From an uncultured Flavobacteriales bacterium (lineage in GTDB: Bacteria; Bacteroidota; Bacteroidia; Flavobacteriales_D; Sanyastnellaceae): DNA of 59,371 nt. Made by a program: the position numbers and the translations under genes. The stretch lies in the NCBI GenBank assembly GCA_938085105.1, contig CALKGK010000057.1, positions 1 through 59,371 of the forward strand. The letters run 5' to 3'. This document shows positions 1 to 59,371 of this stretch, in pieces (the stretch's first letter is position 1; each line of letters starts with the position of its first letter). The notes beneath the pieces are model-generated. The model was not told the DNA's origin and searched no databases. It saw only the letters and a program-made list of their open reading frames with translations.

Positions 1-782
1 TGTACCAACAAGCGTAGCTTGTTCGCCCGAAATCCGCTTTTAGTGAAAAGCACGCGAGTTTTACCCCCGGCCGGGGGTGAACGTTTGTACAGTGGTTACG
101 AACTAGCAAATATCGTGCCAAACTCTTTTCGTGTTTTTTTGAGATTTTACTTCCTTGTCAGACTTGTTGCGTCTAAATATATAATAGCCTATCCACCCTA
201 TTATTGTGACTCCAAGTCCACTGAAAAGCCACTGATAATTATTTGAAAATAATTCACTCATTTTGTTTCTTTTTAATTAGCCCAAACAAGCGGCTACAAG
301 CAATTACCCATACCCCCAATTATAACTTATCCATTTCACGAGCCTCCAAGCCGCAACATTAAACGATTAATCTACGGCTAGCTCACTGCGGCCACTACCT
401 GCGCTTTCACTAAAAGGCACAAAAGCAGGGATGCAGCCTACGCCATCACCCAAAAAAACAAAACCCAATAAAGCTCTTCTAAAAACCGCACCTTCCAGAA
501 CGGAAAAGGGGTGCATCATTGCTCGAGTCTCAGAAGATCTTGCGCTTGCCGATAGCGTGGGAGGAATTTAGGAAGATTTTGTGAAAGTGCTTATGTGATG
601 GGTGAAGTTTTTTTTGCCTTTCAAGAAATGCTTGGACATTCGATTGCATGAAGGCTAAGCCCTTTTTTTAAAACCCGGTCTTTTCTTGCATGGCCAAACA
701 ACAAGATAAAAACATAACAATGAAATGGTCCATCACCCGCAATCAAGCGATTAAATATTCAAGCATTCCCACATTCACGAAT
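1..782. other. Gene-poor region with palindromes
   Basis: I see no convincing gene here. The one open frame on the plus strand (19-246) has no recognisable domain and a composition unlike the neighbouring proteins. The stretch holds a hairpin at 7-23 (AACAAGC, loop GTA, GCTTGTT), a perfect 16-base palindrome at 63-78, a 12-base inverted repeat pair (37-48 and 405-416), and an imperfect hairpin near 488-514 (GCACC...GGTGC). This could be a decayed mobile element or a repeated intergenic element, but no transposase remnant is visible. Confidence 0.5.
63..78. repeat. Perfect GC-rich palindrome
   Basis: The 16 bases ACCCCCGGCCGGGGGT equal their own reverse complement, and lie 40 bases after the hairpin at 7-23. 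No T-run follows, so it is not a standard terminator. Its role is unknown. Confidence 0.6.
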
Positions 783-2045
783 TCACGCGTTCTTCAACTC
801 AATCAAAGTAATCTCGGGCCACATCCCTACTCTACCGGGAAAACCTAAAAAGCCAAAGCCGCGGTTGACGTGCAAGTACTGCTCAGCTTCTTTGTACATG
901 CCTCCCCAACGTTTGTATTGAAAGGCTGCCGGACTCCATTTGATGCCCAAGGCGGGAACTTCTACGCCCATTTGCATGCCGTGGGTGTGTCCGCTGAGGG
1001 TGAGGTCGATTTTGGTTTTTTCGTGCACTTGCTGTTCCCAGTGGGTGGGATCGTGGGAAAGGAGGATTTGGAAACGGTTTTCGTCGGTACCTTCCAGGGC
1101 CTTTGCTAAATCACCGCTCTTGCGAAAATGGTTCCCCCAATTTTCAACACCAATGAGGTCGATCACTTCACCGTTTCTTTCGAGCTGTACGGAACGGTTC
1201 ATCAACATCTCAAAGCCCATTTCTTCTTGAATAGCGACGAGTCGGTCTTGGGTGGCCTTTTTCTGCTCGTCGGTAAGCGGACCATAATCGCCGTAATCGT
1301 GGTTGCCGAAGATGCTGTACTTGCCCTTTTTCGCTTTGATCTCTTTGAAATAAGGAATCCACGGTTCGGCTTCTTCGGCGAGGTTGTTCACCATATCGCC
1401 CGTAAAGAACACGTAATCTGCATCGAGGGAGTTGATCATGTCAATGCCCTTCTTCACATCGTCAAACTGCTCGGCAAAACTCCCGAGGTGGGCATCGGAA
1501 ATTTGAACAATCTTCAGTCCGTCAAAAGATTTGGGAAGGACGGCACTCTTCAATTCGTGGGCAATCACCCGGTAATTAAACCGACCTTTCGTCACCCCAT
1601 AAAGAAAACCACCAAAGGCCGCCAAGCCGAGAAATTGACCTGTTCTCGTTATGAATGTAGCTCTTGAAATCACCTCGCCTGCACCTTCTCCGCTGGGCTT
1701 GAATTTGAAATAGCCTTTTGTAATCAACAATCGAACATCATCCACCAAATGGAAAATGCTCATTACCAATTTCGGTGCGGCAATCACGATAAAAGCGGCA
1801 AAAAGCCCCATCAGGAGTTGCGGATTGTCTTCGCGAAGTGTTCGAAATTGGAACATCATCAGCACCAACATTCCCCATTGAATTCCCGTGATGCTCCAGT
1901 AGATCCATTTCACGTTTCGGGCGCTCGTTCGGCCGTTCCCGAGGGTGACATACACTCCTTTAAAAGCGTAATATTCTAAAAGTCCGATGACGAAAAGCAC
2001 CAGTACCAAACTAAAAATGACCCGAAAGGCCGAAACTTGTTCCAT
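783..2045 (-). CDS. Membrane-anchored calcineurin-like metallophosphoesterase
   Basis: This 420-residue protein has about four hydrophobic segments in its N-terminal third (roughly 8-28, 46-68, 78-98, 137-153), then a calcineurin-like phosphoesterase domain from about residue 175. The metal ligands of the family are all visible: D184 and H186 in ISDAHLG, D217 in TGDMVNN, GNHD at 247-250, H331 in LSHDP and GHTHG at 352-356. The layout resembles YkuE/YaeI-type enzymes, some of which act on lipid A or cell-wall precursors; the substrate here cannot be told. A TAnnTTTG box lies five bases before the start. It is divergent from the diacylglycerol kinase gene, another lipid-related membrane enzyme. 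Confidence 0.88.
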   Translation of the reverse strand: MEQVSAFRVIFSLVLVLFVIGLLEYYAFKGVYVTLGNGRTSARNVKWIYWSITGIQWGMLVLMMFQFRTLREDNPQLLMGLFAAFIVIAAPKLVMSIFHLVDDVRLLITKGYFKFKPSGEGAGEVISRATFITRTGQFLGLAAFGGFLYGVTKGRFNYRVIAHELKSAVLPKSFDGLKIVQISDAHLGSFAEQFDDVKKGIDMINSLDADYVFFTGDMVNNLAEEAEPWIPYFKEIKAKKGKYSIFGNHDYGDYGPLTDEQKKATQDRLVAIQEEMGFEMLMNRSVQLERNGEVIDLIGVENWGNHFRKSGDLAKALEGTDENRFQILLSHDPTHWEQQVHEKTKIDLTLSGHTHGMQMGVEVPALGIKWSPAAFQYKRWGGMYKEAEQYLHVNRGFGFLGFPGRVGMWPEITLIELKNA

Positions 2046-2050
2046 AATTA

Positions 2051-2058
2051 CAAAGTTA
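2051..2058 (-). promoter_or_regulatory. -7 promoter box for the phosphoesterase gene
   Basis: On the minus strand this reads TAACTTTG, an exact match to the Bacteroidota -7 consensus TAnnTTTG. Only five bases separate it from the ATG, so transcription should begin at or next to the start codon. I see no well-spaced -33 TTG. Confidence 0.45.
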
Positions 2059-2146
2059 GAAGGGAAACAAAGGTTTGGCCTGAAAGTTTTGTTATTTTAA
2101 GCCAATGAATCGTATTCTTTGATGAGCGGTTCAAAAGCCGCAATGA

Positions 2147-2533
2147 ATGGAAAACCGACCAGAAGAAAGCTATCTCAGAAAACGAAAACGCGCTTTTCGG
2201 CATGCTTGGGATGGCATCTTGATGTTTCCAAAAGAACCCCACGCTAAAATCCACCTCGTTTCCGCAGCCCTCGTATTGATTCTTGCTCTTGTTTTGAAGG
2301 TGTCGCGCACGGAGTGGGTCGTACTTCTCTTGTGCATCGCTTTGGTGCTTTTAGCCGAGATCTTGAACAGTGCTTTTGAACGACTTTGCGATGCCCTTCA
2401 TCCAGAGCAACACCCGCTCATTAAAGAAGGAAAAGACCTAGCAGCAGGTGCAGTGTTGATCTGCAGTTTCATTGCTGCCGCCATTGGTCTTTTTATCTTT
2501 GGTGCAAAATTGCTGAGCATCTTGGAGCTGTGA
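2147..2533 (+). CDS. dgkA: Diacylglycerol kinase / undecaprenol kinase family protein
   Basis: A 128-residue integral membrane kinase of the DgkA family, close to the usual 120-130 residues. It phosphorylates diacylglycerol or undecaprenol in the inner membrane. The signature AEILNSAFE (70-77, carrying the catalytic and Mg-binding glutamates) and KDLAAGAVL (96-104) are both present, and three hydrophobic helices (about 35-51, 56-72, 100-119) fit the family. The N-terminal amphipathic stretch RKRKRAFRHAWDG is also typical. Proteins of this form in Gram-positives and many Bacteroidota act on undecaprenol, so that substrate is possible. It converges with the Fic gene, with a short hairpin between them. 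Confidence 0.9.
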   Translation: MENRPEESYLRKRKRAFRHAWDGILMFPKEPHAKIHLVSAALVLILALVLKVSRTEWVVLLLCIALVLLAEILNSAFERLCDALHPEQHPLIKEGKDLAAGAVLICSFIAAAIGLFIFGAKLLSILEL

Positions 2534-2541
2534 GCATTGGA

Positions 2542-2563
2542 TCGTTCCAACAACTAGGAACGA
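2542..2563. terminator. Hairpin between convergent dgkA and Fic genes
   Basis: TCGTTCC (2542-2548) and GGAACGA (2557-2563) form a perfect seven-base stem around an eight-base loop. It starts nine bases after the dgkA stop and includes the Fic stop codon. No long T-run follows on either side, so termination is only possible, not clear. Confidence 0.35.
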
Positions 2564-3651
2564 AACGAATTCTCCTCGAGAATTTTCATCAATTCAATGT
2601 TCAGGTACAAGCGCTCCCGCCCCATTTTTTCGGAACGGAGGTAGCCACTTTCTTCCAACTGCTTTAAGTATCCCCCCACCGTTTTTGGCGTACCGAGTTG
2701 GAGATCAATCAAGTCTTGGCGCTTGGTGTAGGGCAGGCGAAACAAGACTTCAATCAATTCTTTGGAGTACACCTTGGGCAACTGCTGCTTGATGCTTTCC
2801 CCCGTGCGCTCCATCAAACGTACGATCTTATCCAAACGATCAAAAGCGGCCTTGGACGTTTGTTCAACCATATCCAACATGTAAAGTACAAACGGCTCCC
2901 AAGCTCCTTTTTGGGTAACTCCTTGAAGCAAGCGGTAGTATTCTTTGCGGTGCTTCATGATGTATTCACTCAAAAACAAAACGGGCACATCAAGCAGTTG
3001 TTCCATTTTCAAATGCAGCAATAAGAGTACTCTTCCTGTTCTTCCGTTCCCATCTGAAAAAGGGTGAATGGCTTCAAATTGATAATGAGCCAGCGCCATC
3101 TTGATCAAGGGATCGAGCGCATCATCGCCGTTGATGAACTGCTCCAACTCCGCCATTTTTTCACGAATCACTTCCTCGCCTTCCGGTGGAGTATAAATCA
3201 CTTGACCGTAGTTGTTGCTCAGTTGCGTACCCGCATTCACACGAATTCCCGAGCTGTTTTGCTTGATGCACTGAACAATCTCAACACATAAATTGGTGGT
3301 GATGAACGGATGCTCCTTCAAGCGCTCAAAGCCCAGCCAAAGTGCTTCTTTGTAGTGAATTACTTCTTTCTGTGCTCCGTAACGGAACTTGTTTTCACCC
3401 ACATAGCTTTGGTACAATTTCTCATTGGTGGTAACGATGTTCTCAATTTCAGAACTTGCCTTTGCCTCCTGTAAATGAATACTATCAATAAAAAGGTTGG
3501 AATTGGGCAAGTTGCGGAAGGCCCCATTCAATAGCGCCAAAGACCTGCTCGCCGCAATCACTTTGCGCAAGACGGTTTTGCTTTCCAGATCCACGTTTGG
3601 AGGAAGTGGAGGAAGCGAATTAAAGGCTTTGTTGTTTTCAGGCGCAAGCAT
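2554..3651 (-). CDS. Fic-domain protein (AMPylase family) with built-in inhibitory motif
   Basis: A 365-residue Fic/DOC family protein. The catalytic motif HPFSDGNGRTGR is complete at residues 196-207, including the catalytic histidine, the phosphate-binding loop and the final arginine, so it should transfer AMP (or another nucleotide moiety) to protein hydroxyls. An N-terminal SSEIEN (66-71) fits the inhibitory helix motif [S/T]xxxE[G/N]; because it precedes the Fic domain, this is a self-inhibited class II Fic protein. An N-terminal region (Fic_N-like) comes first, and the C-terminal 70 residues look like a winged helix. The target is unknown. No separate antitoxin gene is adjacent, consistent with intramolecular inhibition. 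Confidence 0.9.
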   Translation of the reverse strand: MLAPENNKAFNSLPPLPPNVDLESKTVLRKVIAASRSLALLNGAFRNLPNSNLFIDSIHLQEAKASSEIENIVTTNEKLYQSYVGENKFRYGAQKEVIHYKEALWLGFERLKEHPFITTNLCVEIVQCIKQNSSGIRVNAGTQLSNNYGQVIYTPPEGEEVIREKMAELEQFINGDDALDPLIKMALAHYQFEAIHPFSDGNGRTGRVLLLLHLKMEQLLDVPVLFLSEYIMKHRKEYYRLLQGVTQKGAWEPFVLYMLDMVEQTSKAAFDRLDKIVRLMERTGESIKQQLPKVYSKELIEVLFRLPYTKRQDLIDLQLGTPKTVGGYLKQLEESGYLRSEKMGRERLYLNIELMKILEENSFRS

Positions 3652-3781
3652 GATTTCAGTTTTTCAGTTCCCCAAAAATACAAAACCCTTTCGAATACGG
3701 GTAATTATTTCAATTTTTTACCCCCATTCAACCAACAAGGGTAAATCTTACCCCTATTTCTAGGCAAAAAACTACCCATTC

Positions 3782-3904
3782 GTCAAAGTCAAAACCAAAA
3801 TCAAAGCCCATCCCGGTAGCTGAGTGCTGGTTGAGCGCTGGTTGAGCGAAGTCGAAACCGAAGTCGAAACCGAAGCCCAATCCGGTAGCTGAGCGGAGCC
3901 GAAG
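3782..3904. repeat. Imperfect tandem copies of a GAGCG/GTCGAAACC interspersed repeat
   Basis: Two related copies lie side by side. Both run through AAGTC-AAACC-like steps, then AGCCCA(A)TCC and GGTAGCTGAG (3815-3824 and 3882-3892). Between them CTGGTTGAGCG is repeated. The unit GGTTGAGCGAAGTCGAAACC resembles short interspersed repeats that occur between genes in many Flavobacteriia. The last copy runs up to the stop codon of the ABC ATPase gene. Its function is unknown. Confidence 0.65.
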
Positions 3905-4663
3905 CTAGCCTCTCTTCCCCTCCAACAACATCTCCTCCAATTCCAAAAGCGTACTCCTTCCAGGCAATTCCTTCATTCCACCTTTACTGAGAAGTAAAAT
4001 TTGATCCAAATCGTTCCCCAAATAATGCAGGTCGTGGGTAGAGAACAAGATGGTTTTGCCGAGGTTTTTAAGCTTGGAGAGCAATTGCAGGATTTCCGAC
4101 TTGCTGAGGTGATCGAGGTGGGAAAGCGGTTCGTCCATGAGGATCATCGGGGTTTCCTGAGCGAGCGCTCTGGCAATGAGCACTTTTTTCAGTTCTCCGT
4201 CGCTAAGCGTGTCGAGTTTTCGGGTAAACTCAATGATTTTTCCGCCGCTATGAAGCGAAACAAGGTCCAAGAGCTCCATGATTTTGCTTTCGGTCCGCTG
4301 CTTTTCTTCTGTGCTTTTCTTTGAACTGGTGAAAAAGGGAAGACGGCTACTCATAGCGGTTTCCAGGCATTCTTGAATGGTCAAATCGGGAATGAAGGCG
4401 AGCTTGCTGAACACCACACTGATTTCTTTGCTCAGTCTTCGCGCTTCTTTTTTACTCGGGGTGATGGGTCCGTGAGTGCCCTGCACGATCAGTTCCCCGC
4501 TCCACTCCTGGTGCAAACCAATGAGCGAACGAAGCAGGGTACTTTTTCCACTTCCATTATTGCCTAGCAAGGCAACAAGACTCCCTTTTGCGATGGAGGT
4601 GTTGACTTCCTTCAAGACCAGATTGCCTTGATGTGCACAAGCAAAATCTTTCAGTTCCAGCAT
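3905..4663 (-). CDS. ABC transporter ATP-binding protein (metal-chelate/cobalamin uptake type)
   Basis: A 252-residue ABC ATPase of the FecE/BtuD type that powers the permease encoded just upstream. Walker A GNNGSGKST is at 34-42, the signature LSDGE at 153-157, Walker B with ILMDEP at 174-179 and the switch histidine H210. I start it at the ATG at 4663, where MLELKDF begins the ABC fold; the open frame extends 40 residues further, but these overlap the permease and look unlike protein. The ATG overlaps the permease stop as TGATG, a sign of translational coupling. It is the last gene of a three-gene uptake operon. Confidence 0.9.
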   Translation of the reverse strand: MLELKDFACAHQGNLVLKEVNTSIAKGSLVALLGNNGSGKSTLLRSLIGLHQEWSGELIVQGTHGPITPSKKEARRLSKEISVVFSKLAFIPDLTIQECLETAMSSRLPFFTSSKKSTEEKQRTESKIMELLDLVSLHSGGKIIEFTRKLDTLSDGELKKVLIARALAQETPMILMDEPLSHLDHLSKSEILQLLSKLKNLGKTILFSTHDLHYLGNDLDQILLLSKGGMKELPGRSTLLELEEMLLEGKRG

Positions 4664-5664
4664 CAAAACACCCTCCTTCCTTTTAATATGATCCAAATCA
4701 CCACAGGAGCACCAATGGCACTGGTGACTGCGTTGAGCGGTAAGCTGAGGTCCAGACCTGGGAGTCGGGACACCAAATCGCACAACAAGGCCAATGCGGC
4801 TCCAAAAAGCAGTGTTTTTAGAATGAGGTCTTCATGCTTTCCTCCTTGAAAAACACCCCGCACGAGGTGTGGTACACTGAGTCCGATAAAGGCAATGGGT
4901 CCGCAAAAAGCCGTTACACTTCCGGCCATCAAGCCCACCACCACAATCAACAACCACCGCAATTGGTTCACCTTCACCCCCATACTTTGAGCATCATCAG
5001 CCCCAAAAAGCCAAGCGTCCAGGTCCCTTCTTTTCCAAAAAATGAGTAGGGTTCCGACGGCGAGAATGCTTGCCAAAACGATGCATTGCAGTTGTGTGGT
5101 ATCCGAAAAATCGCCCATTCCCCAAAGCACAAAACTTCTCAAACTTTCTTTGCTGCTTTGTTCTTGCAGCACGCTCACGATGGCGCTGGTGATGTAGCCC
5201 ATCATCAAACCAAAAATCAAAATGGAGGTATTGGATCGCAAGTGTGCCGTGCTCAAAAGGAGGATCGCTAGAATGAGCAAAGCCCCTAAAAATGCCGCAA
5301 GGGCTATGGCGAAGGGTCCGGCCAAACCCCATTGCTGCCACACAAATCCCAATCCACCGCTGATCAGTACCAAAAGCGATACGCCCAAGCTGGCTCCTGA
5401 GCTGATTCCAAGGACACTCGGACCGGCGAGGGGGTTTCGGAAAAAGGTTTGCATCACCAGTCCGCACAAGCCCAAAGAAGCTCCTGCTAATCCGGCAGCT
5501 GAGGCGCGCAGTATTCTAGAATCCATCAAGGGGCGTAAAGCGTGTTCTTGGTCTCCCAGAATGCGCATCACCTCTGAAGCAGAAAGATGAACGCTTCCGA
5601 AAAAGACCTCCAAAACAAACAGAAGGAAGAGGATTCCTAGTCCCAAGATCACTTTCCAGCTCAT
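4663..5664 (-). CDS. FecCD-family ABC permease (iron-chelate, heme or cobalamin uptake)
   Basis: A 333-residue polytopic inner-membrane protein with about nine to ten hydrophobic helices. It shows FecCD/BtuC-family landmarks, among them GLCGLVMQTFFRNPLAGPSVLG early on and GPIAFIGLSVPHLVR near the C-terminus. It forms the channel of a type II ABC importer with the ATPase downstream. Its start overlaps the stop of the binding protein gene (ATGA at 5661-5664), and its stop overlaps the ATPase start. The substrate cannot be read from the sequence. No TonB-dependent receptor lies next to the operon, so outer-membrane uptake must be encoded elsewhere. Confidence 0.9.
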   Translation of the reverse strand: MSWKVILGLGILFLLFVLEVFFGSVHLSASEVMRILGDQEHALRPLMDSRILRASAAGLAGASLGLCGLVMQTFFRNPLAGPSVLGISSGASLGVSLLVLISGGLGFVWQQWGLAGPFAIALAAFLGALLILAILLLSTAHLRSNTSILIFGLMMGYITSAIVSVLQEQSSKESLRSFVLWGMGDFSDTTQLQCIVLASILAVGTLLIFWKRRDLDAWLFGADDAQSMGVKVNQLRWLLIVVVGLMAGSVTAFCGPIAFIGLSVPHLVRGVFQGGKHEDLILKTLLFGAALALLCDLVSRLPGLDLSLPLNAVTSAIGAPVVIWIILKGRRVF

Positions 5665-6794
5665 CGAACTACCGGTTTGAAATAGTAAAATTGAGCCGTG
5701 TCGGTTTTACGAAAGATGGCTTTCAAATCGGCCAAAATCAAATGAGGCTCCATCACCCCCAAACCGAAATAATCGACCTCCGCTGCGTTGCAATAGAAGA
5801 CCTGATTTTCTTTGAACGACTTCAATTTGGTGAAACGTTCGTCGCTCGAACGAATTTCATCCATGCTAAAATCGCCTGGTTCATAGAGAACTTTCCCCCA
5901 AAAATCAGCGTCCAGAGCTTTCATGAACAAGGTTTCAAAGGGAAGTTGAATGTTGTCCTTGCCAGGGTAGTCTTCAAACAAGTACACACCACCAGCGTCT
6001 CGAATAAACTGCGCCATGAAGGTGTCGTTGCCCGGGGCATACCACGTTCCGCTGCTGTAACTCCCGGTAAACACGCTCGGACTCAGGCTTGGTGATTTTT
6101 CCACCATCGCGAGGTATTGGCTTTCCACTTCGAGAAAATAGGCATTCGCCCTGCTTTCTTCATCGCACAAAAAACCAAAAACCTTGATCCACTCCAATCG
6201 TCCGAGCGGGTGTGACTCCAAATATTCACTGATGGGAATCGTGGGAATGCCCGCCGCTTCGAATTGGGCTTCATTGTCGTAGCCAAAAGGATAAACCAAA
6301 ACGGCATCCGGATTACAGAGCACCAATTTCTCAAAATCAATTTCCTTCGATCCGCTCAAATCCATCACCTCACCTGCCGCTACCGCCGCGTGGATGGCAT
6401 CGCTTTTCACATAATCCAAATAAGCCACTCCCTTCAAATGGTCCAAGGCTTCGACGGTTTCAAACATGGCCATTTGCGTGGTGCTTTGAGCCGCAAAACT
6501 GTTATGTCCATTGAGGTAAAGCACCTTTTCCGCCTTCGTTCCACCTTCCTTCAATCGGGCAATGGTTTTTAAAGGGAAAACCGAAGCTCCTTCTTGGGCG
6601 AAGAGCCTGATTCCTCGTTCATTCTCATTCTCGTAAAAGGCAAAACCTTCCGCCCAAATCACCTCCACCCCTTGCTTCTGCTCTGAAGAATTGGAAGAAG
6701 GTACTTGAAGCGACCCCATTTCTTCTTGACGTTCAACGCCAAAGCAAGAACAAAGGACGGATGCAAGGAAAAGTGAGCGCAGGATTGCTTTCAT
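5661..6794 (-). CDS. Periplasmic binding lipoprotein of a metal-chelate/cobalamin ABC importer
   Basis: A 377-residue protein when started at the ATG at 6794. The N-terminus is then a compact lipoprotein signal (MKAILRSLFLASVLCSC) with lipobox LCSC and C17 as the lipid-bearing residue. The body fits the BtuF/FhuD type binding fold: a first lobe with LYLNGHNSFAAQST, a long linking helix and a second lobe. It would deliver the ligand to the FecCD permease encoded next, whose start overlaps its stop. The longer open frame to 6830 is rejected, because a promoter (TTG at 6828-6830, 21-base gap, TATTTTTG at 6799-6806) lies in the extension. Confidence 0.85.
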   Translation of the reverse strand: MKAILRSLFLASVLCSCFGVERQEEMGSLQVPSSNSSEQKQGVEVIWAEGFAFYENENERGIRLFAQEGASVFPLKTIARLKEGGTKAEKVLYLNGHNSFAAQSTTQMAMFETVEALDHLKGVAYLDYVKSDAIHAAVAAGEVMDLSGSKEIDFEKLVLCNPDAVLVYPFGYDNEAQFEAAGIPTIPISEYLESHPLGRLEWIKVFGFLCDEESRANAYFLEVESQYLAMVEKSPSLSPSVFTGSYSSGTWYAPGNDTFMAQFIRDAGGVYLFEDYPGKDNIQLPFETLFMKALDADFWGKVLYEPGDFSMDEIRSSDERFTKLKSFKENQVFYCNAAEVDYFGLGVMEPHLILADLKAIFRKTDTAQFYYFKPVVR

Positions 6795-6798
6795 CTTA

Positions 6799-6830
6799 CA
6801 AAAATAGGGCTTTGAAAAGGAATGATTCAA
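6799..6830 (-). promoter_or_regulatory. Promoter of the ABC uptake operon
   Basis: On the minus strand TTG (6828-6830) is followed after 21 bases by TATTTTTG (6799-6806), matching the Bacteroidota -33/-7 pattern. The -7 box ends four bases before the ATG at 6794, so the transcript should be leaderless or nearly so. Confidence 0.5.
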
Positions 6831-6919
6831 CGGAAAGGCGTGGAAGCTGTTCTCTTTGTGAAATGATGCAAGAAATTCGCCTCATTTTGGCTAATTTCAA
6901 GGCCTGAAACAAAGACAGT

Positions 6920-8560
6920 ATGGCAAAGCAAGACATGGAATTCAACAAGAATGAAGACAAGATGAAGCTTCTCTTGGGCGATTTGGGAAAGAATTTGGAA
7001 CGCGTTTACAAAGGCGGTGGTGAGAAGAAAATTGCGAAAGAGCATGCCAAAGGGAAAATGACGGCCCGTGAGCGGATTGATTATTTGTTGGACGAGGGAA
7101 GAGATGCCATTGAAATCGGTGCTTTTGCCGGTGAAGGGATGTATCAAGAATATGGCGGTTGTCCGTCTGGAGGTGTGGTTGTGAAGATGGGATATGTAAG
7201 CGGAAAACAGTGCATTGTTGTGGCCAACGACGCTACAGTGAAAGCAGGTGCTTGGTTCCCGATTACCGGAAAGAAGAACCTCCGCGCCCAAGAGATTGCC
7301 ATGGAGAACGCCATTCCAATCATTTATCTTGTGGACAGTGCGGGAGTATTTTTGCCAATGCAGGATGAAATTTTTCCAGATAAAGAGCATTTCGGACGAA
7401 TTTTCAGGAACAACGCCGTGATGTCGGCCAAAGGCATTCCGCAAATTTCAGCCATCATGGGATCTTGCGTTGCTGGCGGAGCTTACCTGCCCATCATGTC
7501 TGACGAAGCACTGATCGTTGATAAAACCGGCACCATTTTCCTCGCTGGATCCTACCTCGTGAAAGCCGCGATTGGTGAAGACATCGACAACGAAACCTTG
7601 GGTGGAGCGAGCACGCATTGCGAAATTAGTGGAGTTACCGATTACAAAGCCAAGGACGATGCAGATGCTTTGGACACCATTAAAGACTTGATGGATAAAA
7701 TGGGAACCCACCATTTGCCGGAAGGATTTAATCGCAGTGAAGGACAAGCGCCCGCCAAAGCCATTAAAGATGTTTACGGAGTGTTGCCGTCGGATCGCTC
7801 AAAACCCTACAACATGAAGGAGCTCATTTCTCATGTGGTGGATGCAGACAGTTTTACAGAATACAAATCAGGGATCGGGAAAACCATTGTTTGCGGCTAC
7901 GCGCGAATTGATGGATGGAGTGTAGGAATTGTGGCCAATCAAAGAGAATTGGTGAAATCGAAAAAAGACGGGATGCAGTTTGGTGGGGTGATTTATTCCG
8001 ATAGTGCAGACAAAGCCGCCCGTTTCATCATGAACTGCAATCAAAAGAATACACCACTGGTTTTCTTGCAAGATGTGACCGGATTCATGGTTGGATCGCG
8101 ATCAGAGCATGGTGGGATCATCAAAGACGGAGCAAAAATGGTCAGCGCCATGGCCAATTGTGTCGTACCGAAGTTCACCATCATCGTTGGGAACAGCTAC
8201 GGAGCGGGGAACTATGCGATGTGCGGTAAGGCCTATGATCCACGACTCATTGCGGCGTGGCCCAGTGCAGAATTAGCAGTGATGGGTGGATCTCAAGCAG
8301 CCAAAGTTCTTGCTCAAATTGAAGTGGCGCGTTTGAAGGCCAAAGGGGAAGAAATTACCGATGAAGACAAACAAGCCCTGCTCGATAAAATCAAGGCGCG
8401 TTACGATGAACAAGTGAGTCCATACTACGCAGCAGCCCGATTGTGGGTGGACGCCATCATCGACCCAAAAGACACTCGAACGTGGATCAGCATGGGAATT
8501 GAAGCTGCCAACACGAGAAAACAAAACCATCAATACAACGTTGGGGTGATTCAAACTTGA
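6920..8560 (+). CDS. Acyl-CoA carboxylase carboxyltransferase (beta) subunit, methylcrotonyl-CoA type
   Basis: A 546-residue biotin-dependent carboxyltransferase. It should move the carboxyl group from carboxybiotin to an acyl-CoA in the cytoplasm. The N-terminal crotonase-like half has the mixed Gly motifs around GSCVAGGAYLPIMSDEAL; the C-terminal half has QDVTGFMVG and NSYGAGNYAMCGKAYDPR. These variants, and WPSAELAVMGG, look closer to methylcrotonyl-CoA carboxylase beta (leucine breakdown) than to propionyl-CoA carboxylase, but I am not certain. The biotin carboxylase/carrier (alpha) subunit is not encoded next to it, unlike many MCC operons, so it must find its partner elsewhere. Confidence 0.87.
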   Translation: MAKQDMEFNKNEDKMKLLLGDLGKNLERVYKGGGEKKIAKEHAKGKMTARERIDYLLDEGRDAIEIGAFAGEGMYQEYGGCPSGGVVVKMGYVSGKQCIVVANDATVKAGAWFPITGKKNLRAQEIAMENAIPIIYLVDSAGVFLPMQDEIFPDKEHFGRIFRNNAVMSAKGIPQISAIMGSCVAGGAYLPIMSDEALIVDKTGTIFLAGSYLVKAAIGEDIDNETLGGASTHCEISGVTDYKAKDDADALDTIKDLMDKMGTHHLPEGFNRSEGQAPAKAIKDVYGVLPSDRSKPYNMKELISHVVDADSFTEYKSGIGKTIVCGYARIDGWSVGIVANQRELVKSKKDGMQFGGVIYSDSADKAARFIMNCNQKNTPLVFLQDVTGFMVGSRSEHGGIIKDGAKMVSAMANCVVPKFTIIVGNSYGAGNYAMCGKAYDPRLIAAWPSAELAVMGGSQAAKVLAQIEVARLKAKGEEITDEDKQALLDKIKARYDEQVSPYYAAARLWVDAIIDPKDTRTWISMGIEAANTRKQNHQYNVGVIQT

Positions 8561-8590
8561 TGATTACCAAAGCCTTGAACAAAGGCAAGA

Positions 8591-9043
8591 ATGACCCAAA
8601 CACTTTTCGGGTCATCGGGCGGATTTAACATTGGAAAATGGGGTCGCTTCGGTATCTTTGCAGGCATGAAAGCGCGTGCAAAAAGGCGAGATGAGAAGAG
8701 CTTCAGTATAACACAAGTTACCAGCGGAAGAATTGTACTCACCATTGACGGTCCAATGCGATTTGGCTTGAGAGAAGCCGTGAAACTCCATCGTTGGCTC
8801 GACAACGCGAAGGCCCCACAAGGTTTTTTTCTCGAAGTAAGAAACGCCCACAACCTCATGTTTGAAAGTAGGGCAAGAAAACTCATGCTCCAGCACCCTT
8901 TGATCAATAAGTGCGCAATGATTACGGACAATTCACTGGAACTCCTCAGTGGAAACGTTCGGCATTACCTCAACTCCCCCTCCTACCCTGTGCGCTACTT
9001 CGCTTCAAGTTCTAAAGCCAAGGCTTGGTTGGATTACTGTTGA
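8591..9043 (+). CDS. Uncharacterised protein, possible STAS/SpoIIAA-like fold
   Basis: A 150-residue protein of unknown role. A beta-rich start (SFSITQVTSGRIVLTIDGPM) is followed by a helix, FFLEVRNAHN, and CAMITDN...YPVRYFASSSKAKAWL. The end resembles the closing strand and helix of small SpoIIAA/STAS-like proteins, in which a PV.yF..s..A..WL pattern is common. This is an inference from pattern only. The start is uncertain: an internal ATG at 8666 would give 125 residues and remove a glycine-rich stretch. The 3' end overlaps the convergent HEAT-like gene by ten bases. Confidence 0.6.
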   Translation: MTQTLFGSSGGFNIGKWGRFGIFAGMKARAKRRDEKSFSITQVTSGRIVLTIDGPMRFGLREAVKLHRWLDNAKAPQGFFLEVRNAHNLMFESRARKLMLQHPLINKCAMITDNSLELLSGNVRHYLNSPSYPVRYFASSSKAKAWLDYC

Positions 9044-9570
9044 GCTTCTATATCGGTAAGGATTTGTAGCATGCTCACGGCAATGGGTTGTCTGGGATCT
9101 TCCTTGTCCATTTCCGAAATTCCTGAGCGGAGTTCAATCAAGGCCTCCAACAAGTGAGCTTCTTGAATTTCTTCAGTCATTTGCTCCACTACGGTCAATG
9201 CTTCAAAAGCCTCCATGTATGAACCGTTCACCGCAATTTTTGCCAAGCTGGCAATGGCTTCTACGGCTTGGAAACCGGAATTCCACAAATAGCTGATGAT
9301 GCGTTCACGAATTTCAAGGAAACGTTCGTCGTCCAATGCTTCAATCAGACTGGTTTCAGCGTCGGAAATCTTCAACTCGTTGAGTACGGCGTCCACTCCC
9401 AGTTTAACTTCTTCGCTTCCGGACATGTGGGCAAGTAAAAGGGGCTCCACAAAACTCGCATCGGCGTAGTTTCTGGTTTTCTCAATTGCGTCCAACACGA
9501 GCTCTTCTTGGGTCGAAAACAATTGCTTTCGAAGCTCTTCCTTGATTTTCTTTTCGTTCTCTTTGCTCAT
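9034..9570 (-). CDS. Uncharacterised all-helical HEAT-like repeat protein
   Basis: A 178-residue, acidic, apparently all-helical cytoplasmic protein. Several helix pairs of HEAT/armadillo character are visible (for example FVEPLLLAHMSGSEEVKLGVDAVLNELK split into two helices, then ISYLWNSGFQAVEAIASLAKIAV). Such folds usually mediate protein contacts; no catalytic motif is visible. It has no signal peptide. A TAAATTTG -7 box ends eight bases before the ATG. It converges with and overlaps the 8591 gene, and sits 27 bases downstream of the Nudix gene on the same strand. Confidence 0.75.
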   Translation of the reverse strand: MSKENEKKIKEELRKQLFSTQEELVLDAIEKTRNYADASFVEPLLLAHMSGSEEVKLGVDAVLNELKISDAETSLIEALDDERFLEIRERIISYLWNSGFQAVEAIASLAKIAVNGSYMEAFEALTVVEQMTEEIQEAHLLEALIELRSGISEMDKEDPRQPIAVSMLQILTDIEAQQ

Positions 9571-9578
9571 AATTGCGG

Positions 9579-9586
9579 CAAATTTA
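9579..9586 (-). promoter_or_regulatory. -7 promoter box for the HEAT-like gene
   Basis: The minus strand reads TAAATTTG, an exact TAnnTTTG match, eight bases before the ATG at 9570. It implies that this gene can be transcribed separately from the Nudix gene, with almost no leader. Confidence 0.4.
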
Positions 9587-9597
9587 CAACTCCCAAG

Positions 9598-10221
9598 TCA
9601 CTCTCTCATCGCTTTTCGAAATTCATTCAAAATCATGGCCGTTGCTCCCCACACAAAATGCTCACCAATTCGAAAACCGTTCACTTTGAGTTGGTAAGGA
9701 GGCAGTTGAATTTGAACTTCTTCTTTGATAACGCTCTGTTTGTTCACAAACTCCATCAAGGGCACTTCAATGATTTGGGCTACTTCGCGTTCTTCCTTCA
9801 CAAAATGGGCTTCCTTGCTTGTGATTCCTACGAACGGACTCACCAAAAAATTGCTGGGCGGAATGTAAACGGGCGATAAATCGCTCAACAGTTCAAGTGC
9901 GCTTTGGGGAATCCCGATTTCTTCCTCCGTTTCTCGAAAGGCCGTATGCACGAGGTCGCGGTCATCAAAATCTTGTTTTCCCCCAGGAAGGGCGATTTGT
10001 TTGCTGTGAACACCATCGTATTCTGGTCGTTCAATGAGCGCAAAGTGCCATTCCTCATCCCGTAAAAACATCAAAATCAACACTGCGCCATAACGCATGC
10101 CCGCTGGAGGATGCTCCATGATCTCCGCCGCCTTTTTTCTGTCGTAAGACATGAGCTCAAAATGGGCCTCGTCAGAAGCGCGGTAATTATCCCAGTATTG
10201 GATGATTTTTTCTTTGTTCAT
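9598..10221 (-). CDS. Nudix hydrolase, coenzyme A pyrophosphatase (NudL) type
   Basis: A 207-residue Nudix protein that probably cleaves the pyrophosphate bond of CoA or a related nucleotide. The Nudix box runs from G81 to I104, ending RETEEEIGI; the spacing from glycine to the RE pair is one residue longer than the standard box, as in the NudL/CoA group. The preceding SKQIALPGGKQ corresponds to the extra CoA-group motif, usually written with GQvsFPGG. C-terminal PSNFLVSPFVG also fits the group. Upstream, TAACTTTC (10233-10240) is a one-mismatch -7 box. It is divergent from aat, with 39 bases between the start codons. Confidence 0.85.
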   Translation of the reverse strand: MNKEKIIQYWDNYRASDEAHFELMSYDRKKAAEIMEHPPAGMRYGAVLILMFLRDEEWHFALIERPEYDGVHSKQIALPGGKQDFDDRDLVHTAFRETEEEIGIPQSALELLSDLSPVYIPPSNFLVSPFVGITSKEAHFVKEEREVAQIIEVPLMEFVNKQSVIKEEVQIQLPPYQLKVNGFRIGEHFVWGATAMILNEFRKAMRE

Positions 10222-10260
10222 GATCGATTTTCGAAAGTTAAGTTTAATTTCAAGCCCGAT

Positions 10261-10950
10261 ATGCCCTTACACCTTTTAAGTGATGAACTTTATTTTCCAC
10301 CAGCAGATCAGGCCCTGCCCGAAGGTCTCTTGGCGATTGGTGGTGATTTGAGTGTGCCCCGACTTTTACTGGCTTACGAACAAGGCATTTTCCCCTGGTA
10401 TTCTCATGACGATCCCATCATGTGGTGGTGTCCGGATCCCCGATGTGTTCTCTTTCACCGCAAACTCAAGGTGAGCAAAAGCATGCGCAACGTTCTCAAC
10501 CGTTCGAACTATGAGGTTTCTTTTGACCAGCATTTTGATGAAGTCATTGCCGCTTGTGCTGAAATTGAACGCAAGGGAGAAGACGGAACTTGGATCACGG
10601 AAGAAATCAAGAAGTCATACATCTCTTTGCACGAATTGGGCTTAGCACATTCTGTGGAAGTGATGATGGATGGAGAACTGGTGGGCGGACTCTATGGGGT
10701 TTCGATTGGAGGGATGTTTTTTGGTGAAAGCATGTTTTCGAAAAGAAGCAACACAAGTAAAATTGCCTTTATTCACTTGAGCAGGATACTGGAAGAACGT
10801 GGTTTCCTGGCCATTGACTGTCAGGTAATGAATGCGCATCTAGCGAGTTTAGGTGCCATCAATGTACCGCGGAAAGACTTCCTATCTTTGCTGAGCGAAG
10901 CCCAAGAAAAGCCAACGCTCAAAGGCAATTGGCAAGAGCTCTTGAACTGA
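10261..10950 (+). CDS. aat: Leucyl/phenylalanyl-tRNA--protein transferase
   Basis: A 229-residue cytoplasmic enzyme of the N-degron pathway. It moves leucine or phenylalanine from tRNA to the N-terminus of proteins starting with a basic residue, marking them for ClpAP/ClpS. Family motifs are clear: FPPADQALPEGLLAIGGDL near the N-terminus, GIFPWYSHDDPIMWWCPDPR (residues 42-61), EDGTWITEE, and GLYGVSIGGMFFGESMFS. Length is usual. I start at the ATG at 10261 because the open frame upstream overlaps the divergent Nudix gene and has no family similarity. The next gene begins six bases after the stop, so the two are probably co-transcribed. Confidence 0.95.
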   Translation: MPLHLLSDELYFPPADQALPEGLLAIGGDLSVPRLLLAYEQGIFPWYSHDDPIMWWCPDPRCVLFHRKLKVSKSMRNVLNRSNYEVSFDQHFDEVIAACAEIERKGEDGTWITEEIKKSYISLHELGLAHSVEVMMDGELVGGLYGVSIGGMFFGESMFSKRSNTSKIAFIHLSRILEERGFLAIDCQVMNAHLASLGAINVPRKDFLSLLSEAQEKPTLKGNWQELLN

Positions 10951-10956
10951 TTAAGA

Positions 10957-11496
10957 ATGAAGAAACTAATTGTGTTGTGGTTCAAAAAACGGGCATGGCA
11001 TTTCACAGGCATGCTGCCGAAAAAACTGGCGAAAGTGCTGTTCGTTGCGGCTCCTTGTGAGCATTCGTTTTTAGAATTCTTGGTGAGCATGGCGGTACTA
11101 AAAATCACCAACGTTCCAGCAAAAATCATTCTCGATAAGCAAGCCGTTCGGCCTTGGAAAAGATGGTTTCTAGTTCAGTTCAAAGAAATTCAGTTCATGG
11201 ATTATAATGCAACGAATACCTGGACGAAGATTGCTCAGCAATACAAAAACCATGAGCGCTTGGCTTTGATCATTTGTCCGCTCAAGGCAAATCACGGTCA
11301 ATCTCAATTTGTAAGTGATCAGTGGTACTACCTGTGCAAAGAACAAAGGCTTCCCATCGCCATGATTGCGATTGATGAACAAAAGCGCGTGCTTCGTTTT
11401 CACGGACATTTTTTAGCTGGAAAGAGTGCCGAACGGGATTTGAACTTCATTCAAGCCTATTTCAAACCCTTTTTTGATTCGCCCATTTTTCGTTGA
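10957..11496 (+). CDS. Acyltransferase-like protein lacking the catalytic HxxxxD motif
   Basis: A 179-residue protein without a clear membrane segment. The layout recalls small PlsC-like glycerolipid acyltransferases of Bacteroidota, which start with FHxTG.lPk..K.v.i.AP..s and have a later PEGT-like segment. Here the first block reads WHFTGMLPKKLAKVLFVAAP followed by CEHSFLEF, where HTSNWDF is expected, and the later block reads ICPLKANHG. So the HxxxxD dyad is not intact. It may be a catalytically dead relative, or the resemblance may be superficial. It follows aat by six bases on the same strand. Confidence 0.5.
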   Translation: MKKLIVLWFKKRAWHFTGMLPKKLAKVLFVAAPCEHSFLEFLVSMAVLKITNVPAKIILDKQAVRPWKRWFLVQFKEIQFMDYNATNTWTKIAQQYKNHERLALIICPLKANHGQSQFVSDQWYYLCKEQRLPIAMIAIDEQKRVLRFHGHFLAGKSAERDLNFIQAYFKPFFDSPIFR

Positions 11497-11612
11497 TAAA
11501 ATGTGAATTAATAAGGTCATTTTCTCAGACCAATAGCAAGAGGAATATCGTACTTTCGGAAAGCCCTTGGGGGAATACTACTGAACCTTAATTATACACA
11601 AAAGCCCGTCTC

Positions 11613-11882
11613 ATGGATAAGTTCGACCATATGATCCTTGACATTATTCAGTCATACAAAAAGCAATTCCAAAGCCACATCAAGCTCAGTCTTTTGGAGG
11701 AACAATTTTGGAAAAGAATCGAACAAGAAGAAACCTTAAGCATTGGAAAAGCGCGCATCGGCGAACGCATCACGAAATTGTATCTGGAAGCATACATTCA
11801 GAACAAAGAAGGATACATGCTCACAAAAAAGGGAAGAGAACAACTTCGCCATTCAAAACAACACGCTGTTCACATCGCTTAA
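11613..11882 (+). CDS. Small uncharacterised protein, winged-helix-like
   Basis: An 89-residue basic cytoplasmic protein. Helical segments are followed by a C-terminal YIQNKEGYMLTKKGREQLR, which looks like the wing and final helix of a winged-helix fold (the L T.kGr..l pattern is common in such DNA-binding proteins). I do not recognise a specific family. A clear intrinsic terminator follows 25 bases after the stop, which supports a real transcribed gene. Confidence 0.6.
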   Translation: MDKFDHMILDIIQSYKKQFQSHIKLSLLEEQFWKRIEQEETLSIGKARIGERITKLYLEAYIQNKEGYMLTKKGREQLRHSKQHAVHIA

Positions 11883-11906
11883 TCGAATAAAACACTGAAC
11901 ACCACT

Positions 11907-11931
11907 AGCATGCTTCGGCATGCTTTTTTTT
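11907..11931 (+). terminator. Intrinsic terminator with TTCG tetraloop
   Basis: AGCATGC (11907-11913) pairs perfectly with GCATGCT (11918-11924) around a TTCG tetraloop, followed by seven more T residues. It ends transcription of the small gene at 11613-11882. Confidence 0.88.
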
Positions 11932-11952
11932 GTACCCCACCATTCACATCAC

Positions 11953-13626
11953 ATGAAAACAAAACAACATTTCTTTTCAGCCCTTCTCCTCGCCATCCTT
12001 CTTACTACCGTAGGATGCGGTTCTTCTAATGAAAGTAGCGAGGCGCCAAAGCAGTCGGCAGCATCATGGACCTCTTCCTTGGATGAAGCCCGATTGGACA
12101 TCTACACTCCTGTAGCCCTCACCACCGATTTGTCGAAATTGAGCGAGGAAGACAAGCAGATCTTGCCCCTTTTGATTGAAGCGGGTAAAATCATGAATGA
12201 GCTCTTTTGGATGGAGTCTTGGGGAAATAAAAAAGCCTTGATGGACAGCATTGCCGACCCAAAGATCAAAGCGTTTGCTGAAGTGAATTACGGTCCTTGG
12301 GATCGTTTGAACAACAATGCCCCCTTCATTGATCAAGTAGAAGAAAAGCCTGCTGGGGCGCAATTCTATCCTGCAGACATGACCAAGGAAGAATTTGAAA
12401 ACTGGAACAACGCACATAAAAAGAGTCAATACACCTTGGTAAAGCGTGATTCTTCGGGCCAACTCCGTCATGAATACTACCACAGAGCATTTCGTCCGCA
12501 ACTCGAAGCTGCGGCCAACCTCCTCTACGAAGCAGCGGCCATCAGCACCAACAAGAATTTCAAGTACTACTTGGAATTGCGTGCTAAAGCCTTGTTGAAA
12601 GATGCCTATCGTGCGAGCGACATCGCTTGGTTGGCATTGGAAGACAATACCTTGGACATCATCATTGGTCCGATTGAAACCTACGAAGACCAATTGTTTG
12701 GCTACAAAGCTGCACACGAATGCTATGTTTTGGTGAAGGATCTTGAATGGAGTGAACGATTGAAGCGTTACAAAGACCTTCTACCGGAACTGCAAGAAAA
12801 CCTTCCTTGCGACCCTCAATTCAAACAAGACCCCATCGGATCGAAAGCCCAATTGAACGCTTACGACGTGGTGTTCTATGCGGGAGATTGCAATGCGGGA
12901 AGCAAGACCATTGCCGTGAACCTTCCCAACGACGAAGAAATTCAACAAGAGTATGGAACCCGTCGCTCACAGTTGAAAAATGCCATGCGCGCCAAGTTTG
13001 ACAAAATCTTAATGCCCATTTCGAAGGTGCTTATCGCTGAAAACCAACAGCAGCACATCACCTTTGACGCCTTCTTTGCCAACACCATGTTTCATGAAGT
13101 AGCGCACGGACTAGGAATCAAAAACACGGTGAATGGAAAAGGAACCGTTCGCGAAGCATTGCAAGAACAGGCCAGCGCTTTGGAAGAAGGAAAAGCTGAT
13201 ATTTTGGGCTTGTGGATGGTGACTGAACTCTTCGAAAAAGGGGAAATTCAAGAAGGAACCGTGATGGACAACTACGTTACCTTCCTGGCAGGAATTTTCA
13301 GATCAGTGAGATTTGGTGCATCATCAGCACACGGAAAAGCCAACATGCTCCGTTTTAACTACTTTAAAGAAGCTGGCGCGTTCAGCTACGATGAAGCAAA
13401 CGGAAAATACAGCGTTGATTTTGATAAAATGCAAGCTGCGGTTGAAAGCCTTTCTGCACTCATTCTTCAACTTCAAGGAGAAGGAGACTATGATGCTGTG
13501 GTACAATTGATGGAAGAAAAAGGACAGATTGACGAGGCACTACAATCCAATCTCGATCAGTTGTCTGAAGCAGGAATCCCCGTAGACATCGTATTTGAAC
13601 AAGGCAGTAAAACACTTGGACTATGA
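11953..13626 (+). CDS. M49-like zinc metallopeptidase lipoprotein
   Basis: A 557-residue protein starting at the ATG at 11953, which gives a signal ending LLTTVGC (C22), probably a lipoprotein. HEVAH at 381-385 is a zinc-binding HExxH motif, and EEGKAD about 30 residues later (411-416) supplies the third ligand. The pair fits the dipeptidyl-peptidase III (M49) group, whose classical members have HELLGH and EECRAE; bacterial relatives with a shorter HExxH site exist. It would trim peptides at the cell envelope. Its stop overlaps the next gene as ATGA, so the two products may work together. An open frame 11 residues longer begins within the terminator and is rejected. Confidence 0.8.
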   Translation: MKTKQHFFSALLLAILLTTVGCGSSNESSEAPKQSAASWTSSLDEARLDIYTPVALTTDLSKLSEEDKQILPLLIEAGKIMNELFWMESWGNKKALMDSIADPKIKAFAEVNYGPWDRLNNNAPFIDQVEEKPAGAQFYPADMTKEEFENWNNAHKKSQYTLVKRDSSGQLRHEYYHRAFRPQLEAAANLLYEAAAISTNKNFKYYLELRAKALLKDAYRASDIAWLALEDNTLDIIIGPIETYEDQLFGYKAAHECYVLVKDLEWSERLKRYKDLLPELQENLPCDPQFKQDPIGSKAQLNAYDVVFYAGDCNAGSKTIAVNLPNDEEIQQEYGTRRSQLKNAMRAKFDKILMPISKVLIAENQQQHITFDAFFANTMFHEVAHGLGIKNTVNGKGTVREALQEQASALEEGKADILGLWMVTELFEKGEIQEGTVMDNYVTFLAGIFRSVRFGASSAHGKANMLRFNYFKEAGAFSYDEANGKYSVDFDKMQAAVESLSALILQLQGEGDYDAVVQLMEEKGQIDEALQSNLDQLSEAGIPVDIVFEQGSKTLGL

Positions 13627-14165
13627 TCAAATTACTTTCAAGCTTCTTCTTTCTGAGTCTCTTTTTATGTGCTGGTCCGGAAGGCAAGTTATTCCCTGAA
13701 CTTCAAGGAGAAAAACTCACTGGAGAGCAGCTCACGATTCCTGCCGACCTCAACGATAAAGTATCGATTGTTGGAATGGCATACAGCAAGAAGTCTGAAG
13801 CAAGTTTGAAATCTTGGTATCAACCGATGTTTGACAAGTTTGTGCTGAAGCGTGGGATTTTTGACGACCAATACGATGTCAACCTTCTTTTCGTGCCCAT
13901 GTTTACTGGTGGAAAGAAAGCCGCCTACAACGCGAGCATGAACAAAATGAAGGAGTCGAACAGAGAAGATCTCTACCCTTACCTCCTCTTCTACAAAGGA
14001 GGACTAGAGCCCTATGTTTCGACCTTGGAGATGGAAAACAAGGATCAAGCCTACCTCTTTCTTATCAACCAAGAAGGAAAAATCTTGTACAGCACCAAAG
14101 GCTTGTTTCAAGAAAGAAAGATGGAAGAAATTGAGGCCATCTTGGATGAAGAGAACGAAAAATGA
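13623..14165 (+). CDS. Exported thioredoxin-fold (ATP10-like) protein without active cysteines
   Basis: A 180-residue protein with a hydrophobic N-terminus (MIKLLSSFFFLSLFLCAG) that looks like a signal peptide, possibly a lipoprotein at C16. The rest has the strand-helix order of thioredoxin-like proteins: LPAD-NDKVSIVGMAYSKKS, a central helix, VNLLFVPMF, and AYLFLINQEGKILYSTKG. It lacks a CxxC pair. The pattern recalls the ATP10-like group. It is translationally coupled (ATGA) to the metallopeptidase gene upstream, so a role with that enzyme in the envelope is likely. Function is not known. Confidence 0.65.
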   Translation: MIKLLSSFFFLSLFLCAGPEGKLFPELQGEKLTGEQLTIPADLNDKVSIVGMAYSKKSEASLKSWYQPMFDKFVLKRGIFDDQYDVNLLFVPMFTGGKKAAYNASMNKMKESNREDLYPYLLFYKGGLEPYVSTLEMENKDQAYLFLINQEGKILYSTKGLFQERKMEEIEAILDEENEK

Positions 14166-14205
14166 TCCGTTCATCTTTGGTACTTGATTTTCATTTGAAG
14201 CGGTC

Positions 14206-15531
14206 TTAAGTGGCCGACTTCATTGCTTTTCTTCCAAACAAAACAATTACGAAGTAGAACACGCTTAGTGCTCCAAAGGCCAGAGGAAATCCTTTAAAGT
14301 CGATGAGCAAGCCCGTCATTCCAGGAATAACCGCCCCACCTACGATGGCAGTGCATAGCAGTCCGGAACCTTCTGCCTTGTGCTCACCCAAAGGAGCGAT
14401 GGAAAGGGTGAAGATGGTTGGGAACATGATGGAGTTGAACAATCCAACGGCCAAGATGCTGAACATGGCTAGTAGTCCGGAAGAACTGATTGAAATCAAA
14501 ATCAGCAAAATCGCGCCGAAGCCAAAAACGCTGAGCACTTTGGAGGGTTTGAATACTTTGGTAAGGTAGGCTCCGATGAAACGACCGATCATTGCCGAGA
14601 ACCAATAAAAGAAAACAAAGCTCCCTACAATTCCTTTTTGATCCAATTCATTGAAGGATTTCCCCGTGAATGTTTCTGAAATGAAAGTGACGATCTGTCT
14701 TAGCGGACCAACTTCTTTGATGGTTTCCACCAGTCCGAGGTTCACGAAATAGCTTGTGAGAAAAGATCCGATGGCGACTTCAGCACCAACATAAACAAAG
14801 ATCCCAGCAATTCCCCAACGAAGAATGGGATGTTTTAAAGAAGCAGCATAGCCAGAAAAAGCGCTTCCTCCCTCCTTGCTTTCGATGATCTTTGGCAACT
14901 TCACCAAGGCAAAAACACCGGCTAGAAGAAAAACAAATACTGCCAAACTCAAGAACAATGTTTGCACTGTTCCCGCTTCAGCTAAGAAATAAGCCGCTTT
15001 GGTTTTTTCGTCGAGCGCTTCAATTTCTTCTCCGCTCAGGATTTGATCACTCAAAAGAAAAACAACGGCTAGAATGGGCGCAATGGTGGTTCCAAGACTG
15101 TTGAAAGCCTGGGCGAGATTGAGTCGGCTCGAAGCCCCTTCTTTCGGACCAAGAACAGCGATGTAGGGATTGGCGGCCACTTGAAGCATGGTGATTCCCG
15201 AAGCCACAACGAACAAAGCCATCAGAAACAAACCGTACACCCTCAAACCAGCGGCTGGGTAGAAAAGCAAAGCACCAATACCAATGAGTCCGAGACCAAA
15301 AATGATCCCTTTTTTATATCCCAATTTAGAAATGATCCAACCTCCGGGAATGGAAAAGAGAAAATAGGCAATGAACCACGCAAATTGGATGACACCTGCT
15401 TTGGCGTAGCTCAAATCAAATACCTCTTTCAGGCGAGGAACCAAGGCATCCACCAGTACGGTGATGAATCCCCAAAGAAAGAAAAGGATGGTAACTGCGA
15501 TAAAGGGCAGTACAAGACGTCGTTGACTCAC
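14206..15531 (-). CDS. FucP-type sugar/proton major facilitator transporter
   Basis: A 441-residue protein (from the GTG at 15531) with about twelve hydrophobic helices, placed in the FucP/glucose-galactose transporter group of the major facilitator superfamily. Typical are FLWGFITVLVDALVPRLKEVF at the start, the loop GWIISKLGYKKGI, MLQVAANPYIAVLGP and SRLNLAQAFNSLG. It should import a hexose or fucose across the inner membrane with protons. The open frame extends 20 residues to an ATG at 15591, but those residues are not family-like and a weak promoter (TTTG, 22 bases, TATCTTGC) lies there, so I prefer the GTG. It lies downstream of the large secreted protein. Confidence 0.87.
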   Translation of the reverse strand: MSQRRLVLPFIAVTILFFLWGFITVLVDALVPRLKEVFDLSYAKAGVIQFAWFIAYFLFSIPGGWIISKLGYKKGIIFGLGLIGIGALLFYPAAGLRVYGLFLMALFVVASGITMLQVAANPYIAVLGPKEGASSRLNLAQAFNSLGTTIAPILAVVFLLSDQILSGEEIEALDEKTKAAYFLAEAGTVQTLFLSLAVFVFLLAGVFALVKLPKIIESKEGGSAFSGYAASLKHPILRWGIAGIFVYVGAEVAIGSFLTSYFVNLGLVETIKEVGPLRQIVTFISETFTGKSFNELDQKGIVGSFVFFYWFSAMIGRFIGAYLTKVFKPSKVLSVFGFGAILLILISISSSGLLAMFSILAVGLFNSIMFPTIFTLSIAPLGEHKAEGSGLLCTAIVGGAVIPGMTGLLIDFKGFPLAFGALSVFYFVIVLFGRKAMKSAT

Positions 15532-15605
15532 GATAGTTGATTTAGGTGCAGCAAGATAATAACATCTTGTCGCTTTGCACCAAATCAACAAAAAAGGGCC
15601 TTAGA

Positions 15606-18600
15606 TCATCGAATAACGGTAATGGTACCGCTTCTTTCAAATGCGCGGGTATCCATTCCTTTTACCTTAATCACATAGTTGTATACTTCGTCTTCTGCGA
15701 AATACTCTCCTCCATTGGCACTACCGTTCCAGATTTCATCCATGTCTTTGGACTCAAAAACGAGCTCTCCCCAACGGTTAAAAATCTGGATTGCGTACTC
15801 GGAAATTTGTCCACCTTTTACCTGAAAAAAGTCGTTCAAACCATCTCCGTTCGGTGTAAAGGCATTCGGCACGTAAAGAATGATGGGTGCGTCAATTACA
15901 GTAAAACTACTGTCTCGACAACCCAAAGGATTCACAACAGTGAACATCGTAACATAGGCCTCCAGTCCGTCAAACTCATGGAAAGGATCTTCTTCGGTAC
16001 TTGAGTCACCATCGCCAAAATCCCAGAAGAAATTACAATCATCGCATTCTGGATCTTCAGCCGCGAAAAATTGAACATCGGTTTCATTGAGGTAATCGTA
16101 TGTGAAAGTTGCTCCCACGTGCTGCACTTCTACAAAAACCTCTTCCGAAGCTTCGTTTCCACAAGCATCGCTCACTTGGATTTGATAGTTGATGGAATTC
16201 AGTGGTGAGAAATACTGCTCTTCACCAAAAACACCAGCATTCACCCATTCGATGGTCAATGCACCTTCACCTCCGCTTGCATCAGCGAAGAGGTTCACGC
16301 TATTGCCAGCACAAATCACGGTATCGTTTGAAGCCGTGAGCTCAATTGGGATTTCCAACAAATCAAATTGAATCACATCTTCAGCCACAGAACCACACTC
16401 ATCCGTGATGGTGAGTACAATTGGAACACTGCTGTAAGACTGGAAGGTGATGTTGTCTTCGTCGCTCAACACTTCTCCATTGGAGGTCCATTCGTAGTTC
16501 AAGTCACCAAGTCCAACAGCATTCACTGGAGCAATGGGTACTTGATCCGTACACAAGGCCAAGATGTCTTCTCCAAGATCGAGTTCTGCTGGAGGATTGA
16601 TGATGGTAATTTCTGTTGTAGCGATGGCTACACCGTCACAAGCATCAGTAAATTCAACTTCAATCAAACTTGTGGTATCGAAACTCTCCGAAATGGAAGC
16701 GTTCCCACCCAAGGCGTCTCCGTTTGTGAGGTTGGTCCAAGTATATTGAAACGCTGGAACTCCTTGAATTACTTCAACTTCTACATCAAACACATCCAAA
16801 CATGTTCCCGAAAGATTTTGTGGAAGAGCGATTTCTACTTCTGGTTCGAGTACCGTGATGTCCAAGAAACCCGTACCTACTTGTCCGCAAGCGTCTTGCA
16901 CTTGAAACTCCACCGTTTGGGATCCGACAGGAACATAATCCAAAGTTTGGTTAAAGCTGATAAAGCTATTGTCTTCATCAAACCAAGAAAACTGGACATA
17001 AGGTTGTTCACCACCAGATACTACAGGAGTAGCTGAAATTGGCTGTTCGCAACCCGTAAAGATTTCTTCGGGCATTTCAATCACCAGCTCTGGCACATTC
17101 AATTCTACATCGATGGAAGCCGACTCTTCAAAACCACATCCATCGGTAACAACTAGATGAATCTCAGAAGCTCCTTGCCAAGTTCCGTAGAACAAAGAAC
17201 CTTCGAACCCAAAGAGGTTGTTTCCGTTTTGATCCTGCCATTCATAGGTGAAGTTTCCATCTCCGCCTGATGCAGAACCAGTGACTTCAACAAAATCGTT
17301 GCAATTCAATAAAAGGTCGCCATTATCAATGGTTACGCCTATTTCAGGGAATTCCAATATCGTTACTTCAATCAATCCGTCATCGGAAGGCATCCCGCAG
17401 GTATCGCTTACAATCACGTTGTACCCTGTACTGGTATCGGGAGCAACTGTAATTTCTGCAGTATCCTCACCGGTATCCCACTCGTAGCTAAAGTTCCCGT
17501 AGCCACCAGTAATAATTGGGGTGATGACAGCTTCATCTCCAAGACACATGTTAAATTCATAACCATCCACCACAAGCGGTTCTGGTATATCAAAAATTTC
17601 AAATTCAAAATAAGAGACCAAGCCTCCTCCGTTACATGCGGCAAGGTTGAGGATCTCCATTTGAACGGTTTCTCCACCTTCAATGATTCCATCCTCAAAA
17701 GCATCTACCTCGAATTGCACGGACTCAACGCCTGGAGGGAACACAATGGTATCTGGCAGTAGGGTGTAATCTGTTCCATTGATCGCTGTACCAGTGTATT
17801 CAACAATGATCATTTCCTCAATTTCGAGCACTGTTTCAATTGGACGAGTGAAAGTCAGCGTTGCGATACCGCAATCTTCGTACATAATATCACTCTCACC
17901 TCCACCTACATCTATGGAAAGATCCACATCTACAACGGAATTCGATGTAAACGAACCTGCCTCAAGAACTACTACCGATTCGAGCGCAGTATCTGACCCA
18001 TCGGCAATGGCCAATTTAATATGATAGGTCTCACCACAACTTACTGGGTATATGGCCTGTAACTTCACTGTAAACCCATTGACACAAACGTCTTCATTGT
18101 TTGGATTATCATTATAAAATTCTGAGTTTAAATCAGGATTAACCGAAGAAATGGTAATGGGGAGTTGTGGAGTTTGGTTGGGAACCTCTGCAATGTTTAC
18201 AGCTCCATCTGCATAAGGACCATTAATTCCTGGTCCAGACAAAAAGAAAGCGAAAATATCATTGTATTGCGAGTTGATCCATGTCAGCCATTCATCTGAT
18301 GCGAAGGAGTAATTGAATTTTACGGTATCACCCGTTGCAATGAAATCGAACTCGAGGGCGCAAACATCATTGACCGAATTTACAACGATGGGCTGCCCAA
18401 TTAAATCACCTACAGAATTCGCAATGTCTAAAAGATCTTGATCTCCCGAGACAGGATCCGTGAGTGGGTCAAAGGTTTCAATACAATCTTCTGCCACAAA
18501 GTCGGTTGCATATTGAGTGGATAAAACAAGTCCTTCAGTAAGTGGAAACCAACCTCCCTGACCTTCAGTGTAATGTCCTATTTGTTCTTCCGCCCCAGTG

Positions 18601-18746
18601 TATTCAATGTTGAACGCTGTAACACCTGAACCAAGAAGGACATCGTTCACATATTCCTCCATGGTAAGGTTTGAGTTCACTTGTTGTGCAGAAGCACCAA
18701 GGGTAGTCAACAGGCAAAAGCTGAGTAGAACTAAAAAGTTTTTCAT
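15606..18746 (-). CDS. Large type IX-secreted adhesin-like protein (choice-of-anchor L, PKD, gliding-type C-terminus)
   Basis: A 1046-residue exported protein. After a signal peptide (ends ASAQ) comes a choice-of-anchor L domain (about 25-270), then a Calx-beta-like region (about 280-370), five or six Ig-like repeats of about 85-95 residues rich in G-GNFTYEW-type cores, and a PKD-like domain (FFWDFGDGDSS). The last 85 residues (from YVPNAFTPNGDGLNDFF to ERSGTITVIR) are the gliding-motility-associated (type B) sorting domain read by the type IX secretion system. Cysteines recur with D-ACG/D-CG motifs in each repeat. It probably acts at the cell surface in adhesion or motility. Confidence 0.9.
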   Translation of the reverse strand: MKNFLVLLSFCLLTTLGASAQQVNSNLTMEEYVNDVLLGSGVTAFNIEYTGAEEQIGHYTEGQGGWFPLTEGLVLSTQYATDFVAEDCIETFDPLTDPVSGDQDLLDIANSVGDLIGQPIVVNSVNDVCALEFDFIATGDTVKFNYSFASDEWLTWINSQYNDIFAFFLSGPGINGPYADGAVNIAEVPNQTPQLPITISSVNPDLNSEFYNDNPNNEDVCVNGFTVKLQAIYPVSCGETYHIKLAIADGSDTALESVVVLEAGSFTSNSVVDVDLSIDVGGGESDIMYEDCGIATLTFTRPIETVLEIEEMIIVEYTGTAINGTDYTLLPDTIVFPPGVESVQFEVDAFEDGIIEGGETVQMEILNLAACNGGGLVSYFEFEIFDIPEPLVVDGYEFNMCLGDEAVITPIITGGYGNFSYEWDTGEDTAEITVAPDTSTGYNVIVSDTCGMPSDDGLIEVTILEFPEIGVTIDNGDLLLNCNDFVEVTGSASGGDGNFTYEWQDQNGNNLFGFEGSLFYGTWQGASEIHLVVTDGCGFEESASIDVELNVPELVIEMPEEIFTGCEQPISATPVVSGGEQPYVQFSWFDEDNSFISFNQTLDYVPVGSQTVEFQVQDACGQVGTGFLDITVLEPEVEIALPQNLSGTCLDVFDVEVEVIQGVPAFQYTWTNLTNGDALGGNASISESFDTTSLIEVEFTDACDGVAIATTEITIINPPAELDLGEDILALCTDQVPIAPVNAVGLGDLNYEWTSNGEVLSDEDNITFQSYSSVPIVLTITDECGSVAEDVIQFDLLEIPIELTASNDTVICAGNSVNLFADASGGEGALTIEWVNAGVFGEEQYFSPLNSINYQIQVSDACGNEASEEVFVEVQHVGATFTYDYLNETDVQFFAAEDPECDDCNFFWDFGDGDSSTEEDPFHEFDGLEAYVTMFTVVNPLGCRDSSFTVIDAPIILYVPNAFTPNGDGLNDFFQVKGGQISEYAIQIFNRWGELVFESKDMDEIWNGSANGGEYFAEDEVYNYVIKVKGMDTRAFERSGTITVIR

Positions 18747-18857
18747 CGATAAGTAATTTCGCGAAGGTTTGATAGTAAGACTACATTGAATGTCAAACGG
18801 TTGCTTACCACTATGGAAATATCCGAAGCAATACTCAATCTCACAAGTCTAAGCCCC

Positions 18858-18865
18858 TATCTTTG
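18858..18865 (+). promoter_or_regulatory. -7 promoter box for the methyltransferase gene
   Basis: TATCTTTG matches TAnnTTTG exactly and ends 17 bases before the ATG at 18883, giving a leader of about ten bases. No clear -33 TTG is seen. Confidence 0.4.
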
Positions 18866-18882
18866 CCAAAAAATTCTCGAAC

Positions 18883-19590
18883 ATGGCAACATCGGATGTA
18901 TTTGGCTTGGCCTTCGAAGCTTATTTAAACGGCGAAGAAACTGCCGAAATTGAGGTAAAAATTAATGGTGAGTTGGACGACCCTATTGATGTTGCCCACT
19001 TTTTTCGCGGCTATGAAGAAATGCCCTTTTTAGAGCAATATGCCATGAACATGGTCGAGGGCAAAGTGGTTGACCTCGGTGCGGCAGCCGGTTGCCATGC
19101 ACTCCACCTCCAATCCATGAATGTTGATGTTACTGCTCTGGAACAAGACAAAACAGCGTGCGAACTCATGCGAAGAAGAGGAGTGATGAAGGTGATGCAC
19201 CGCGATGCTTTGGAATTGGATGGAAAATACGACACCATCCTCTTGATGATGAATGGATGGGGAATGGGGAAAGACATTCAAGGTACTTTGAACTTAGTCA
19301 AGCACCTCAAAACATGTTTGAATCCTGGAGGAATGATTCTGGGCGACACCTCCGATCTTGTCTATATGCAAGAAAACGAAAAGGGACAGCCGAAGCCATC
19401 CCTTAACATGAAAAACTATTATGGCGAGCTTCACTTTGAAGTTGAATATGCTCGCCACGTGAACACTTTTAACTGGATCTATCCTGATCCGACGCTCCTT
19501 GAGCTCATTGCCGAGGAAGCCGGCTTAGAATTCACACTTCACGCAGAAGGTGAACACTACGACTACCTCGTTTCAATGCGCCTTATCTGA
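18883..19590 (+). CDS. Class I SAM-dependent methyltransferase
   Basis: A 235-residue cytoplasmic methyltransferase. Motif I is VVDLGAAAGCHALHL (about 62-76), the acidic residue that binds the SAM ribose is in TALEQDK (about E87), and motif post-II gives DALELDGKYDTILLMMNGWGM. The nucleotide-binding fold is complete up to residue 150, followed by GGMILGDTSD. No motif shows the substrate. The start is supported by a TATCTTTG box 17 bases upstream. Its last eight bases overlap the convergent sigma factor gene. Confidence 0.85.
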   Translation: MATSDVFGLAFEAYLNGEETAEIEVKINGELDDPIDVAHFFRGYEEMPFLEQYAMNMVEGKVVDLGAAAGCHALHLQSMNVDVTALEQDKTACELMRRRGVMKVMHRDALELDGKYDTILLMMNGWGMGKDIQGTLNLVKHLKTCLNPGGMILGDTSDLVYMQENEKGQPKPSLNMKNYYGELHFEVEYARHVNTFNWIYPDPTLLELIAEEAGLEFTLHAEGEHYDYLVSMRLI

Positions 19591-20086
19591 AGTCGGTCAA
19601 CTTCCCAGCCAATTTCTTTCTAGCGTGGAAAATTCTACTTTTCACTGTTCCCATTGGGATCTCCAAGTTCGCAGCAATTTCATCGTAGTGGTAACCCTCA
19701 ATGAACATTGAAAAAGGAACTCTAAATTCTTTGTTCAAAGAGCTGATGGCTCCACGAATGTCTTTTTCACTGATCTGTGTTGTCACAGAATCCACAGAGT
19801 AATCTTGACTACTGTTCAAAAAGTAGTTGTTATCTGTGCTATCAGTAATGGTATTTTGAAATTTCTTTCTCTTGTAGTTGTTGATGAAAATGTTTCTCAT
19901 GATGGTAAACAACCAACCTTTAATATTCGTTCCCTCTTTAAAGTTGTTCTTATATCTAAGCGCTTTTAGGAAGGTATCCTGAATAAGGTCGTCTGCATCT
20001 TGAGAGTCTCTCGTAAAACTGTAGGCAAAGCCACGGAGGAATTCTGTGTGGCTGGTAAGAAGCTGATTAAATTCGATACTTGACAT
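19583..20086 (-). CDS. ECF-type RNA polymerase sigma factor
   Basis: A 167-residue sigma-70 family factor of the extracytoplasmic-function size class. Region 2 contains DADDLIQDTFLKAL and IKGWLFTIMRNIFINNYKR (about residues 25-75); region 4 contains HYDEIAANLEIPMGTVKSRIFHARKKL (about 130-160), the helix-turn-helix that reads the -35 element. I start at the ATG at 20086; an extra 17 residues upstream are not family-like. In many Flavobacteriia a close relative sits beside a MerR/B12 regulator and carotenoid genes. Here the MerR/B12 gene is immediately upstream on the same strand. No anti-sigma factor is adjacent. Confidence 0.9.
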   Translation of the reverse strand: MSSIEFNQLLTSHTEFLRGFAYSFTRDSQDADDLIQDTFLKALRYKNNFKEGTNIKGWLFTIMRNIFINNYKRKKFQNTITDSTDNNYFLNSSQDYSVDSVTTQISEKDIRGAISSLNKEFRVPFSMFIEGYHYDEIAANLEIPMGTVKSRIFHARKKLAGKLTDFR

Positions 20087-20263
20087 GATCTTTTTGTTTA
20101 AGTGAACGAGACAAAGATTAAACAAAAGTGGCCTCAAAGCAAATTTTTGTTGAACTATTTGCTGATTTGATTAAACAAAAAATGTGAAAAAATGATAAAT
20201 ACCTATCTAGCCTCCTAGAGGAATAAGCTGTTCAATAATTAGAATAAAGTGAAATAAAATGGT

Positions 20264-21160
20264 TTAGCCCAAAAGTTCGTCCATCATGACGTTGGCGTTC
20301 ATATAAAACACCATCCGTTGATCATCTGGGGAGGAAACATCCGTAAACACAGGGCCTGTAAAGTGAAATTGGCAATCCGACTTCGCAAATGTGAGTTTGA
20401 TCCTTTGGAGGTACTGCTCTACTTCGTTTGTCGAAGGATGAGTTGTACAAGTTGAAACAAAGTTGACTTTCTTGAACTTTTTCTCCACTTGCATTAAGTC
20501 TTCGAAAGGCACGCTTTGGCCAAGGAAGATGGTTTTCTTACCTGCTTCTCTGAGCAAAAGGTGGATCAGCAACAGACTGATGTCGTGAATTTCCTGCTCG
20601 GGAAGAAACATTACGAACAAGCGTTCATCTGTGTTCGCTTCAGAAGCATCCGTATTTTTAAAATTATCGGTAAGCGAGAAGAGCTTCTGACGAATGAGGT
20701 TCGAGATAAAGTGCTCCTGCGCTGGGCAAATCGCGCTTGTGAGCCACAGCACGCCCACGTGTTGCATGAAAGGCAAAAACAATCGACCAAAGGTTTCACG
20801 GATGGAGTACTGCGCCAAAAAGTGATCTGCAATCTGATGGAATAGCGCCTCATCATAATTCAACATGGCCAATTTGAGCATGTTCAAATAATGTGCTTCT
20901 TGTCCTTCAGGATTATTCGCCTCCGCTATGGCGGCTTGCATCTCTTTATCCGACATCTCGGAAATCTTAGAAATCTTATAACCGAGCTTATTCAGCAAAC
21001 CAATATTCAGAAGCAGTTTCAAGTCAGCATCCGTGTAAAAACGAATGTTGGTGTCCGTACGTTTCGGCGTAAGAAGATCGTAACGTTGCTCCCAAGCACG
21101 GATAGTGTGTGCTTTGATGCCCGTAAAATTCTCAAGATCCTTGATTGAAAACTGTTGCAT
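20264..21160 (-). CDS. MerR-type regulator with cobalamin-binding domain (CarH/LitR-like photoreceptor candidate)
   Basis: A 298-residue protein (ATG at 21160). Residues 1-70 are a MerR helix-turn-helix (FSIKDLENFTGIKAHTIRAWEQRY). Residues about 85-165 form a helical cap with W139, nine residues, then E149-H150: the Wx9EH motif that holds adenosylcobalamin in CarH. Residues about 180-298 are a Rossmann-like B12-binding domain, with EIHDIS (190-195), where H192 could be the lower axial ligand of the DxHxxG motif. In CarH, light breaks the cobalt-carbon bond and releases DNA. Relatives control carotenoid genes. It is read toward the sigma factor gene 177 bases downstream. Confidence 0.88.
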   Translation of the reverse strand: MQQFSIKDLENFTGIKAHTIRAWEQRYDLLTPKRTDTNIRFYTDADLKLLLNIGLLNKLGYKISKISEMSDKEMQAAIAEANNPEGQEAHYLNMLKLAMLNYDEALFHQIADHFLAQYSIRETFGRLFLPFMQHVGVLWLTSAICPAQEHFISNLIRQKLFSLTDNFKNTDASEANTDERLFVMFLPEQEIHDISLLLIHLLLREAGKKTIFLGQSVPFEDLMQVEKKFKKVNFVSTCTTHPSTNEVEQYLQRIKLTFAKSDCQFHFTGPVFTDVSSPDDQRMVFYMNANVMMDELLG

Positions 21161-21241
21161 GAATAATGGTATTCTTCTACTCAAACACTACTGGTTTTAA
21201 AAAGTTCATTCACGAAAATAATTCTAAAGTATCTGTTCTCT

Positions 21242-21249
21242 TACCTTTG
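21242..21249 (+). promoter_or_regulatory. -7 promoter box for the GlmU-like gene
   Basis: TACCTTTG matches TAnnTTTG and lies 34 bases before the ATG at 21284. A -33 element is not clear. Confidence 0.4.
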
Positions 21250-21283
21250 CCCCGATTCTTATCCATAGTTCAACCTTAATATC

Positions 21284-22474
21284 ATGCACTATCTGCTTTT
21301 CGACGATTCGCTTAGAACGGCCTTCCTCCCACTCGCTTTCACTCGTCCCATCTGTGATCTTCGTTTTGGAATCTCCACAATAAGAGAAAAATGGATGCAT
21401 GTATTGACCTCTCCCGTGGGAGCATTAACGGAAAACTACCTTCAAGAAGCGCTACCCACAACTCAGGGCCCTATAATTTACATCAATGCGCGATTTTCTC
21501 CAAGTCAAGCACTGATAAATGCAATTCACGCACTGGAAGACGAACAGGGTTTACGTAAGGGAGGCCAGTTGGTCGCTTTTAGAAGCACGCGAAAACGCTC
21601 TAGAGAAGAACTCACCTCCAGCATAGGAGCGAATGAATTGGATGAATGGAGCGATGACATTTTAGAGATCAGTCATCTTCCAGACCTTTTCCAACTCAAC
21701 CATCTTGCCCTAGCTCAAGACTTTCAACTCTTGACACAAGGCAAGCAGAGTGCGCCACTTCCGCACCATTGCACCCTGATTGGTGACCCCGAAAAATTGT
21801 TCATCCACCCTTCTGCCAAGCTATACGCCAGCACGTTCAACGTGAATGAGGGTCCGATTTATATTGATGAAAACAGCGAGGTGATGGAAGGATGCCACGT
21901 TCGTGGACCGTTTTCGCTCTCCAGCCACGCTACCTTAAAGATGGGCGCTAAAATTTACGGAGCTACGAGCATCGGTCCGCATTGCAAAGTTGGCGGTGAG
22001 GTGGGAAACTCCATTCTTCTGGGATACAGCAACAAAGGTCATGACGGCTACATGGGGAACAGCATCATCGGTGAGTGGTGCAACTTGGGGGCCGACACCA
22101 ATACCTCCAACCTCAAGAACAACTACAGCGAAATTAAAACTTGGTCTTACGCCAAAGACGAGTACACCAATAGTGGTCTTACATTTTGCGGTTTGATGAT
22201 GGGAGATTACAGCAAGTGCGGGATCAATACCATGTTCAATACAGGCACTACTGTTGGGGTGAACGCAAACATCTATGGAGGAGACTTCCCTTCCAAATTC
22301 ATTCCTTCTTTCTCTTGGGGCAGCCCAGATGGTTTTGTCGAATACCAAATTGAAGCTGCATTCGATACCGCAGAAAAAGTTTGCGCAAGAAGAAAGGTGA
22401 GCTTTGACGAAAAGAAACGCTCGATTTTGGGACACATTTTCAGCATCACTCAAAAATATCGAGGCAAAAAGTAG
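21284..22474 (+). CDS. GlmU-like putative sugar-1-phosphate nucleotidyltransferase/acyltransferase
   Basis: A 396-residue cytoplasmic protein of the alternative GlmU family widespread in Bacteroidota. The N-terminal part (about 1-170) begins with LFDDSLRTAFLPLAFTRPI and IREKW and resembles a divergent nucleotidyltransferase; the rest (about 170-380) is a left-handed beta helix of hexapeptide repeats, as in acetyltransferases, with GNSILLGYSNKGHDGYMGNSIIG and NNYSEIKTW. It is proposed to take part in UDP-N-acetylglucosamine synthesis, hence cell-wall and lipopolysaccharide precursors, but the activity of the group is less sure than that of classical GlmU. It is followed by lon on the same strand. 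Confidence 0.85.
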   Translation: MHYLLFDDSLRTAFLPLAFTRPICDLRFGISTIREKWMHVLTSPVGALTENYLQEALPTTQGPIIYINARFSPSQALINAIHALEDEQGLRKGGQLVAFRSTRKRSREELTSSIGANELDEWSDDILEISHLPDLFQLNHLALAQDFQLLTQGKQSAPLPHHCTLIGDPEKLFIHPSAKLYASTFNVNEGPIYIDENSEVMEGCHVRGPFSLSSHATLKMGAKIYGATSIGPHCKVGGEVGNSILLGYSNKGHDGYMGNSIIGEWCNLGADTNTSNLKNNYSEIKTWSYAKDEYTNSGLTFCGLMMGDYSKCGINTMFNTGTTVGVNANIYGGDFPSKFIPSFSWGSPDGFVEYQIEAAFDTAEKVCARRKVSFDEKKRSILGHIFSITQKYRGKK

Positions 22475-22502
22475 AGCTACCCGACAATATTTCCGTTTTA
22501 CC

Positions 22503-22522
22503 CCAATGGCACAATCATTGGC
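22503..22522 (+). promoter_or_regulatory. Inverted repeat with sigma-54-like sequence upstream of lon
   Basis: CCAATG (22503-22508) and CATTGG (22516-22521) form a perfect inverted repeat with a seven-base gap. The same bases read TGGCAC, five bases, then TTGGC (22507-22522), a near match to the -24/-12 sigma-54 promoter TGGCAC-N5-TTGC, but with one extra G. It lies about 50 bases before the lon start. It could be a sigma-54 promoter or an operator of a stress regulator. Confidence 0.35.
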
Positions 22523-22574
22523 ATAGGGGGTGCGTGATCGTTTCAATGAAGGAACGTGACAAATTGACGTGAAT

Positions 22575-25013
22575 ATGTCGTTTGACGAGAAACTTTGGTT
22601 GGCCGCTGACGAAGCTGTTGACAATGACTATATCCCTCTCATCTCTACCGAAGATGAAGAGGCCATGAATAAAGAAAAAGCACCGGAGAACCTCCCTATT
22701 CTTCCTTTGAGAAATACTGTTCTCTTTCCTGGTGTAGTAATTCCCATTACCGTTGGTAGAGACAAGTCCATTCGCCTCATCAACGAAGCACAAAAAACAG
22801 ATAAGATTATTGGTGTGGTTTCGCAAATCGATGGCGACATCGAAGAACCCAACGCCGAAGACCTCAATCCTGTTGGTACTGTTGCTTCCATTATCAAAAT
22901 GCTGAAGATGCCCGATGGAAATACGACGGTGATCATTCAGGGGAAAAAACGATTTGAGTGGACCGAAATCACCCAAACAGAGCCCTTCATGCGCGCTCAG
23001 ATTCTTGAATTTGACGAAGCAAAATCAGGTGCAACGAAAGAAGAAAACACTGCACTGCAGGAGTCATTAAAGGAACTGGCTCTGAAGATCATCAACCAGA
23101 GTCCGAACATCCCGAGTGAAGCAGGTTTCGCCATCAAAAACATTGACAGTCTTTCTTTCTTGGTGAACTTCATCTCCTCCAACATGAACGCGGAGGTGGA
23201 TGAAAAGCAGAAACTTCTGGAGTTGAAAGACCTCAAGGAACGCGCTGAAAAAGTACTGCAATTGCTCACCAAAGAACTCCAAATGCTCCGTTTGAAAAAC
23301 GACATTCAGAGCAAAGTGAAGGTGGATATTGACAAGCAACAGAGAGAATTCTTCCTGCATCAGCAAATGAAGCAGATTCAGGAAGAGCTGGGCAGCAATC
23401 CCACTCAAAGCGAAATCCTCAGCAAAAAAGAGCGGGCTAAGACCAAAAAATGGGGGGAACACGTTCAAAAAACCTTCGACAAGGAGATCAAGAAACTGGA
23501 AAGAATCAATGCTCAAAGCGCAGAATACAGCGTTCAAGCCAACTACATCGATTTGTTGTTGGACTTGCCTTGGGACGAGTACAGCGAAGATAATTTTGAT
23601 CTAAAACACGCTCAAGAAGTGTTGGATCGGGACCATTATGGTTTGGAAAAAGTGAAGGAGCGCATCATTGAGTACTTGGCTGTTTTGAAGCTGAAGGGAA
23701 ACATGAAAGCACCGATTCTCTGCTTGTACGGACCTCCAGGTGTAGGTAAAACATCTCTGGGGAAATCGGTAGCAGAAGCGTTGGGAAGAAAGTATGTGAG
23801 AATGAGTTTGGGCGGACTAAGAGACGAGGCAGAAATCCGTGGTCACCGAAAAACCTACATCGGCGCAATGCCAGGAAGAGTTATTCAAAATGTCAAAAAA
23901 GCAGAAACATCCAACCCGCTTTTTGTTTTGGACGAAATCGACAAATTGGGTCGAGACCACCACGGCGATCCATCTTCAGCAATGCTCGAAGTGCTAGACC
24001 CCGAGCAGAACAGTAAGTTTTACGACAACTACCTGGAGTTGGACTACGATTTGAGCAAAGTCATGTTCATCGCCACCTGCAACTCACTCCAAAGCATTCA
24101 ACCCGCACTTCGCGATCGAATGGAAATCATTGAAGTGAGTGGATACACCGTTGAAGAAAAGGTTGAAATTGCTAAAAGACACCTTGTTCCAAAGCACATT
24201 AAAGACACCGGTTTAACAGAAGAGCAAATCATCATTCCCGATGAGCTCATCGAAAAGGTGGTGGAAGCCTACACCAATGAATCGGGTGTTCGGGGATTGG
24301 ACAAGCGCATTTCAAAACTCGTTCGTTTTAGAGCGAAAGAGATAGCCTTGGAAGAAAACTTTGAGACCAGCATGCAAGTGGATCAACTTCAAAAAATTCT
24401 AGGCCCATCAAGAGAAAAAGACAAATACCTTGGAAATGACACCGCTGGTGTGGTGACCGGTTTGGCATGGACTCCTGTGGGTGGAGACATCCTCTTCATC
24501 GAAACCTCATTGACCAAAGGAAAAGGAAAACTCACGCTTACTGGAAACCTCGGTGATGTCATGAAGGAATCGGCCATCCTCGCCATGGAATACCTCAAAG
24601 CACACAGCGATTTACTGGGCTTGGAGCAGGAAATCTTTGACAAGTGGAACGTTCACATCCACGTACCTCAAGGAGCGATACCGAAAGATGGTCCGAGCGC
24701 GGGAATTACGATGCTCAGCGCCCTAGCGTCTGCCTTCACCCAGAAAAAAGTGAGAAAATACCTTGCCATGACTGGAGAAATCACCCTACGAGGAGAAGTA
24801 TTGCCCGTTGGTGGAATTAAGGAAAAAATCCTCGCTGCGAAACGTGCTGGAATTCGAGAAATTGTCCTCTGCAAGAAGAACAAAATGGACATTGAGGAAA
24901 TCAATCCACGATATTTGAAAGGGCTGAAGTTTCATTATGTGAGTGAAATGTCGGAAGTCATTCAGCTTGCCCTTTTGGATGAACAAGTGAACTCTCCTTT
25001 GAGCATTGCATAA
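22575..25013 (+). CDS. lon: ATP-dependent protease Lon
   Basis: An 812-residue LonA protease that degrades misfolded and regulatory proteins in the cytoplasm. Counting from the GTG two codons upstream: N-terminal substrate-binding LAN domain (about 40-250), a coiled-coil linker, AAA+ module with Walker A GPPGVGKT (388-395) and Walker B FVLDEIDK (452-459), and a C-terminal serine-lysine protease domain with S710 (KDGPSAG) and K753 (GGIKEKI), 43 residues apart as in other Lon proteins. I prefer the ATG at 22575. An inverted repeat with a sigma-54-like sequence lies upstream, which fits stress control. Length is typical for Bacteroidota Lon. Confidence 0.97.
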   Translation: MSFDEKLWLAADEAVDNDYIPLISTEDEEAMNKEKAPENLPILPLRNTVLFPGVVIPITVGRDKSIRLINEAQKTDKIIGVVSQIDGDIEEPNAEDLNPVGTVASIIKMLKMPDGNTTVIIQGKKRFEWTEITQTEPFMRAQILEFDEAKSGATKEENTALQESLKELALKIINQSPNIPSEAGFAIKNIDSLSFLVNFISSNMNAEVDEKQKLLELKDLKERAEKVLQLLTKELQMLRLKNDIQSKVKVDIDKQQREFFLHQQMKQIQEELGSNPTQSEILSKKERAKTKKWGEHVQKTFDKEIKKLERINAQSAEYSVQANYIDLLLDLPWDEYSEDNFDLKHAQEVLDRDHYGLEKVKERIIEYLAVLKLKGNMKAPILCLYGPPGVGKTSLGKSVAEALGRKYVRMSLGGLRDEAEIRGHRKTYIGAMPGRVIQNVKKAETSNPLFVLDEIDKLGRDHHGDPSSAMLEVLDPEQNSKFYDNYLELDYDLSKVMFIATCNSLQSIQPALRDRMEIIEVSGYTVEEKVEIAKRHLVPKHIKDTGLTEEQIIIPDELIEKVVEAYTNESGVRGLDKRISKLVRFRAKEIALEENFETSMQVDQLQKILGPSREKDKYLGNDTAGVVTGLAWTPVGGDILFIETSLTKGKGKLTLTGNLGDVMKESAILAMEYLKAHSDLLGLEQEIFDKWNVHIHVPQGAIPKDGPSAGITMLSALASAFTQKKVRKYLAMTGEITLRGEVLPVGGIKEKILAAKRAGIREIVLCKKNKMDIEEINPRYLKGLKFHYVSEMSEVIQLALLDEQVNSPLSIA

Positions 25014-25058
25014 GCACTTGGAATTCAGAGAGGCCTGGAATCAAGAGAAAGCGATTGT

Positions 25059-25066
25059 TAAGTTTG
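25059..25066 (+). promoter_or_regulatory. -7 promoter box upstream of porQ
   Basis: TAAGTTTG matches TAnnTTTG exactly. It lies 46 bases after the lon stop and 71 bases before the preferred porQ start, so porQ need not depend on read-through from lon. Confidence 0.35.
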
Positions 25067-25136
25067 TGCCTTTGTAAAATCGGCAAGGGACAATAAGACT
25101 TTGTACCTTGCGTTTGAAAATGGAATTAAGACCGTA

Positions 25137-26174
25137 TTGAAAACAACGCTTTCCCTTTTACTCTTGTTGATTGCTGGAGGAGCCATTGCTCAATCCATTG
25201 GTGGACAAAACACCTATGCCTTTTTGGACATCCCTACGTCTGCCAGAGCCAGTGCTTTGGGCGGTTTTGCCAATGCGGTAAACGATGGGGATATTCAACT
25301 CAGCATGGCGAATCCAAGTCTTTTGGACTCCACTCAGCACCTCCAACTGAACCTTTCTTACTTGAATTATTTTGAAGGGAGCAACATGGGAACCGCGTCC
25401 ATGGCTTACAAGGCGGACAGTTCCGACCTCATCTTCATGGCTGGAATTCAATATTTGAGTTACGGAAGCATGACGCGTTATGATGCTGCCGGAGTTGAAT
25501 TGGGCACCTTCAACGCGGGAGACTACCTTTTTCAAGGAGGAGTAGGTATTCCCGTTGACAGCTCCTGGACCCTTGGAGCGAATGTGAAAGCCATATACAG
25601 CACCTTGGCTCAGTACTCCTCTTTTGCACTCGCGCTTGATGCAAGTGCGCTTTATGTGAATCCCAAACGAAAGTTCTCTGCCAATTTGATGTTGCGGAAC
25701 CTCGGAACCCAAGTCAATTCTTTCACAGATGTAAGGGACACCTTGCCTTTGGACATCCAAGTTTCTTTTGTGAAGCAATTGAAACATGCACCATTTCGTT
25801 TCATGCTCACTTTCGATCAGCTCCAGCAATGGGATTTGACTTATGACGACCCCAACTCGCAAGAAGTGACTGATCCCATCACAGGGGAAACCAGTGGAGG
25901 AGCGAATTTCCAATTTGGCGACCAACTTATGCGTCACGTCACCATTGGGGCGGAGTTATTGCTTTCAGACCAATTTCATTTGAGGTTCGGATATAATTAT
26001 CGAAGAAGGCAAGAGTTGAAAGTTGGTTCCAAGCCGGGTACTGCTGGCTTCTCATTTGGAGCAGGCATTCAGATCAAACGATTTCACATCTCCTATGGAC
26101 GGAGCACCTTTCATTTGGCCGGAGCATCCAACCAGTTCTCCATCAGCACCAACCTACAGTCTTGGAAAAGGTAA
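25137..26174 (+). CDS. porQ: Type IX secretion system protein PorQ
   Basis: A 345-residue outer-membrane beta-barrel-type protein of the PorV/PorQ family. After the signal peptide (KTTLSLLLLLIAGGAIAQ) the conserved N-terminal block reads GGQNTYAFLDIPTSARASALGGFANAV, followed by LSMANPSLL. PorQ works with PorV and PorU at the cell surface in the attachment step of type IX secretion. It has no upstream ATG; the frame opens with TTG at 25101, and I prefer TTG at 25137 because it gives a clean signal peptide. The porQ-cmk order is common in Flavobacteriia. Confidence 0.88.
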   Translation: MKTTLSLLLLLIAGGAIAQSIGGQNTYAFLDIPTSARASALGGFANAVNDGDIQLSMANPSLLDSTQHLQLNLSYLNYFEGSNMGTASMAYKADSSDLIFMAGIQYLSYGSMTRYDAAGVELGTFNAGDYLFQGGVGIPVDSSWTLGANVKAIYSTLAQYSSFALALDASALYVNPKRKFSANLMLRNLGTQVNSFTDVRDTLPLDIQVSFVKQLKHAPFRFMLTFDQLQQWDLTYDDPNSQEVTDPITGETSGGANFQFGDQLMRHVTIGAELLLSDQFHLRFGYNYRRRQELKVGSKPGTAGFSFGAGIQIKRFHISYGRSTFHLAGASNQFSISTNLQSWKR

Positions 26175-26218
26175 TTTTACGTCATTGACAAGTAAAATCA
26201 CTTCTCGTTCATCACTTT

Positions 26219-26249
26219 TTTGTCCTCAATGCGAATTGCGGTATATTCG
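26219..26249 (+). promoter_or_regulatory. Promoter of cmk
   Basis: TTTG (26219-26222), then 19 bases, then TATATTCG (26242-26249), one mismatch from TAnnTTTG. The expected start of transcription, near 26254-26256, lies after the ATG at 26229, so the translation start must be further downstream, at TTG 26268. Confidence 0.5.
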
Positions 26250-26267
26250 CATCAAACCGAAACTGTT

Positions 26268-26990
26268 TTGAAGAAAAAAATCAACGTAGCCATTGATGGG
26301 CACTCATCGTGTGGAAAGAGTACGCTTGCCAAAGCCTTGGCCAAAGAGCTCAATTACATTTATGTTGACACAGGAGCCATGTACCGCGCGATGGCCTTGT
26401 ATGCACTTCAGAACAAATTGATTGATTCAGAAGGTGTTAAAGAAGAGCGCTTATTGGAGTACTTGGATAAAGTATACATCACCTTCAAGTACAATCCAAA
26501 AACCTTGAATGTAGAGACCTACCTCAACGGAAGCAATGTAGAGAAGGAAATTCGCTCGATGCAGGTTTCGAAGTACGTTAGTCCGATCAGCACCATTCGT
26601 CAAGTTCGATTAAAGTTGGTTCGATTACAGCAAAGAATGGCTGAAAATCGAGGAGTGATTATGGACGGACGAGACATTGGAAGTGTTGTTTTGCCTGATG
26701 CTGAGTTGAAGTTTTTTATGACGGCTGAAGCGCATATTCGGGCCGAAAGACGTTTTAAAGAATTGAAAGACAAAGGAATTGATATCTCTTTCCAAGAAGT
26801 ATTGGAAAATGTGAATACTCGAGATCGCATTGATTCCAGCCGGGAGCATGATCCTTTGAAGCAAGCTGAGGGAGCCATTGTGATTGATAATTCGAATCTG
26901 ACCTTGGAGGAGCAGTTTCAGTTCATGTTGGGACATGCAAAGCGAGTCCTTTTGGAGACGGAAGCAGCGGCTGACAGTGTAAAAAATTAA
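26268..26990 (+). CDS. cmk: Cytidylate kinase
   Basis: A 240-residue cytoplasmic CMP/dCMP kinase that makes CDP from CMP and ATP. The P-loop GHSSCGKST is near residues 11-19; YVDTGAMYRAMA, the conserved nucleotide-binding block, follows; MDGRDIGSVVLPDA and RDRIDSSREHDPLKQAEGA in the C-terminal part complete the family signature. I start at TTG 26268 (MKKKINVAIDG), the usual N-terminus; upstream Met codons at 26229 lie inside a well-spaced promoter. The A/T palindrome at 26991-27006 directly follows the stop. Confidence 0.92.
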   Translation: MKKKINVAIDGHSSCGKSTLAKALAKELNYIYVDTGAMYRAMALYALQNKLIDSEGVKEERLLEYLDKVYITFKYNPKTLNVETYLNGSNVEKEIRSMQVSKYVSPISTIRQVRLKLVRLQQRMAENRGVIMDGRDIGSVVLPDAELKFFMTAEAHIRAERRFKELKDKGIDISFQEVLENVNTRDRIDSSREHDPLKQAEGAIVIDNSNLTLEEQFQFMLGHAKRVLLETEAAADSVKN

Positions 26991-27286
26991 AAAAAATCGA
27001 TTTTTTTTCGGGATAAACCTGGCCCTCGTGGGCCCCACCCCACCCCCACCGCCACCGGCCGTATTAAAGGTCGGGACTCCCTTTCAATGCTCAAAACTTT
27101 CCAACTGTAACTTCACCGCTGCACACCTTTCTTTTGTGGATGAAGCAAAAAATCTTCTCCATCCGCATGAACCACTACCTCAAGCACCCTTCCATCGACT
27201 TGGTCTTGTTGAAAAGTACCTCACCTTCACACCATTCCCTTCAATAACTCGTTTTACTTTTATAGCTTAGAAGGAAGGACGAAAAC
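26991..27286. other. Intergenic stretch between cmk and the GH3 gene
   Basis: AAAAAATCGATTTTTT (26991-27006) is a perfect palindrome running into extra Ts, and may end cmk transcription. GGCCC-TCGT-GGGCC (27021-27034) is a short GC hairpin, followed by a C-rich run (27033-27060). A possible 80-residue frame at 27028-27270 starts with GTG and a run of prolines from the C-tract and is unlikely to be a gene. I see nothing else. Confidence 0.5.
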
Positions 27287-30268
27287 ATGAGCAAAAACAC
27301 CCTATTATCGGCATTGTGTATTTTTTTAGGATGGGCATCCATGGCACAAGATTATCGCTGTTTGCCTCCTCCATTCCTCATCCAAAATTCTCACAATACC
27401 GATAGCCTCCTTTCTTCCATGTCCTTGGATGAAAAAATCGGTCAATTATTCATGGTTGCAGCCTATTCCAATCGTGGAGCAAAACACCAAGAGGAGATTA
27501 CAAGCCTGATTAAAAACCAACACATTGGCGGACTCATTTTCATGCAGGGTGGTCCTTTGCGTCAAGCCAATCTTACCAACCAATACCAATCCATCAGTAA
27601 AACGCCTTTGCTCATCGCTATGGATGCGGAGTGGGGACTTTCGATGCGATTGGATAGCACCATCCGCTACCACCGTGAAATGTCCTTGGGAGCGAGTAGA
27701 GACGAAGAATTGGTGTATGAATATGGGGAAGAGATGGCACGCCAACTCAAACGAATGGGAGTTCACGTTAGTTTTTCTCCTGTGGTGGATGTCAATAACA
27801 ACGCTAAAAACCCCGTGATTGGTTCACGCTCCTTTGGTGAAAACCGACAGCTGGTTGCGCGTTTAGGAGCAGCATACATGAGAGGATTGCAAAACCAACA
27901 CGTCTTGGCCAATGCAAAACATTTTCCCGGACACGGAGATACCGATGTGGATAGTCATAAAGGTCTGCCCATCATTCCTCACCCTCGAAACCGCATTGAC
28001 AGCATTGAACTCTATCCTTTCCGCCAATTAATTGCCCAAGGTTTGGGAAGCATGATGATTGCTCACCTTAAAGTCCCATCGCTTGATAGCAATACTACTA
28101 CCCTATCGCACGAGGTAGTTACGCGTTTGCTTCGCGAAGAATTGGCTTTTGACGGACTCATCTTCACCGACGCCCTGAACATGAACGGAGTAGCTTCGTT
28201 TTATGAGCCAGGGGAAGTGGACCTCAAAGCACTTTTAGCAGGTAACGACATCCTCCTTTTTCCAGGTGATGTTCCTAAAGCAAGCGCGCTCATCAAAGCT
28301 GCTATTGAAAAGGGTGAACTTACAGAAACCGAGCTTGATCAGCATGTTTCACGGATCTTAAAAGCAAAGGCATGGACGGGAGCTCTTGGCTTTGAAGGAG
28401 TGGTGACCAAAGGACTTTATGAAGACCTGAACAATGAACTTGCCCAGGGGGTGCATCAGAAAGTCATTGAACAATCGATGACTGTTTTGAAGAACGAGGA
28501 CCTCATTCCCATTCAACAACTCGAGGGAAAAAAAATTGCCGTGCTGAATGTCTGCGATCAGAAAGAGAAAGCACTCGCCTTTGAATCGTCTGCCAAAGTT
28601 CATGCGCAAATGGATTATTTCACGGTAGTTCGAAAAGCGGATTTTGAAACCACCAAAAACCTCAGTGCGCAGTTGGGGAAATATGACTTGGTGGTGATCA
28701 ATTTCATGAATACGAGCAACAGTGCTTACCGCAACTACGGAGTGAGCGAACAGTCCATGCGACTCGCGAATGAAATCAACGAACAAACGGACGTTATCCT
28801 CAACATCTTTGCCAATCCATACGTGCTTAAAACCCTCGAAGGGGTGGAAAACATGGATGCTTTAGTGATTGGATATCACGACGATGAAGCGACAATCAAG
28901 ACCTGCGCACAAATGCTTTTCGGAGCGGCCGGTGCGAACGGACGATTACCAGTATCCGTAAATAAACACTTCAGATATGGAGCTGGAAGCCCTCCAGAAC
29001 GTTTGACCAGGCTTCGGTCTGTTAGTCCGGAAATGATTGGTTGGAAAACAGAAGACCTTTTAAAAATTGACAGCATTGCTGAGGCGGGAATTGAAGCTCA
29101 AGCTTACCCCGGTTGTCGCGTGCTTGTGATCAAAGATCGCAACATTCTTTGGGATAAAAGCTACGGTTATTTGACCTACGAGAACAAAGAGGCCGTGAAT
29201 TCAGAAACCGTTTACGACATTGCTTCGATCACCAAAATTGTTGCTTCAACCGCTGCAATGATGCGACTTCAAGACGAAGGGAAAGTGGATGTGGACTACT
29301 GGCTTTGTGACTACTTGGACCTGCCGGACACCACAGAACATTTTCACATCAAAATCAAAGACATGCTCTCCCATGTGGCCGGATTGAAGTCTTGGATTCC
29401 TTTTTACATGGAGACTTTAGACAAGGGCAGACTTAAACCTGAACTCTATCGAAAAAAAGCGGAACCCGGCTTTCAAACCCAAGTAGCCGAGAACCTTTTC
29501 ATCCAAGATGCTTACGCTCAGAACATGTACGGGGAGATTTTGGCGAGTGGATTGAGGAGTCGAGAGGGGTATAAGTACAGCGATTTAGGATATTACTACA
29601 TCAAGTCCATCGTAGAAAAAGTGAGTGGATGCAGTTTGGATCATTATGTAGATAGTGTTTTCTACACGCCAATGGGTTTAAGCAGCATGGGCTACCACCC
29701 GCTTGAGCGCATGGACAAATCCATCATTGCCCCTACTGAGTTTGACATGCTGTTTCGCGGACAATTGATTCAAGGTCATGTACATGATCCGGGAGCAGCA
29801 ATGATGGGCGGAGTAGGTGGTCATGCCGGTGTTTTTTCAACTGCATTTGATCTCGCTGCCATGATGCAAATGTTTTTGGATGGTGGAATGTATGGCGGAC
29901 AGCGCTACCTCAGCGAAAGCGTGTTGGAACTCTTCACCACCTGCCACTACTGCGACGACGATGTGCGCAGAGGAATTGGCTTTGATAAACCCGCATTGGA
30001 AAAAGGAACAGGACCTACTTCTCCGGAAGCCAGTGAACTTAGCTTCGGTCATACTGGTTTTACCGGTACAATGGCTTGGGCCGACCCAAAAGAAGGTTTG
30101 GTTTATGTATTTTTGTCCAACAGGGTTTACCCCAACGCAGAGAACCGAAAGTTGTTGAATATGGATATTCGAACCAACATTCAAGCAGTGATCTACGAAG
30201 CCTTGAAGAAAGCCAAAGTGCGAAAACAAGAACAAAATTTCTTTCCCGACTGGAAAGCCGAAGGATAA
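27287..30268 (+). CDS. Glycoside hydrolase family 3 (NagZ-like) fused to a beta-lactamase-family serine hydrolase
   Basis: A 993-residue exported protein (signal ends ASMAQ). The N-terminal domain (about 45-370) is a family 3 glycosidase with NagZ features: KHFPGHGDTDVDSHKGLP at 211-228, where D222/H224 form the acid/base pair, and FTDALNMNG with nucleophile D295. A middle domain (about 390-560) resembles the GH3 C-terminal region. From about 600 a class C beta-lactamase-like domain has S647-x-x-K650 and Y764-S-D766, in place of the usual YxN. It probably works on peptidoglycan fragments in the periplasm: removing beta-N-acetylglucosamine and cutting peptide or ester bonds. bshA follows directly after its stop. 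Confidence 0.9.
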   Translation: MSKNTLLSALCIFLGWASMAQDYRCLPPPFLIQNSHNTDSLLSSMSLDEKIGQLFMVAAYSNRGAKHQEEITSLIKNQHIGGLIFMQGGPLRQANLTNQYQSISKTPLLIAMDAEWGLSMRLDSTIRYHREMSLGASRDEELVYEYGEEMARQLKRMGVHVSFSPVVDVNNNAKNPVIGSRSFGENRQLVARLGAAYMRGLQNQHVLANAKHFPGHGDTDVDSHKGLPIIPHPRNRIDSIELYPFRQLIAQGLGSMMIAHLKVPSLDSNTTTLSHEVVTRLLREELAFDGLIFTDALNMNGVASFYEPGEVDLKALLAGNDILLFPGDVPKASALIKAAIEKGELTETELDQHVSRILKAKAWTGALGFEGVVTKGLYEDLNNELAQGVHQKVIEQSMTVLKNEDLIPIQQLEGKKIAVLNVCDQKEKALAFESSAKVHAQMDYFTVVRKADFETTKNLSAQLGKYDLVVINFMNTSNSAYRNYGVSEQSMRLANEINEQTDVILNIFANPYVLKTLEGVENMDALVIGYHDDEATIKTCAQMLFGAAGANGRLPVSVNKHFRYGAGSPPERLTRLRSVSPEMIGWKTEDLLKIDSIAEAGIEAQAYPGCRVLVIKDRNILWDKSYGYLTYENKEAVNSETVYDIASITKIVASTAAMMRLQDEGKVDVDYWLCDYLDLPDTTEHFHIKIKDMLSHVAGLKSWIPFYMETLDKGRLKPELYRKKAEPGFQTQVAENLFIQDAYAQNMYGEILASGLRSREGYKYSDLGYYYIKSIVEKVSGCSLDHYVDSVFYTPMGLSSMGYHPLERMDKSIIAPTEFDMLFRGQLIQGHVHDPGAAMMGGVGGHAGVFSTAFDLAAMMQMFLDGGMYGGQRYLSESVLELFTTCHYCDDDVRRGIGFDKPALEKGTGPTSPEASELSFGHTGFTGTMAWADPKEGLVYVFLSNRVYPNAENRKLLNMDIRTNIQAVIYEALKKAKVRKQEQNFFPDWKAEG

Positions 30269-31414
30269 ATGAAAAGAATGAAGATCGGAATCGTATGCTA
30301 CCCCACTTTTGGAGGTTCAGGAGTTGTAGCTACAGAACTAGGAAAAGCATTGGCCCAGAAAGGACATGAAATTCACTTCATCACCTACAATCAACCCGTG
30401 AGATTAGGGAGTTTTAGAAAGAATATCTATTACCACGAGGTGAACGTTTCTGATTACCCACTTTTCGACTATCCTCCTTACGAGCTTGTCCTTGCAAGTA
30501 AAATGGTGGATGTTGCGCGTTATGAAAAGCTCGACCTCCTTCACGTGCATTATGCCATTCCTCACGCTTCAGCCGCCTACACTGCGAAAAAAATTCTTGA
30601 AGCTGAAGGAATCGACCTTCCCGTTGTGACCACCTTGCACGGAACAGACATCAGCCTTTTGGGTAAGGATCCCTCTTTTGAGCCGGTCATCACCTTTGCC
30701 ATCAACAAAAGCGATGCTGTAACCGCCGTTTCGAGCAGTTTGAAGAACGACACCTACAAGTTGTTTGGAGTGAACAAAGACATTTCTGTTGTTCCCAACT
30801 TTGTCTGCATGGACTCCTTCAACTTCGAGGCAAATACCGATTTGAAAGAGGCTCATGCTCCAAATGGAGAAAAGATTCTATCACACATCTCGAACTTCCG
30901 AGCGGTAAAGAGAGTGGATGATATTGTCCGGGTTTTCGCCCAAGTAAGAAAAGTGATTCCTTCGAAATTGGTCTTGGTTGGTGATGGTCCGGAACGAAAC
31001 AGAATTGAAATGCTCTGCCGAGAATTGCAAACGTGTGAAGACGTTATTTTCCTTGGCAAATTGAAAAACCCTACCGAAGTCCTGGCCATTTCAGACCTCT
31101 TTCTCCTTCCATCTGAAAGTGAAAGCTTCGGTTTGGCTGCCCTTGAAGCAATGGCCGCCGGTATTCCCGTCATTTCAACCAATACGGGTGGAATTCCAGA
31201 AGTGAACCGACACGGTGTTTCTGGGATGATGTCCGACGTGGGTGACGTAGATGATATGGCTAAAAACGCCATTTACGTGCTGAGCGATGAAAAGCGATTG
31301 AAGAAATTTGCCAAGAATGCAAAAGAGCGCGCTTTCGACTTCGATATCAGCAAAGTTTTGCCGCAGTACGAAGTGATTTATGAAGAAGTGACGAAGAAAA
31401 ATTTAGTATCATGA
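30269..31414 (+). CDS. bshA: N-acetyl-alpha-D-glucosaminyl L-malate synthase (bacillithiol synthesis)
   Basis: A 381-residue GT-B (family 4) glycosyltransferase. It joins UDP-N-acetylglucosamine to L-malate, the first step of bacillithiol synthesis, in the cytoplasm. The N-terminal GIVCYPTFGGSGVVATELGKALA and HFITYNQPVRL are characteristic of BshA, as are LHVHYAIPHASAA, TTLHGTDISLLG and the C-terminal LLPSESESFGLAALEAMAAG with the glutamate pair. The ATG immediately follows the stop of the GH3 gene; a second ATG nine bases later (30278) is equally possible. Its stop overlaps the next gene. BshB and BshC are not in the window. Confidence 0.93.
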   Translation: MKRMKIGIVCYPTFGGSGVVATELGKALAQKGHEIHFITYNQPVRLGSFRKNIYYHEVNVSDYPLFDYPPYELVLASKMVDVARYEKLDLLHVHYAIPHASAAYTAKKILEAEGIDLPVVTTLHGTDISLLGKDPSFEPVITFAINKSDAVTAVSSSLKNDTYKLFGVNKDISVVPNFVCMDSFNFEANTDLKEAHAPNGEKILSHISNFRAVKRVDDIVRVFAQVRKVIPSKLVLVGDGPERNRIEMLCRELQTCEDVIFLGKLKNPTEVLAISDLFLLPSESESFGLAALEAMAAGIPVISTNTGGIPEVNRHGVSGMMSDVGDVDDMAKNAIYVLSDEKRLKKFAKNAKERAFDFDISKVLPQYEVIYEEVTKKNLVS

Positions 31415-31992
31415 GCGGAAGTAAAGACACACCCATTGCCATAGGAGATCGAGTTACATTTCAAAAGAAGAAAATTGGTGTGAGTGTCATCATCACCCAA
31501 GAAGTTTCTAAAATCAATCTTGCACTCATGGCCCTTTGGTGGATTGGAATGGCGGGATGTGGAGGTGTATTCTTCTATTACTGGCAAAACACCACTGCCC
31601 AAAGCGATGCCATTTTCTTTGGAATCGCCACTGCCTTTGCATTGTATTTCATCCTCCGCCTAGGAAAAACACTGCTTTGGAGACTCATCGGAAAAGAGAT
31701 GATCCTCATCAACGAAGAGGGAATGAACATTAAAAATGCCTACGGAAATTACGGTAGAGCGCGAACTTTCCTCCCCGAGAACGTCAAGAAACTTTACCTC
31801 ATCCCCTACAACGTCAGTAAATTTATGGAGTTTATGGACCGTTCTTCTTACGTGATCGGCGGAGATACCATCGGTTTTTCTTACCAAGGAAAAGAGCACC
31901 GATTTGGAAAGCAACTGGAGGAAAAAGACGCGAAGGTGCTCTTCCGGTTGATCGATAAGTCGCTTAGAGAAAGTGTGAAAGCTCGAAGCTAA
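31411..31992 (+). CDS. Uncharacterised membrane protein coupled to bshA
   Basis: A 193-residue protein with two central hydrophobic helices (about 40-60 and 68-87) and a soluble C-terminal half that carries a GNYGRARTFLPENVKKLYLIP block and FSYQGKEHRFGKQLEEKDAKVLF. This layout resembles bacterial PH-like membrane proteins, but I do not recognise a family. The ATG overlaps the bshA stop (ATGA), so it is probably translated together with BshA. Function is unknown. Confidence 0.75.
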   Translation: MSGSKDTPIAIGDRVTFQKKKIGVSVIITQEVSKINLALMALWWIGMAGCGGVFFYYWQNTTAQSDAIFFGIATAFALYFILRLGKTLLWRLIGKEMILINEEGMNIKNAYGNYGRARTFLPENVKKLYLIPYNVSKFMEFMDRSSYVIGGDTIGFSYQGKEHRFGKQLEEKDAKVLFRLIDKSLRESVKARS

Positions 31993-32030
31993 AACTCTCG
32001 TACGCTTTCATTTCATAAGCAATTGAAATT

Positions 32031-33365
32031 TTAGTACAAACGAAAGATCCTCCAATACCACTCCTTGTCCATGTCTACCCAATGAATGGCTCCAGAGATG
32101 TATTGTTGGGTTTGGACCAAGTTCAGTTGAATGCACAACAGGGTCAGTACCACCAATCCAACTTGCAGATAGACTGGCTTTTTTGCATTGATGACGCCAG
32201 CGAAGGCGAAAAAGAAAAAGGGATAAAACTCCACCATCACCCTTGAGCCAAAACTCCCTCCATAGAACCACATCCACCAACTGCTCAAAACATAGACGAT
32301 AAGAGCAAAAAAGGCGAGAAAACTGATGCCTTGAAAACGAACACTGCTCAGCTTTTGTCTAGAAAAGATGACGGCTAGCAAGGTGCTCAGGACAATGACA
32401 AAAGAGATGGGGGAATACACAAAGAGTCCTTTTTTATAACTCAACAGAAAGTTAAAGATCTCCGGAGAAGAGAAGTTGAAGCCTTCATTGGCATAAGAAT
32501 ACACCCACCATTGTCCGGTTTGAATCTTGTAAATCACCAGTTGAATTGAAGCAATAAGCACCGGAAGTAAGAGGGTTCCCAACACCAAGGGTAACTTTTT
32601 GATGTATGCATTGAAGCCTGTTTTTAAGACCAAGAACGATCCTGCGATGAGTGGGATGGCAAAGACCACCAAGCCATTGACCGGTCGGATAAGAATGATC
32701 ATCCCCAAGGCAAATGCAGCAAGCAAGAGGTGTTTCCAATGCTGCTTCACGAAAAAGGACTTCACCCCGAAAACAAAAATGCTCACCCAGCCAAAAGAGT
32801 ACACATGCGACATGCTGAACTCTCTGACGGTGTAATAATAGACGTTACTCGATAGTCCTAAACCGAGCATACAAAGGACAATCACCCAGGGTCGGACAGC
32901 AGCCAATTCCATTGTTTTCCGCAATAAGTGAATGCCCAAAAGGAAATAAAACAAAGCCGCCATTCCCAGCATGAACATGTATGGGAAGGAGAATCCAGAC
33001 ATCTCCTCTCCGCTCAAATAGCAGTACCCGTGTGCCATCAAGAAAAAAGGAGAAATGGCCAAAGCAGTTCCAGCGAAGTACTTGTTGGTTCTGTTTCCCT
33101 CATAATTATAGATGTACCAGTAAATCTGATTTGGATCGGCAGCGCCCTCTACCTCCACTTTTTCAAAAAATCCAAAATTCAAATCTTGATACACGAAAAC
33201 GGCAGGCAAGTAGGCGTAATAACCTTTTCCATCGACCTTCACTACTTTGGACCATTCATCGTTATTGAACGACACCCGGTATTGCTGGTAGAACGCAAGG
33301 GTACCAATGGCAATCAGCACAAGATGAAAGTGAATCTTTTTGAACAAGGATAAGAAGGTCTTCAT
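32031..33365 (-). CDS. Uncharacterised polytopic membrane protein (possible GT-C-like)
   Basis: A 444-residue protein (ATG at 33365; an extra nine residues would need a TTG start) with about ten or eleven hydrophobic helices. A first periplasmic loop carries DGKGYYAYLPAVFVYQDLNF. Large loops after the first helix and many aromatic residues recall lipid-linked-sugar glycosyltransferases of the GT-C type, but the diagnostic acidic motif is not evident beyond the DGKGYY block. The role is unknown. It is convergent with bshA's partner and divergent from the serine hydrolase. Confidence 0.75.
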   Translation of the reverse strand: MKTFLSLFKKIHFHLVLIAIGTLAFYQQYRVSFNNDEWSKVVKVDGKGYYAYLPAVFVYQDLNFGFFEKVEVEGAADPNQIYWYIYNYEGNRTNKYFAGTALAISPFFLMAHGYCYLSGEEMSGFSFPYMFMLGMAALFYFLLGIHLLRKTMELAAVRPWVIVLCMLGLGLSSNVYYYTVREFSMSHVYSFGWVSIFVFGVKSFFVKQHWKHLLLAAFALGMIILIRPVNGLVVFAIPLIAGSFLVLKTGFNAYIKKLPLVLGTLLLPVLIASIQLVIYKIQTGQWWVYSYANEGFNFSSPEIFNFLLSYKKGLFVYSPISFVIVLSTLLAVIFSRQKLSSVRFQGISFLAFFALIVYVLSSWWMWFYGGSFGSRVMVEFYPFFFFAFAGVINAKKPVYLQVGLVVLTLLCIQLNLVQTQQYISGAIHWVDMDKEWYWRIFRLY

Positions 33366-33510
33366 AGCTTCTAGCAAGGACTTATAGCGCAATGATAACG
33401 AAAAGGAACTTGGAATGGTATTCCGAGGGGCCGAACTTGTGTTTGTTTTGTGATGCTCTAAGCTCTTTTCATTACCTTCCTATTGCTAAAACAACTAAAA
33501 ACGAAAGCTA

Positions 33511-34821
33511 ATGCGCTTTTCAATTTACTCCATTCTCTTTTTCAGCCTGCTCTTCATTGCTTCGCTCATTCATGCTCAGGATAATTACTTTCCACCGGTA
33601 GTTGGAGACGATTGGGAAACCCTCTCTCCTGATTCTCTGGGCTGGTGTGAAGAGAACATCAATGAACTGTATGATTTTCTTGAAACCGAAAACAGCAAGG
33701 CTTTCATCGTTCTGAAAGGTGGCAAAATTGTGCTTGAAAAGTACTATGGCACTTTTACTCAAGATAGTTTGTGGTATTGGGCATCTGCAGGAAAAACAAT
33801 TACCGCCTTTATGTGTGGTATGGCTCAAGAAGAAGGTTTGATTGATATCGAAGCGCCAAGCAGCAACTACTTGTCTGAAGCTTGGACGAGTTGTTCGCCA
33901 GAAGACGAAATTCAAATTACCGTTCGAAATCAACTGAGCATGACGAGCGGTTTGAACGATGTGGATATTGATGTGGATTGCACCGATCCTGAGTGTTTGA
34001 CCTGCCTTGCTCCTCCGAATGAACGCTGGGCTTATCACAATGCTCCCTATACCCTACTCGACCAAGTAATTCAAAGCGGCACAGGGATGAACCTCAACTT
34101 CTATACCTATACCCGCCTGGGAATCCCCATCGGTTTGCAAGGTGCCTTCGTGAGTTTGGGGTTCAACAATGTCTTTTTCTCTACACCAAGAGATATGGCG
34201 AGGTTTGGGGTGCTGATGTCCAACAGTGGAACATGGGATGGACTAAATATCATGAGTGATATGGAATATTTCAACGCCATGATTACCCCTTCACAAGACC
34301 TTAACCCCTCTTACGGATATTTGTGGTGGTTGAACGGACAAAATGCTCATATGCTCCCCGGGTTCCAGTTTCAAATTCCTGGTCCAATCAGTCCAAATGC
34401 ACCGGACGATGTTTTCGCAGCATTGGGTAAAAACGGACAAATTCTCAGCATTTCACCAAGCCAAGACTTGATCATTGTGAGGATGGGAAATTCCAATGAC
34501 GACAGTTTCGTTTCTACCAATTTGCACGATGATATTTGGCAACGGGTACTGGAATTGGAATGTGAAACTCAGGTATGGGAATCACCGCAAGAAGAAGTTC
34601 GCGCCTACCCTAACCCTTCCAACGCTTGGGTTCAGCTGACGAGTCGCCCCAAACCAAACCAAGAGCTCATTCTTTTCGACTCCATCGGACGCGAGTGCTG
34701 GAGAGGGTATTACGGCGATAAAGGAATCAATGTCAGCCACTTGAAACCGGGGAGTTATTACTTAATATTGCCGAGCCCAATTGAAAAAGGAAAAACTCTG
34801 AGGATACAACTCCAGCTCTAA
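33511..34821 (+). CDS. Secreted beta-lactamase-family serine hydrolase with type IX sorting domain
   Basis: A 436-residue exported enzyme. After a signal peptide (ends LIHAQ) comes a class C beta-lactamase/esterase-like domain (about 35-350) with nucleophile S92 and K95 in SAGK, and Y175-H-N177 in YHNAPY. A possible third motif is LGKNGQ (about 307-312). The C-terminal 75 residues, from VRAYPNPSNAWVQL to LRIQLQL, are a type A sorting domain of the type IX secretion system. It probably acts at the cell surface or outside as an esterase or peptidase. Two cysteine pairs lie in a CTDPECLTC insertion near residue 157. Confidence 0.9.
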   Translation: MRFSIYSILFFSLLFIASLIHAQDNYFPPVVGDDWETLSPDSLGWCEENINELYDFLETENSKAFIVLKGGKIVLEKYYGTFTQDSLWYWASAGKTITAFMCGMAQEEGLIDIEAPSSNYLSEAWTSCSPEDEIQITVRNQLSMTSGLNDVDIDVDCTDPECLTCLAPPNERWAYHNAPYTLLDQVIQSGTGMNLNFYTYTRLGIPIGLQGAFVSLGFNNVFFSTPRDMARFGVLMSNSGTWDGLNIMSDMEYFNAMITPSQDLNPSYGYLWWLNGQNAHMLPGFQFQIPGPISPNAPDDVFAALGKNGQILSISPSQDLIIVRMGNSNDDSFVSTNLHDDIWQRVLELECETQVWESPQEEVRAYPNPSNAWVQLTSRPKPNQELILFDSIGRECWRGYYGDKGINVSHLKPGSYYLILPSPIEKGKTLRIQLQL

Positions 34822-34875
34822 ATAAGCACTTTTCGCAAGTTTTCCCATCTCCATTAAATTCTCATTCATCGAAAT

Positions 34876-35229
34876 TCAATAACTCAGGTTTTGAATGATC
34901 TCTTCAAGGAGAAAGTTTTGATGTATTCTTTTGACATCCAAACCTCTTTGAACTTGATAATCGCCTTCATTGATGATCAAGAGTTGAACGTCTTTTTGTG
35001 CTGAAATAATTCTTCTCAGGAGTGCTTTGATGTCATTTGAGAAACGTTCGTGAACATACACGTAGAAAAGGGAACCTCGAAAATCTTCTAGGTAGGCTAA
35101 AAATGATTCTTCTAATTCAAAAGCGCTAACTTTTAAGTTGGAATTGACATGTCGAATCAAATTAAGGTTAATCAGATTCGCCGTTTCGTTGGGATGCAGG
35201 ATGATAATCTCTCTCGTTTTGTTATTCAT
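34876..35229 (-). CDS. Short receiver-like protein without phosphorylation residues
   Basis: A 117-residue protein with the strand order of a response-regulator receiver: EIIILHPNE, LFYVYVHERF, VQLLIINEG and LDVKRIH as successive strands. It has no helix-turn-helix, and neither the acidic pair nor the phospho-aspartate of real receivers is present. It is the last of four regulatory genes on this strand, after two LuxR-type regulators and a sensor kinase, which makes a pseudo-receiver plausible. This is an inference from pattern and context; I recognise no family. Confidence 0.5.
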   Translation of the reverse strand: MNNKTREIIILHPNETANLINLNLIRHVNSNLKVSAFELEESFLAYLEDFRGSLFYVYVHERFSNDIKALLRRIISAQKDVQLLIINEGDYQVQRGLDVKRIHQNFLLEEIIQNLSY

Positions 35230-35329
35230 GTTATTCCGTCTAAGTTGAGTACAAAGATGGAATGAGAACTTACGTTAAGAAATAGGTAGCAGTCTGAATT
35301 TACATAAGTGAAACCCTTATGACATACAT

Positions 35330-35947
35330 TTACCTTTGATTGAGTTTTTGAATGAGACCAATGGCACTGCGCACCTCGTATTTTGCGAAGATGTTTCTTT
35401 TGTGCGACTCTACCGTTTTGATACTGATGAACAGCTCCTCTGCGATCTCTTGATTCTTTTTATCCTGAAGCACTAGGTCAAGCACTTCTTTTTCTCTTGT
35501 GCTAAGGATGACCTCCAAGTCCCTTTCTTCCTTGGCTTTCATCACCCCACTCAGTAACTGATCTTTGATACTATGGCTTAAGAAGGTCGTCCCATTTTCA
35601 CTGGAAAATGCAGCCAAAAGATCGGACAAGGAATCTGATTTTGAAATTACTCCTGTGGCGCCTGCGTTGATCCAATTTCTCACATCGTCATTTGCCACCT
35701 CTGCTGAATAAATAAATAAGCGTGGGGCTTTTGAGAGTAAAGGCTTTACATAAGGACGTGTATCACCATCTGACAAGTTCAAATCCAATAAAATAAAATC
35801 AACTTCATCCTTCTTCTTCAACCACTGCTCAAGGCGCTGGCAAGAAGTAATCACAATTTGATTGTATTCTCCAACATTCTTCTTCACAAAGTAGTCGATA
35901 GCTTCAGCAATCAAAGGGTGATCATCAACAACAAGGTATGAGGGCAT
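35330..35947 (-). CDS. Response regulator, NarL/LuxR type
   Basis: A 205-residue two-component regulator. The receiver (about 1-120) has the acidic pair in VVDDHPLI, phospho-acceptor aspartate in FILLDLNLSDG (about D54), the conserved Ser in IYSAE, and Lys in VISKSD. The C-terminal LuxR-type helix-turn-helix (about 145-205) has LSTREKEVLDLVLQ and IAEELFISIKTVESHKRNIFAKY, both close to consensus. Its likely partner is the TPR sensor kinase encoded at 36738-38603. A TATTTTTG -7 box (35974-35981) lies 26 bases before the ATG. Confidence 0.92.
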   Translation of the reverse strand: MPSYLVVDDHPLIAEAIDYFVKKNVGEYNQIVITSCQRLEQWLKKKDEVDFILLDLNLSDGDTRPYVKPLLSKAPRLFIYSAEVANDDVRNWINAGATGVISKSDSLSDLLAAFSSENGTTFLSHSIKDQLLSGVMKAKEERDLEVILSTREKEVLDLVLQDKKNQEIAEELFISIKTVESHKRNIFAKYEVRSAIGLIQKLNQR

Positions 35948-35973
35948 AAGTAAGTTTCAGTATTTTTAAATCA

Positions 35974-35981
35974 CAAAAATA
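35974..35981 (-). promoter_or_regulatory. -7 promoter box for the LuxR-type regulator gene
   Basis: The minus strand reads TATTTTTG, matching TAnnTTTG, 26 bases before the ATG at 35947. No -33 TTG at suitable spacing is clear. Confidence 0.35.
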
Positions 35982-36086
35982 TCAAGCCGAAACGATGCAT
36001 GTTAAAAACGAATCATGTGAACTGTCGGACAAATGTAATTTACGAAATCCAATAATCTTAACCAAAGTTCACCAATTTTCTAGCAA

Positions 36087-36647
36087 TCAGTCATTAATAG
36101 AAATCATCAAGGAAAATACTTTTCTTAATGATTGATGAATCTCTCGTTTTTTCAGCCCCAAACGAAGAGATGCGCTTTCCATGCTTTTTCCTTTTACGAT
36201 CATTTGAATCAACGCTCGCTCCTGATCGTTCCTTACTTGAGCGTATGAAGCAGACCCGGCGAATGCCTTGAGTTCCGTTCTCATTGTATAAGAGAGTTCT
36301 ATCCCTCCCTCTAAAGACTGAAAGATACTGCGATGAAGAACTTCAGGCCGGAAAGACTTGGAAACCAACCCTCTTGCTCCGAGTAGGTAGGCCTGTATCT
36401 GGCTCTCTAAATCAACAAAAGAACTGGTCAACAATAGTGGAATTGAATGGCTAAGACTCAAAGAATCTTCTAAAACCAAAATCGTCGACAAATCGGCCAA
36501 TATCACATCGTATTTGCTTTCTTCACGATAGAGGACTGGTGAAAAATCTTGGATCAGCTCGGCAGTGAAATCGGGAGACAGTTCAACTTTCTCTTTCATC
36601 ACTTCAGCCAGTATGGCTTTGGGGTCGATAATTCCTACTTGGATCAT
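36087..36647 (-). CDS. Divergent response regulator with degenerate DNA-binding domain
   Basis: A 186-residue protein (ATG at 36647) shaped like a NarL-type regulator. The receiver starts QVGIIDPKAI, with one acidic residue in place of the usual pair. An aspartate in DVILADLST (about D52) sits where phosphorylation occurs; the Thr/Ser in LLLTSSF and Lys in LVSKSF are kept. The helix-turn-helix region (about 135-186) aligns with LuxR proteins but lacks most consensus residues: NDQERALIQMIVKGKSMES, then LGLKKREIHQSLRK. It lies just downstream of the sensor kinase gene, so they probably belong together. It may be an altered or DNA-binding-impaired regulator. Confidence 0.75.
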   Translation of the reverse strand: MIQVGIIDPKAILAEVMKEKVELSPDFTAELIQDFSPVLYREESKYDVILADLSTILVLEDSLSLSHSIPLLLTSSFVDLESQIQAYLLGARGLVSKSFRPEVLHRSIFQSLEGGIELSYTMRTELKAFAGSASYAQVRNDQERALIQMIVKGKSMESASLRLGLKKREIHQSLRKVFSLMISIND

Positions 36648-36737
36648 GTTCAGGGCTTTGAACAAAAATCGCACAAAACACTGATTTCGAGCTACGAAGA
36701 ATGCCGTATTCCTATCGAAGACCTCTCACGTTCCAAG

Positions 36738-38603
36738 TTACATGGTCTTTGGAATGTCGAAGGAAATTTGGGTTCCGCCATTGTTCTCCAGTTTAAATTG
36801 TCCGCCCAAAGCGAGCACTCTTGCCTTCATATTGTTGAGTCCGTTGCCCATGTTTTCCCCTTCGCTTTCAAAGCCTTTTCCATCATCAATGATCTGAAAA
36901 GAGAAGACCTCTTGTTCTGAGCGAATCTTGATGGTGATGTTGCTGCAATTGGCATGTTTGATGGCGTTGTTCACTGCTTCCTGACAAATTCGGTAAATTC
37001 CCAAAGCCTTGCTGGCCGGAATTTCTTCGGCAATTCTCGGAAAATCAACGTTGGATTCCACTTCAAAACGCTCGAGAAAACGATTCAATTCCTCACCGAA
37101 GTCGCTTAAGCTGATGGCATTTTCCTTGGCCGCCCAAATGGTTTTGCGCAATTCCTGCATCGCTCCTCTGCTAAAATCAGAAATGGCGTCCAATTGTCCT
37201 TTCAACTCTTCATCTTCACTTCGGTAGGAAAGCACATCCAACTTGCTCGTTATTAAGGTGAGCTCAGCGCCAATATGATCGTGCAAATCTCTTGAAATAC
37301 GCACTTTTTCTTCTTGCGCCTCCAGGGCGATGGCTTTTCGCTTTGCTTCTTTTTGAGCAATTCTTTTACGAGCGAAGAGGAAGAGTGCAATCAAAAGAAG
37401 TACTGCAAAAACAATGATTCCTTTAATCCACAGGTCTTTTACCTCGTTGGCAGCCCTCTCCTTTTCCGCTTCAAGCTGATTGGCGAGCGCTTTTGCCTTG
37501 CTTTCCTTCAGTTCCAGTTGCTTTTCCAGAGAAATCACCGTTATCTGTGCTTCCTCTTGCAACATGGAATCTTGGTATGCATTTACCAGATCAACATACT
37601 CAATGGCATTTTTGAAGGTTCTTTTGGCTGAATAATAATCAACAAAACTCTGATAAAGATGCTCCTTCTCTTTCCATGAACCAATATTGCCATACAGCGC
37701 TTCTGCTTCAAATAGATGATTTTTAGCGCTGCGAAGAAGGTTCAATTTGATATCGGTTCGAGCCAAACGAGCGTGCGCAAAGGCCATTCCCGACTTACTC
37801 CCAACTTCTTCATACCATCCTAAAATGTTCTCGAAATTGCTCTTGGCTGATAAATAATCTCCTTGGAGCTCATTGATGACACCCAAATTTCGAAAGTATT
37901 CAGTAGTTCTGATGGATTCTAATTTTTGAGCAAGGGCGAGATCTTCCTTCAAGATTTGCTCGGCAGCAGTTCGTTCGTTCAAAGAAATGAGCTGTGAAGC
38001 GGCGTTGGTTCTGGCCAAGAGGTAGCTCAAAGAATCTCCAACTTCAAGAAATAGCTTGGCTGCTTCCAACTGAGTGTCATGAGCCTCTCGATAGCTTTTA
38101 GCAACACCAAGAAGGTTTCCAACGTTATTTTTTATTTGTGCCGAACGGTAGGCATCGCCCAATTCTAAATAGATCTCTGCGGCTTTGGAATACTCTTCCA
38201 TGGCGAGCTTAAGATTGCCCATTTCTTGGTGAGCAAGGGCAATTTTCGATCTACTCGCTGCAATGCCCGCTCGGTCTCCCGATGCTTCCCTCAAGGCCAA
38301 ACTCATTTCTCCCAATTCCTTTAATCGGGTGTAATTTCCTTCGCTATGGTATGCAAAAGTGGCGTCGTTGTAAGCCAATGCCAAAAGAGAATCCGATTCC
38401 ATTTCTTTCGCAAGAGCGATGGCCTTTTCACCGTACTCTTTAGAAATACTGATGTTCTCGTAAGCCGCAAAGTATGCGATGTCGCGATAAGTTTGAAGCT
38501 CATGAGTGGGTGAATCAAAACTTTTTAACGAGAGTAGGGAGTCCAGTTGTGCATTCAAACACAATCCGCTGAGGAGAAGACTAAGGGTGCAAATCAACTT
38601 CAT
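36738..38603 (-). CDS. TPR-repeat sensor histidine kinase (NarX/DesK type)
   Basis: A 621-residue sensor kinase (ATG at 38603). A signal peptide (ends CLNAQ) precedes about seven tetratricopeptide repeats (roughly 40-350), a coiled coil, one membrane helix (IKGIIVFAVLLLIALFLFA, about 395-413), and the kinase core: dimerisation helix with H441 in ISRDLHDHIGAELT, and the ATPase with N box NAIKHA and DDGKGF. This HisKA_3 layout pairs with NarL-type regulators; one lies two genes downstream. The TPR sensor domain would sit in the periplasm. A near -7 box (TACATTTA) lies upstream. UvrA-like is divergent. Confidence 0.93.
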   Translation of the reverse strand: MKLICTLSLLLSGLCLNAQLDSLLSLKSFDSPTHELQTYRDIAYFAAYENISISKEYGEKAIALAKEMESDSLLALAYNDATFAYHSEGNYTRLKELGEMSLALREASGDRAGIAASRSKIALAHQEMGNLKLAMEEYSKAAEIYLELGDAYRSAQIKNNVGNLLGVAKSYREAHDTQLEAAKLFLEVGDSLSYLLARTNAASQLISLNERTAAEQILKEDLALAQKLESIRTTEYFRNLGVINELQGDYLSAKSNFENILGWYEEVGSKSGMAFAHARLARTDIKLNLLRSAKNHLFEAEALYGNIGSWKEKEHLYQSFVDYYSAKRTFKNAIEYVDLVNAYQDSMLQEEAQITVISLEKQLELKESKAKALANQLEAEKERAANEVKDLWIKGIIVFAVLLLIALFLFARKRIAQKEAKRKAIALEAQEEKVRISRDLHDHIGAELTLITSKLDVLSYRSEDEELKGQLDAISDFSRGAMQELRKTIWAAKENAISLSDFGEELNRFLERFEVESNVDFPRIAEEIPASKALGIYRICQEAVNNAIKHANCSNITIKIRSEQEVFSFQIIDDGKGFESEGENMGNGLNNMKARVLALGGQFKLENNGGTQISFDIPKTM

Positions 38604-38703
38604 GAAGTAAATGTACATTTTCTCGTTTTCTTCTTGCTTGCTTATCCAAATCATGCTCTTACTTACGAAAATGAAGCAATAAAGTTGGGCGAAGATGCTT
38701 TGC

Positions 38704-38711
38704 TAACTTTG
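38704..38711 (+). promoter_or_regulatory. -7 promoter box for the UvrA-like gene
   Basis: TAACTTTG matches TAnnTTTG exactly and ends four bases before the ATG at 38716. A TTG at 38685-38687 lies 16 bases upstream, slightly closer than usual. The transcript should be leaderless. Confidence 0.5.
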
Positions 38712-38715
38712 TGCC

Positions 38716-41700
38716 ATGGATGGAAAGCACGATCCCAAATTATCGCTTCGTATTCGCGGTGCACGAGAGAACAATTTAAAGAACATCTCCCTGGACCTCC
38801 CACACCATCAATTGATTGGTGTTATTGGTCCCTCGGGCTCGGGGAAATCTTCCCTGGTGCATGAGGTGATCGCACAGGAGGCTCAAAGTGCTTTTTTGGA
38901 GTTCGTTCCTCGTAGTCAGCATAAATTCCTACCCAAACTTACTCCTGTAGATGTGGACGAAATTGAGGGTTTACGACCTGTAGTGGCTCTGAAACAATCT
39001 GCTGTTCTGGGCACAAAGTCAAGCACTTCGTTGGGCACAAGCACCGGACTCTACGATCATTTCAGACTCCTCTTCGCTCGTTTTGCAGAATCTGAAACTG
39101 AGCAAAAAGCCAAAAGAAGTTTCTTTTCGCATCATCACCCAGAAGGCGCCTGCCAAGAATGCAGAGGAATTGGAAGGGTGGAATTCATCGATGAAGGCAA
39201 GTTAATCCAAGATCCCACAAGGAGCCTCCGTGATGGCTGCCTTTCTCCCACTCTGCCGAACGGATACATCATGTATTCCCAAGTAACGCTGGAATCCTTG
39301 AACATGGTTTGTGAAGCGCACGACTTCAACATTGATATTCCATGGCAAGATTTGAGTGCGTCTCAAAAAGAGGTCATTTTCAACGGGTCCACACGAATCA
39401 AAGTTCCCCTTGGAAAACATAGCGAAGAGAGTCGTTTAAAATGGACGGGCTTAAAAGCAAAAGCGCGGGAAGCCGATTTCTATCAAGGTATTCTGAAAAG
39501 CATGAACGGTATTCTTGCCCGAGATCGAAACCCGAACATTCTTAAATATACCAGTTCAAAAACTTGTCCTTCATGCAATGGAAAACGCTTGAATGATTTG
39601 GCATTGTCGTTCACCATTCTCAACCAGAACATCGCCCATTACAAGGAACTTCCTCTCCGTGAACTTCATGATTCTATACTTGATATCGAGCAAGGTATTC
39701 CCGCTGCTGCATCGGTTTGCGGACTGATGAAAAAACAAATCAAACAGTACCTGGATTTTGGTTTTGAGCTGCTTTCCATGGATTCAAACTTGAGCGAGAT
39801 GTCTTCTGGACAGTCCCAGGTACTCCACATTCTTTCTCAGGTGGATTCTGGTTTGACGGATTTGATTTATGTTTTTGATGAACCGAGCTCCGGTTTGCAC
39901 CCCAGCATGCGCCAAAAACTGATCACCATTTTCAAAAGTCTTGTGGAGATTGGGAACACTGTTTTCATTGTAGAACATGATTTTCAGATGATTGCGCAAT
40001 GCGACCACCTCGTTGAACTTGGTCCAGGAGCCGGCAGCGAAGGTGGTGAACTGCTGTTCCAAGGGACTTTAGATTCCTATTTGAAACAGGCCCCTTCGAT
40101 TACAGCCAAATTCCTTCAGCAAGAAATAAATCGAATTTCTTCAGCCAGAAAACTCCCCGGCTCCATTTCATTTTCGAAAGCTAAGAACTTCACGGGGCGC
40201 GATTACAAAGGGAAATTTTCTGTTCTCCCCGCTAGCCCTTCGACCCAAAGTCAGGAAGACTTCCTATGGATTGAAAACCAATTTCCTGAGGCCATCCACA
40301 TTACACAACAAGCGATTGGAAAAAATGCTCGGAGCAACCCAGCAACCTACATCGGTTTGGCTGAATTACTTCGAGATGCCTTCGCTAAGGTGGCGAAAAC
40401 GGAAGGCTTGGATTTGAAGAAAAGTCACTTCAGTTTCAACACAAAAGGTGGTCGTTGCGAGACGTGCTTGGGTGCGGGAAAAATTGAAGTGGGAATGCAC
40501 TTTTTGGGGAAGGTTGAAACGGTGTGCGAAACCTGCTCTGGCAAGCGGTTCAAAAAGGAGGTTTTGGCTTGCACACTCGACGGAATGAACATTTCAGATG
40601 TTTTCGACATGAGCGTATCGAAGGCAATGGAACACTTCACAAAGGGTAAGGGAAAGCATGAACTGATTCTTCGATGTCTATCGCTTCTCAATGCTTTGGG
40701 CTTGGGTTATTTGATTTTGGGACAATCTTCGGGAAGTCTTTCAGGTGGTGAAGCGAAAAGAATAAAACTGGCCAAACATCTTTTAAGCAATCGAAATGAT
40801 GGTCAGCTGTATCTCATCAACGAACCTGGGGCGGGCTTGCATGAGAAGGACCTCAGTAAGCTCATTGCTCTTCTCAAAAACTTGTGCGAATCTGGACATG
40901 GCGTCATCGTTCATGCCTTTCGAAAAGCCCTTCTTTTGGAGGCGGATGTTTTGCTCAACTCTGAAGATCTTCAGCCCTATTTTGATCCCATCATTCAAAA
41001 TTTAGATCAAAAACACGATAAAAAGGCGGTAAATGAAATCGTGCTAAAAGGTGTCAACACCAATAATCTGAAGCACATCGATCTCGTCATTCCAAAGCAA
41101 AAAATCACCGCAATCATTGGTCGATCAGGGTCTGGAAAGTCTTCTCTCGCCTTTGGCACGATCGCTGCCGAATGCGAATCACGCTACCTAAAAAATTGGA
41201 GTCCGCACATCCAAGATTTGCTCAGACAGAACAACACTGCCGACCTCGAACAAGCCAAGGGACTGAGTGCATGCGTTGCTCTTCGCCAGTTCGAACACCA
41301 AAAGAACAATAAATCCACGGTAGAAACGGTGACGGGAATGGGGCTTCCTTTGCGCTTGCTCTTCTCTCGTTTGTATCAACTGGAGCACCACGATACCGAA
41401 ATAGAGGCCAGCGAATTTTCGTATCACCGAGCCTCTTCGGCTTGCCCCACCTGCAAAGGAAAAGGTGAGGTACAAGTCATTCGAGAAGAAGAGCTCGTTG
41501 CCGATTGGAACGTGGATTTGGCCGAGGCCTTCATTCAAAACAATGCGCTCAATTATTTCACGAACCCTCATGGACAATTCATGGCGGTTTGGAATCAACT
41601 CTCCCAAGAATTCGGTTTTCAGAATGGTCCGCTCAATTCCTGGAATGAAGAGCAGCTGAATTTGTTCTGGCACGGGAGCGGTGATCGCATCTACGAATGT

Positions 41701-43302
41701 ACTTGGCAATTCAAGAACAAAAGCCGAAGCGGAGAGCAAAAACTTGCGGCTCCTTGGCGTGGAATTGTGACGGAACTCTATCAAGAATTCTCCTTGAAAA
41801 AAGACAATAAAAACGCCGATGCACTGCGGAACTTGTTCACTACTGATGCGTGTCCGAAATGCAATGGGAAACGGCTGAATGATCGGGTTTTATCTTTCAA
41901 GCATCGAGGACACTCTTATTACGATTGGAGTGCAATGAGCATTGATTCCTTGAATCACTTTCTTCAAACTGGAGCACAGAATGCAGCAGAGCAACAACTT
42001 TACGCCCGCTGTTTCCGCTACCTCAAACCACTCCTAAATGCTTTGATTGAGCTTGGTTTGGGAGAGGTAAATTTGAAGGAAGGAAAGAATAATTTGAGTT
42101 CTGGAAATCAACGAGCATTGCAATTGGCTGGTGCAAGTCATTCCTCTTTGAGCGGTATGATTTTCATTCTTGATGAACCGAGTTGGGGGATGAACAAAAA
42201 GCAGATCCAAGCCCTTCAGCACATGCTTCAAACTTTGAAGGAAAAGGGAAATACTGTTCTTCTGGTTGAACATCGGAGAGAACTGATTGAAAGTGCAGAC
42301 CACCTCATCGAATTGGGCCCGAAAGGCGGAGAAGAAGGAGGCCGCTTGGTGTATCAAGGGGAGCTTAAAAACGATCTTGCCCAAAGCTCAAAATCCGAAC
42401 AAAACAGAGACGAAGGTTTCACGACTGTTCAGCATGGAACGGATCATGTTTTAGCTTCCTTCGAAGACATTCAGCTCGAAGCCCCCTTCCCCCATTCGTT
42501 GAAGATTCGGGAGTCTCAACTTGATTTCCTCTATTTGGAAGATGAAAAGCAACGTAAAGAATTCTTGAGTAAGGTGATGATGGATGGCCTTACTCTTGGA
42601 CGTTCTCCCTTCGCGAGCGTTGAAGGAAAAGCTGAATCGTTCAAAGTGACCTTTTTGGAGCAAAACCGACCTCGACCAAACACCGATCTCCTGCATTTCC
42701 TGGACTTGTCTGCAACACTCCAAAAAAGCTTTAAGGACTTGGATTCATCGAAAGCGGAAGGTTTGAAAACTGGGCATTTTTCGAGAACACATTCGCTGGG
42801 ACGTTGCTCCTTTTGTAAAGGTTCAGGAAAGGAAGTGATTGCTATGGATTTTATGGATGATCTCAGCAACTCGTGTGAAGCCTGTGATGGAACCGGTTTC
42901 AAGCCAGAGGTACTGATGCATCAATTTGAAGGACACTCCATTCAGGATGTGCTTCACAAAAGCATTGCTCAGCTGGAAGACCTGTGGCCTATCCTTTTTT
43001 CCAGTTCAAAGAAGCAGCTTCACTCGGCTTCACTCCTATTTCAACAGCTCCAACAAGCCCAATTGGGTCATTTGACCTTGGACCGGAGAATCAAGACTTT
43101 ATCTGGAGGCGAATGGCAGCGTGTGCAACTCATCAAGGGACTCTTGGCTAATGAAGCAAAAACAGATGGCCTCATTGTTGACGAAGCTTTCCTTGGTTTG
43201 AACCAGCGAGATCAACAGGCCATGATGGAACTTTACCTGAACCTTGCGAAGATGGGGACCTATGTCCTGCTTTCATCAAACCAAGCATTCTCCTTGCTAT
43301 AG
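38716..43302 (+). CDS. Tandem-duplicated UvrA-like ATPase with four ABC modules
   Basis: A 1528-residue UvrA-like protein; normal UvrA has about 940. Residues 1-770 and 771-1528 are two copies of a UvrA-like chain. Each first module has a P-loop (GPSGSGKSS 38-46; GRSGSGKSS 802-810), Walker B (VFDEPSSGLHP; ILDEPSWGM) but a weak signature (SSGQS 363-367; SSGNQ 1128-1132). Each second module lacks a P-loop but has a good signature (LSGGE 675-679 and 1462-1466). The second Walker B regions are altered (INEPG, VDEAF). CxxC pairs stand at 146, 284, 581, 604 and 910, 1046, 1364, 1387. The role may be DNA damage sensing or drug resistance; no UvrB-binding domain is evident. A leaderless promoter precedes it. 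Confidence 0.9.
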   Translation: MDGKHDPKLSLRIRGARENNLKNISLDLPHHQLIGVIGPSGSGKSSLVHEVIAQEAQSAFLEFVPRSQHKFLPKLTPVDVDEIEGLRPVVALKQSAVLGTKSSTSLGTSTGLYDHFRLLFARFAESETEQKAKRSFFSHHHPEGACQECRGIGRVEFIDEGKLIQDPTRSLRDGCLSPTLPNGYIMYSQVTLESLNMVCEAHDFNIDIPWQDLSASQKEVIFNGSTRIKVPLGKHSEESRLKWTGLKAKAREADFYQGILKSMNGILARDRNPNILKYTSSKTCPSCNGKRLNDLALSFTILNQNIAHYKELPLRELHDSILDIEQGIPAAASVCGLMKKQIKQYLDFGFELLSMDSNLSEMSSGQSQVLHILSQVDSGLTDLIYVFDEPSSGLHPSMRQKLITIFKSLVEIGNTVFIVEHDFQMIAQCDHLVELGPGAGSEGGELLFQGTLDSYLKQAPSITAKFLQQEINRISSARKLPGSISFSKAKNFTGRDYKGKFSVLPASPSTQSQEDFLWIENQFPEAIHITQQAIGKNARSNPATYIGLAELLRDAFAKVAKTEGLDLKKSHFSFNTKGGRCETCLGAGKIEVGMHFLGKVETVCETCSGKRFKKEVLACTLDGMNISDVFDMSVSKAMEHFTKGKGKHELILRCLSLLNALGLGYLILGQSSGSLSGGEAKRIKLAKHLLSNRNDGQLYLINEPGAGLHEKDLSKLIALLKNLCESGHGVIVHAFRKALLLEADVLLNSEDLQPYFDPIIQNLDQKHDKKAVNEIVLKGVNTNNLKHIDLVIPKQKITAIIGRSGSGKSSLAFGTIAAECESRYLKNWSPHIQDLLRQNNTADLEQAKGLSACVALRQFEHQKNNKSTVETVTGMGLPLRLLFSRLYQLEHHDTEIEASEFSYHRASSACPTCKGKGEVQVIREEELVADWNVDLAEAFIQNNALNYFTNPHGQFMAVWNQLSQEFGFQNGPLNSWNEEQLNLFWHGSGDRIYECTWQFKNKSRSGEQKLAAPWRGIVTELYQEFSLKKDNKNADALRNLFTTDACPKCNGKRLNDRVLSFKHRGHSYYDWSAMSIDSLNHFLQTGAQNAAEQQLYARCFRYLKPLLNALIELGLGEVNLKEGKNNLSSGNQRALQLAGASHSSLSGMIFILDEPSWGMNKKQIQALQHMLQTLKEKGNTVLLVEHRRELIESADHLIELGPKGGEEGGRLVYQGELKNDLAQSSKSEQNRDEGFTTVQHGTDHVLASFEDIQLEAPFPHSLKIRESQLDFLYLEDEKQRKEFLSKVMMDGLTLGRSPFASVEGKAESFKVTFLEQNRPRPNTDLLHFLDLSATLQKSFKDLDSSKAEGLKTGHFSRTHSLGRCSFCKGSGKEVIAMDFMDDLSNSCEACDGTGFKPEVLMHQFEGHSIQDVLHKSIAQLEDLWPILFSSSKKQLHSASLLFQQLQQAQLGHLTLDRRIKTLSGGEWQRVQLIKGLLANEAKTDGLIVDEAFLGLNQRDQQAMMELYLNLAKMGTYVLLSSNQAFSLL

Positions 43303-43438
43303 CACTTTTACAGCTAGAGGCTTGATGGTGAAAAGTTGATGGCTTGAAACGGAGAAGATGACCAACTCCTTCCCTGAGCTTTATGGGATGATTTTCTTCA
43401 CTGCTTTAAAACAACTACCTTTTACCAAAGTAAAAACT

Positions 43439-44695
43439 ATGAAACACTGTACTATTCTTCTTTTCTGTTTTCTTTCGATCTCTGGTCTTGCACAAGAAAC
43501 TTGGCTTCAGTTGAATTCTCCGAGTGAACGCGATTTGGAATGTGTCCATTTCATTGATCCCACGACCTGTTACATCGGCGGGGATAGTGTCCTTTTGAAA
43601 ACAGTAGACAGTGGTCTCAACTTTGAGATTTTGGATCTTTCTGGTATTGCCCCCCTGAATAATCAAAGCTATGTGATTAGCGACATGCATTGGGACAATG
43701 AAGATGAAGGATGGATTGTTCTTACCAACTGGGGAGGCCTTTACAAAACAACGGATGGCGGAGAAACGTGGAGCTTGGATTCGCCGGCAAATGCTGGATT
43801 TTGTCAATTCAAATCCATCGAGAAGTCGCCCAATGGAAAGCTCTTTCTTGGCGGGGCAGGTTGTTTCACTGGATCCTTGATCGATTACTTTGAAAACGGC
43901 CTTTGGCAAAGCGCAACACTTCCTGAAAACTGGGACACTTCAGACATTGTAAATACCATCAACTTCTACACGGAAGACCTTGGTTTAGCAGGGACCAGTA
44001 CTGGGAAAATCCTCCGAAGCACCGATGGTGGATTGAATTGGTATTACATCGAGCAAGATGTTGTGGAAAACATCAACATCACTGATTTTGCCTTCGCCAA
44101 TCAAGCTAAATTTGTGCTCTGTTATGCTTCCGAAAACATTTCCTTTGGCTTTCTAGAAAGTACAGATCAAGGTGAAACATGGGCATCTGATCTTGACCTC
44201 AGTACCTTCTTCTACCCCAACATTCACGGTGCTTATCTTTCGGATGTTGGAACCTCCTATTTTGTGGGATCTTTTGGAAACTTAGAAGAAGAACAAGGCT
44301 ATATCACCTCCTACCCAGCTCCACAGAACTTGACAGTAAATGAAGTCTTGAAAGACGTCCATGGAATGGGAAATACCGTTTTTGCTGTGGGACACAATGC
44401 GAGTATTTATTCAAGACCACCGATTGTGAATCTCGAAGAAAATTACCTTGAAGCCGATGTGTTGAACAGCTATCCCAATCCGAATGAGGGTGTTCTCCAC
44501 TTGTCGTTCATCCGATCAAATTGGAAGGAGTACACCATTGTCAATACCTTAGGAGAAGTCTGCCTCAAAGGAACATTCAAAGAGGATTTCAGTTCCAATG
44601 GAACCTTGGATCTTCGTTTTCTCCCGGCTGGCGCCTATTTCTTAAACTTGATGGGGAATGACTCTCAGGAAAGCACTCGTTTTATTGTGAAATAA
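43439..44695 (+). CDS. Type IX-secreted protein with YCF48/BNR-like repeats
   Basis: A 418-residue exported protein (ATG at 43439, signal ends SGLAQ). The body has propeller-type repeats such as DLECVHFIDPTTCYIGGDSVLLKT..., YKTTDGGETW, LRSTDGGLNWY and LESTDQGETW, the Asp-box pattern of YCF48/BNR proteins. The C-terminal 75 residues, from LNSYPNPNEGVLHL to STRFIVK, are a type A sorting domain for the type IX secretion system. It is likely a surface or extracellular protein; no enzymatic residues are apparent. TACCTTTT (43416-43423) upstream is a near -7 box. It follows the UvrA-like gene by 136 bases. Confidence 0.85.
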   Translation: MKHCTILLFCFLSISGLAQETWLQLNSPSERDLECVHFIDPTTCYIGGDSVLLKTVDSGLNFEILDLSGIAPLNNQSYVISDMHWDNEDEGWIVLTNWGGLYKTTDGGETWSLDSPANAGFCQFKSIEKSPNGKLFLGGAGCFTGSLIDYFENGLWQSATLPENWDTSDIVNTINFYTEDLGLAGTSTGKILRSTDGGLNWYYIEQDVVENINITDFAFANQAKFVLCYASENISFGFLESTDQGETWASDLDLSTFFYPNIHGAYLSDVGTSYFVGSFGNLEEEQGYITSYPAPQNLTVNEVLKDVHGMGNTVFAVGHNASIYSRPPIVNLEENYLEADVLNSYPNPNEGVLHLSFIRSNWKEYTIVNTLGEVCLKGTFKEDFSSNGTLDLRFLPAGAYFLNLMGNDSQESTRFIVK

Positions 44696-44721
44696 TTGAG
44701 CAAAAAACCTGTCCGAAAAAC

Positions 44722-44773
44722 TTAATATCACAGCTTTTATCACCTCATTAATATCACAGCTTTTAGCATCTCA
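44722..44773 (+). repeat. Two tandem 26-base repeats
   Basis: A 26-base unit beginning TTAATATCACAGCTTTTA occurs twice head to tail (44722-44747 and 44748-44773) with two mismatches. It lies 27 bases after the stop of the type IX cargo gene and 89 bases before the next start. It could be a regulator-binding site or a remnant repeat. Confidence 0.75.
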
Positions 44774-44861
44774 ATTAAAGCTTGCAAAACTCACAGAAAT
44801 CTTTGGCTCATTATTTGCGTTTCGGTAACTTGACAACTTATTTTTAATTAATCGCAATACA

Positions 44862-45338
44862 ATGAAAAAAGTCAACTTACTGACAGTCGCTATCGCCTTA
44901 GTAGCTGTTTCTGTTTCTTTTTTGGCATTTAAGCCTAGTCCAGCTGGAGCTTATGAGTTCAAATCTTTTACAGTGATTGAATCAATCATTCCGAATGGAT
45001 TGGGACGTTCAAGAATTATCAATGCTCTTGAGACAAGAGACTACAAAGAATTTACCTCTGTACGTTCTGCGGAAGACAATTCAAGAAACAAGTCAAAAAG
45101 AGATGAAATCCGTGTGGATAATTTCGAAGAGACAAAAATCTTGAACTTTTACAACATCGGTGGTATTCGTTTTCAAAACATTGCCGCTAATGACGCAATG
45201 ATTGACAGCAAAGTGCAATCCATGATGGACCAAGGTTGGGAAATCGTGAGCATCAACTCAGGTGTAGAAAGTGAAGCCGGTAAAGATGACGGTGAAGGGA
45301 TTTACATCACCCGTTTCTATTTCAAAAGAGCGCTCTAA
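44862..45338 (+). CDS. Small exported protein of unknown function
   Basis: A 158-residue protein with a signal peptide or N-terminal membrane helix (MKKVNLLTVAIALVAVSVSFLAF). The mature part contains VIESIIPNGLGRSRIINAL and a C-terminal MMDQGWEIVSINSGVES...GEGIYITRFYFKR. The I-E-S--P-GLGRSR block recurs, as I recall, in small exported Bacteroidota proteins, but no function is known to me. An intrinsic terminator follows 23 bases after the stop. It is a single-gene unit. Confidence 0.7.
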   Translation: MKKVNLLTVAIALVAVSVSFLAFKPSPAGAYEFKSFTVIESIIPNGLGRSRIINALETRDYKEFTSVRSAEDNSRNKSKRDEIRVDNFEETKILNFYNIGGIRFQNIAANDAMIDSKVQSMMDQGWEIVSINSGVESEAGKDDGEGIYITRFYFKRAL

Positions 45339-45361
45339 GCGAATTCCTTTGAAAACAAATA

Positions 45362-45387
45362 AAAGCGACTTTCAGGTCGCTTTTTTT
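45362..45387 (+). terminator. Intrinsic terminator, perhaps bidirectional
   Basis: AGCGAC (45364-45369) and GTCGCT (45376-45381) form a stem, extended by A-T pairs, and a run of T follows to 45387. The A-rich sequence on the left gives a shorter T-run on the minus strand, so it may also stop transcription from aroQ. Confidence 0.85.
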
Positions 45388-45420
45388 GTTTCTTCATTTT
45401 TCAATACATCTATTCGTATT

Positions 45421-45843
45421 TCACGATTCAGTAAGAAAACGGAGCGCCATTTCATAGCCCTTCAAGCCAAAGCCTCCAAGAACTGCTTCGCAAGCGCTTC
45501 CTGTTATGGTTTGTCGTCTGAATGACTCCCTCGCGTGAATATTACTAATGTGCACCTCAATTTTCCGACACGGCACAGAATTTAAAGCATCGGCCAAAGA
45601 AACGGAAGTATGAGACAAACCTCCGGGATTAATTAGAATAGCGTCCATCTCAAAACCCGCCTTTTGGATATAATCGATCAGCTGTCCTTCGTGATTGCTT
45701 TGAAAAAAACGAAGGTCCAACTCCTGAAATTTCGACCTCAATCTTTCCAAATAGGAATCAAAAGACTCCGCACCATATACGCTCGGCTCTCTCAACCCCA
45801 GCAGGTTCAAATTAGGGCCGTTGATTATCGCAATGTTTTCCAT
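45421..45843 (-). CDS. aroQ: Type II 3-dehydroquinate dehydratase
   Basis: A 140-residue cytoplasmic enzyme of the shikimate pathway that dehydrates 3-dehydroquinate to 3-dehydroshikimate. The family landmarks are INGPNLNLLGLREPSVYG at the N-terminus (with the active tyrosine Y23), SNHEGQLID, INPGGLSHTSVSLADAL, and EVHISNIHARESFR with the catalytic histidine. It ends TGSACEAVLGGFGLKGY. Length is typical. It starts three bases after the stop of the SLC12-like transporter gene, so the two appear to form an operon, without an evident metabolic link. Confidence 0.96.
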   Translation of the reverse strand: MENIAIINGPNLNLLGLREPSVYGAESFDSYLERLRSKFQELDLRFFQSNHEGQLIDYIQKAGFEMDAILINPGGLSHTSVSLADALNSVPCRKIEVHISNIHARESFRRQTITGSACEAVLGGFGLKGYEMALRFLTES

Positions 45844-45846
45844 TTT

Positions 45847-48105
45847 TCATTCAATGTTAAGTTGGCGTTGAGCATTCACAAATAGTGCATTTCCAATTTG
45901 TTCGTACGCCTCGAAAAAGGTACTCGACTTATCTTGAATATCGCGATCGTTAAAGCCCAAAACAGTGAGGTCTGCATCCTTACTTCGTTCATTGATAACA
46001 TCTTTGAAATTGTTACTCTCAGCTTGTCGAATAAACTTCACGTTGTTTGGACTAATGGGAACTCTTCCACTCTCGATGAGTTCCATTAAACGCGCTTCCT
46101 TGGACTCACGATCATCATCATTAAATATAGTAAAAACAGAAAGCTCTGCCTTACGCCACTCTGGGTGTCCGAGTAACATATAGCCCATTAAAATGATCAA
46201 ATTGGCATTTTCAAAATCGGTGCTTGTAATCCACAGGTGAATGTTCTTCTTCATCCCGAAACCACGCATAGAACTTCTTAAAACGCAAATATCCAGCGCA
46301 GAAGCTTTCAAAATCCCAAAATTGCCAATCATGTGTTGAAGATTGGTTTCATCTGTTTCAGGATATTCGAAAAGAATCATGTTATTTCCTTTACCCGAAA
46401 CACCAGGAAGTTGCACCCCTTGAGCGATAGCACTCGTATAGGACGGTGAAATGATGGTATCCAAATACACTCTGGAGTTCACTCCTTCGGCCAACTGAAT
46501 GAGTCGCTTTCTCACTTTCCCTGCTTCCGCCTTCGTTTGGTTATTCAAGAATCCTTCGATGAAATGAATGTAGGTTCCGAATCCATAACGATAAGCGATC
46601 CAGCGCACCATATCAAAGCCTGCTCTTCGTTCAAAACCATCACTGCTAATGCTCAAGATAAACGGTCTCCAACGCTCTTCATCGGGGTTTTGTTGATCTC
46701 TTTTTTGAAGGGTGATTTGCAAAGTTCTGGTGACTTGAAAAATGATCCCTTTGAAGAGTTCTGCAATTCCTCGGGCTTCTTTTTTCCTTCTACTAATCCA
46801 GATGTACATCAGAACCATCAAAACAATACTGGCAACAGCATAAGTAAAGTTCATTTTGAACATGAGGTAAAAACAGAGCAGCCCGCCAAATAAACTCACA
46901 TACCACTTCGATTTAAAGTTCGGTCGATAACTCGGGTCTGCAGCCATGTGCTCGAAGAAGCTAACCATACAGATGGCACCATAGGTGAGCATGAAAAACA
47001 TGGAAATAATCTCCGCCACGGCGTTAATATCGTCCATCGAAACAACCACAAAGCCAATAATAACAGTAATGATGCTGGCATTGATCGGTTCGTTGTCTTT
47101 GTTTCTTCCCTTCCCCAGCCAATGACTCACTTTTCCTGGAATGATGGAATCTCCACCCAGGGCTTGTAGGGTTCGTGGTGCAATCATGATGCTACCAAGG
47201 GCTGAACTTACAGCGGCACAAGCCAAACCAATGGGGATAATCGGACCCCAAATGGCAATTTTCTCCATGTACAACTCATCCTTTGCGAGCTCTTCCAAAG
47301 GGGCTGAATAATAGAGTTTGAGCGCTACGCAGATGTAAACAACAATTCCACACACCGTAGCCCACAAAGTGCCTTTGGGTATGCTGACTTTCGGGTTTTT
47401 CAAATCTCCACTTAAACCTAGTCCGGCAGCAATTCCAGTAAACGCAGGAAAAATGAAGGTGAACACCTCAAAAAAGGTGAATCTTCGAATGCTTGTGCTC
47501 ACTCCATTATCTTCAAACACGAGCGTCTCTGGAATTCGGCTGAAGAAATCGGATTCACCACCATTTCCGGGACCACTTCCTAAAAAGAACATGCAAAGGG
47601 AACCCAGTAGAATGACCACCACTCCATACAATGCCTTCACCCCTACATTGGCGCCTTTGCTGAGCATCAATAAAGTGAGCAAAGCCATGAAACCGTAGTT
47701 CACCATCCAAGCTTCGATGTGTATCCCAAAGCGCTGATCAATAAAGGCAAGCAGGTCTCCACATGAACGTGTAAAAGCGATGATGTAAAAGGCAACAGAA
47801 ATTGCCTGACTCAGAAACAAAGCAATGCCAATGGCCCCTCCAACATTGAGTCCGAACGACCTTGAAATCATGTAATAAGCTCCACCACCTTCGACCTTTT
47901 GGTTGGTTGCAATCTCAGCAACTGCCATTGCCGTAGGAATTGTAACAAGGTGACCAACAAGGATGATCAGAAGTGTAAAAGCCAGGCCAACATGAGCCAC
48001 GGCGTATCCGAATCGGAGGAAAAGAATGGCTCCAAGAATGGTAGAAATGGCCGTCATAAAGACCGGGAGGGTCCCCATGGTTCGCTTTTGACTATCTAAA
48101 CTCAA
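45847..48105 (-). CDS. SLC12-like cation-chloride cotransporter family protein
   Basis: A 752-residue polytopic protein. About twelve hydrophobic helices (residues about 12-440) have the amino acid/polyamine/organocation superfamily layout, starting ISTILGAILFLRFGYAVAHVG. The C-terminal 300 residues are soluble, and their VLRSSMRGFGMKKNIHLWIT and DADLTVLGFNDRDI segments resemble the regulatory tail of Na-K-Cl transporters. It probably moves chloride with a cation across the inner membrane. The frame opens at a TTG at 48105; an ATG at 48078 is also possible. aroQ follows after three bases. Confidence 0.85.
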   Translation of the reverse strand: MSLDSQKRTMGTLPVFMTAISTILGAILFLRFGYAVAHVGLAFTLLIILVGHLVTIPTAMAVAEIATNQKVEGGGAYYMISRSFGLNVGGAIGIALFLSQAISVAFYIIAFTRSCGDLLAFIDQRFGIHIEAWMVNYGFMALLTLLMLSKGANVGVKALYGVVVILLGSLCMFFLGSGPGNGGESDFFSRIPETLVFEDNGVSTSIRRFTFFEVFTFIFPAFTGIAAGLGLSGDLKNPKVSIPKGTLWATVCGIVVYICVALKLYYSAPLEELAKDELYMEKIAIWGPIIPIGLACAAVSSALGSIMIAPRTLQALGGDSIIPGKVSHWLGKGRNKDNEPINASIITVIIGFVVVSMDDINAVAEIISMFFMLTYGAICMVSFFEHMAADPSYRPNFKSKWYVSLFGGLLCFYLMFKMNFTYAVASIVLMVLMYIWISRRKKEARGIAELFKGIIFQVTRTLQITLQKRDQQNPDEERWRPFILSISSDGFERRAGFDMVRWIAYRYGFGTYIHFIEGFLNNQTKAEAGKVRKRLIQLAEGVNSRVYLDTIISPSYTSAIAQGVQLPGVSGKGNNMILFEYPETDETNLQHMIGNFGILKASALDICVLRSSMRGFGMKKNIHLWITSTDFENANLIILMGYMLLGHPEWRKAELSVFTIFNDDDRESKEARLMELIESGRVPISPNNVKFIRQAESNNFKDVINERSKDADLTVLGFNDRDIQDKSSTFFEAYEQIGNALFVNAQRQLNIE

Positions 48106-48166
48106 ATTGAATCAGGTTCTGGGTTTGGGGAGGGAAGATAATAAACTAATCCGCAATGAATGCTCA

Positions 48167-51151
48167 TTAATCTTTTACATCGAGGGTCTCTCTCACCCAC
48201 GTGGTTTCCGTAATGGCTCGTTCGTTCTTGAAATAGTAGATGCCCGTTTTCGAAATCACTTTACGGTAAAGGTCAACCTTGTTACCGCGTTTTACGGTAC
48301 GTTCGATCACCATCTTATTCCCTTGCTCGTAGGAACGCTCTTGAACACCTTCTTCGAGGTCTTCCGCACCTTCAGGCAAAATGTATTCCTCTGGCGTTTT
48401 GTTACTCCCAGCGTCTTTATCGAAGAGTGCTTTGCGAGCATCATAGTTTCTCAAGCGCGATTCTTCGGCATTTTCAGCCAAAAAGAACTCTTGATTCTCC
48501 TTCTCTTGCTCGATTTCATAATTCTTCTCTTCGCGCAAAGTTTCTTTGCCTACAGGAATGGATTCCAAGGTGTTTTTCTCCTTTTCGCTCGCGTCGATGG
48601 AAGAAGCTCTTCGCTCATCAGCCGCCGATTTGGTATCTGACTCAAAACTCGCGCGCTGTTCAACAAGTTCCGCAGTCGCATCCACCTTCGTTTTTTGCAA
48701 ATCGTTCCCTTCTACAGCTACCGCGCTTTGACTTTCCTTTTGCTCAATGGCATTTCGCTCTCCGTCTGAACGCAAAACATTCCCTCTTTTGATGTAGGAG
48801 CTTTGGGTTGACTCGTTTTCTTCTTTCAAATCCTGAACATCGCGCACGTGCTCTTTGCGGTAACGATCCTTTTCGCTCAATTCCTCGGTTCTGATTTCGA
48901 GGTCTTCCAATTCCTGATCGGCATCTTGTCTTCTACTTTCAGCGTTTTTAGCCATCGCAGCACCTTCGCTTTGGTTCTTCTCTTTGACACGTTCTGTATC
49001 TCGGAGTTTACCTTCGCGATTCATTTCACCATCTCGGAAAATGCGAATCAATTCGTCCTCTTTCGCCTTTCCGTCCTCTAGGCTTTGTTTGCGCGTATAA
49101 CTTGCATCTGCGGCTCTATCGGCGAGGTATTCTTGCACGTTCTCTTTTTCTTGCTCCTTCGCTTTGGCTTTGGCTCGTGCTTCACTTGCTCGTGCCTCCC
49201 GATAGTATTTCTCGGCTTCATCTTCAGTGCTGGTATTCGCATTGTTCATGAACTCCTCTTGCCTTCTTCGCTCTGCCTCTTCTTCCGCCAAACGTTCTGC
49301 TTCTCTGCGGTCGGCCTCTGCTTGTGCTTCTAGTTCACGTCTCAAACGCTCCTCTTCCAATTGGCGTTCTTTTTCCTCGCGATCGGCAGCTGCCGCCGCT
49401 TCTGCTGCTCTTCGTTCTTCTTCTTTTCTCAGGCGCTCGGCTTCTGCTGCATCATTTTGTGCCAGAGCTTCACGTTCAGCCAATATTTCGTCAATTCGAG
49501 CTATTCTCGATTTTGGATATTTCTCGTTGGCTTTGATCTCGAGTGCCGCCGTATAGTCTGCTCTTGCTAAACTTAGATCATCCTGATCGAATGCAACATT
49601 GGCTTTATCAATCAATGCTTGATACTCGTTATCGATCTTCTCGCGCTCGGCATTGGCCACAGCCGCTTCTTCGTTGGATTGACGCTCGCGAATGATTTCG
49701 TCGATTTTATCAATGCGCGTTTGCGGGAACTTCTCGTTGGGTTTTAGTCCGAGTGCTTCCTGGTATTTTGATTTTGCTTCGGTCAGTTTATCCTTATCAA
49801 AATCTTCATTGGCTTTATCCAAAAGCGCTTGGAACTCTGCATCGATTCGCTCTTGTTCTGCATTGGCAGCTGCAGCTTCTTCTGCGGCCATGGCCTCTGC
49901 TTCTTGATCTTTTATGAGTTGATTGATCTCATCAATTTTATCTTTCGGAAGGGCTTCTTCCGGCTTCAATGTTCTCGCCTCTTCAAAATTTCGCAAGGCA
50001 GCTTTCAGCTCGTTCGAATCGATGTTTTTCTGGCCTAGAGCAATGGCTTCTTGGTACTTTCTTTCCCTTTCTGCAGCTGCTTCCGCCTCTGCTTCCGCAT
50101 TTTCAATTCGCTTTCTAGCTTCTGCAATTTGGTCTCTTGGATAGCTTTCCTTCGGCATGAAATCAAGTGCAGTTTCATACTTGCCGATGGCTTTTTCGTA
50201 GTCGCTTGACTTGAATAATCCGTCTGCCTCGGCAACCAAACTGTCATATTGTTCTTGCATTTCCAAGGCCTCCAAGAGCTTCTCAATCTCTGCAAGTTTG
50301 TCTTTGGGCTCTCGTTCCTCGGGTTTCAAGTCACGTGCAGCTTCAAAATCGCTTTTTGCCGATTCGTAATCCTTGGTTTTGATTCTATTGTTCCCAGACT
50401 CAATCAAGCGTTTGTACTCCGCCTCACGATTGGCCAAAGCGTTTTGCTCGTCCAACTTTTTCTTGGCTTCTGCTAGTTTTTCTGGTGCCGGGGCTTTGTC
50501 TGGAAAAATCTCAAGGGCTTCTTCGTATTGACTGATCGCGTCTTCGTACTTCTCGTCTACCATTTTCTGATCTCCCTTCGCAATCAAATCATCGAACTGC
50601 TTGAGCATCTTGTCCATATTGGCGGCAAGGTCTTCCAAACGCTCAAACTCTGCCTCAATTTCGTCCATCACACTCTCGGTGTAAGGGAAATCGAATTCAA
50701 TGGAGTTTCTCTGGGGGTCAAAACTGGCAATCCCGATGGGTTTATCCAGAATAGAGGTGTTAAATCCTTCTTGATTTTCGAAAATCGATACGTCCATAGA
50801 CATCTGAAAACCACCTCTCATGTCTTCTTCGGGAATGTCCTTGGTGCGGATTTCGATGGTTTTGGCGACAAAGTCGAGCTTGGAAAACTGAATTTTATAG
50901 TCGTATCCCAAGGGCAATTCCAAGTTGTATTTCCCGCTTCCGGTGGTCGTGAAACTGTCAAACTGTTTGCCATTCTGAATCACGGTAATCTGCACAGACT
51001 CTAGCTTCTTCATGGAAAAGCTGTCCTTGATATTACCTTGGATGTCGAGAATTTCACTCTGAGCCAAAACCAAGTTGGCGATGAGCACAAAACACATCAT
51101 CAACAAAAGCCTCGCAGCTCCGCTTATTTTAAAACCTTGTTTACCTTGCAT
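48167..51151 (-). CDS. Large exported repeat/coiled-coil protein (TPR-like) with carboxypeptidase-regulatory-type N-terminus
   Basis: A 994-residue protein with a signal peptide (ends NLVLAQ). A carboxypeptidase-regulatory-like beta domain (about 36-120, ILDIQGNIKDSFSMKKLESVQITV) precedes about six tandem repeats of roughly 65-75 residues (about 190-640) that read like long TPR hairpins: ALEIFPDKAPAPEKLAEA, ARDLKPEEREPKDKLAEI, ALGLKPNEKFPQTRIDKI and so on. A highly charged coiled coil (about 640-900) and a C-terminal DLYRKVISKTGIYYFKNERAITETTWVRE domain end it. It probably serves as an envelope scaffold. Function is not known. Confidence 0.8.
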   Translation of the reverse strand: MQGKQGFKISGAARLLLMMCFVLIANLVLAQSEILDIQGNIKDSFSMKKLESVQITVIQNGKQFDSFTTTGSGKYNLELPLGYDYKIQFSKLDFVAKTIEIRTKDIPEEDMRGGFQMSMDVSIFENQEGFNTSILDKPIGIASFDPQRNSIEFDFPYTESVMDEIEAEFERLEDLAANMDKMLKQFDDLIAKGDQKMVDEKYEDAISQYEEALEIFPDKAPAPEKLAEAKKKLDEQNALANREAEYKRLIESGNNRIKTKDYESAKSDFEAARDLKPEEREPKDKLAEIEKLLEALEMQEQYDSLVAEADGLFKSSDYEKAIGKYETALDFMPKESYPRDQIAEARKRIENAEAEAEAAAERERKYQEAIALGQKNIDSNELKAALRNFEEARTLKPEEALPKDKIDEINQLIKDQEAEAMAAEEAAAANAEQERIDAEFQALLDKANEDFDKDKLTEAKSKYQEALGLKPNEKFPQTRIDKIDEIIRERQSNEEAAVANAEREKIDNEYQALIDKANVAFDQDDLSLARADYTAALEIKANEKYPKSRIARIDEILAEREALAQNDAAEAERLRKEEERRAAEAAAAADREEKERQLEEERLRRELEAQAEADRREAERLAEEEAERRRQEEFMNNANTSTEDEAEKYYREARASEARAKAKAKEQEKENVQEYLADRAADASYTRKQSLEDGKAKEDELIRIFRDGEMNREGKLRDTERVKEKNQSEGAAMAKNAESRRQDADQELEDLEIRTEELSEKDRYRKEHVRDVQDLKEENESTQSSYIKRGNVLRSDGERNAIEQKESQSAVAVEGNDLQKTKVDATAELVEQRASFESDTKSAADERRASSIDASEKEKNTLESIPVGKETLREEKNYEIEQEKENQEFFLAENAEESRLRNYDARKALFDKDAGSNKTPEEYILPEGAEDLEEGVQERSYEQGNKMVIERTVKRGNKVDLYRKVISKTGIYYFKNERAITETTWVRETLDVKD

Positions 51152-51194
51152 GCAATCGGGTTCGATTCGAATCTCTTTAATGTAACGTAAAACT

Positions 51195-52346
51195 ATGGAA
51201 TTTAGTTATTGGGAGCGCAGGTCTTTCTTGGGAAATGCCAAATATTGTATCATCGGCGGTGGAATTGTTGGACTTTCAACTGCGCTAAACCTCGCCCAAG
51301 GACTCCCTGCATCGGAGATTGTTATCTTCGAAAAATCACCTTTTTCTGGAGGAGGAAGCACCAAAAATGCCGGCTTTGCGTGTTTCGGGAGTCCGACAGA
51401 AGTGCTCTCCGATCTTCAAAGCATGAGTAAAAAGGAGTGCACTGATTTGATCCGGCTCCGTTTTGAAGGTTTGAAATTGCTGAGATCGACCTTGGGCGAC
51501 CATAACATCGATTACCAGCATTGCGGTGGTTTGGAGCTCTTCTCCGAAAATGAAAAAATGGAAGGAAAGGATTTCGAAGAGGTGCTTGAATCTCTCCCCA
51601 TGCTCAATACCTTCATGGAAGAAGCCATTGGGGAAAAGGCCGTGTACCACGAAGTAAGTCATTTGCAAGAGTCCCACGCTTTAAAGGGAATGCAAGGTGG
51701 GATCAACAATCGCTTGGAAGGTGCCATCGATACTGGAAAAATGATGAAATCCCTCACCGCTAAAGTGAATGACCTTGGTATTCGTATCGTTCGAGGAATG
51801 GAACTTTTAAGCTTTGATGAGCAAGACGGAAGTGTAGACCTTCATTTTGATTATGGAAAGATCTCCTGCGAACAGCTCTTCATCTGCACCAACAGCATGA
51901 GTCAAGTCTTGTTGCCAAACTTGGACGTTCACCCAGGAAGGAACACCGTTCTCCTCACCTCTCCCATTCCACGTTTAAAGTTGAAAGGCACCTTTCATAT
52001 GTTTGAAGGCTACGTCTATTTTCGAAACATCGGCGATCGATTGCTTTTAGGAGGCGGAAGGCATTGGGCAGGCGCGGAAGAAAACACTTTGGAACACGGA
52101 AGTAATCCCATCATTGAAAAAAAGCTCCTGAGCCTCCTACGAGAAGATCTCTTGCCAAAGAACGACTTTAAGATTGATTATCAATGGTCTGGTTTCTTGG
52201 GTTTGGGAAATAAGAAGTCGCCCATCATTCAAAAAGTTGGCAACCACAGTTTTTGCGCCGTTCGAATGGGCGGAATGGGCGTTGCGATAGGAAGTGAAAT
52301 TGGCCGACAACTCGCTCAACTCTTTTTTGAAGAACATTCATTTTAG
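51195..52346 (+). CDS. FAD-dependent oxidoreductase (D-amino-acid-oxidase family)
   Basis: A 383-residue flavoprotein of the DAO/glycine oxidase family. The FAD-binding glycine motif is IIGGGIVGLSTA (19-30). GSTKNAGFACFGSP (about 54-67) is the usual loop around the flavin, and the substrate end contains VRMGGMGVAIG with the flavin-contacting glycines. It probably oxidises an amine or amino acid in the cytoplasm; the exact substrate cannot be seen. The start at MEFSYWERRSF matches the form seen in Bacteroidota relatives. It is divergent from the coiled-coil protein gene. Confidence 0.87.
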   Translation: MEFSYWERRSFLGNAKYCIIGGGIVGLSTALNLAQGLPASEIVIFEKSPFSGGGSTKNAGFACFGSPTEVLSDLQSMSKKECTDLIRLRFEGLKLLRSTLGDHNIDYQHCGGLELFSENEKMEGKDFEEVLESLPMLNTFMEEAIGEKAVYHEVSHLQESHALKGMQGGINNRLEGAIDTGKMMKSLTAKVNDLGIRIVRGMELLSFDEQDGSVDLHFDYGKISCEQLFICTNSMSQVLLPNLDVHPGRNTVLLTSPIPRLKLKGTFHMFEGYVYFRNIGDRLLLGGGRHWAGAEENTLEHGSNPIIEKKLLSLLREDLLPKNDFKIDYQWSGFLGLGNKKSPIIQKVGNHSFCAVRMGGMGVAIGSEIGRQLAQLFFEEHSF

Positions 52347-52403
52347 TGCAGGGATAACCTTTTTGATTCACTTGCGTAGAAAGGAGAAACAATTCTTTTA
52401 TCC

Positions 52404-54629
52404 ATGCGTGAGTTAATGACAATATTGTTTGCCTGCTTGATGATATCAGCAGCAACAGCTCAAGAGCTTGACAACACAGTTGCAGATACCACTCCAGAAA
52501 CGGAAACGGTAACAAGCACGGCACTTCCAGCATTAAAACTGAAGCCACGTGTTGGTCTCAGTGTAGGTCCAATGATGTTTATTGGCGATGTTGGCAGCGG
52601 CAGTCGAGCCAACCATCTCGGTTCAGGTCAAATGGCCCTTACCCTCGATGTGAGCAACCGAATCAACAGCTTTTTTGACGTTCGCCTGTACAGCACTTTT
52701 GGACAAATTAAGCTCACCGACTATCAAGGTGATGCTCCCTTTCATTTCAAAACACAAGTGCGCAATGGCGGAGTCTCTCTCAGCTACAACTTCAATCATT
52801 TCTTAAAGCCCCACCGCGTTATTGAACCTTGGGTATCTGTAGGTTTTGAAAGCATCGAGTTTTTATCCAAAGCAGATCTTTACGACGCCAATGGCTATGA
52901 ATACCACTATTGGAGTGACGGTTCTATCATGAGCACGGCAGAAAATGCATCTGACGCTGATGATGCCGTTCGTATTTACAGAGATGGAGTTTACGAAACC
53001 GATTTGAGAGAGTTGAATTTGGACGGACAAGGAAGATATACTGAACGCACTTGGGGAATTCCCGTAGGTGCCGGTTTTCAATTTTTGCTGACCGATCGTT
53101 TTCACGTGCGTTGCGGAGCTCAAATGACCTTTACGATGAGCGACCTTATCGACAACAGAACAGCAAACAGTGAAGGTGATCGAAAAGGAAATGCAGCCAA
53201 TGATCGTTTCTTGTACAGCTCAGTGGGACTCAACTACGATTTGAACATTGGTCCGAAAGTTAGAGAACTACCACCACTTGAATTCATGGACGAAAACGGC
53301 GAAATGATGTTGGTTACTTTGAGCAACGACGGTGATGGCGATGGAGTGAATGACATGGAAGACGAGTGTGCAGGAACTCCAGATGGGGCACCTGTGGACA
53401 AAAGAGGTTGTCCGACCGACACCGATGGAGACGGTTATGCCGATTACATGGACGACGAGCCCAATTCGGCTCACATGAACGTGGATGCCTTTGGGGTAGC
53501 CATGAGCGACGAAGACACCTACCAACGTTATTTGATGTGGAACGACTCCATTCCTTGGAAAACAAGTGCTTGGGCTGAAGACTACGCCAAGTTGGATTCT
53601 GACCCAGGACACTGGAGTAACCGTTACAGCGTACAAGTTGGAGCGCAGAGCGAAGGACTATCTCAAGCTCAGATCAACGCCATTTTGTCTTTGAAAGACA
53701 TCACAAGCATCAATGAAAGTAACGACCAAGTGTATCTTGTTGGAAGCTATGATAACTTGCCAGATGCCGTGAAACGAAAAATTGAATTGGACGAAGAAGG
53801 CATTGAAGGATCTGTCGTTTCAAAAGACGGTGACGAGCCGCTTATCAATGTTGGTGAAGAAGCTACCGCCATGGAAGAGAACATCCGTGAAGAAATGGAG
53901 GAAATCGAAACATTGGCTGCTTTACCGGTAGGGAATGAAATGGAGACCTTGAACACCATTGACCCAGACAGTGCTATGCTTGCAGCAGAAGGAGGATTCC
54001 CACTTGAAGCCATCAACAACGAAGGCGTGATCTTCAGAGTTCAAGTAGGTGCTTTCCGTGGAAAGTTGAACGAAAACATTTTTGCAGGGGTTGATGACAT
54101 CATCTCGCTTACGGGCAAAGATCAATTGACGCGCTACATGACATCAGACTACGCTACTTTGGGTGAAGCTGCTGAACGACGCGTTGACCTTTTGACCCAA
54201 GGATTTGAAGGAGCATTTATCGCCGCATTTAAAAATGGTGAGCGAATCACGCTTGCATCGACGGGTGCGAAAGTCCTTCAGCCAGAGAACGACATCACTT
54301 ATGACCTCGAAAACAATTCCATCGATCCGGCATTCGTGAACTTCAAAGTACAACTGGGCGCCTTTGACTTGGAAATTCCAACCGCCACCTTGGACAGCTT
54401 TTTGAGCTTGGGTGGAATCGGATCAGACAAAAACAAAGACGGTCTTACCCGCTACTTTACGCTGAATGTGAACTCATATGAGGAAGCAGAACGCATGTTG
54501 AATCAAGCGCTGGACCTCGGTATTGAAGAGGCCTTTATTGTGGGTGATTTTAATGGAACCACGATTCCCGTTGGAGAAGCATTGACCATGCGAGGAGAAG
54601 TAGCACCAATTACTGCTGCTCAAGATTAA
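52404..54629 (+). CDS. Outer-membrane barrel protein with thrombospondin-3 motif and SPOR-like repeats
   Basis: A 741-residue exported protein (signal ends ATAQ). Residues about 45-285 have the alternating pattern of an outer-membrane beta barrel. Then comes a calcium-binding thrombospondin type 3 stretch (about 310-350, NDGDGDGVNDMEDECAG and DTDGDGYADYMDD). Three SPOR-like repeats of about 75 residues follow (YSVQVGAQ near 410, FRVQVGAF near 545, FKVQLGAF near 645); SPOR domains bind denuded peptidoglycan. An acidic linker lies between the first and second. It probably ties the outer membrane to the wall. The stop overlaps the convergent flavoprotein by 20 bases. Confidence 0.87.
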   Translation: MRELMTILFACLMISAATAQELDNTVADTTPETETVTSTALPALKLKPRVGLSVGPMMFIGDVGSGSRANHLGSGQMALTLDVSNRINSFFDVRLYSTFGQIKLTDYQGDAPFHFKTQVRNGGVSLSYNFNHFLKPHRVIEPWVSVGFESIEFLSKADLYDANGYEYHYWSDGSIMSTAENASDADDAVRIYRDGVYETDLRELNLDGQGRYTERTWGIPVGAGFQFLLTDRFHVRCGAQMTFTMSDLIDNRTANSEGDRKGNAANDRFLYSSVGLNYDLNIGPKVRELPPLEFMDENGEMMLVTLSNDGDGDGVNDMEDECAGTPDGAPVDKRGCPTDTDGDGYADYMDDEPNSAHMNVDAFGVAMSDEDTYQRYLMWNDSIPWKTSAWAEDYAKLDSDPGHWSNRYSVQVGAQSEGLSQAQINAILSLKDITSINESNDQVYLVGSYDNLPDAVKRKIELDEEGIEGSVVSKDGDEPLINVGEEATAMEENIREEMEEIETLAALPVGNEMETLNTIDPDSAMLAAEGGFPLEAINNEGVIFRVQVGAFRGKLNENIFAGVDDIISLTGKDQLTRYMTSDYATLGEAAERRVDLLTQGFEGAFIAAFKNGERITLASTGAKVLQPENDITYDLENNSIDPAFVNFKVQLGAFDLEIPTATLDSFLSLGGIGSDKNKDGLTRYFTLNVNSYEEAERMLNQALDLGIEEAFIVGDFNGTTIPVGEALTMRGEVAPITAAQD

Positions 54630-56175
54630 GCTCTTCAGCGATTTTTCGGATCACATTTTGTCCGTCCATCGCTGCAGAGACAATACCTCCGGCATAACCA
54701 GCACCTTCACCACAAGGGTACAAACCTTGAACTTGGGAATGGGCTAAAGATTGTCGATCACGGGGAATACGAATTGGGGAGGATGTCCGACTTTCGGGAG
54801 CTGTAAGCACGGCCTCGTTGGTGAGATATCCTCTCATTTTTTTACCGAAACTCACAAAGGCTTTGGCCAAGCGCTCAGCAATAAAGGCAGGAAGAACTTC
54901 CCTCAAATTCACACTTTCTAAACCGGGTTGATAGGAGCAATTGGGCAAATCTCGCGATACTCTATTCTCAACAAAATCCACCATTCTTTGGGCGGGAACA
55001 GCTTGTTTTTCACCGGCGGCTTTCCAACATGCTTTTTCCACTTCTTGTTGGAGTTGGAGCGCCCCAAAAGTTCCACCATATCCTTCTTTATCCAACAATT
55101 CATCCGTCAATTCCACAACGATTCCCGAATTGGAATAAGGATTGTTCCGCTTGGAAGGGCTCCAGCCGTTGGTCACCACTTCCCCTTCATCCGTGGCGCA
55201 AGGGGCGATGATTCCACCCGGACACATGCAAAAGGAATACACTCCCACTCCGTCCACTTGCTCCACCAAAGCATAGGAAGCAGGTGGCAAATGTTCGCCG
55301 CTCAATTCTCCTTTATACTGAATGCGATCGATCAGCCCTTGTTGATGTTCTATCCGAACCCCTAAAGCAAAAGGTTTTCTTTCGATGGCAATGTTACTCT
55401 CGTCCAAAAGGTAAAAAACATCCCGAGCGGAGTGCCCGGTAGCCAGCACCAAAGCAACACCCTGATATTCCTTCTCCCCCACTTTTGCTCCAACACATTT
55501 TCCGTTCTCCATCAGCAAACCATCTACCCGTGTATTGAAGTGAATTTCCCCTCCAAACCGTTCAATGGTTTCTCTCATGTCCACAATAATCTGGGGCAGC
55601 TTGTTTGTTCCGATGTGAGGATGAGCGTCTTTCAGAATGTCTTCCGTAGCACCATGATGCACCAATCGGCGCAAAATATCTTCGATTTTTCCCCGCTTGT
55701 GTGACCGGGTATAAAGCTTTCCATCGGAATAGGTTCCCGCACCACCTTCTCCAAAACAATAATTGGAATCGGAATTTACAATGTGCTCTTTATTGATGGC
55801 GGCAAGATCTCTTCGTCGGTCTCGAACATTTTTTCCCCGCTCTAACACCACAGGCTTCAACCCCAACTTCAAACATTCCAAAGCAGCGAAGAGGCCGGCC
55901 GGACCAAAGCCCACAATGATCACCTCCTCTTTATCTGCAACATTTTGATATTCGGGATTGAATTCAGAGGAAGGGATTTCTTCGCCATTTTCAAAAACCT
56001 CTAAACGGAGGCGATATACCACCGGCTTTTTTCGAGCATCGATTGAGCGTTTCAGAACCCGGACTTCTTGAATATCGTTGATCGATAATCTAAGGATAGA
56101 AGCAGCACTTTCTTTCCAATAAATGGGATCATTGTGCTGTTCGGGCAGGGCGGTGAGGTCAATAACTTTAGACAT
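54610..56175 (-). CDS. FAD-dependent dehydrogenase (COG2509 type)
   Basis: A 521-residue flavoprotein. After an N-terminal basic-looking domain (about 1-80) the FAD-binding motif VGFGPAGLFAALECLKLG (about 88-105) appears, and NYCFGEGGAGTYSDGKLYTR (about 138-157) is a hallmark of this uncharacterised dehydrogenase group; SFCMCPGGIIAPCATDEGEVVTNG (about 310-335) also fits. The C-terminus YPCGEGAGYAGGIVSAAMDGQ closes the flavin site. The substrate is unknown. A TATTTTTG box ends five bases before the ATG. Confidence 0.9.
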   Translation of the reverse strand: MSKVIDLTALPEQHNDPIYWKESAASILRLSINDIQEVRVLKRSIDARKKPVVYRLRLEVFENGEEIPSSEFNPEYQNVADKEEVIIVGFGPAGLFAALECLKLGLKPVVLERGKNVRDRRRDLAAINKEHIVNSDSNYCFGEGGAGTYSDGKLYTRSHKRGKIEDILRRLVHHGATEDILKDAHPHIGTNKLPQIIVDMRETIERFGGEIHFNTRVDGLLMENGKCVGAKVGEKEYQGVALVLATGHSARDVFYLLDESNIAIERKPFALGVRIEHQQGLIDRIQYKGELSGEHLPPASYALVEQVDGVGVYSFCMCPGGIIAPCATDEGEVVTNGWSPSKRNNPYSNSGIVVELTDELLDKEGYGGTFGALQLQQEVEKACWKAAGEKQAVPAQRMVDFVENRVSRDLPNCSYQPGLESVNLREVLPAFIAERLAKAFVSFGKKMRGYLTNEAVLTAPESRTSSPIRIPRDRQSLAHSQVQGLYPCGEGAGYAGGIVSAAMDGQNVIRKIAEELNLEQQ

Positions 56176-56180
56176 GAATG

Positions 56181-56188
56181 CAAAAATA
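56181..56188 (-). promoter_or_regulatory. -7 promoter box for the flavoprotein gene
   Basis: The minus strand reads TATTTTTG, an exact TAnnTTTG match, five bases before the ATG at 56175. A TTTG 16 bases upstream could be the -33 element. A leaderless transcript is predicted. Confidence 0.5.
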
Positions 56189-56262
56189 CACTTCTCTTCG
56201 ATGCCAAAATGGAGAAAAACGTTTCAAAGGTAAAAAGGAGGTGTTCTAATCATCGGAACTTG

Positions 56263-56270
56263 TACATTTG
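56263..56270 (+). promoter_or_regulatory. -7 promoter box for the 2-oxoacid dehydrogenase gene
   Basis: TACATTTG matches TAnnTTTG and ends 20 bases before the ATG at 56291. No clear -33 TTG. Confidence 0.4.
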
Positions 56271-56290
56271 TGGCTTAGAAAACACAGTCT

Positions 56291-58300
56291 ATGTCAAGCG
56301 AAATGGCCACCAGCATCAAATATACCAACCCAGGATTGGACAATCAAGAACTGATTGAGCTCTACAAAGCGCTCATGCTTCCTCGAATGATTGAGGAAAA
56401 AATGCTCAGTCAACTCCGACTTGGAAAAATCTCCAAATGGTTCAGTGGTATTGGTCAGGAAGCCATTTCTGTGGGAGTTACCCAAGCCTTAAACAAAGAC
56501 GAATTCATCCTCCCCATGCACCGAAATCTTGGTGTTTTTGTGGGTAGAGGTATTCCTTTGAACCGACTCTTTTCACAGTTCCAAGGTAAAGAAAGTGGTT
56601 TCACCAAAGGCCGTGATCGCTCATTTCACTTCGGCAGCATTGAGCACAAAGTTGTGGGAATGATCTCGCATTTGGGTCCGCAACTCGGCATTGCAGATGG
56701 TATCGCCTTGGCCAACAAACTCGGTAGTAAAGAAAAAGCCACCTTTGTTTTCACTGGAGACGGAGGAGCGAGTCAGGGCGATTTCCACGAAGCCGTAAAC
56801 GTAGCAGCCGTTTGGCAACTGCCCGTCATCATTGGAATTGAGAACAACTCTTGGGGACTCTCTACTCCGAGTTCAGAGCAGTTTCGCTGCGAGCAATTCA
56901 TCGACAAAGCAAAAGGCTACGGAATTCCACCAGAAGATGCCATTCTTGTTGACGGAAACAACATCTTGGAAGTGTACCAAGCCGTAAAAGATGCCGCTGC
57001 ATCCATTCGCAAGAATCCGCGTCCAATCATCATGGAGTTCATGACCTTTAGGATTCGCGGACACGAAGAAGCATCAGGAACAAAATACTATCCTGAAGGA
57101 CTCATTGAAGAATGGGAAAAGTTGGACCCTGTGGTGAACTTTGAGCAGTTCTTGCATGAAGGAGGAGTAATTGACGCTGATTTTATCGCAGCCACAAAAA
57201 AGGAAATCAAAGACGAAATCGCCGCGGGCTTGAAAACCGCTTATGCTGAAGCCTTGATTCCTGTGGATCCCAAAAACGAATTGGGCGATGTGTTTCGCAG
57301 CTTTGAGCTTCAAGAAACGGCGCCATCTCAGCAAAGCAAAGAAATGCGCTTCATTGACGCCATCTCTGACGGATTAAAAGGCGCCATGGAGCGTCATGAC
57401 AACCTGGTTTTGATGGGACAAGACATCGCCGATTATGGTGGAGTTTTTAAAGTGACGGAAGGTTTTGTAGACGCATTTGGTAAGGAACGCGTGCGAAACA
57501 CCCCTCTTTGTGAATCGGCCATTGTTGGTAGTGCCTTGGGATTGAGCATCTCGGGGTACAAAGCCATGATGGAAATGCAGTTTGCTGATTTTGTGACCTG
57601 TGGGTTCAATCAAATCATCAACAACCTCGCAAAGTTGAATTACCGTTGGGACGAAAATGCAGATGTTGTGGTGCGAATGCCTACCGGAGCGGGCGTTGGA
57701 GCAGGTCCTTTCCACAGTCAAAGCAACGAAGCTTGGTTCTTCCACACCCCCGGATTAAAAATTGCTTACCCCGCCTTCCCTGCCGATGCCAAAGGATTGT
57801 TGTTGAGCGCATTTGAAGATCCCAATCCCGTTTTATTCTTCGAGCACAAAGCCTTGTACCGAAGTGTAAGCGCAGAAGTGCCAGAGGGATACTACACCAT
57901 TCCTTTTGGGAAAGCAGCACAATTGAGAACTGGAAACGAAGTGAGCATCATCACTTACGGAATGGGGGTTCATTGGGCTTTGGAAGTTTTGGACAAACAT
58001 CCAGAAATCGAAGCCGATTTGATTGATTTACGCACCTTGGCCCCATTGGATACCGAAAGCATTTATGCCAGTGTTCGGAAAACGGGAAAAGCCATCGTAC
58101 TTCATGAAGACTGTTTGACCGGTGGAATTGGTGGTGAAATCTCAGCCTTGATTCACGAACATTGCTGGGAAGCCTTGGATGCGGCGGTTGTAAGAAGTGC
58201 TAGTATGGATACTCCAGTACCCTTTGCCATTCCTTTGGAGAACAAGTTTTTGGCGAGTGATCGCTTTGAAGCTCAACTTTTGGAATTGGTAAAGTCGTAA
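56291..58300 (+). CDS. 2-oxoacid (branched-chain) dehydrogenase E1, fused alpha and beta subunits
   Basis: A 669-residue fusion of the thiamine-diphosphate-dependent E1 enzyme. Residues about 1-330 are the alpha part, with the TPP motif GDGGASQGDF from G156 to the NN pair near 187. Residues about 345-669 are the beta part (IDAISDGLKGAMERHDNLVLMGQDIADYGG, then VRMPTGAGVGAGPFHSQSNE). It decarboxylates a 2-oxoacid and transfers the acyl group to lipoyl-E2, probably on branched-chain oxoacids. Fusion of alpha and beta is common in Bacteroidota. E2 and E3 are not in the window. The adjacent MCC-like gene at 6920 is far off, though both could serve leucine breakdown. Confidence 0.92.
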   Translation: MSSEMATSIKYTNPGLDNQELIELYKALMLPRMIEEKMLSQLRLGKISKWFSGIGQEAISVGVTQALNKDEFILPMHRNLGVFVGRGIPLNRLFSQFQGKESGFTKGRDRSFHFGSIEHKVVGMISHLGPQLGIADGIALANKLGSKEKATFVFTGDGGASQGDFHEAVNVAAVWQLPVIIGIENNSWGLSTPSSEQFRCEQFIDKAKGYGIPPEDAILVDGNNILEVYQAVKDAAASIRKNPRPIIMEFMTFRIRGHEEASGTKYYPEGLIEEWEKLDPVVNFEQFLHEGGVIDADFIAATKKEIKDEIAAGLKTAYAEALIPVDPKNELGDVFRSFELQETAPSQQSKEMRFIDAISDGLKGAMERHDNLVLMGQDIADYGGVFKVTEGFVDAFGKERVRNTPLCESAIVGSALGLSISGYKAMMEMQFADFVTCGFNQIINNLAKLNYRWDENADVVVRMPTGAGVGAGPFHSQSNEAWFFHTPGLKIAYPAFPADAKGLLLSAFEDPNPVLFFEHKALYRSVSAEVPEGYYTIPFGKAAQLRTGNEVSIITYGMGVHWALEVLDKHPEIEADLIDLRTLAPLDTESIYASVRKTGKAIVLHEDCLTGGIGGEISALIHEHCWEALDAAVVRSASMDTPVPFAIPLENKFLASDRFEAQLLELVKS

Positions 58301-58367
58301 AGCAAGCGATTTCTGGTCTGGCTTTTTTCGATTAACGCGCCTTGATGGGCGACCGATTGGGAGAAAA

Positions 58368-58401
58368 TTTCTGCAAAACGAGGCATTTGTTTTTGCAGAA
58401 A
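58368..58401. repeat. Stem-loop between the dehydrogenase and the small gene
   Basis: TTTCTGCAAAA (58368-58378) and TTTTGCAGAAA (58391-58401) form a perfect 11-base stem with a 12-base loop, about 67 bases after the E1 stop and 39 bases before the next start. It could be a terminator without a strong T-run, an operator, or a leader structure. Confidence 0.55.
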
Positions 58402-58439
58402 ATTTGACGTAATTTATTATCAATTAAGACCTTAGCCCC

Positions 58440-58736
58440 ATGTCCGCAAATCGCTCTCAACTCAAACAAGCTGTACACTCCATGCTCAATGATGTCGTGG
58501 AGCAATGCTTTCATCACCTGATCCATCATCCGCATCAGACCTCAAAAATCAATTCGATCATCCGAGATGCTACCGATGAAATCAACTATCAATTGGTACG
58601 CATAGACGCTCATGAATTTCAGGACGAATCAATAGAATTGAAGGAGCACTATCAGAGCATCTCCAAAGACGTTCACAAGAAAAGCATCCGCTTATTGAGT
58701 GAATTACAGAATGTGCAGCGGCACACTTCGATATGA
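58440..58736 (+). CDS. Small helical protein of unknown function
   Basis: A 98-residue cytoplasmic protein, predicted by eye to be mostly helical: QLKQAVHSMLNDVVEQCFHHLIHHPHQ, then a longer helix with ELKEHYQSISKDVHKKSIRLLSELQ. It is rich in histidine. I recognise no family. It converges with the 58744 gene, with only seven bases between them. Confidence 0.6.
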   Translation: MSANRSQLKQAVHSMLNDVVEQCFHHLIHHPHQTSKINSIIRDATDEINYQLVRIDAHEFQDESIELKEHYQSISKDVHKKSIRLLSELQNVQRHTSI

Positions 58737-58743
58737 TGGGGAA

Positions 58744-59286
58744 TTATCTTCTTCCTCCTCCTTGTTGACGAACAACTCTTGGGTTTTTGATTGCTTGTTC
58801 GATGGTCTTGATGTCTTTCTTCATCATTCCACGCTTATCCAAACGCTTCGCCTCGTTGATCAATTGAATGGCCTCATTTCTTTTGTTTCTTGAAGCGGCC
58901 ACCATTGCCATGTTCAATTTGGCCATGGCTTTATCGTGATCCATGTTCAAGCCCAATTGAAGGGCCTTGCGGAAGTTTTTATCTGCACTGTTGAGGTTCG
59001 TACTTACTTCTGTTAGTCCGATCAAATAGTACCAATACCCTTGTTGTTTCTTCCAAAGTTTATTAGGGTTCACACGATCGAGCCAAGTTCTGGCCTTGCC
59101 AAAGTCTTGCTTTCTCAATTGAAAGAGGGCAATGATCATTCTCAAACTTCTTAGGTTGATGAGAACGAAGATTGCACTCACGAAGATCATCCCGATGCCC
59201 GAGCCCCAGTTTCCGGTAACAAATAAGTAAACCGTGTAGGCCAATGAAAGGGCTGCTATTAAAATCTTTATTATTCTTGTATCCAT
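58744..59286 (-). CDS. Membrane protein with TPR-like repeats, function unknown
   Basis: A 180-residue protein with two N-terminal hydrophobic helices (about 7-25 and 30-46) in hairpin arrangement, then a soluble part with two or three TPR-like helix pairs (DFGKARTWLDRVNPNKLW, ADKNFRKALQLGLNMDH, EAIQLINEAKRLDKRG). The C-terminus is basic and ends QQGGGRR. It probably sits in the inner membrane with its repeats in the cytoplasm. A TAGCTTTG -7 box lies 19 bases before the ATG. No specific function is visible. Confidence 0.75.
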   Translation of the reverse strand: MDTRIIKILIAALSLAYTVYLFVTGNWGSGIGMIFVSAIFVLINLRSLRMIIALFQLRKQDFGKARTWLDRVNPNKLWKKQQGYWYYLIGLTEVSTNLNSADKNFRKALQLGLNMDHDKAMAKLNMAMVAASRNKRNEAIQLINEAKRLDKRGMMKKDIKTIEQAIKNPRVVRQQGGGRR

Positions 59287-59305
59287 GCTTGCAGTTAATC
59301 GCCTG

Positions 59306-59313
59306 CAAAGCTA
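59306..59313 (-). promoter_or_regulatory. -7 promoter box for the TPR membrane protein gene
   Basis: The minus strand reads TAGCTTTG, matching TAnnTTTG, with 19 bases before the ATG at 59286. The rest of the window to 59371 shows no gene. Confidence 0.4.
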
Positions 59314-59371
59314 AAACTTATAATGCACATGGCACACATCACTTGGAAAAGCATACGAACAGAAGCCGACT

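Follow-up and report, generated by a model that had tools for sequence, protein, structure and literature searches.

The window analysed here is a stretch of 59,371 nucleotides from an uncultured Flavobacteriales bacterium. On its forward strand, an open reading frame runs from the ATG at 38716 to the stop codon at 43302 and encodes 1528 amino acids without an internal stop. A preliminary description of this DNA had read the product as a tandem duplication of a UvrA-like chain and had proposed aligning its halves; the intact frame, the alignment and the structural matches of both halves agreed with this reading. The N half (residues 1-765, 38716-41010, +), recognized by alignment, profile scores, model and structure matches, and the C half (residues 766-1528, 41011-43299, +), recognized by model, structure matches and alignment, are 28% identical over residues 1-732 of the N-half query. 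With the UvrA profile TIGR00630, the whole chain scored 915.9 bits against a cut-off of 729.8 and the separate halves scored 538.7 and 385.8 bits, both below it; the whole chain exceeds the cut-off because the scores of the two halves add up. The protein would hence pass as an ordinary UvrA in automatic naming and is presumably so named in databases. A gene for a sensor kinase with tetratricopeptide repeats (36738-38654) is read divergently, 61 bases from the start of the fused gene at 38716, and beyond it lie a gene without a Pfam match (36087-36674) and a response regulator gene (35330-35947).

A direct scan of the protein found the eight CxxC motifs reported earlier (at 146, 284, 581, 604, 910, 1046, 1364 and 1387), four per half, as in class II UvrAs, which predicts two zinc sites per unit. 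In an alignment with E. coli UvrA, both halves had a gap of well over 100 residues at the UvrB-binding domain, and this domain was also missing from both halves of five fused relatives aligned in the same way. The protein therefore lacks the UvrB-binding domain with zinc module that marks class I UvrAs and falls under class II, which is defined in the accessible part of PMC5128194 as UvrA without the UvrB-binding domain. The class II proteins UvrA2 of Deinococcus radiodurans (2VF7) and Ecm16 (7SH1) likewise lack this domain and have four CxxC motifs per unit, and each half of the window protein shares their fold, with a VIA Z to UvrA2 of 34.5 (C half) and 34.3 (N half). Unlike a class II UvrA, which is a homodimer of separate chains with two complete ATP sites per unit, the window protein has two units in one frame, insertion domains that differ from each other and degraded distal ATP sites, leaving one complete site per half. 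With ordinary UvrA (TIGR00630, E. coli UvrA) it shares the ABC modules, the zinc motifs and signature II, but it differs in lacking the UvrB-binding domain and in passing the TIGR00630 cut-off only through its summed halves.

AlphaFold models were obtained for residues 1-1200 (pLDDT 85.8, pTM 0.79) and for the C half, residues 766-1528 (pLDDT 85.6, pTM 0.78). Each modelled half matched UvrA and UvrA2 structures end to end, class II UvrAs including Ecm16 being among the matches, and the predicted fold, that of UvrA with a pair of ABC modules in each unit, places the protein within the UvrA superfamily. The model of residues 1-1200 suggests that the halves could plausibly pair like a UvrA dimer, since a pTM of 0.79 would presumably be hard to reach with a randomly placed second half; the tandem order and UvrA biology point in the same direction.

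Other contigs of the genome encode two ordinary UvrA frames of 964 and 938 amino acids, answering the earlier question of whether a normal uvrA exists elsewhere, together with a UvrB that scores above its cut-off. The fused protein is thus an extra. The ordinary UvrAs of this genome (G000, contigs C45 and C27) and of at least two relatives, G001 and G007, are of two types that form two distinct clades. An accessory role in nucleotide excision repair, in which the fused protein would find damage and pass it to UvrB or to an ordinary UvrA, would suit both this gene content and the predicted UvrA fold. We nevertheless consider it quite unlikely, given that the window protein and the five aligned relatives lack the UvrB-binding domain in both halves and that Ecm16, which lacks it too, acts without UvrB (available portion of PMC10192343).

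We asked whether long chains of this kind, which the preliminary description had expected at more than 1400 residues, occur elsewhere in Bacteroidota. Including the window's, we found 77 distinct complete fused proteins in this phylum, with open frames of 1,497-1,717 residues. They were distilled from 99 complete frames, many of which came from the same genome fetched twice, after frames cut by a contig end had been dropped. A whole-protein search contributed 33 of the 77, and the other 44 came from a scan of named genomes by alignment of the N-half arm, in which 193 encoders were confirmed and the best 80 kept. Among these best 80 of 193 loci, 66 had one complete fused frame, 11 were cut by a contig end and three were split or short; none encoded a single chain with the N-type arm. 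Carriers within the same best 80 included Crocinitomix, Fulvivirga, Lewinella, Neolewinella, Roseivirga, Marivirga, Salegentibacter, Christiangramia, Brumimicrobium and metagenome-assembled genomes of Saprospiraceae and Bacteroidales. Names place 77 of the 80 kept loci in Bacteroidota, and three are titled only 'bacterium'. The whole-protein query gave fused-type matches in 6 of 114 genomes of the window's family (threshold 1e-48), 35 of 399 of the order (1e-52), 8 of 395 of the class (1e-60) and 1 of 296 of the phylum (1e-60), this last being the window itself; these samples overlap, and weaker fused copies may escape thresholds of 1e-48 to 1e-60. The remaining listed matches were single-chain UvrAs. 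One order match (G344) had only a 379-residue frame, and its sequence was outside the later sets.

Five further copies were left out before the counts, one as two contig pieces (G002) and four with two frames each (G286, G566, G157 and G034). By eye, G002 has a degenerate distal site in the N half and a distal Walker A in the C half, and in G566 both halves show distal motifs. The fused genes of L136 (G566) and L130 (G286) are interrupted, one by a stop codon and the other by a split near runs of N, so not every fused copy is readable. A join of two adjacent UvrA-like genes by frameshift or misassembly is a rival reading. A few relatives (L170, L201, L203 and G566) have a split or short gene, with runs of N there in one case, but nothing of the kind was seen for the window. 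The existence of fused homologues refutes this reading, to which we assign a negligible probability: complete fused frames are found in 66 of the 80 kept loci and in 77 distinct proteins, including those of the isolates Crocinitomix catalasitica, Roseivirga spongicola and Salegentibacter species.

Within UvrA, the proximal site is formed by ATP-binding domain I and signature II and lies nearer the dimer interface and the DNA groove, and the distal site is formed by ATP-binding domain II and signature I (PMC6486640, partial text). Direct scans of the window protein found P-loops (GxxGxGK[ST]) only at 38 and 802 and LSGGE only at 675 and 1462, just as the preliminary description had placed the P-loop in the first and LSGGE in the second module of each half. 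The protein retains Walker A of the N half (38-45, 38827-38850, +) and of the C half (802-809, 41119-41142, +), both intact in 77 of 77 family members, Walker B (387-395, 39874-39900, + and 1152-1160, 42169-42195, +), the H-loops and the signature II partners LSGGE (675-679, 40738-40752, + and 1462-1466, 43099-43113, +), which make up two proximal sites. The distal Walker A is absent from both halves; motif patterns and alignment put its approximate former place at residues 480-530 (40153-40305, +) in the N half and 1240-1330 (42433-42705, +) in the C half, where 75 of the 77 proteins have it. By motif pattern, degeneration of the remaining distal motifs is complete or partial: signature I reads MSSGQ in the N half (362-366, 39799-39813, +), as partner of the dead distal site, and the degenerate LSSGN in the C half (1127-1131, 42094-42108, +), the N-half distal Walker B has its aspartate replaced (INEP, 701-709, 40816-40842, +), and the C-half position has an atypical VDEAFLGLN (1488-1496, 43177-43203, +).

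The prediction of one working composite site per half, made earlier for this protein, thus holds for the window protein, with the proximal site as the one left by motif, but it fails as a rule for the family. We scored four motifs per site with our own motif patterns, counting near-misses as incomplete. The proximal site of the N half was complete in 77 of 77 proteins and that of the C half in 76, the exception (L209) being counted incomplete solely through LSCGE. The distal site of the N half was complete in only 3 of 77 (G696, L217 and L228) and that of the C half in 75, missing only in the window's genus (G000 and G001), and these two were the only proteins of the 77 with two complete sites. 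A symmetric pattern of one site per half was rejected as the family rule on these counts. The 33 proteins of the whole-protein search gave the same picture (proximal N 33, proximal C 33, distal N 1 and distal C 31 complete). The H-loop histidine of the N-half distal site is replaced by glutamine in 46 of 77 proteins and by asparagine in 19, the Walker B aspartate is retained in 11, and Walker A is deleted or cut in 21, all of them with 1,497-1,551 residues. On a midpoint-rooted tree of 76 proteins, from which directions of change can only be inferred, each N-half distal motif changed state at least 3 to 6 times and each C-half distal motif once; G292, which contains a run of X, was left out of this set and of the conservation set below. 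Because the N-half distal site is mostly incomplete and the C-half one mostly complete, the family is by its motifs an asymmetric pseudo-heterodimer, with the window protein as its putative proximal-only end point. In the asymmetric ABC proteins TAP and CFTR, one site is consensus and the other degenerate. The window protein resembles them in that, within a half, a complete composite site stands beside a degenerate one, but it differs in being soluble, DNA-binding by homology and equipped with four ABC modules per chain.

A tree was built from 96 halves and single chains, with G667_N, G177_C, G333_C and G030n omitted. In it, all 71 halves of fused proteins fell into one clade with support 1.0, apart from ordinary UvrA, class II UvrA (835-894 amino acids) and a group of short single chains. 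Within the fused clade, the C halves grouped with support 1.0 and the N halves with 0.667, or 1.0 without G696_N. As N and C halves group separately inside one clade, the tree is best explained by one old tandem duplication followed by divergence. The short single-chain group (L138-L142, from G210, G503, G461, G1002 and G945; 757-784 amino acids) forms a clade of its own with support 1.0 and has its ATP motifs in place.

Of seven pairs compared, six had a dN far below dS, and synonymous sites were saturated in the remaining one, G000 with G001. In the Salegentibacter pair L225 and L226, the synonymous difference was 0.10 in the N half and 0.32 in the C half, which suggests recombination inside the gene. 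The loss of both distal sites could mark relaxed constraint on a gene decaying in the window's genus: among the 77 proteins the C-half distal site is lost only there, and the two species have diverged strongly (dN 0.40 and 0.61 by half). Yet both have an open frame of fused length, 51% identical between them, and both retain the two proximal sites, all eight CxxC motifs and the N-half arm, which has a dN of only 0.18. We therefore find decay of the gene improbable; the loss of the distal sites could be drift where the lineage needs the protein less.

The arm just mentioned, the N-half insertion domain (residues 170-285, 39223-39570, +), is the most conserved region of the family by regional identity. 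Its mean identity was 0.733 among 32 proteins of the whole-protein search, compared with 0.575, 0.484 and 0.568 for the other N-half regions, and 0.748 with constant length among 76 proteins; 51 of its 116 columns were conserved at 95% or more. The 44 distinct proteins of the named-genome scan had been fetched with N-half arm patterns, which biases the larger set toward arm conservation, but the whole-protein-search set, fetched without such patterns, gave the same ranking of regions. In each of four control UvrA sets, of 4 to 11 sequences, the arm was the least conserved of the four regions, once by just 0.001. The C-half insertion domain (934-1047, 41515-41856, +) is a different arm with another sequence and a lower mean identity of 0.45. 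A sequence search of the N-half arm against solved structures identified no known specialised arm: ordinary UvrA matched weakly and in part (best E 0.021), as did a single CdiA nuclease (E 0.97). In Ecm16, the insertion domain is required for binding to DNA and also determines the drug-loaded DNA that triggers ATPase activity (PMC10192343, as far as available). The frozen N-half arm points to one conserved DNA target that many Bacteroidota would share, perhaps a widespread adduct or a natural product from their habitat.

Two further features bear on DNA contact. The RSNPAT motif was missing from the C half in 77 of 77 proteins. The DNA-binding arginines of E. coli UvrA are 712, 722, 724 and 730 (PMC3025350, partial text), and in the window protein only the equivalent of 712 is present, in the N half, together with a lysine at 722 in the C half. 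With this motif lost and one arginine of four retained, the grip on DNA, and with it the DNA contacts, may differ from those of UvrA.

Pfam matches were found for seven kinds of neighbour, namely a beta-lactamase-fold protein, a response regulator, a sensor kinase, a secreted protein, a dehydroquinase, a permease and a tetratricopeptide-repeat protein, and 3 of the 10 neighbours scanned had no match. The earlier statement that neither uvrB nor antibiotic genes are adjacent agrees with these data: UvrB is on another contig, and no biosynthetic genes were recognised among the ten neighbours. Across 42 loci, for which the stretches searched differ in length, the largest recurring neighbour family was present at 5, so a recurrent operon partner was rejected and the neighbourhood names no substrate. 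Like Ecm16 or DrrC, the protein could provide self-resistance to a natural product that intercalates into or alkylates DNA and comes from the host or its habitat neighbours, as the structural match of each half to class II UvrAs including Ecm16 and the conserved reading arm would allow. However, Ecm16 and DrrC sit in clusters for DNA-binding antibiotics, the window gene does not, as far as the Pfam scan of ten neighbours tells, and its neighbourhood is not conserved. We regard self-resistance as unlikely in this form; it overlaps with our preferred explanation and differs from it only in the source of the ligand. A part in MADS defence was also rejected, because in the PADLOC mad3 profile E. 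coli UvrA (1.6e-102) scored higher than the window protein (9e-71); a class II UvrA gave 3.5e-76.

Is the fused arrangement new? The preliminary description had not met it before. The fused protein is a real, conserved and asymmetric variant of class II UvrA, but tandem UvrA as such apparently has a precedent by sequence in NCBIfam NF001885 (PRK00635), a profile of 1809 positions. An ordinary UvrA aligned with positions 6-920 of this profile and the beginning of a UvrA unit matched a second time at 938-1055, so that the profile apparently holds two UvrA units in one chain, as the window protein does. Its units, at about 900 positions, are longer than the 765 residues of the N half, and the window protein scored 612.1 bits and a Crocinitomix member 973.5 bits, with the cut-off at 3054. 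NF001885 corresponds to the chlamydial UvrA; the 14 control genomes include no chlamydial one, and the precedent is drawn from the profile. Double UvrAs have been called 'class III'. A literature search, for which subscription journals were mostly out of reach, found no description of a natural tandem or fused UvrA, and the accessible parts of PMC6486640, PMC10192343, PMC5128194, PMC3025350 and PMC518961 contain none. The available portions of two other papers concern an archaeon whose two UvrA copies lie on different contigs (PMC12642639) and UvrA joined to a fluorescent protein (PMC10729960).

Taken together, we favour, with moderate confidence, a class II-type tandem UvrA that recognizes a target through its arm, independently of UvrB, and cycles ATP at its proximal sites. 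We infer the DNA target, the ATP cycle and the biological role as follows. A class II-type UvrA gene would have been duplicated in tandem long ago, which would have placed both protomers of the UvrA dimer in one chain and left them free to specialise. The strictly conserved arm of the N half would read a single defined target, which may be a DNA adduct, a bound ligand or a DNA structure; the C half has a different arm and, in most relatives, the sole distal ATP site that is complete. By motif, the two distal sites are dead in the window's genus and the DNA-proximal pair is left. Hydrolysis on ordinary DNA may then release the protein, and the target may stall hydrolysis so that the protein stays bound, in the manner of a DNA-gated clutch. 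We base this analogy on the proximal-only behaviour of the UvrA distal Walker A mutant K643A, which is more than tenfold faster on native DNA: its ATPase rate is 0.1 without DNA, 1.4 with native DNA and 0.3 per s with lesion DNA (PMC6486640, partial text). Once bound, the protein could displace a ligand, shield the site or pass it on without UvrB. More tentatively, and with considerable doubt, the family might constitute an undescribed group of single-chain asymmetric sensors in Bacteroidota, in which the N half would read an invariant target and the C half would fire the distal cycle, one genus having become a proximal-only clutch.

Because the UvrA dimer, with its four ATP sites, is symmetric, mutating one chain normally alters both protomers. 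The fused family separates the four sites genetically within a single chain and offers a natural test of how such a sensor uses ATP; by motif, four-site, three-site and two-site forms all occur in nature.
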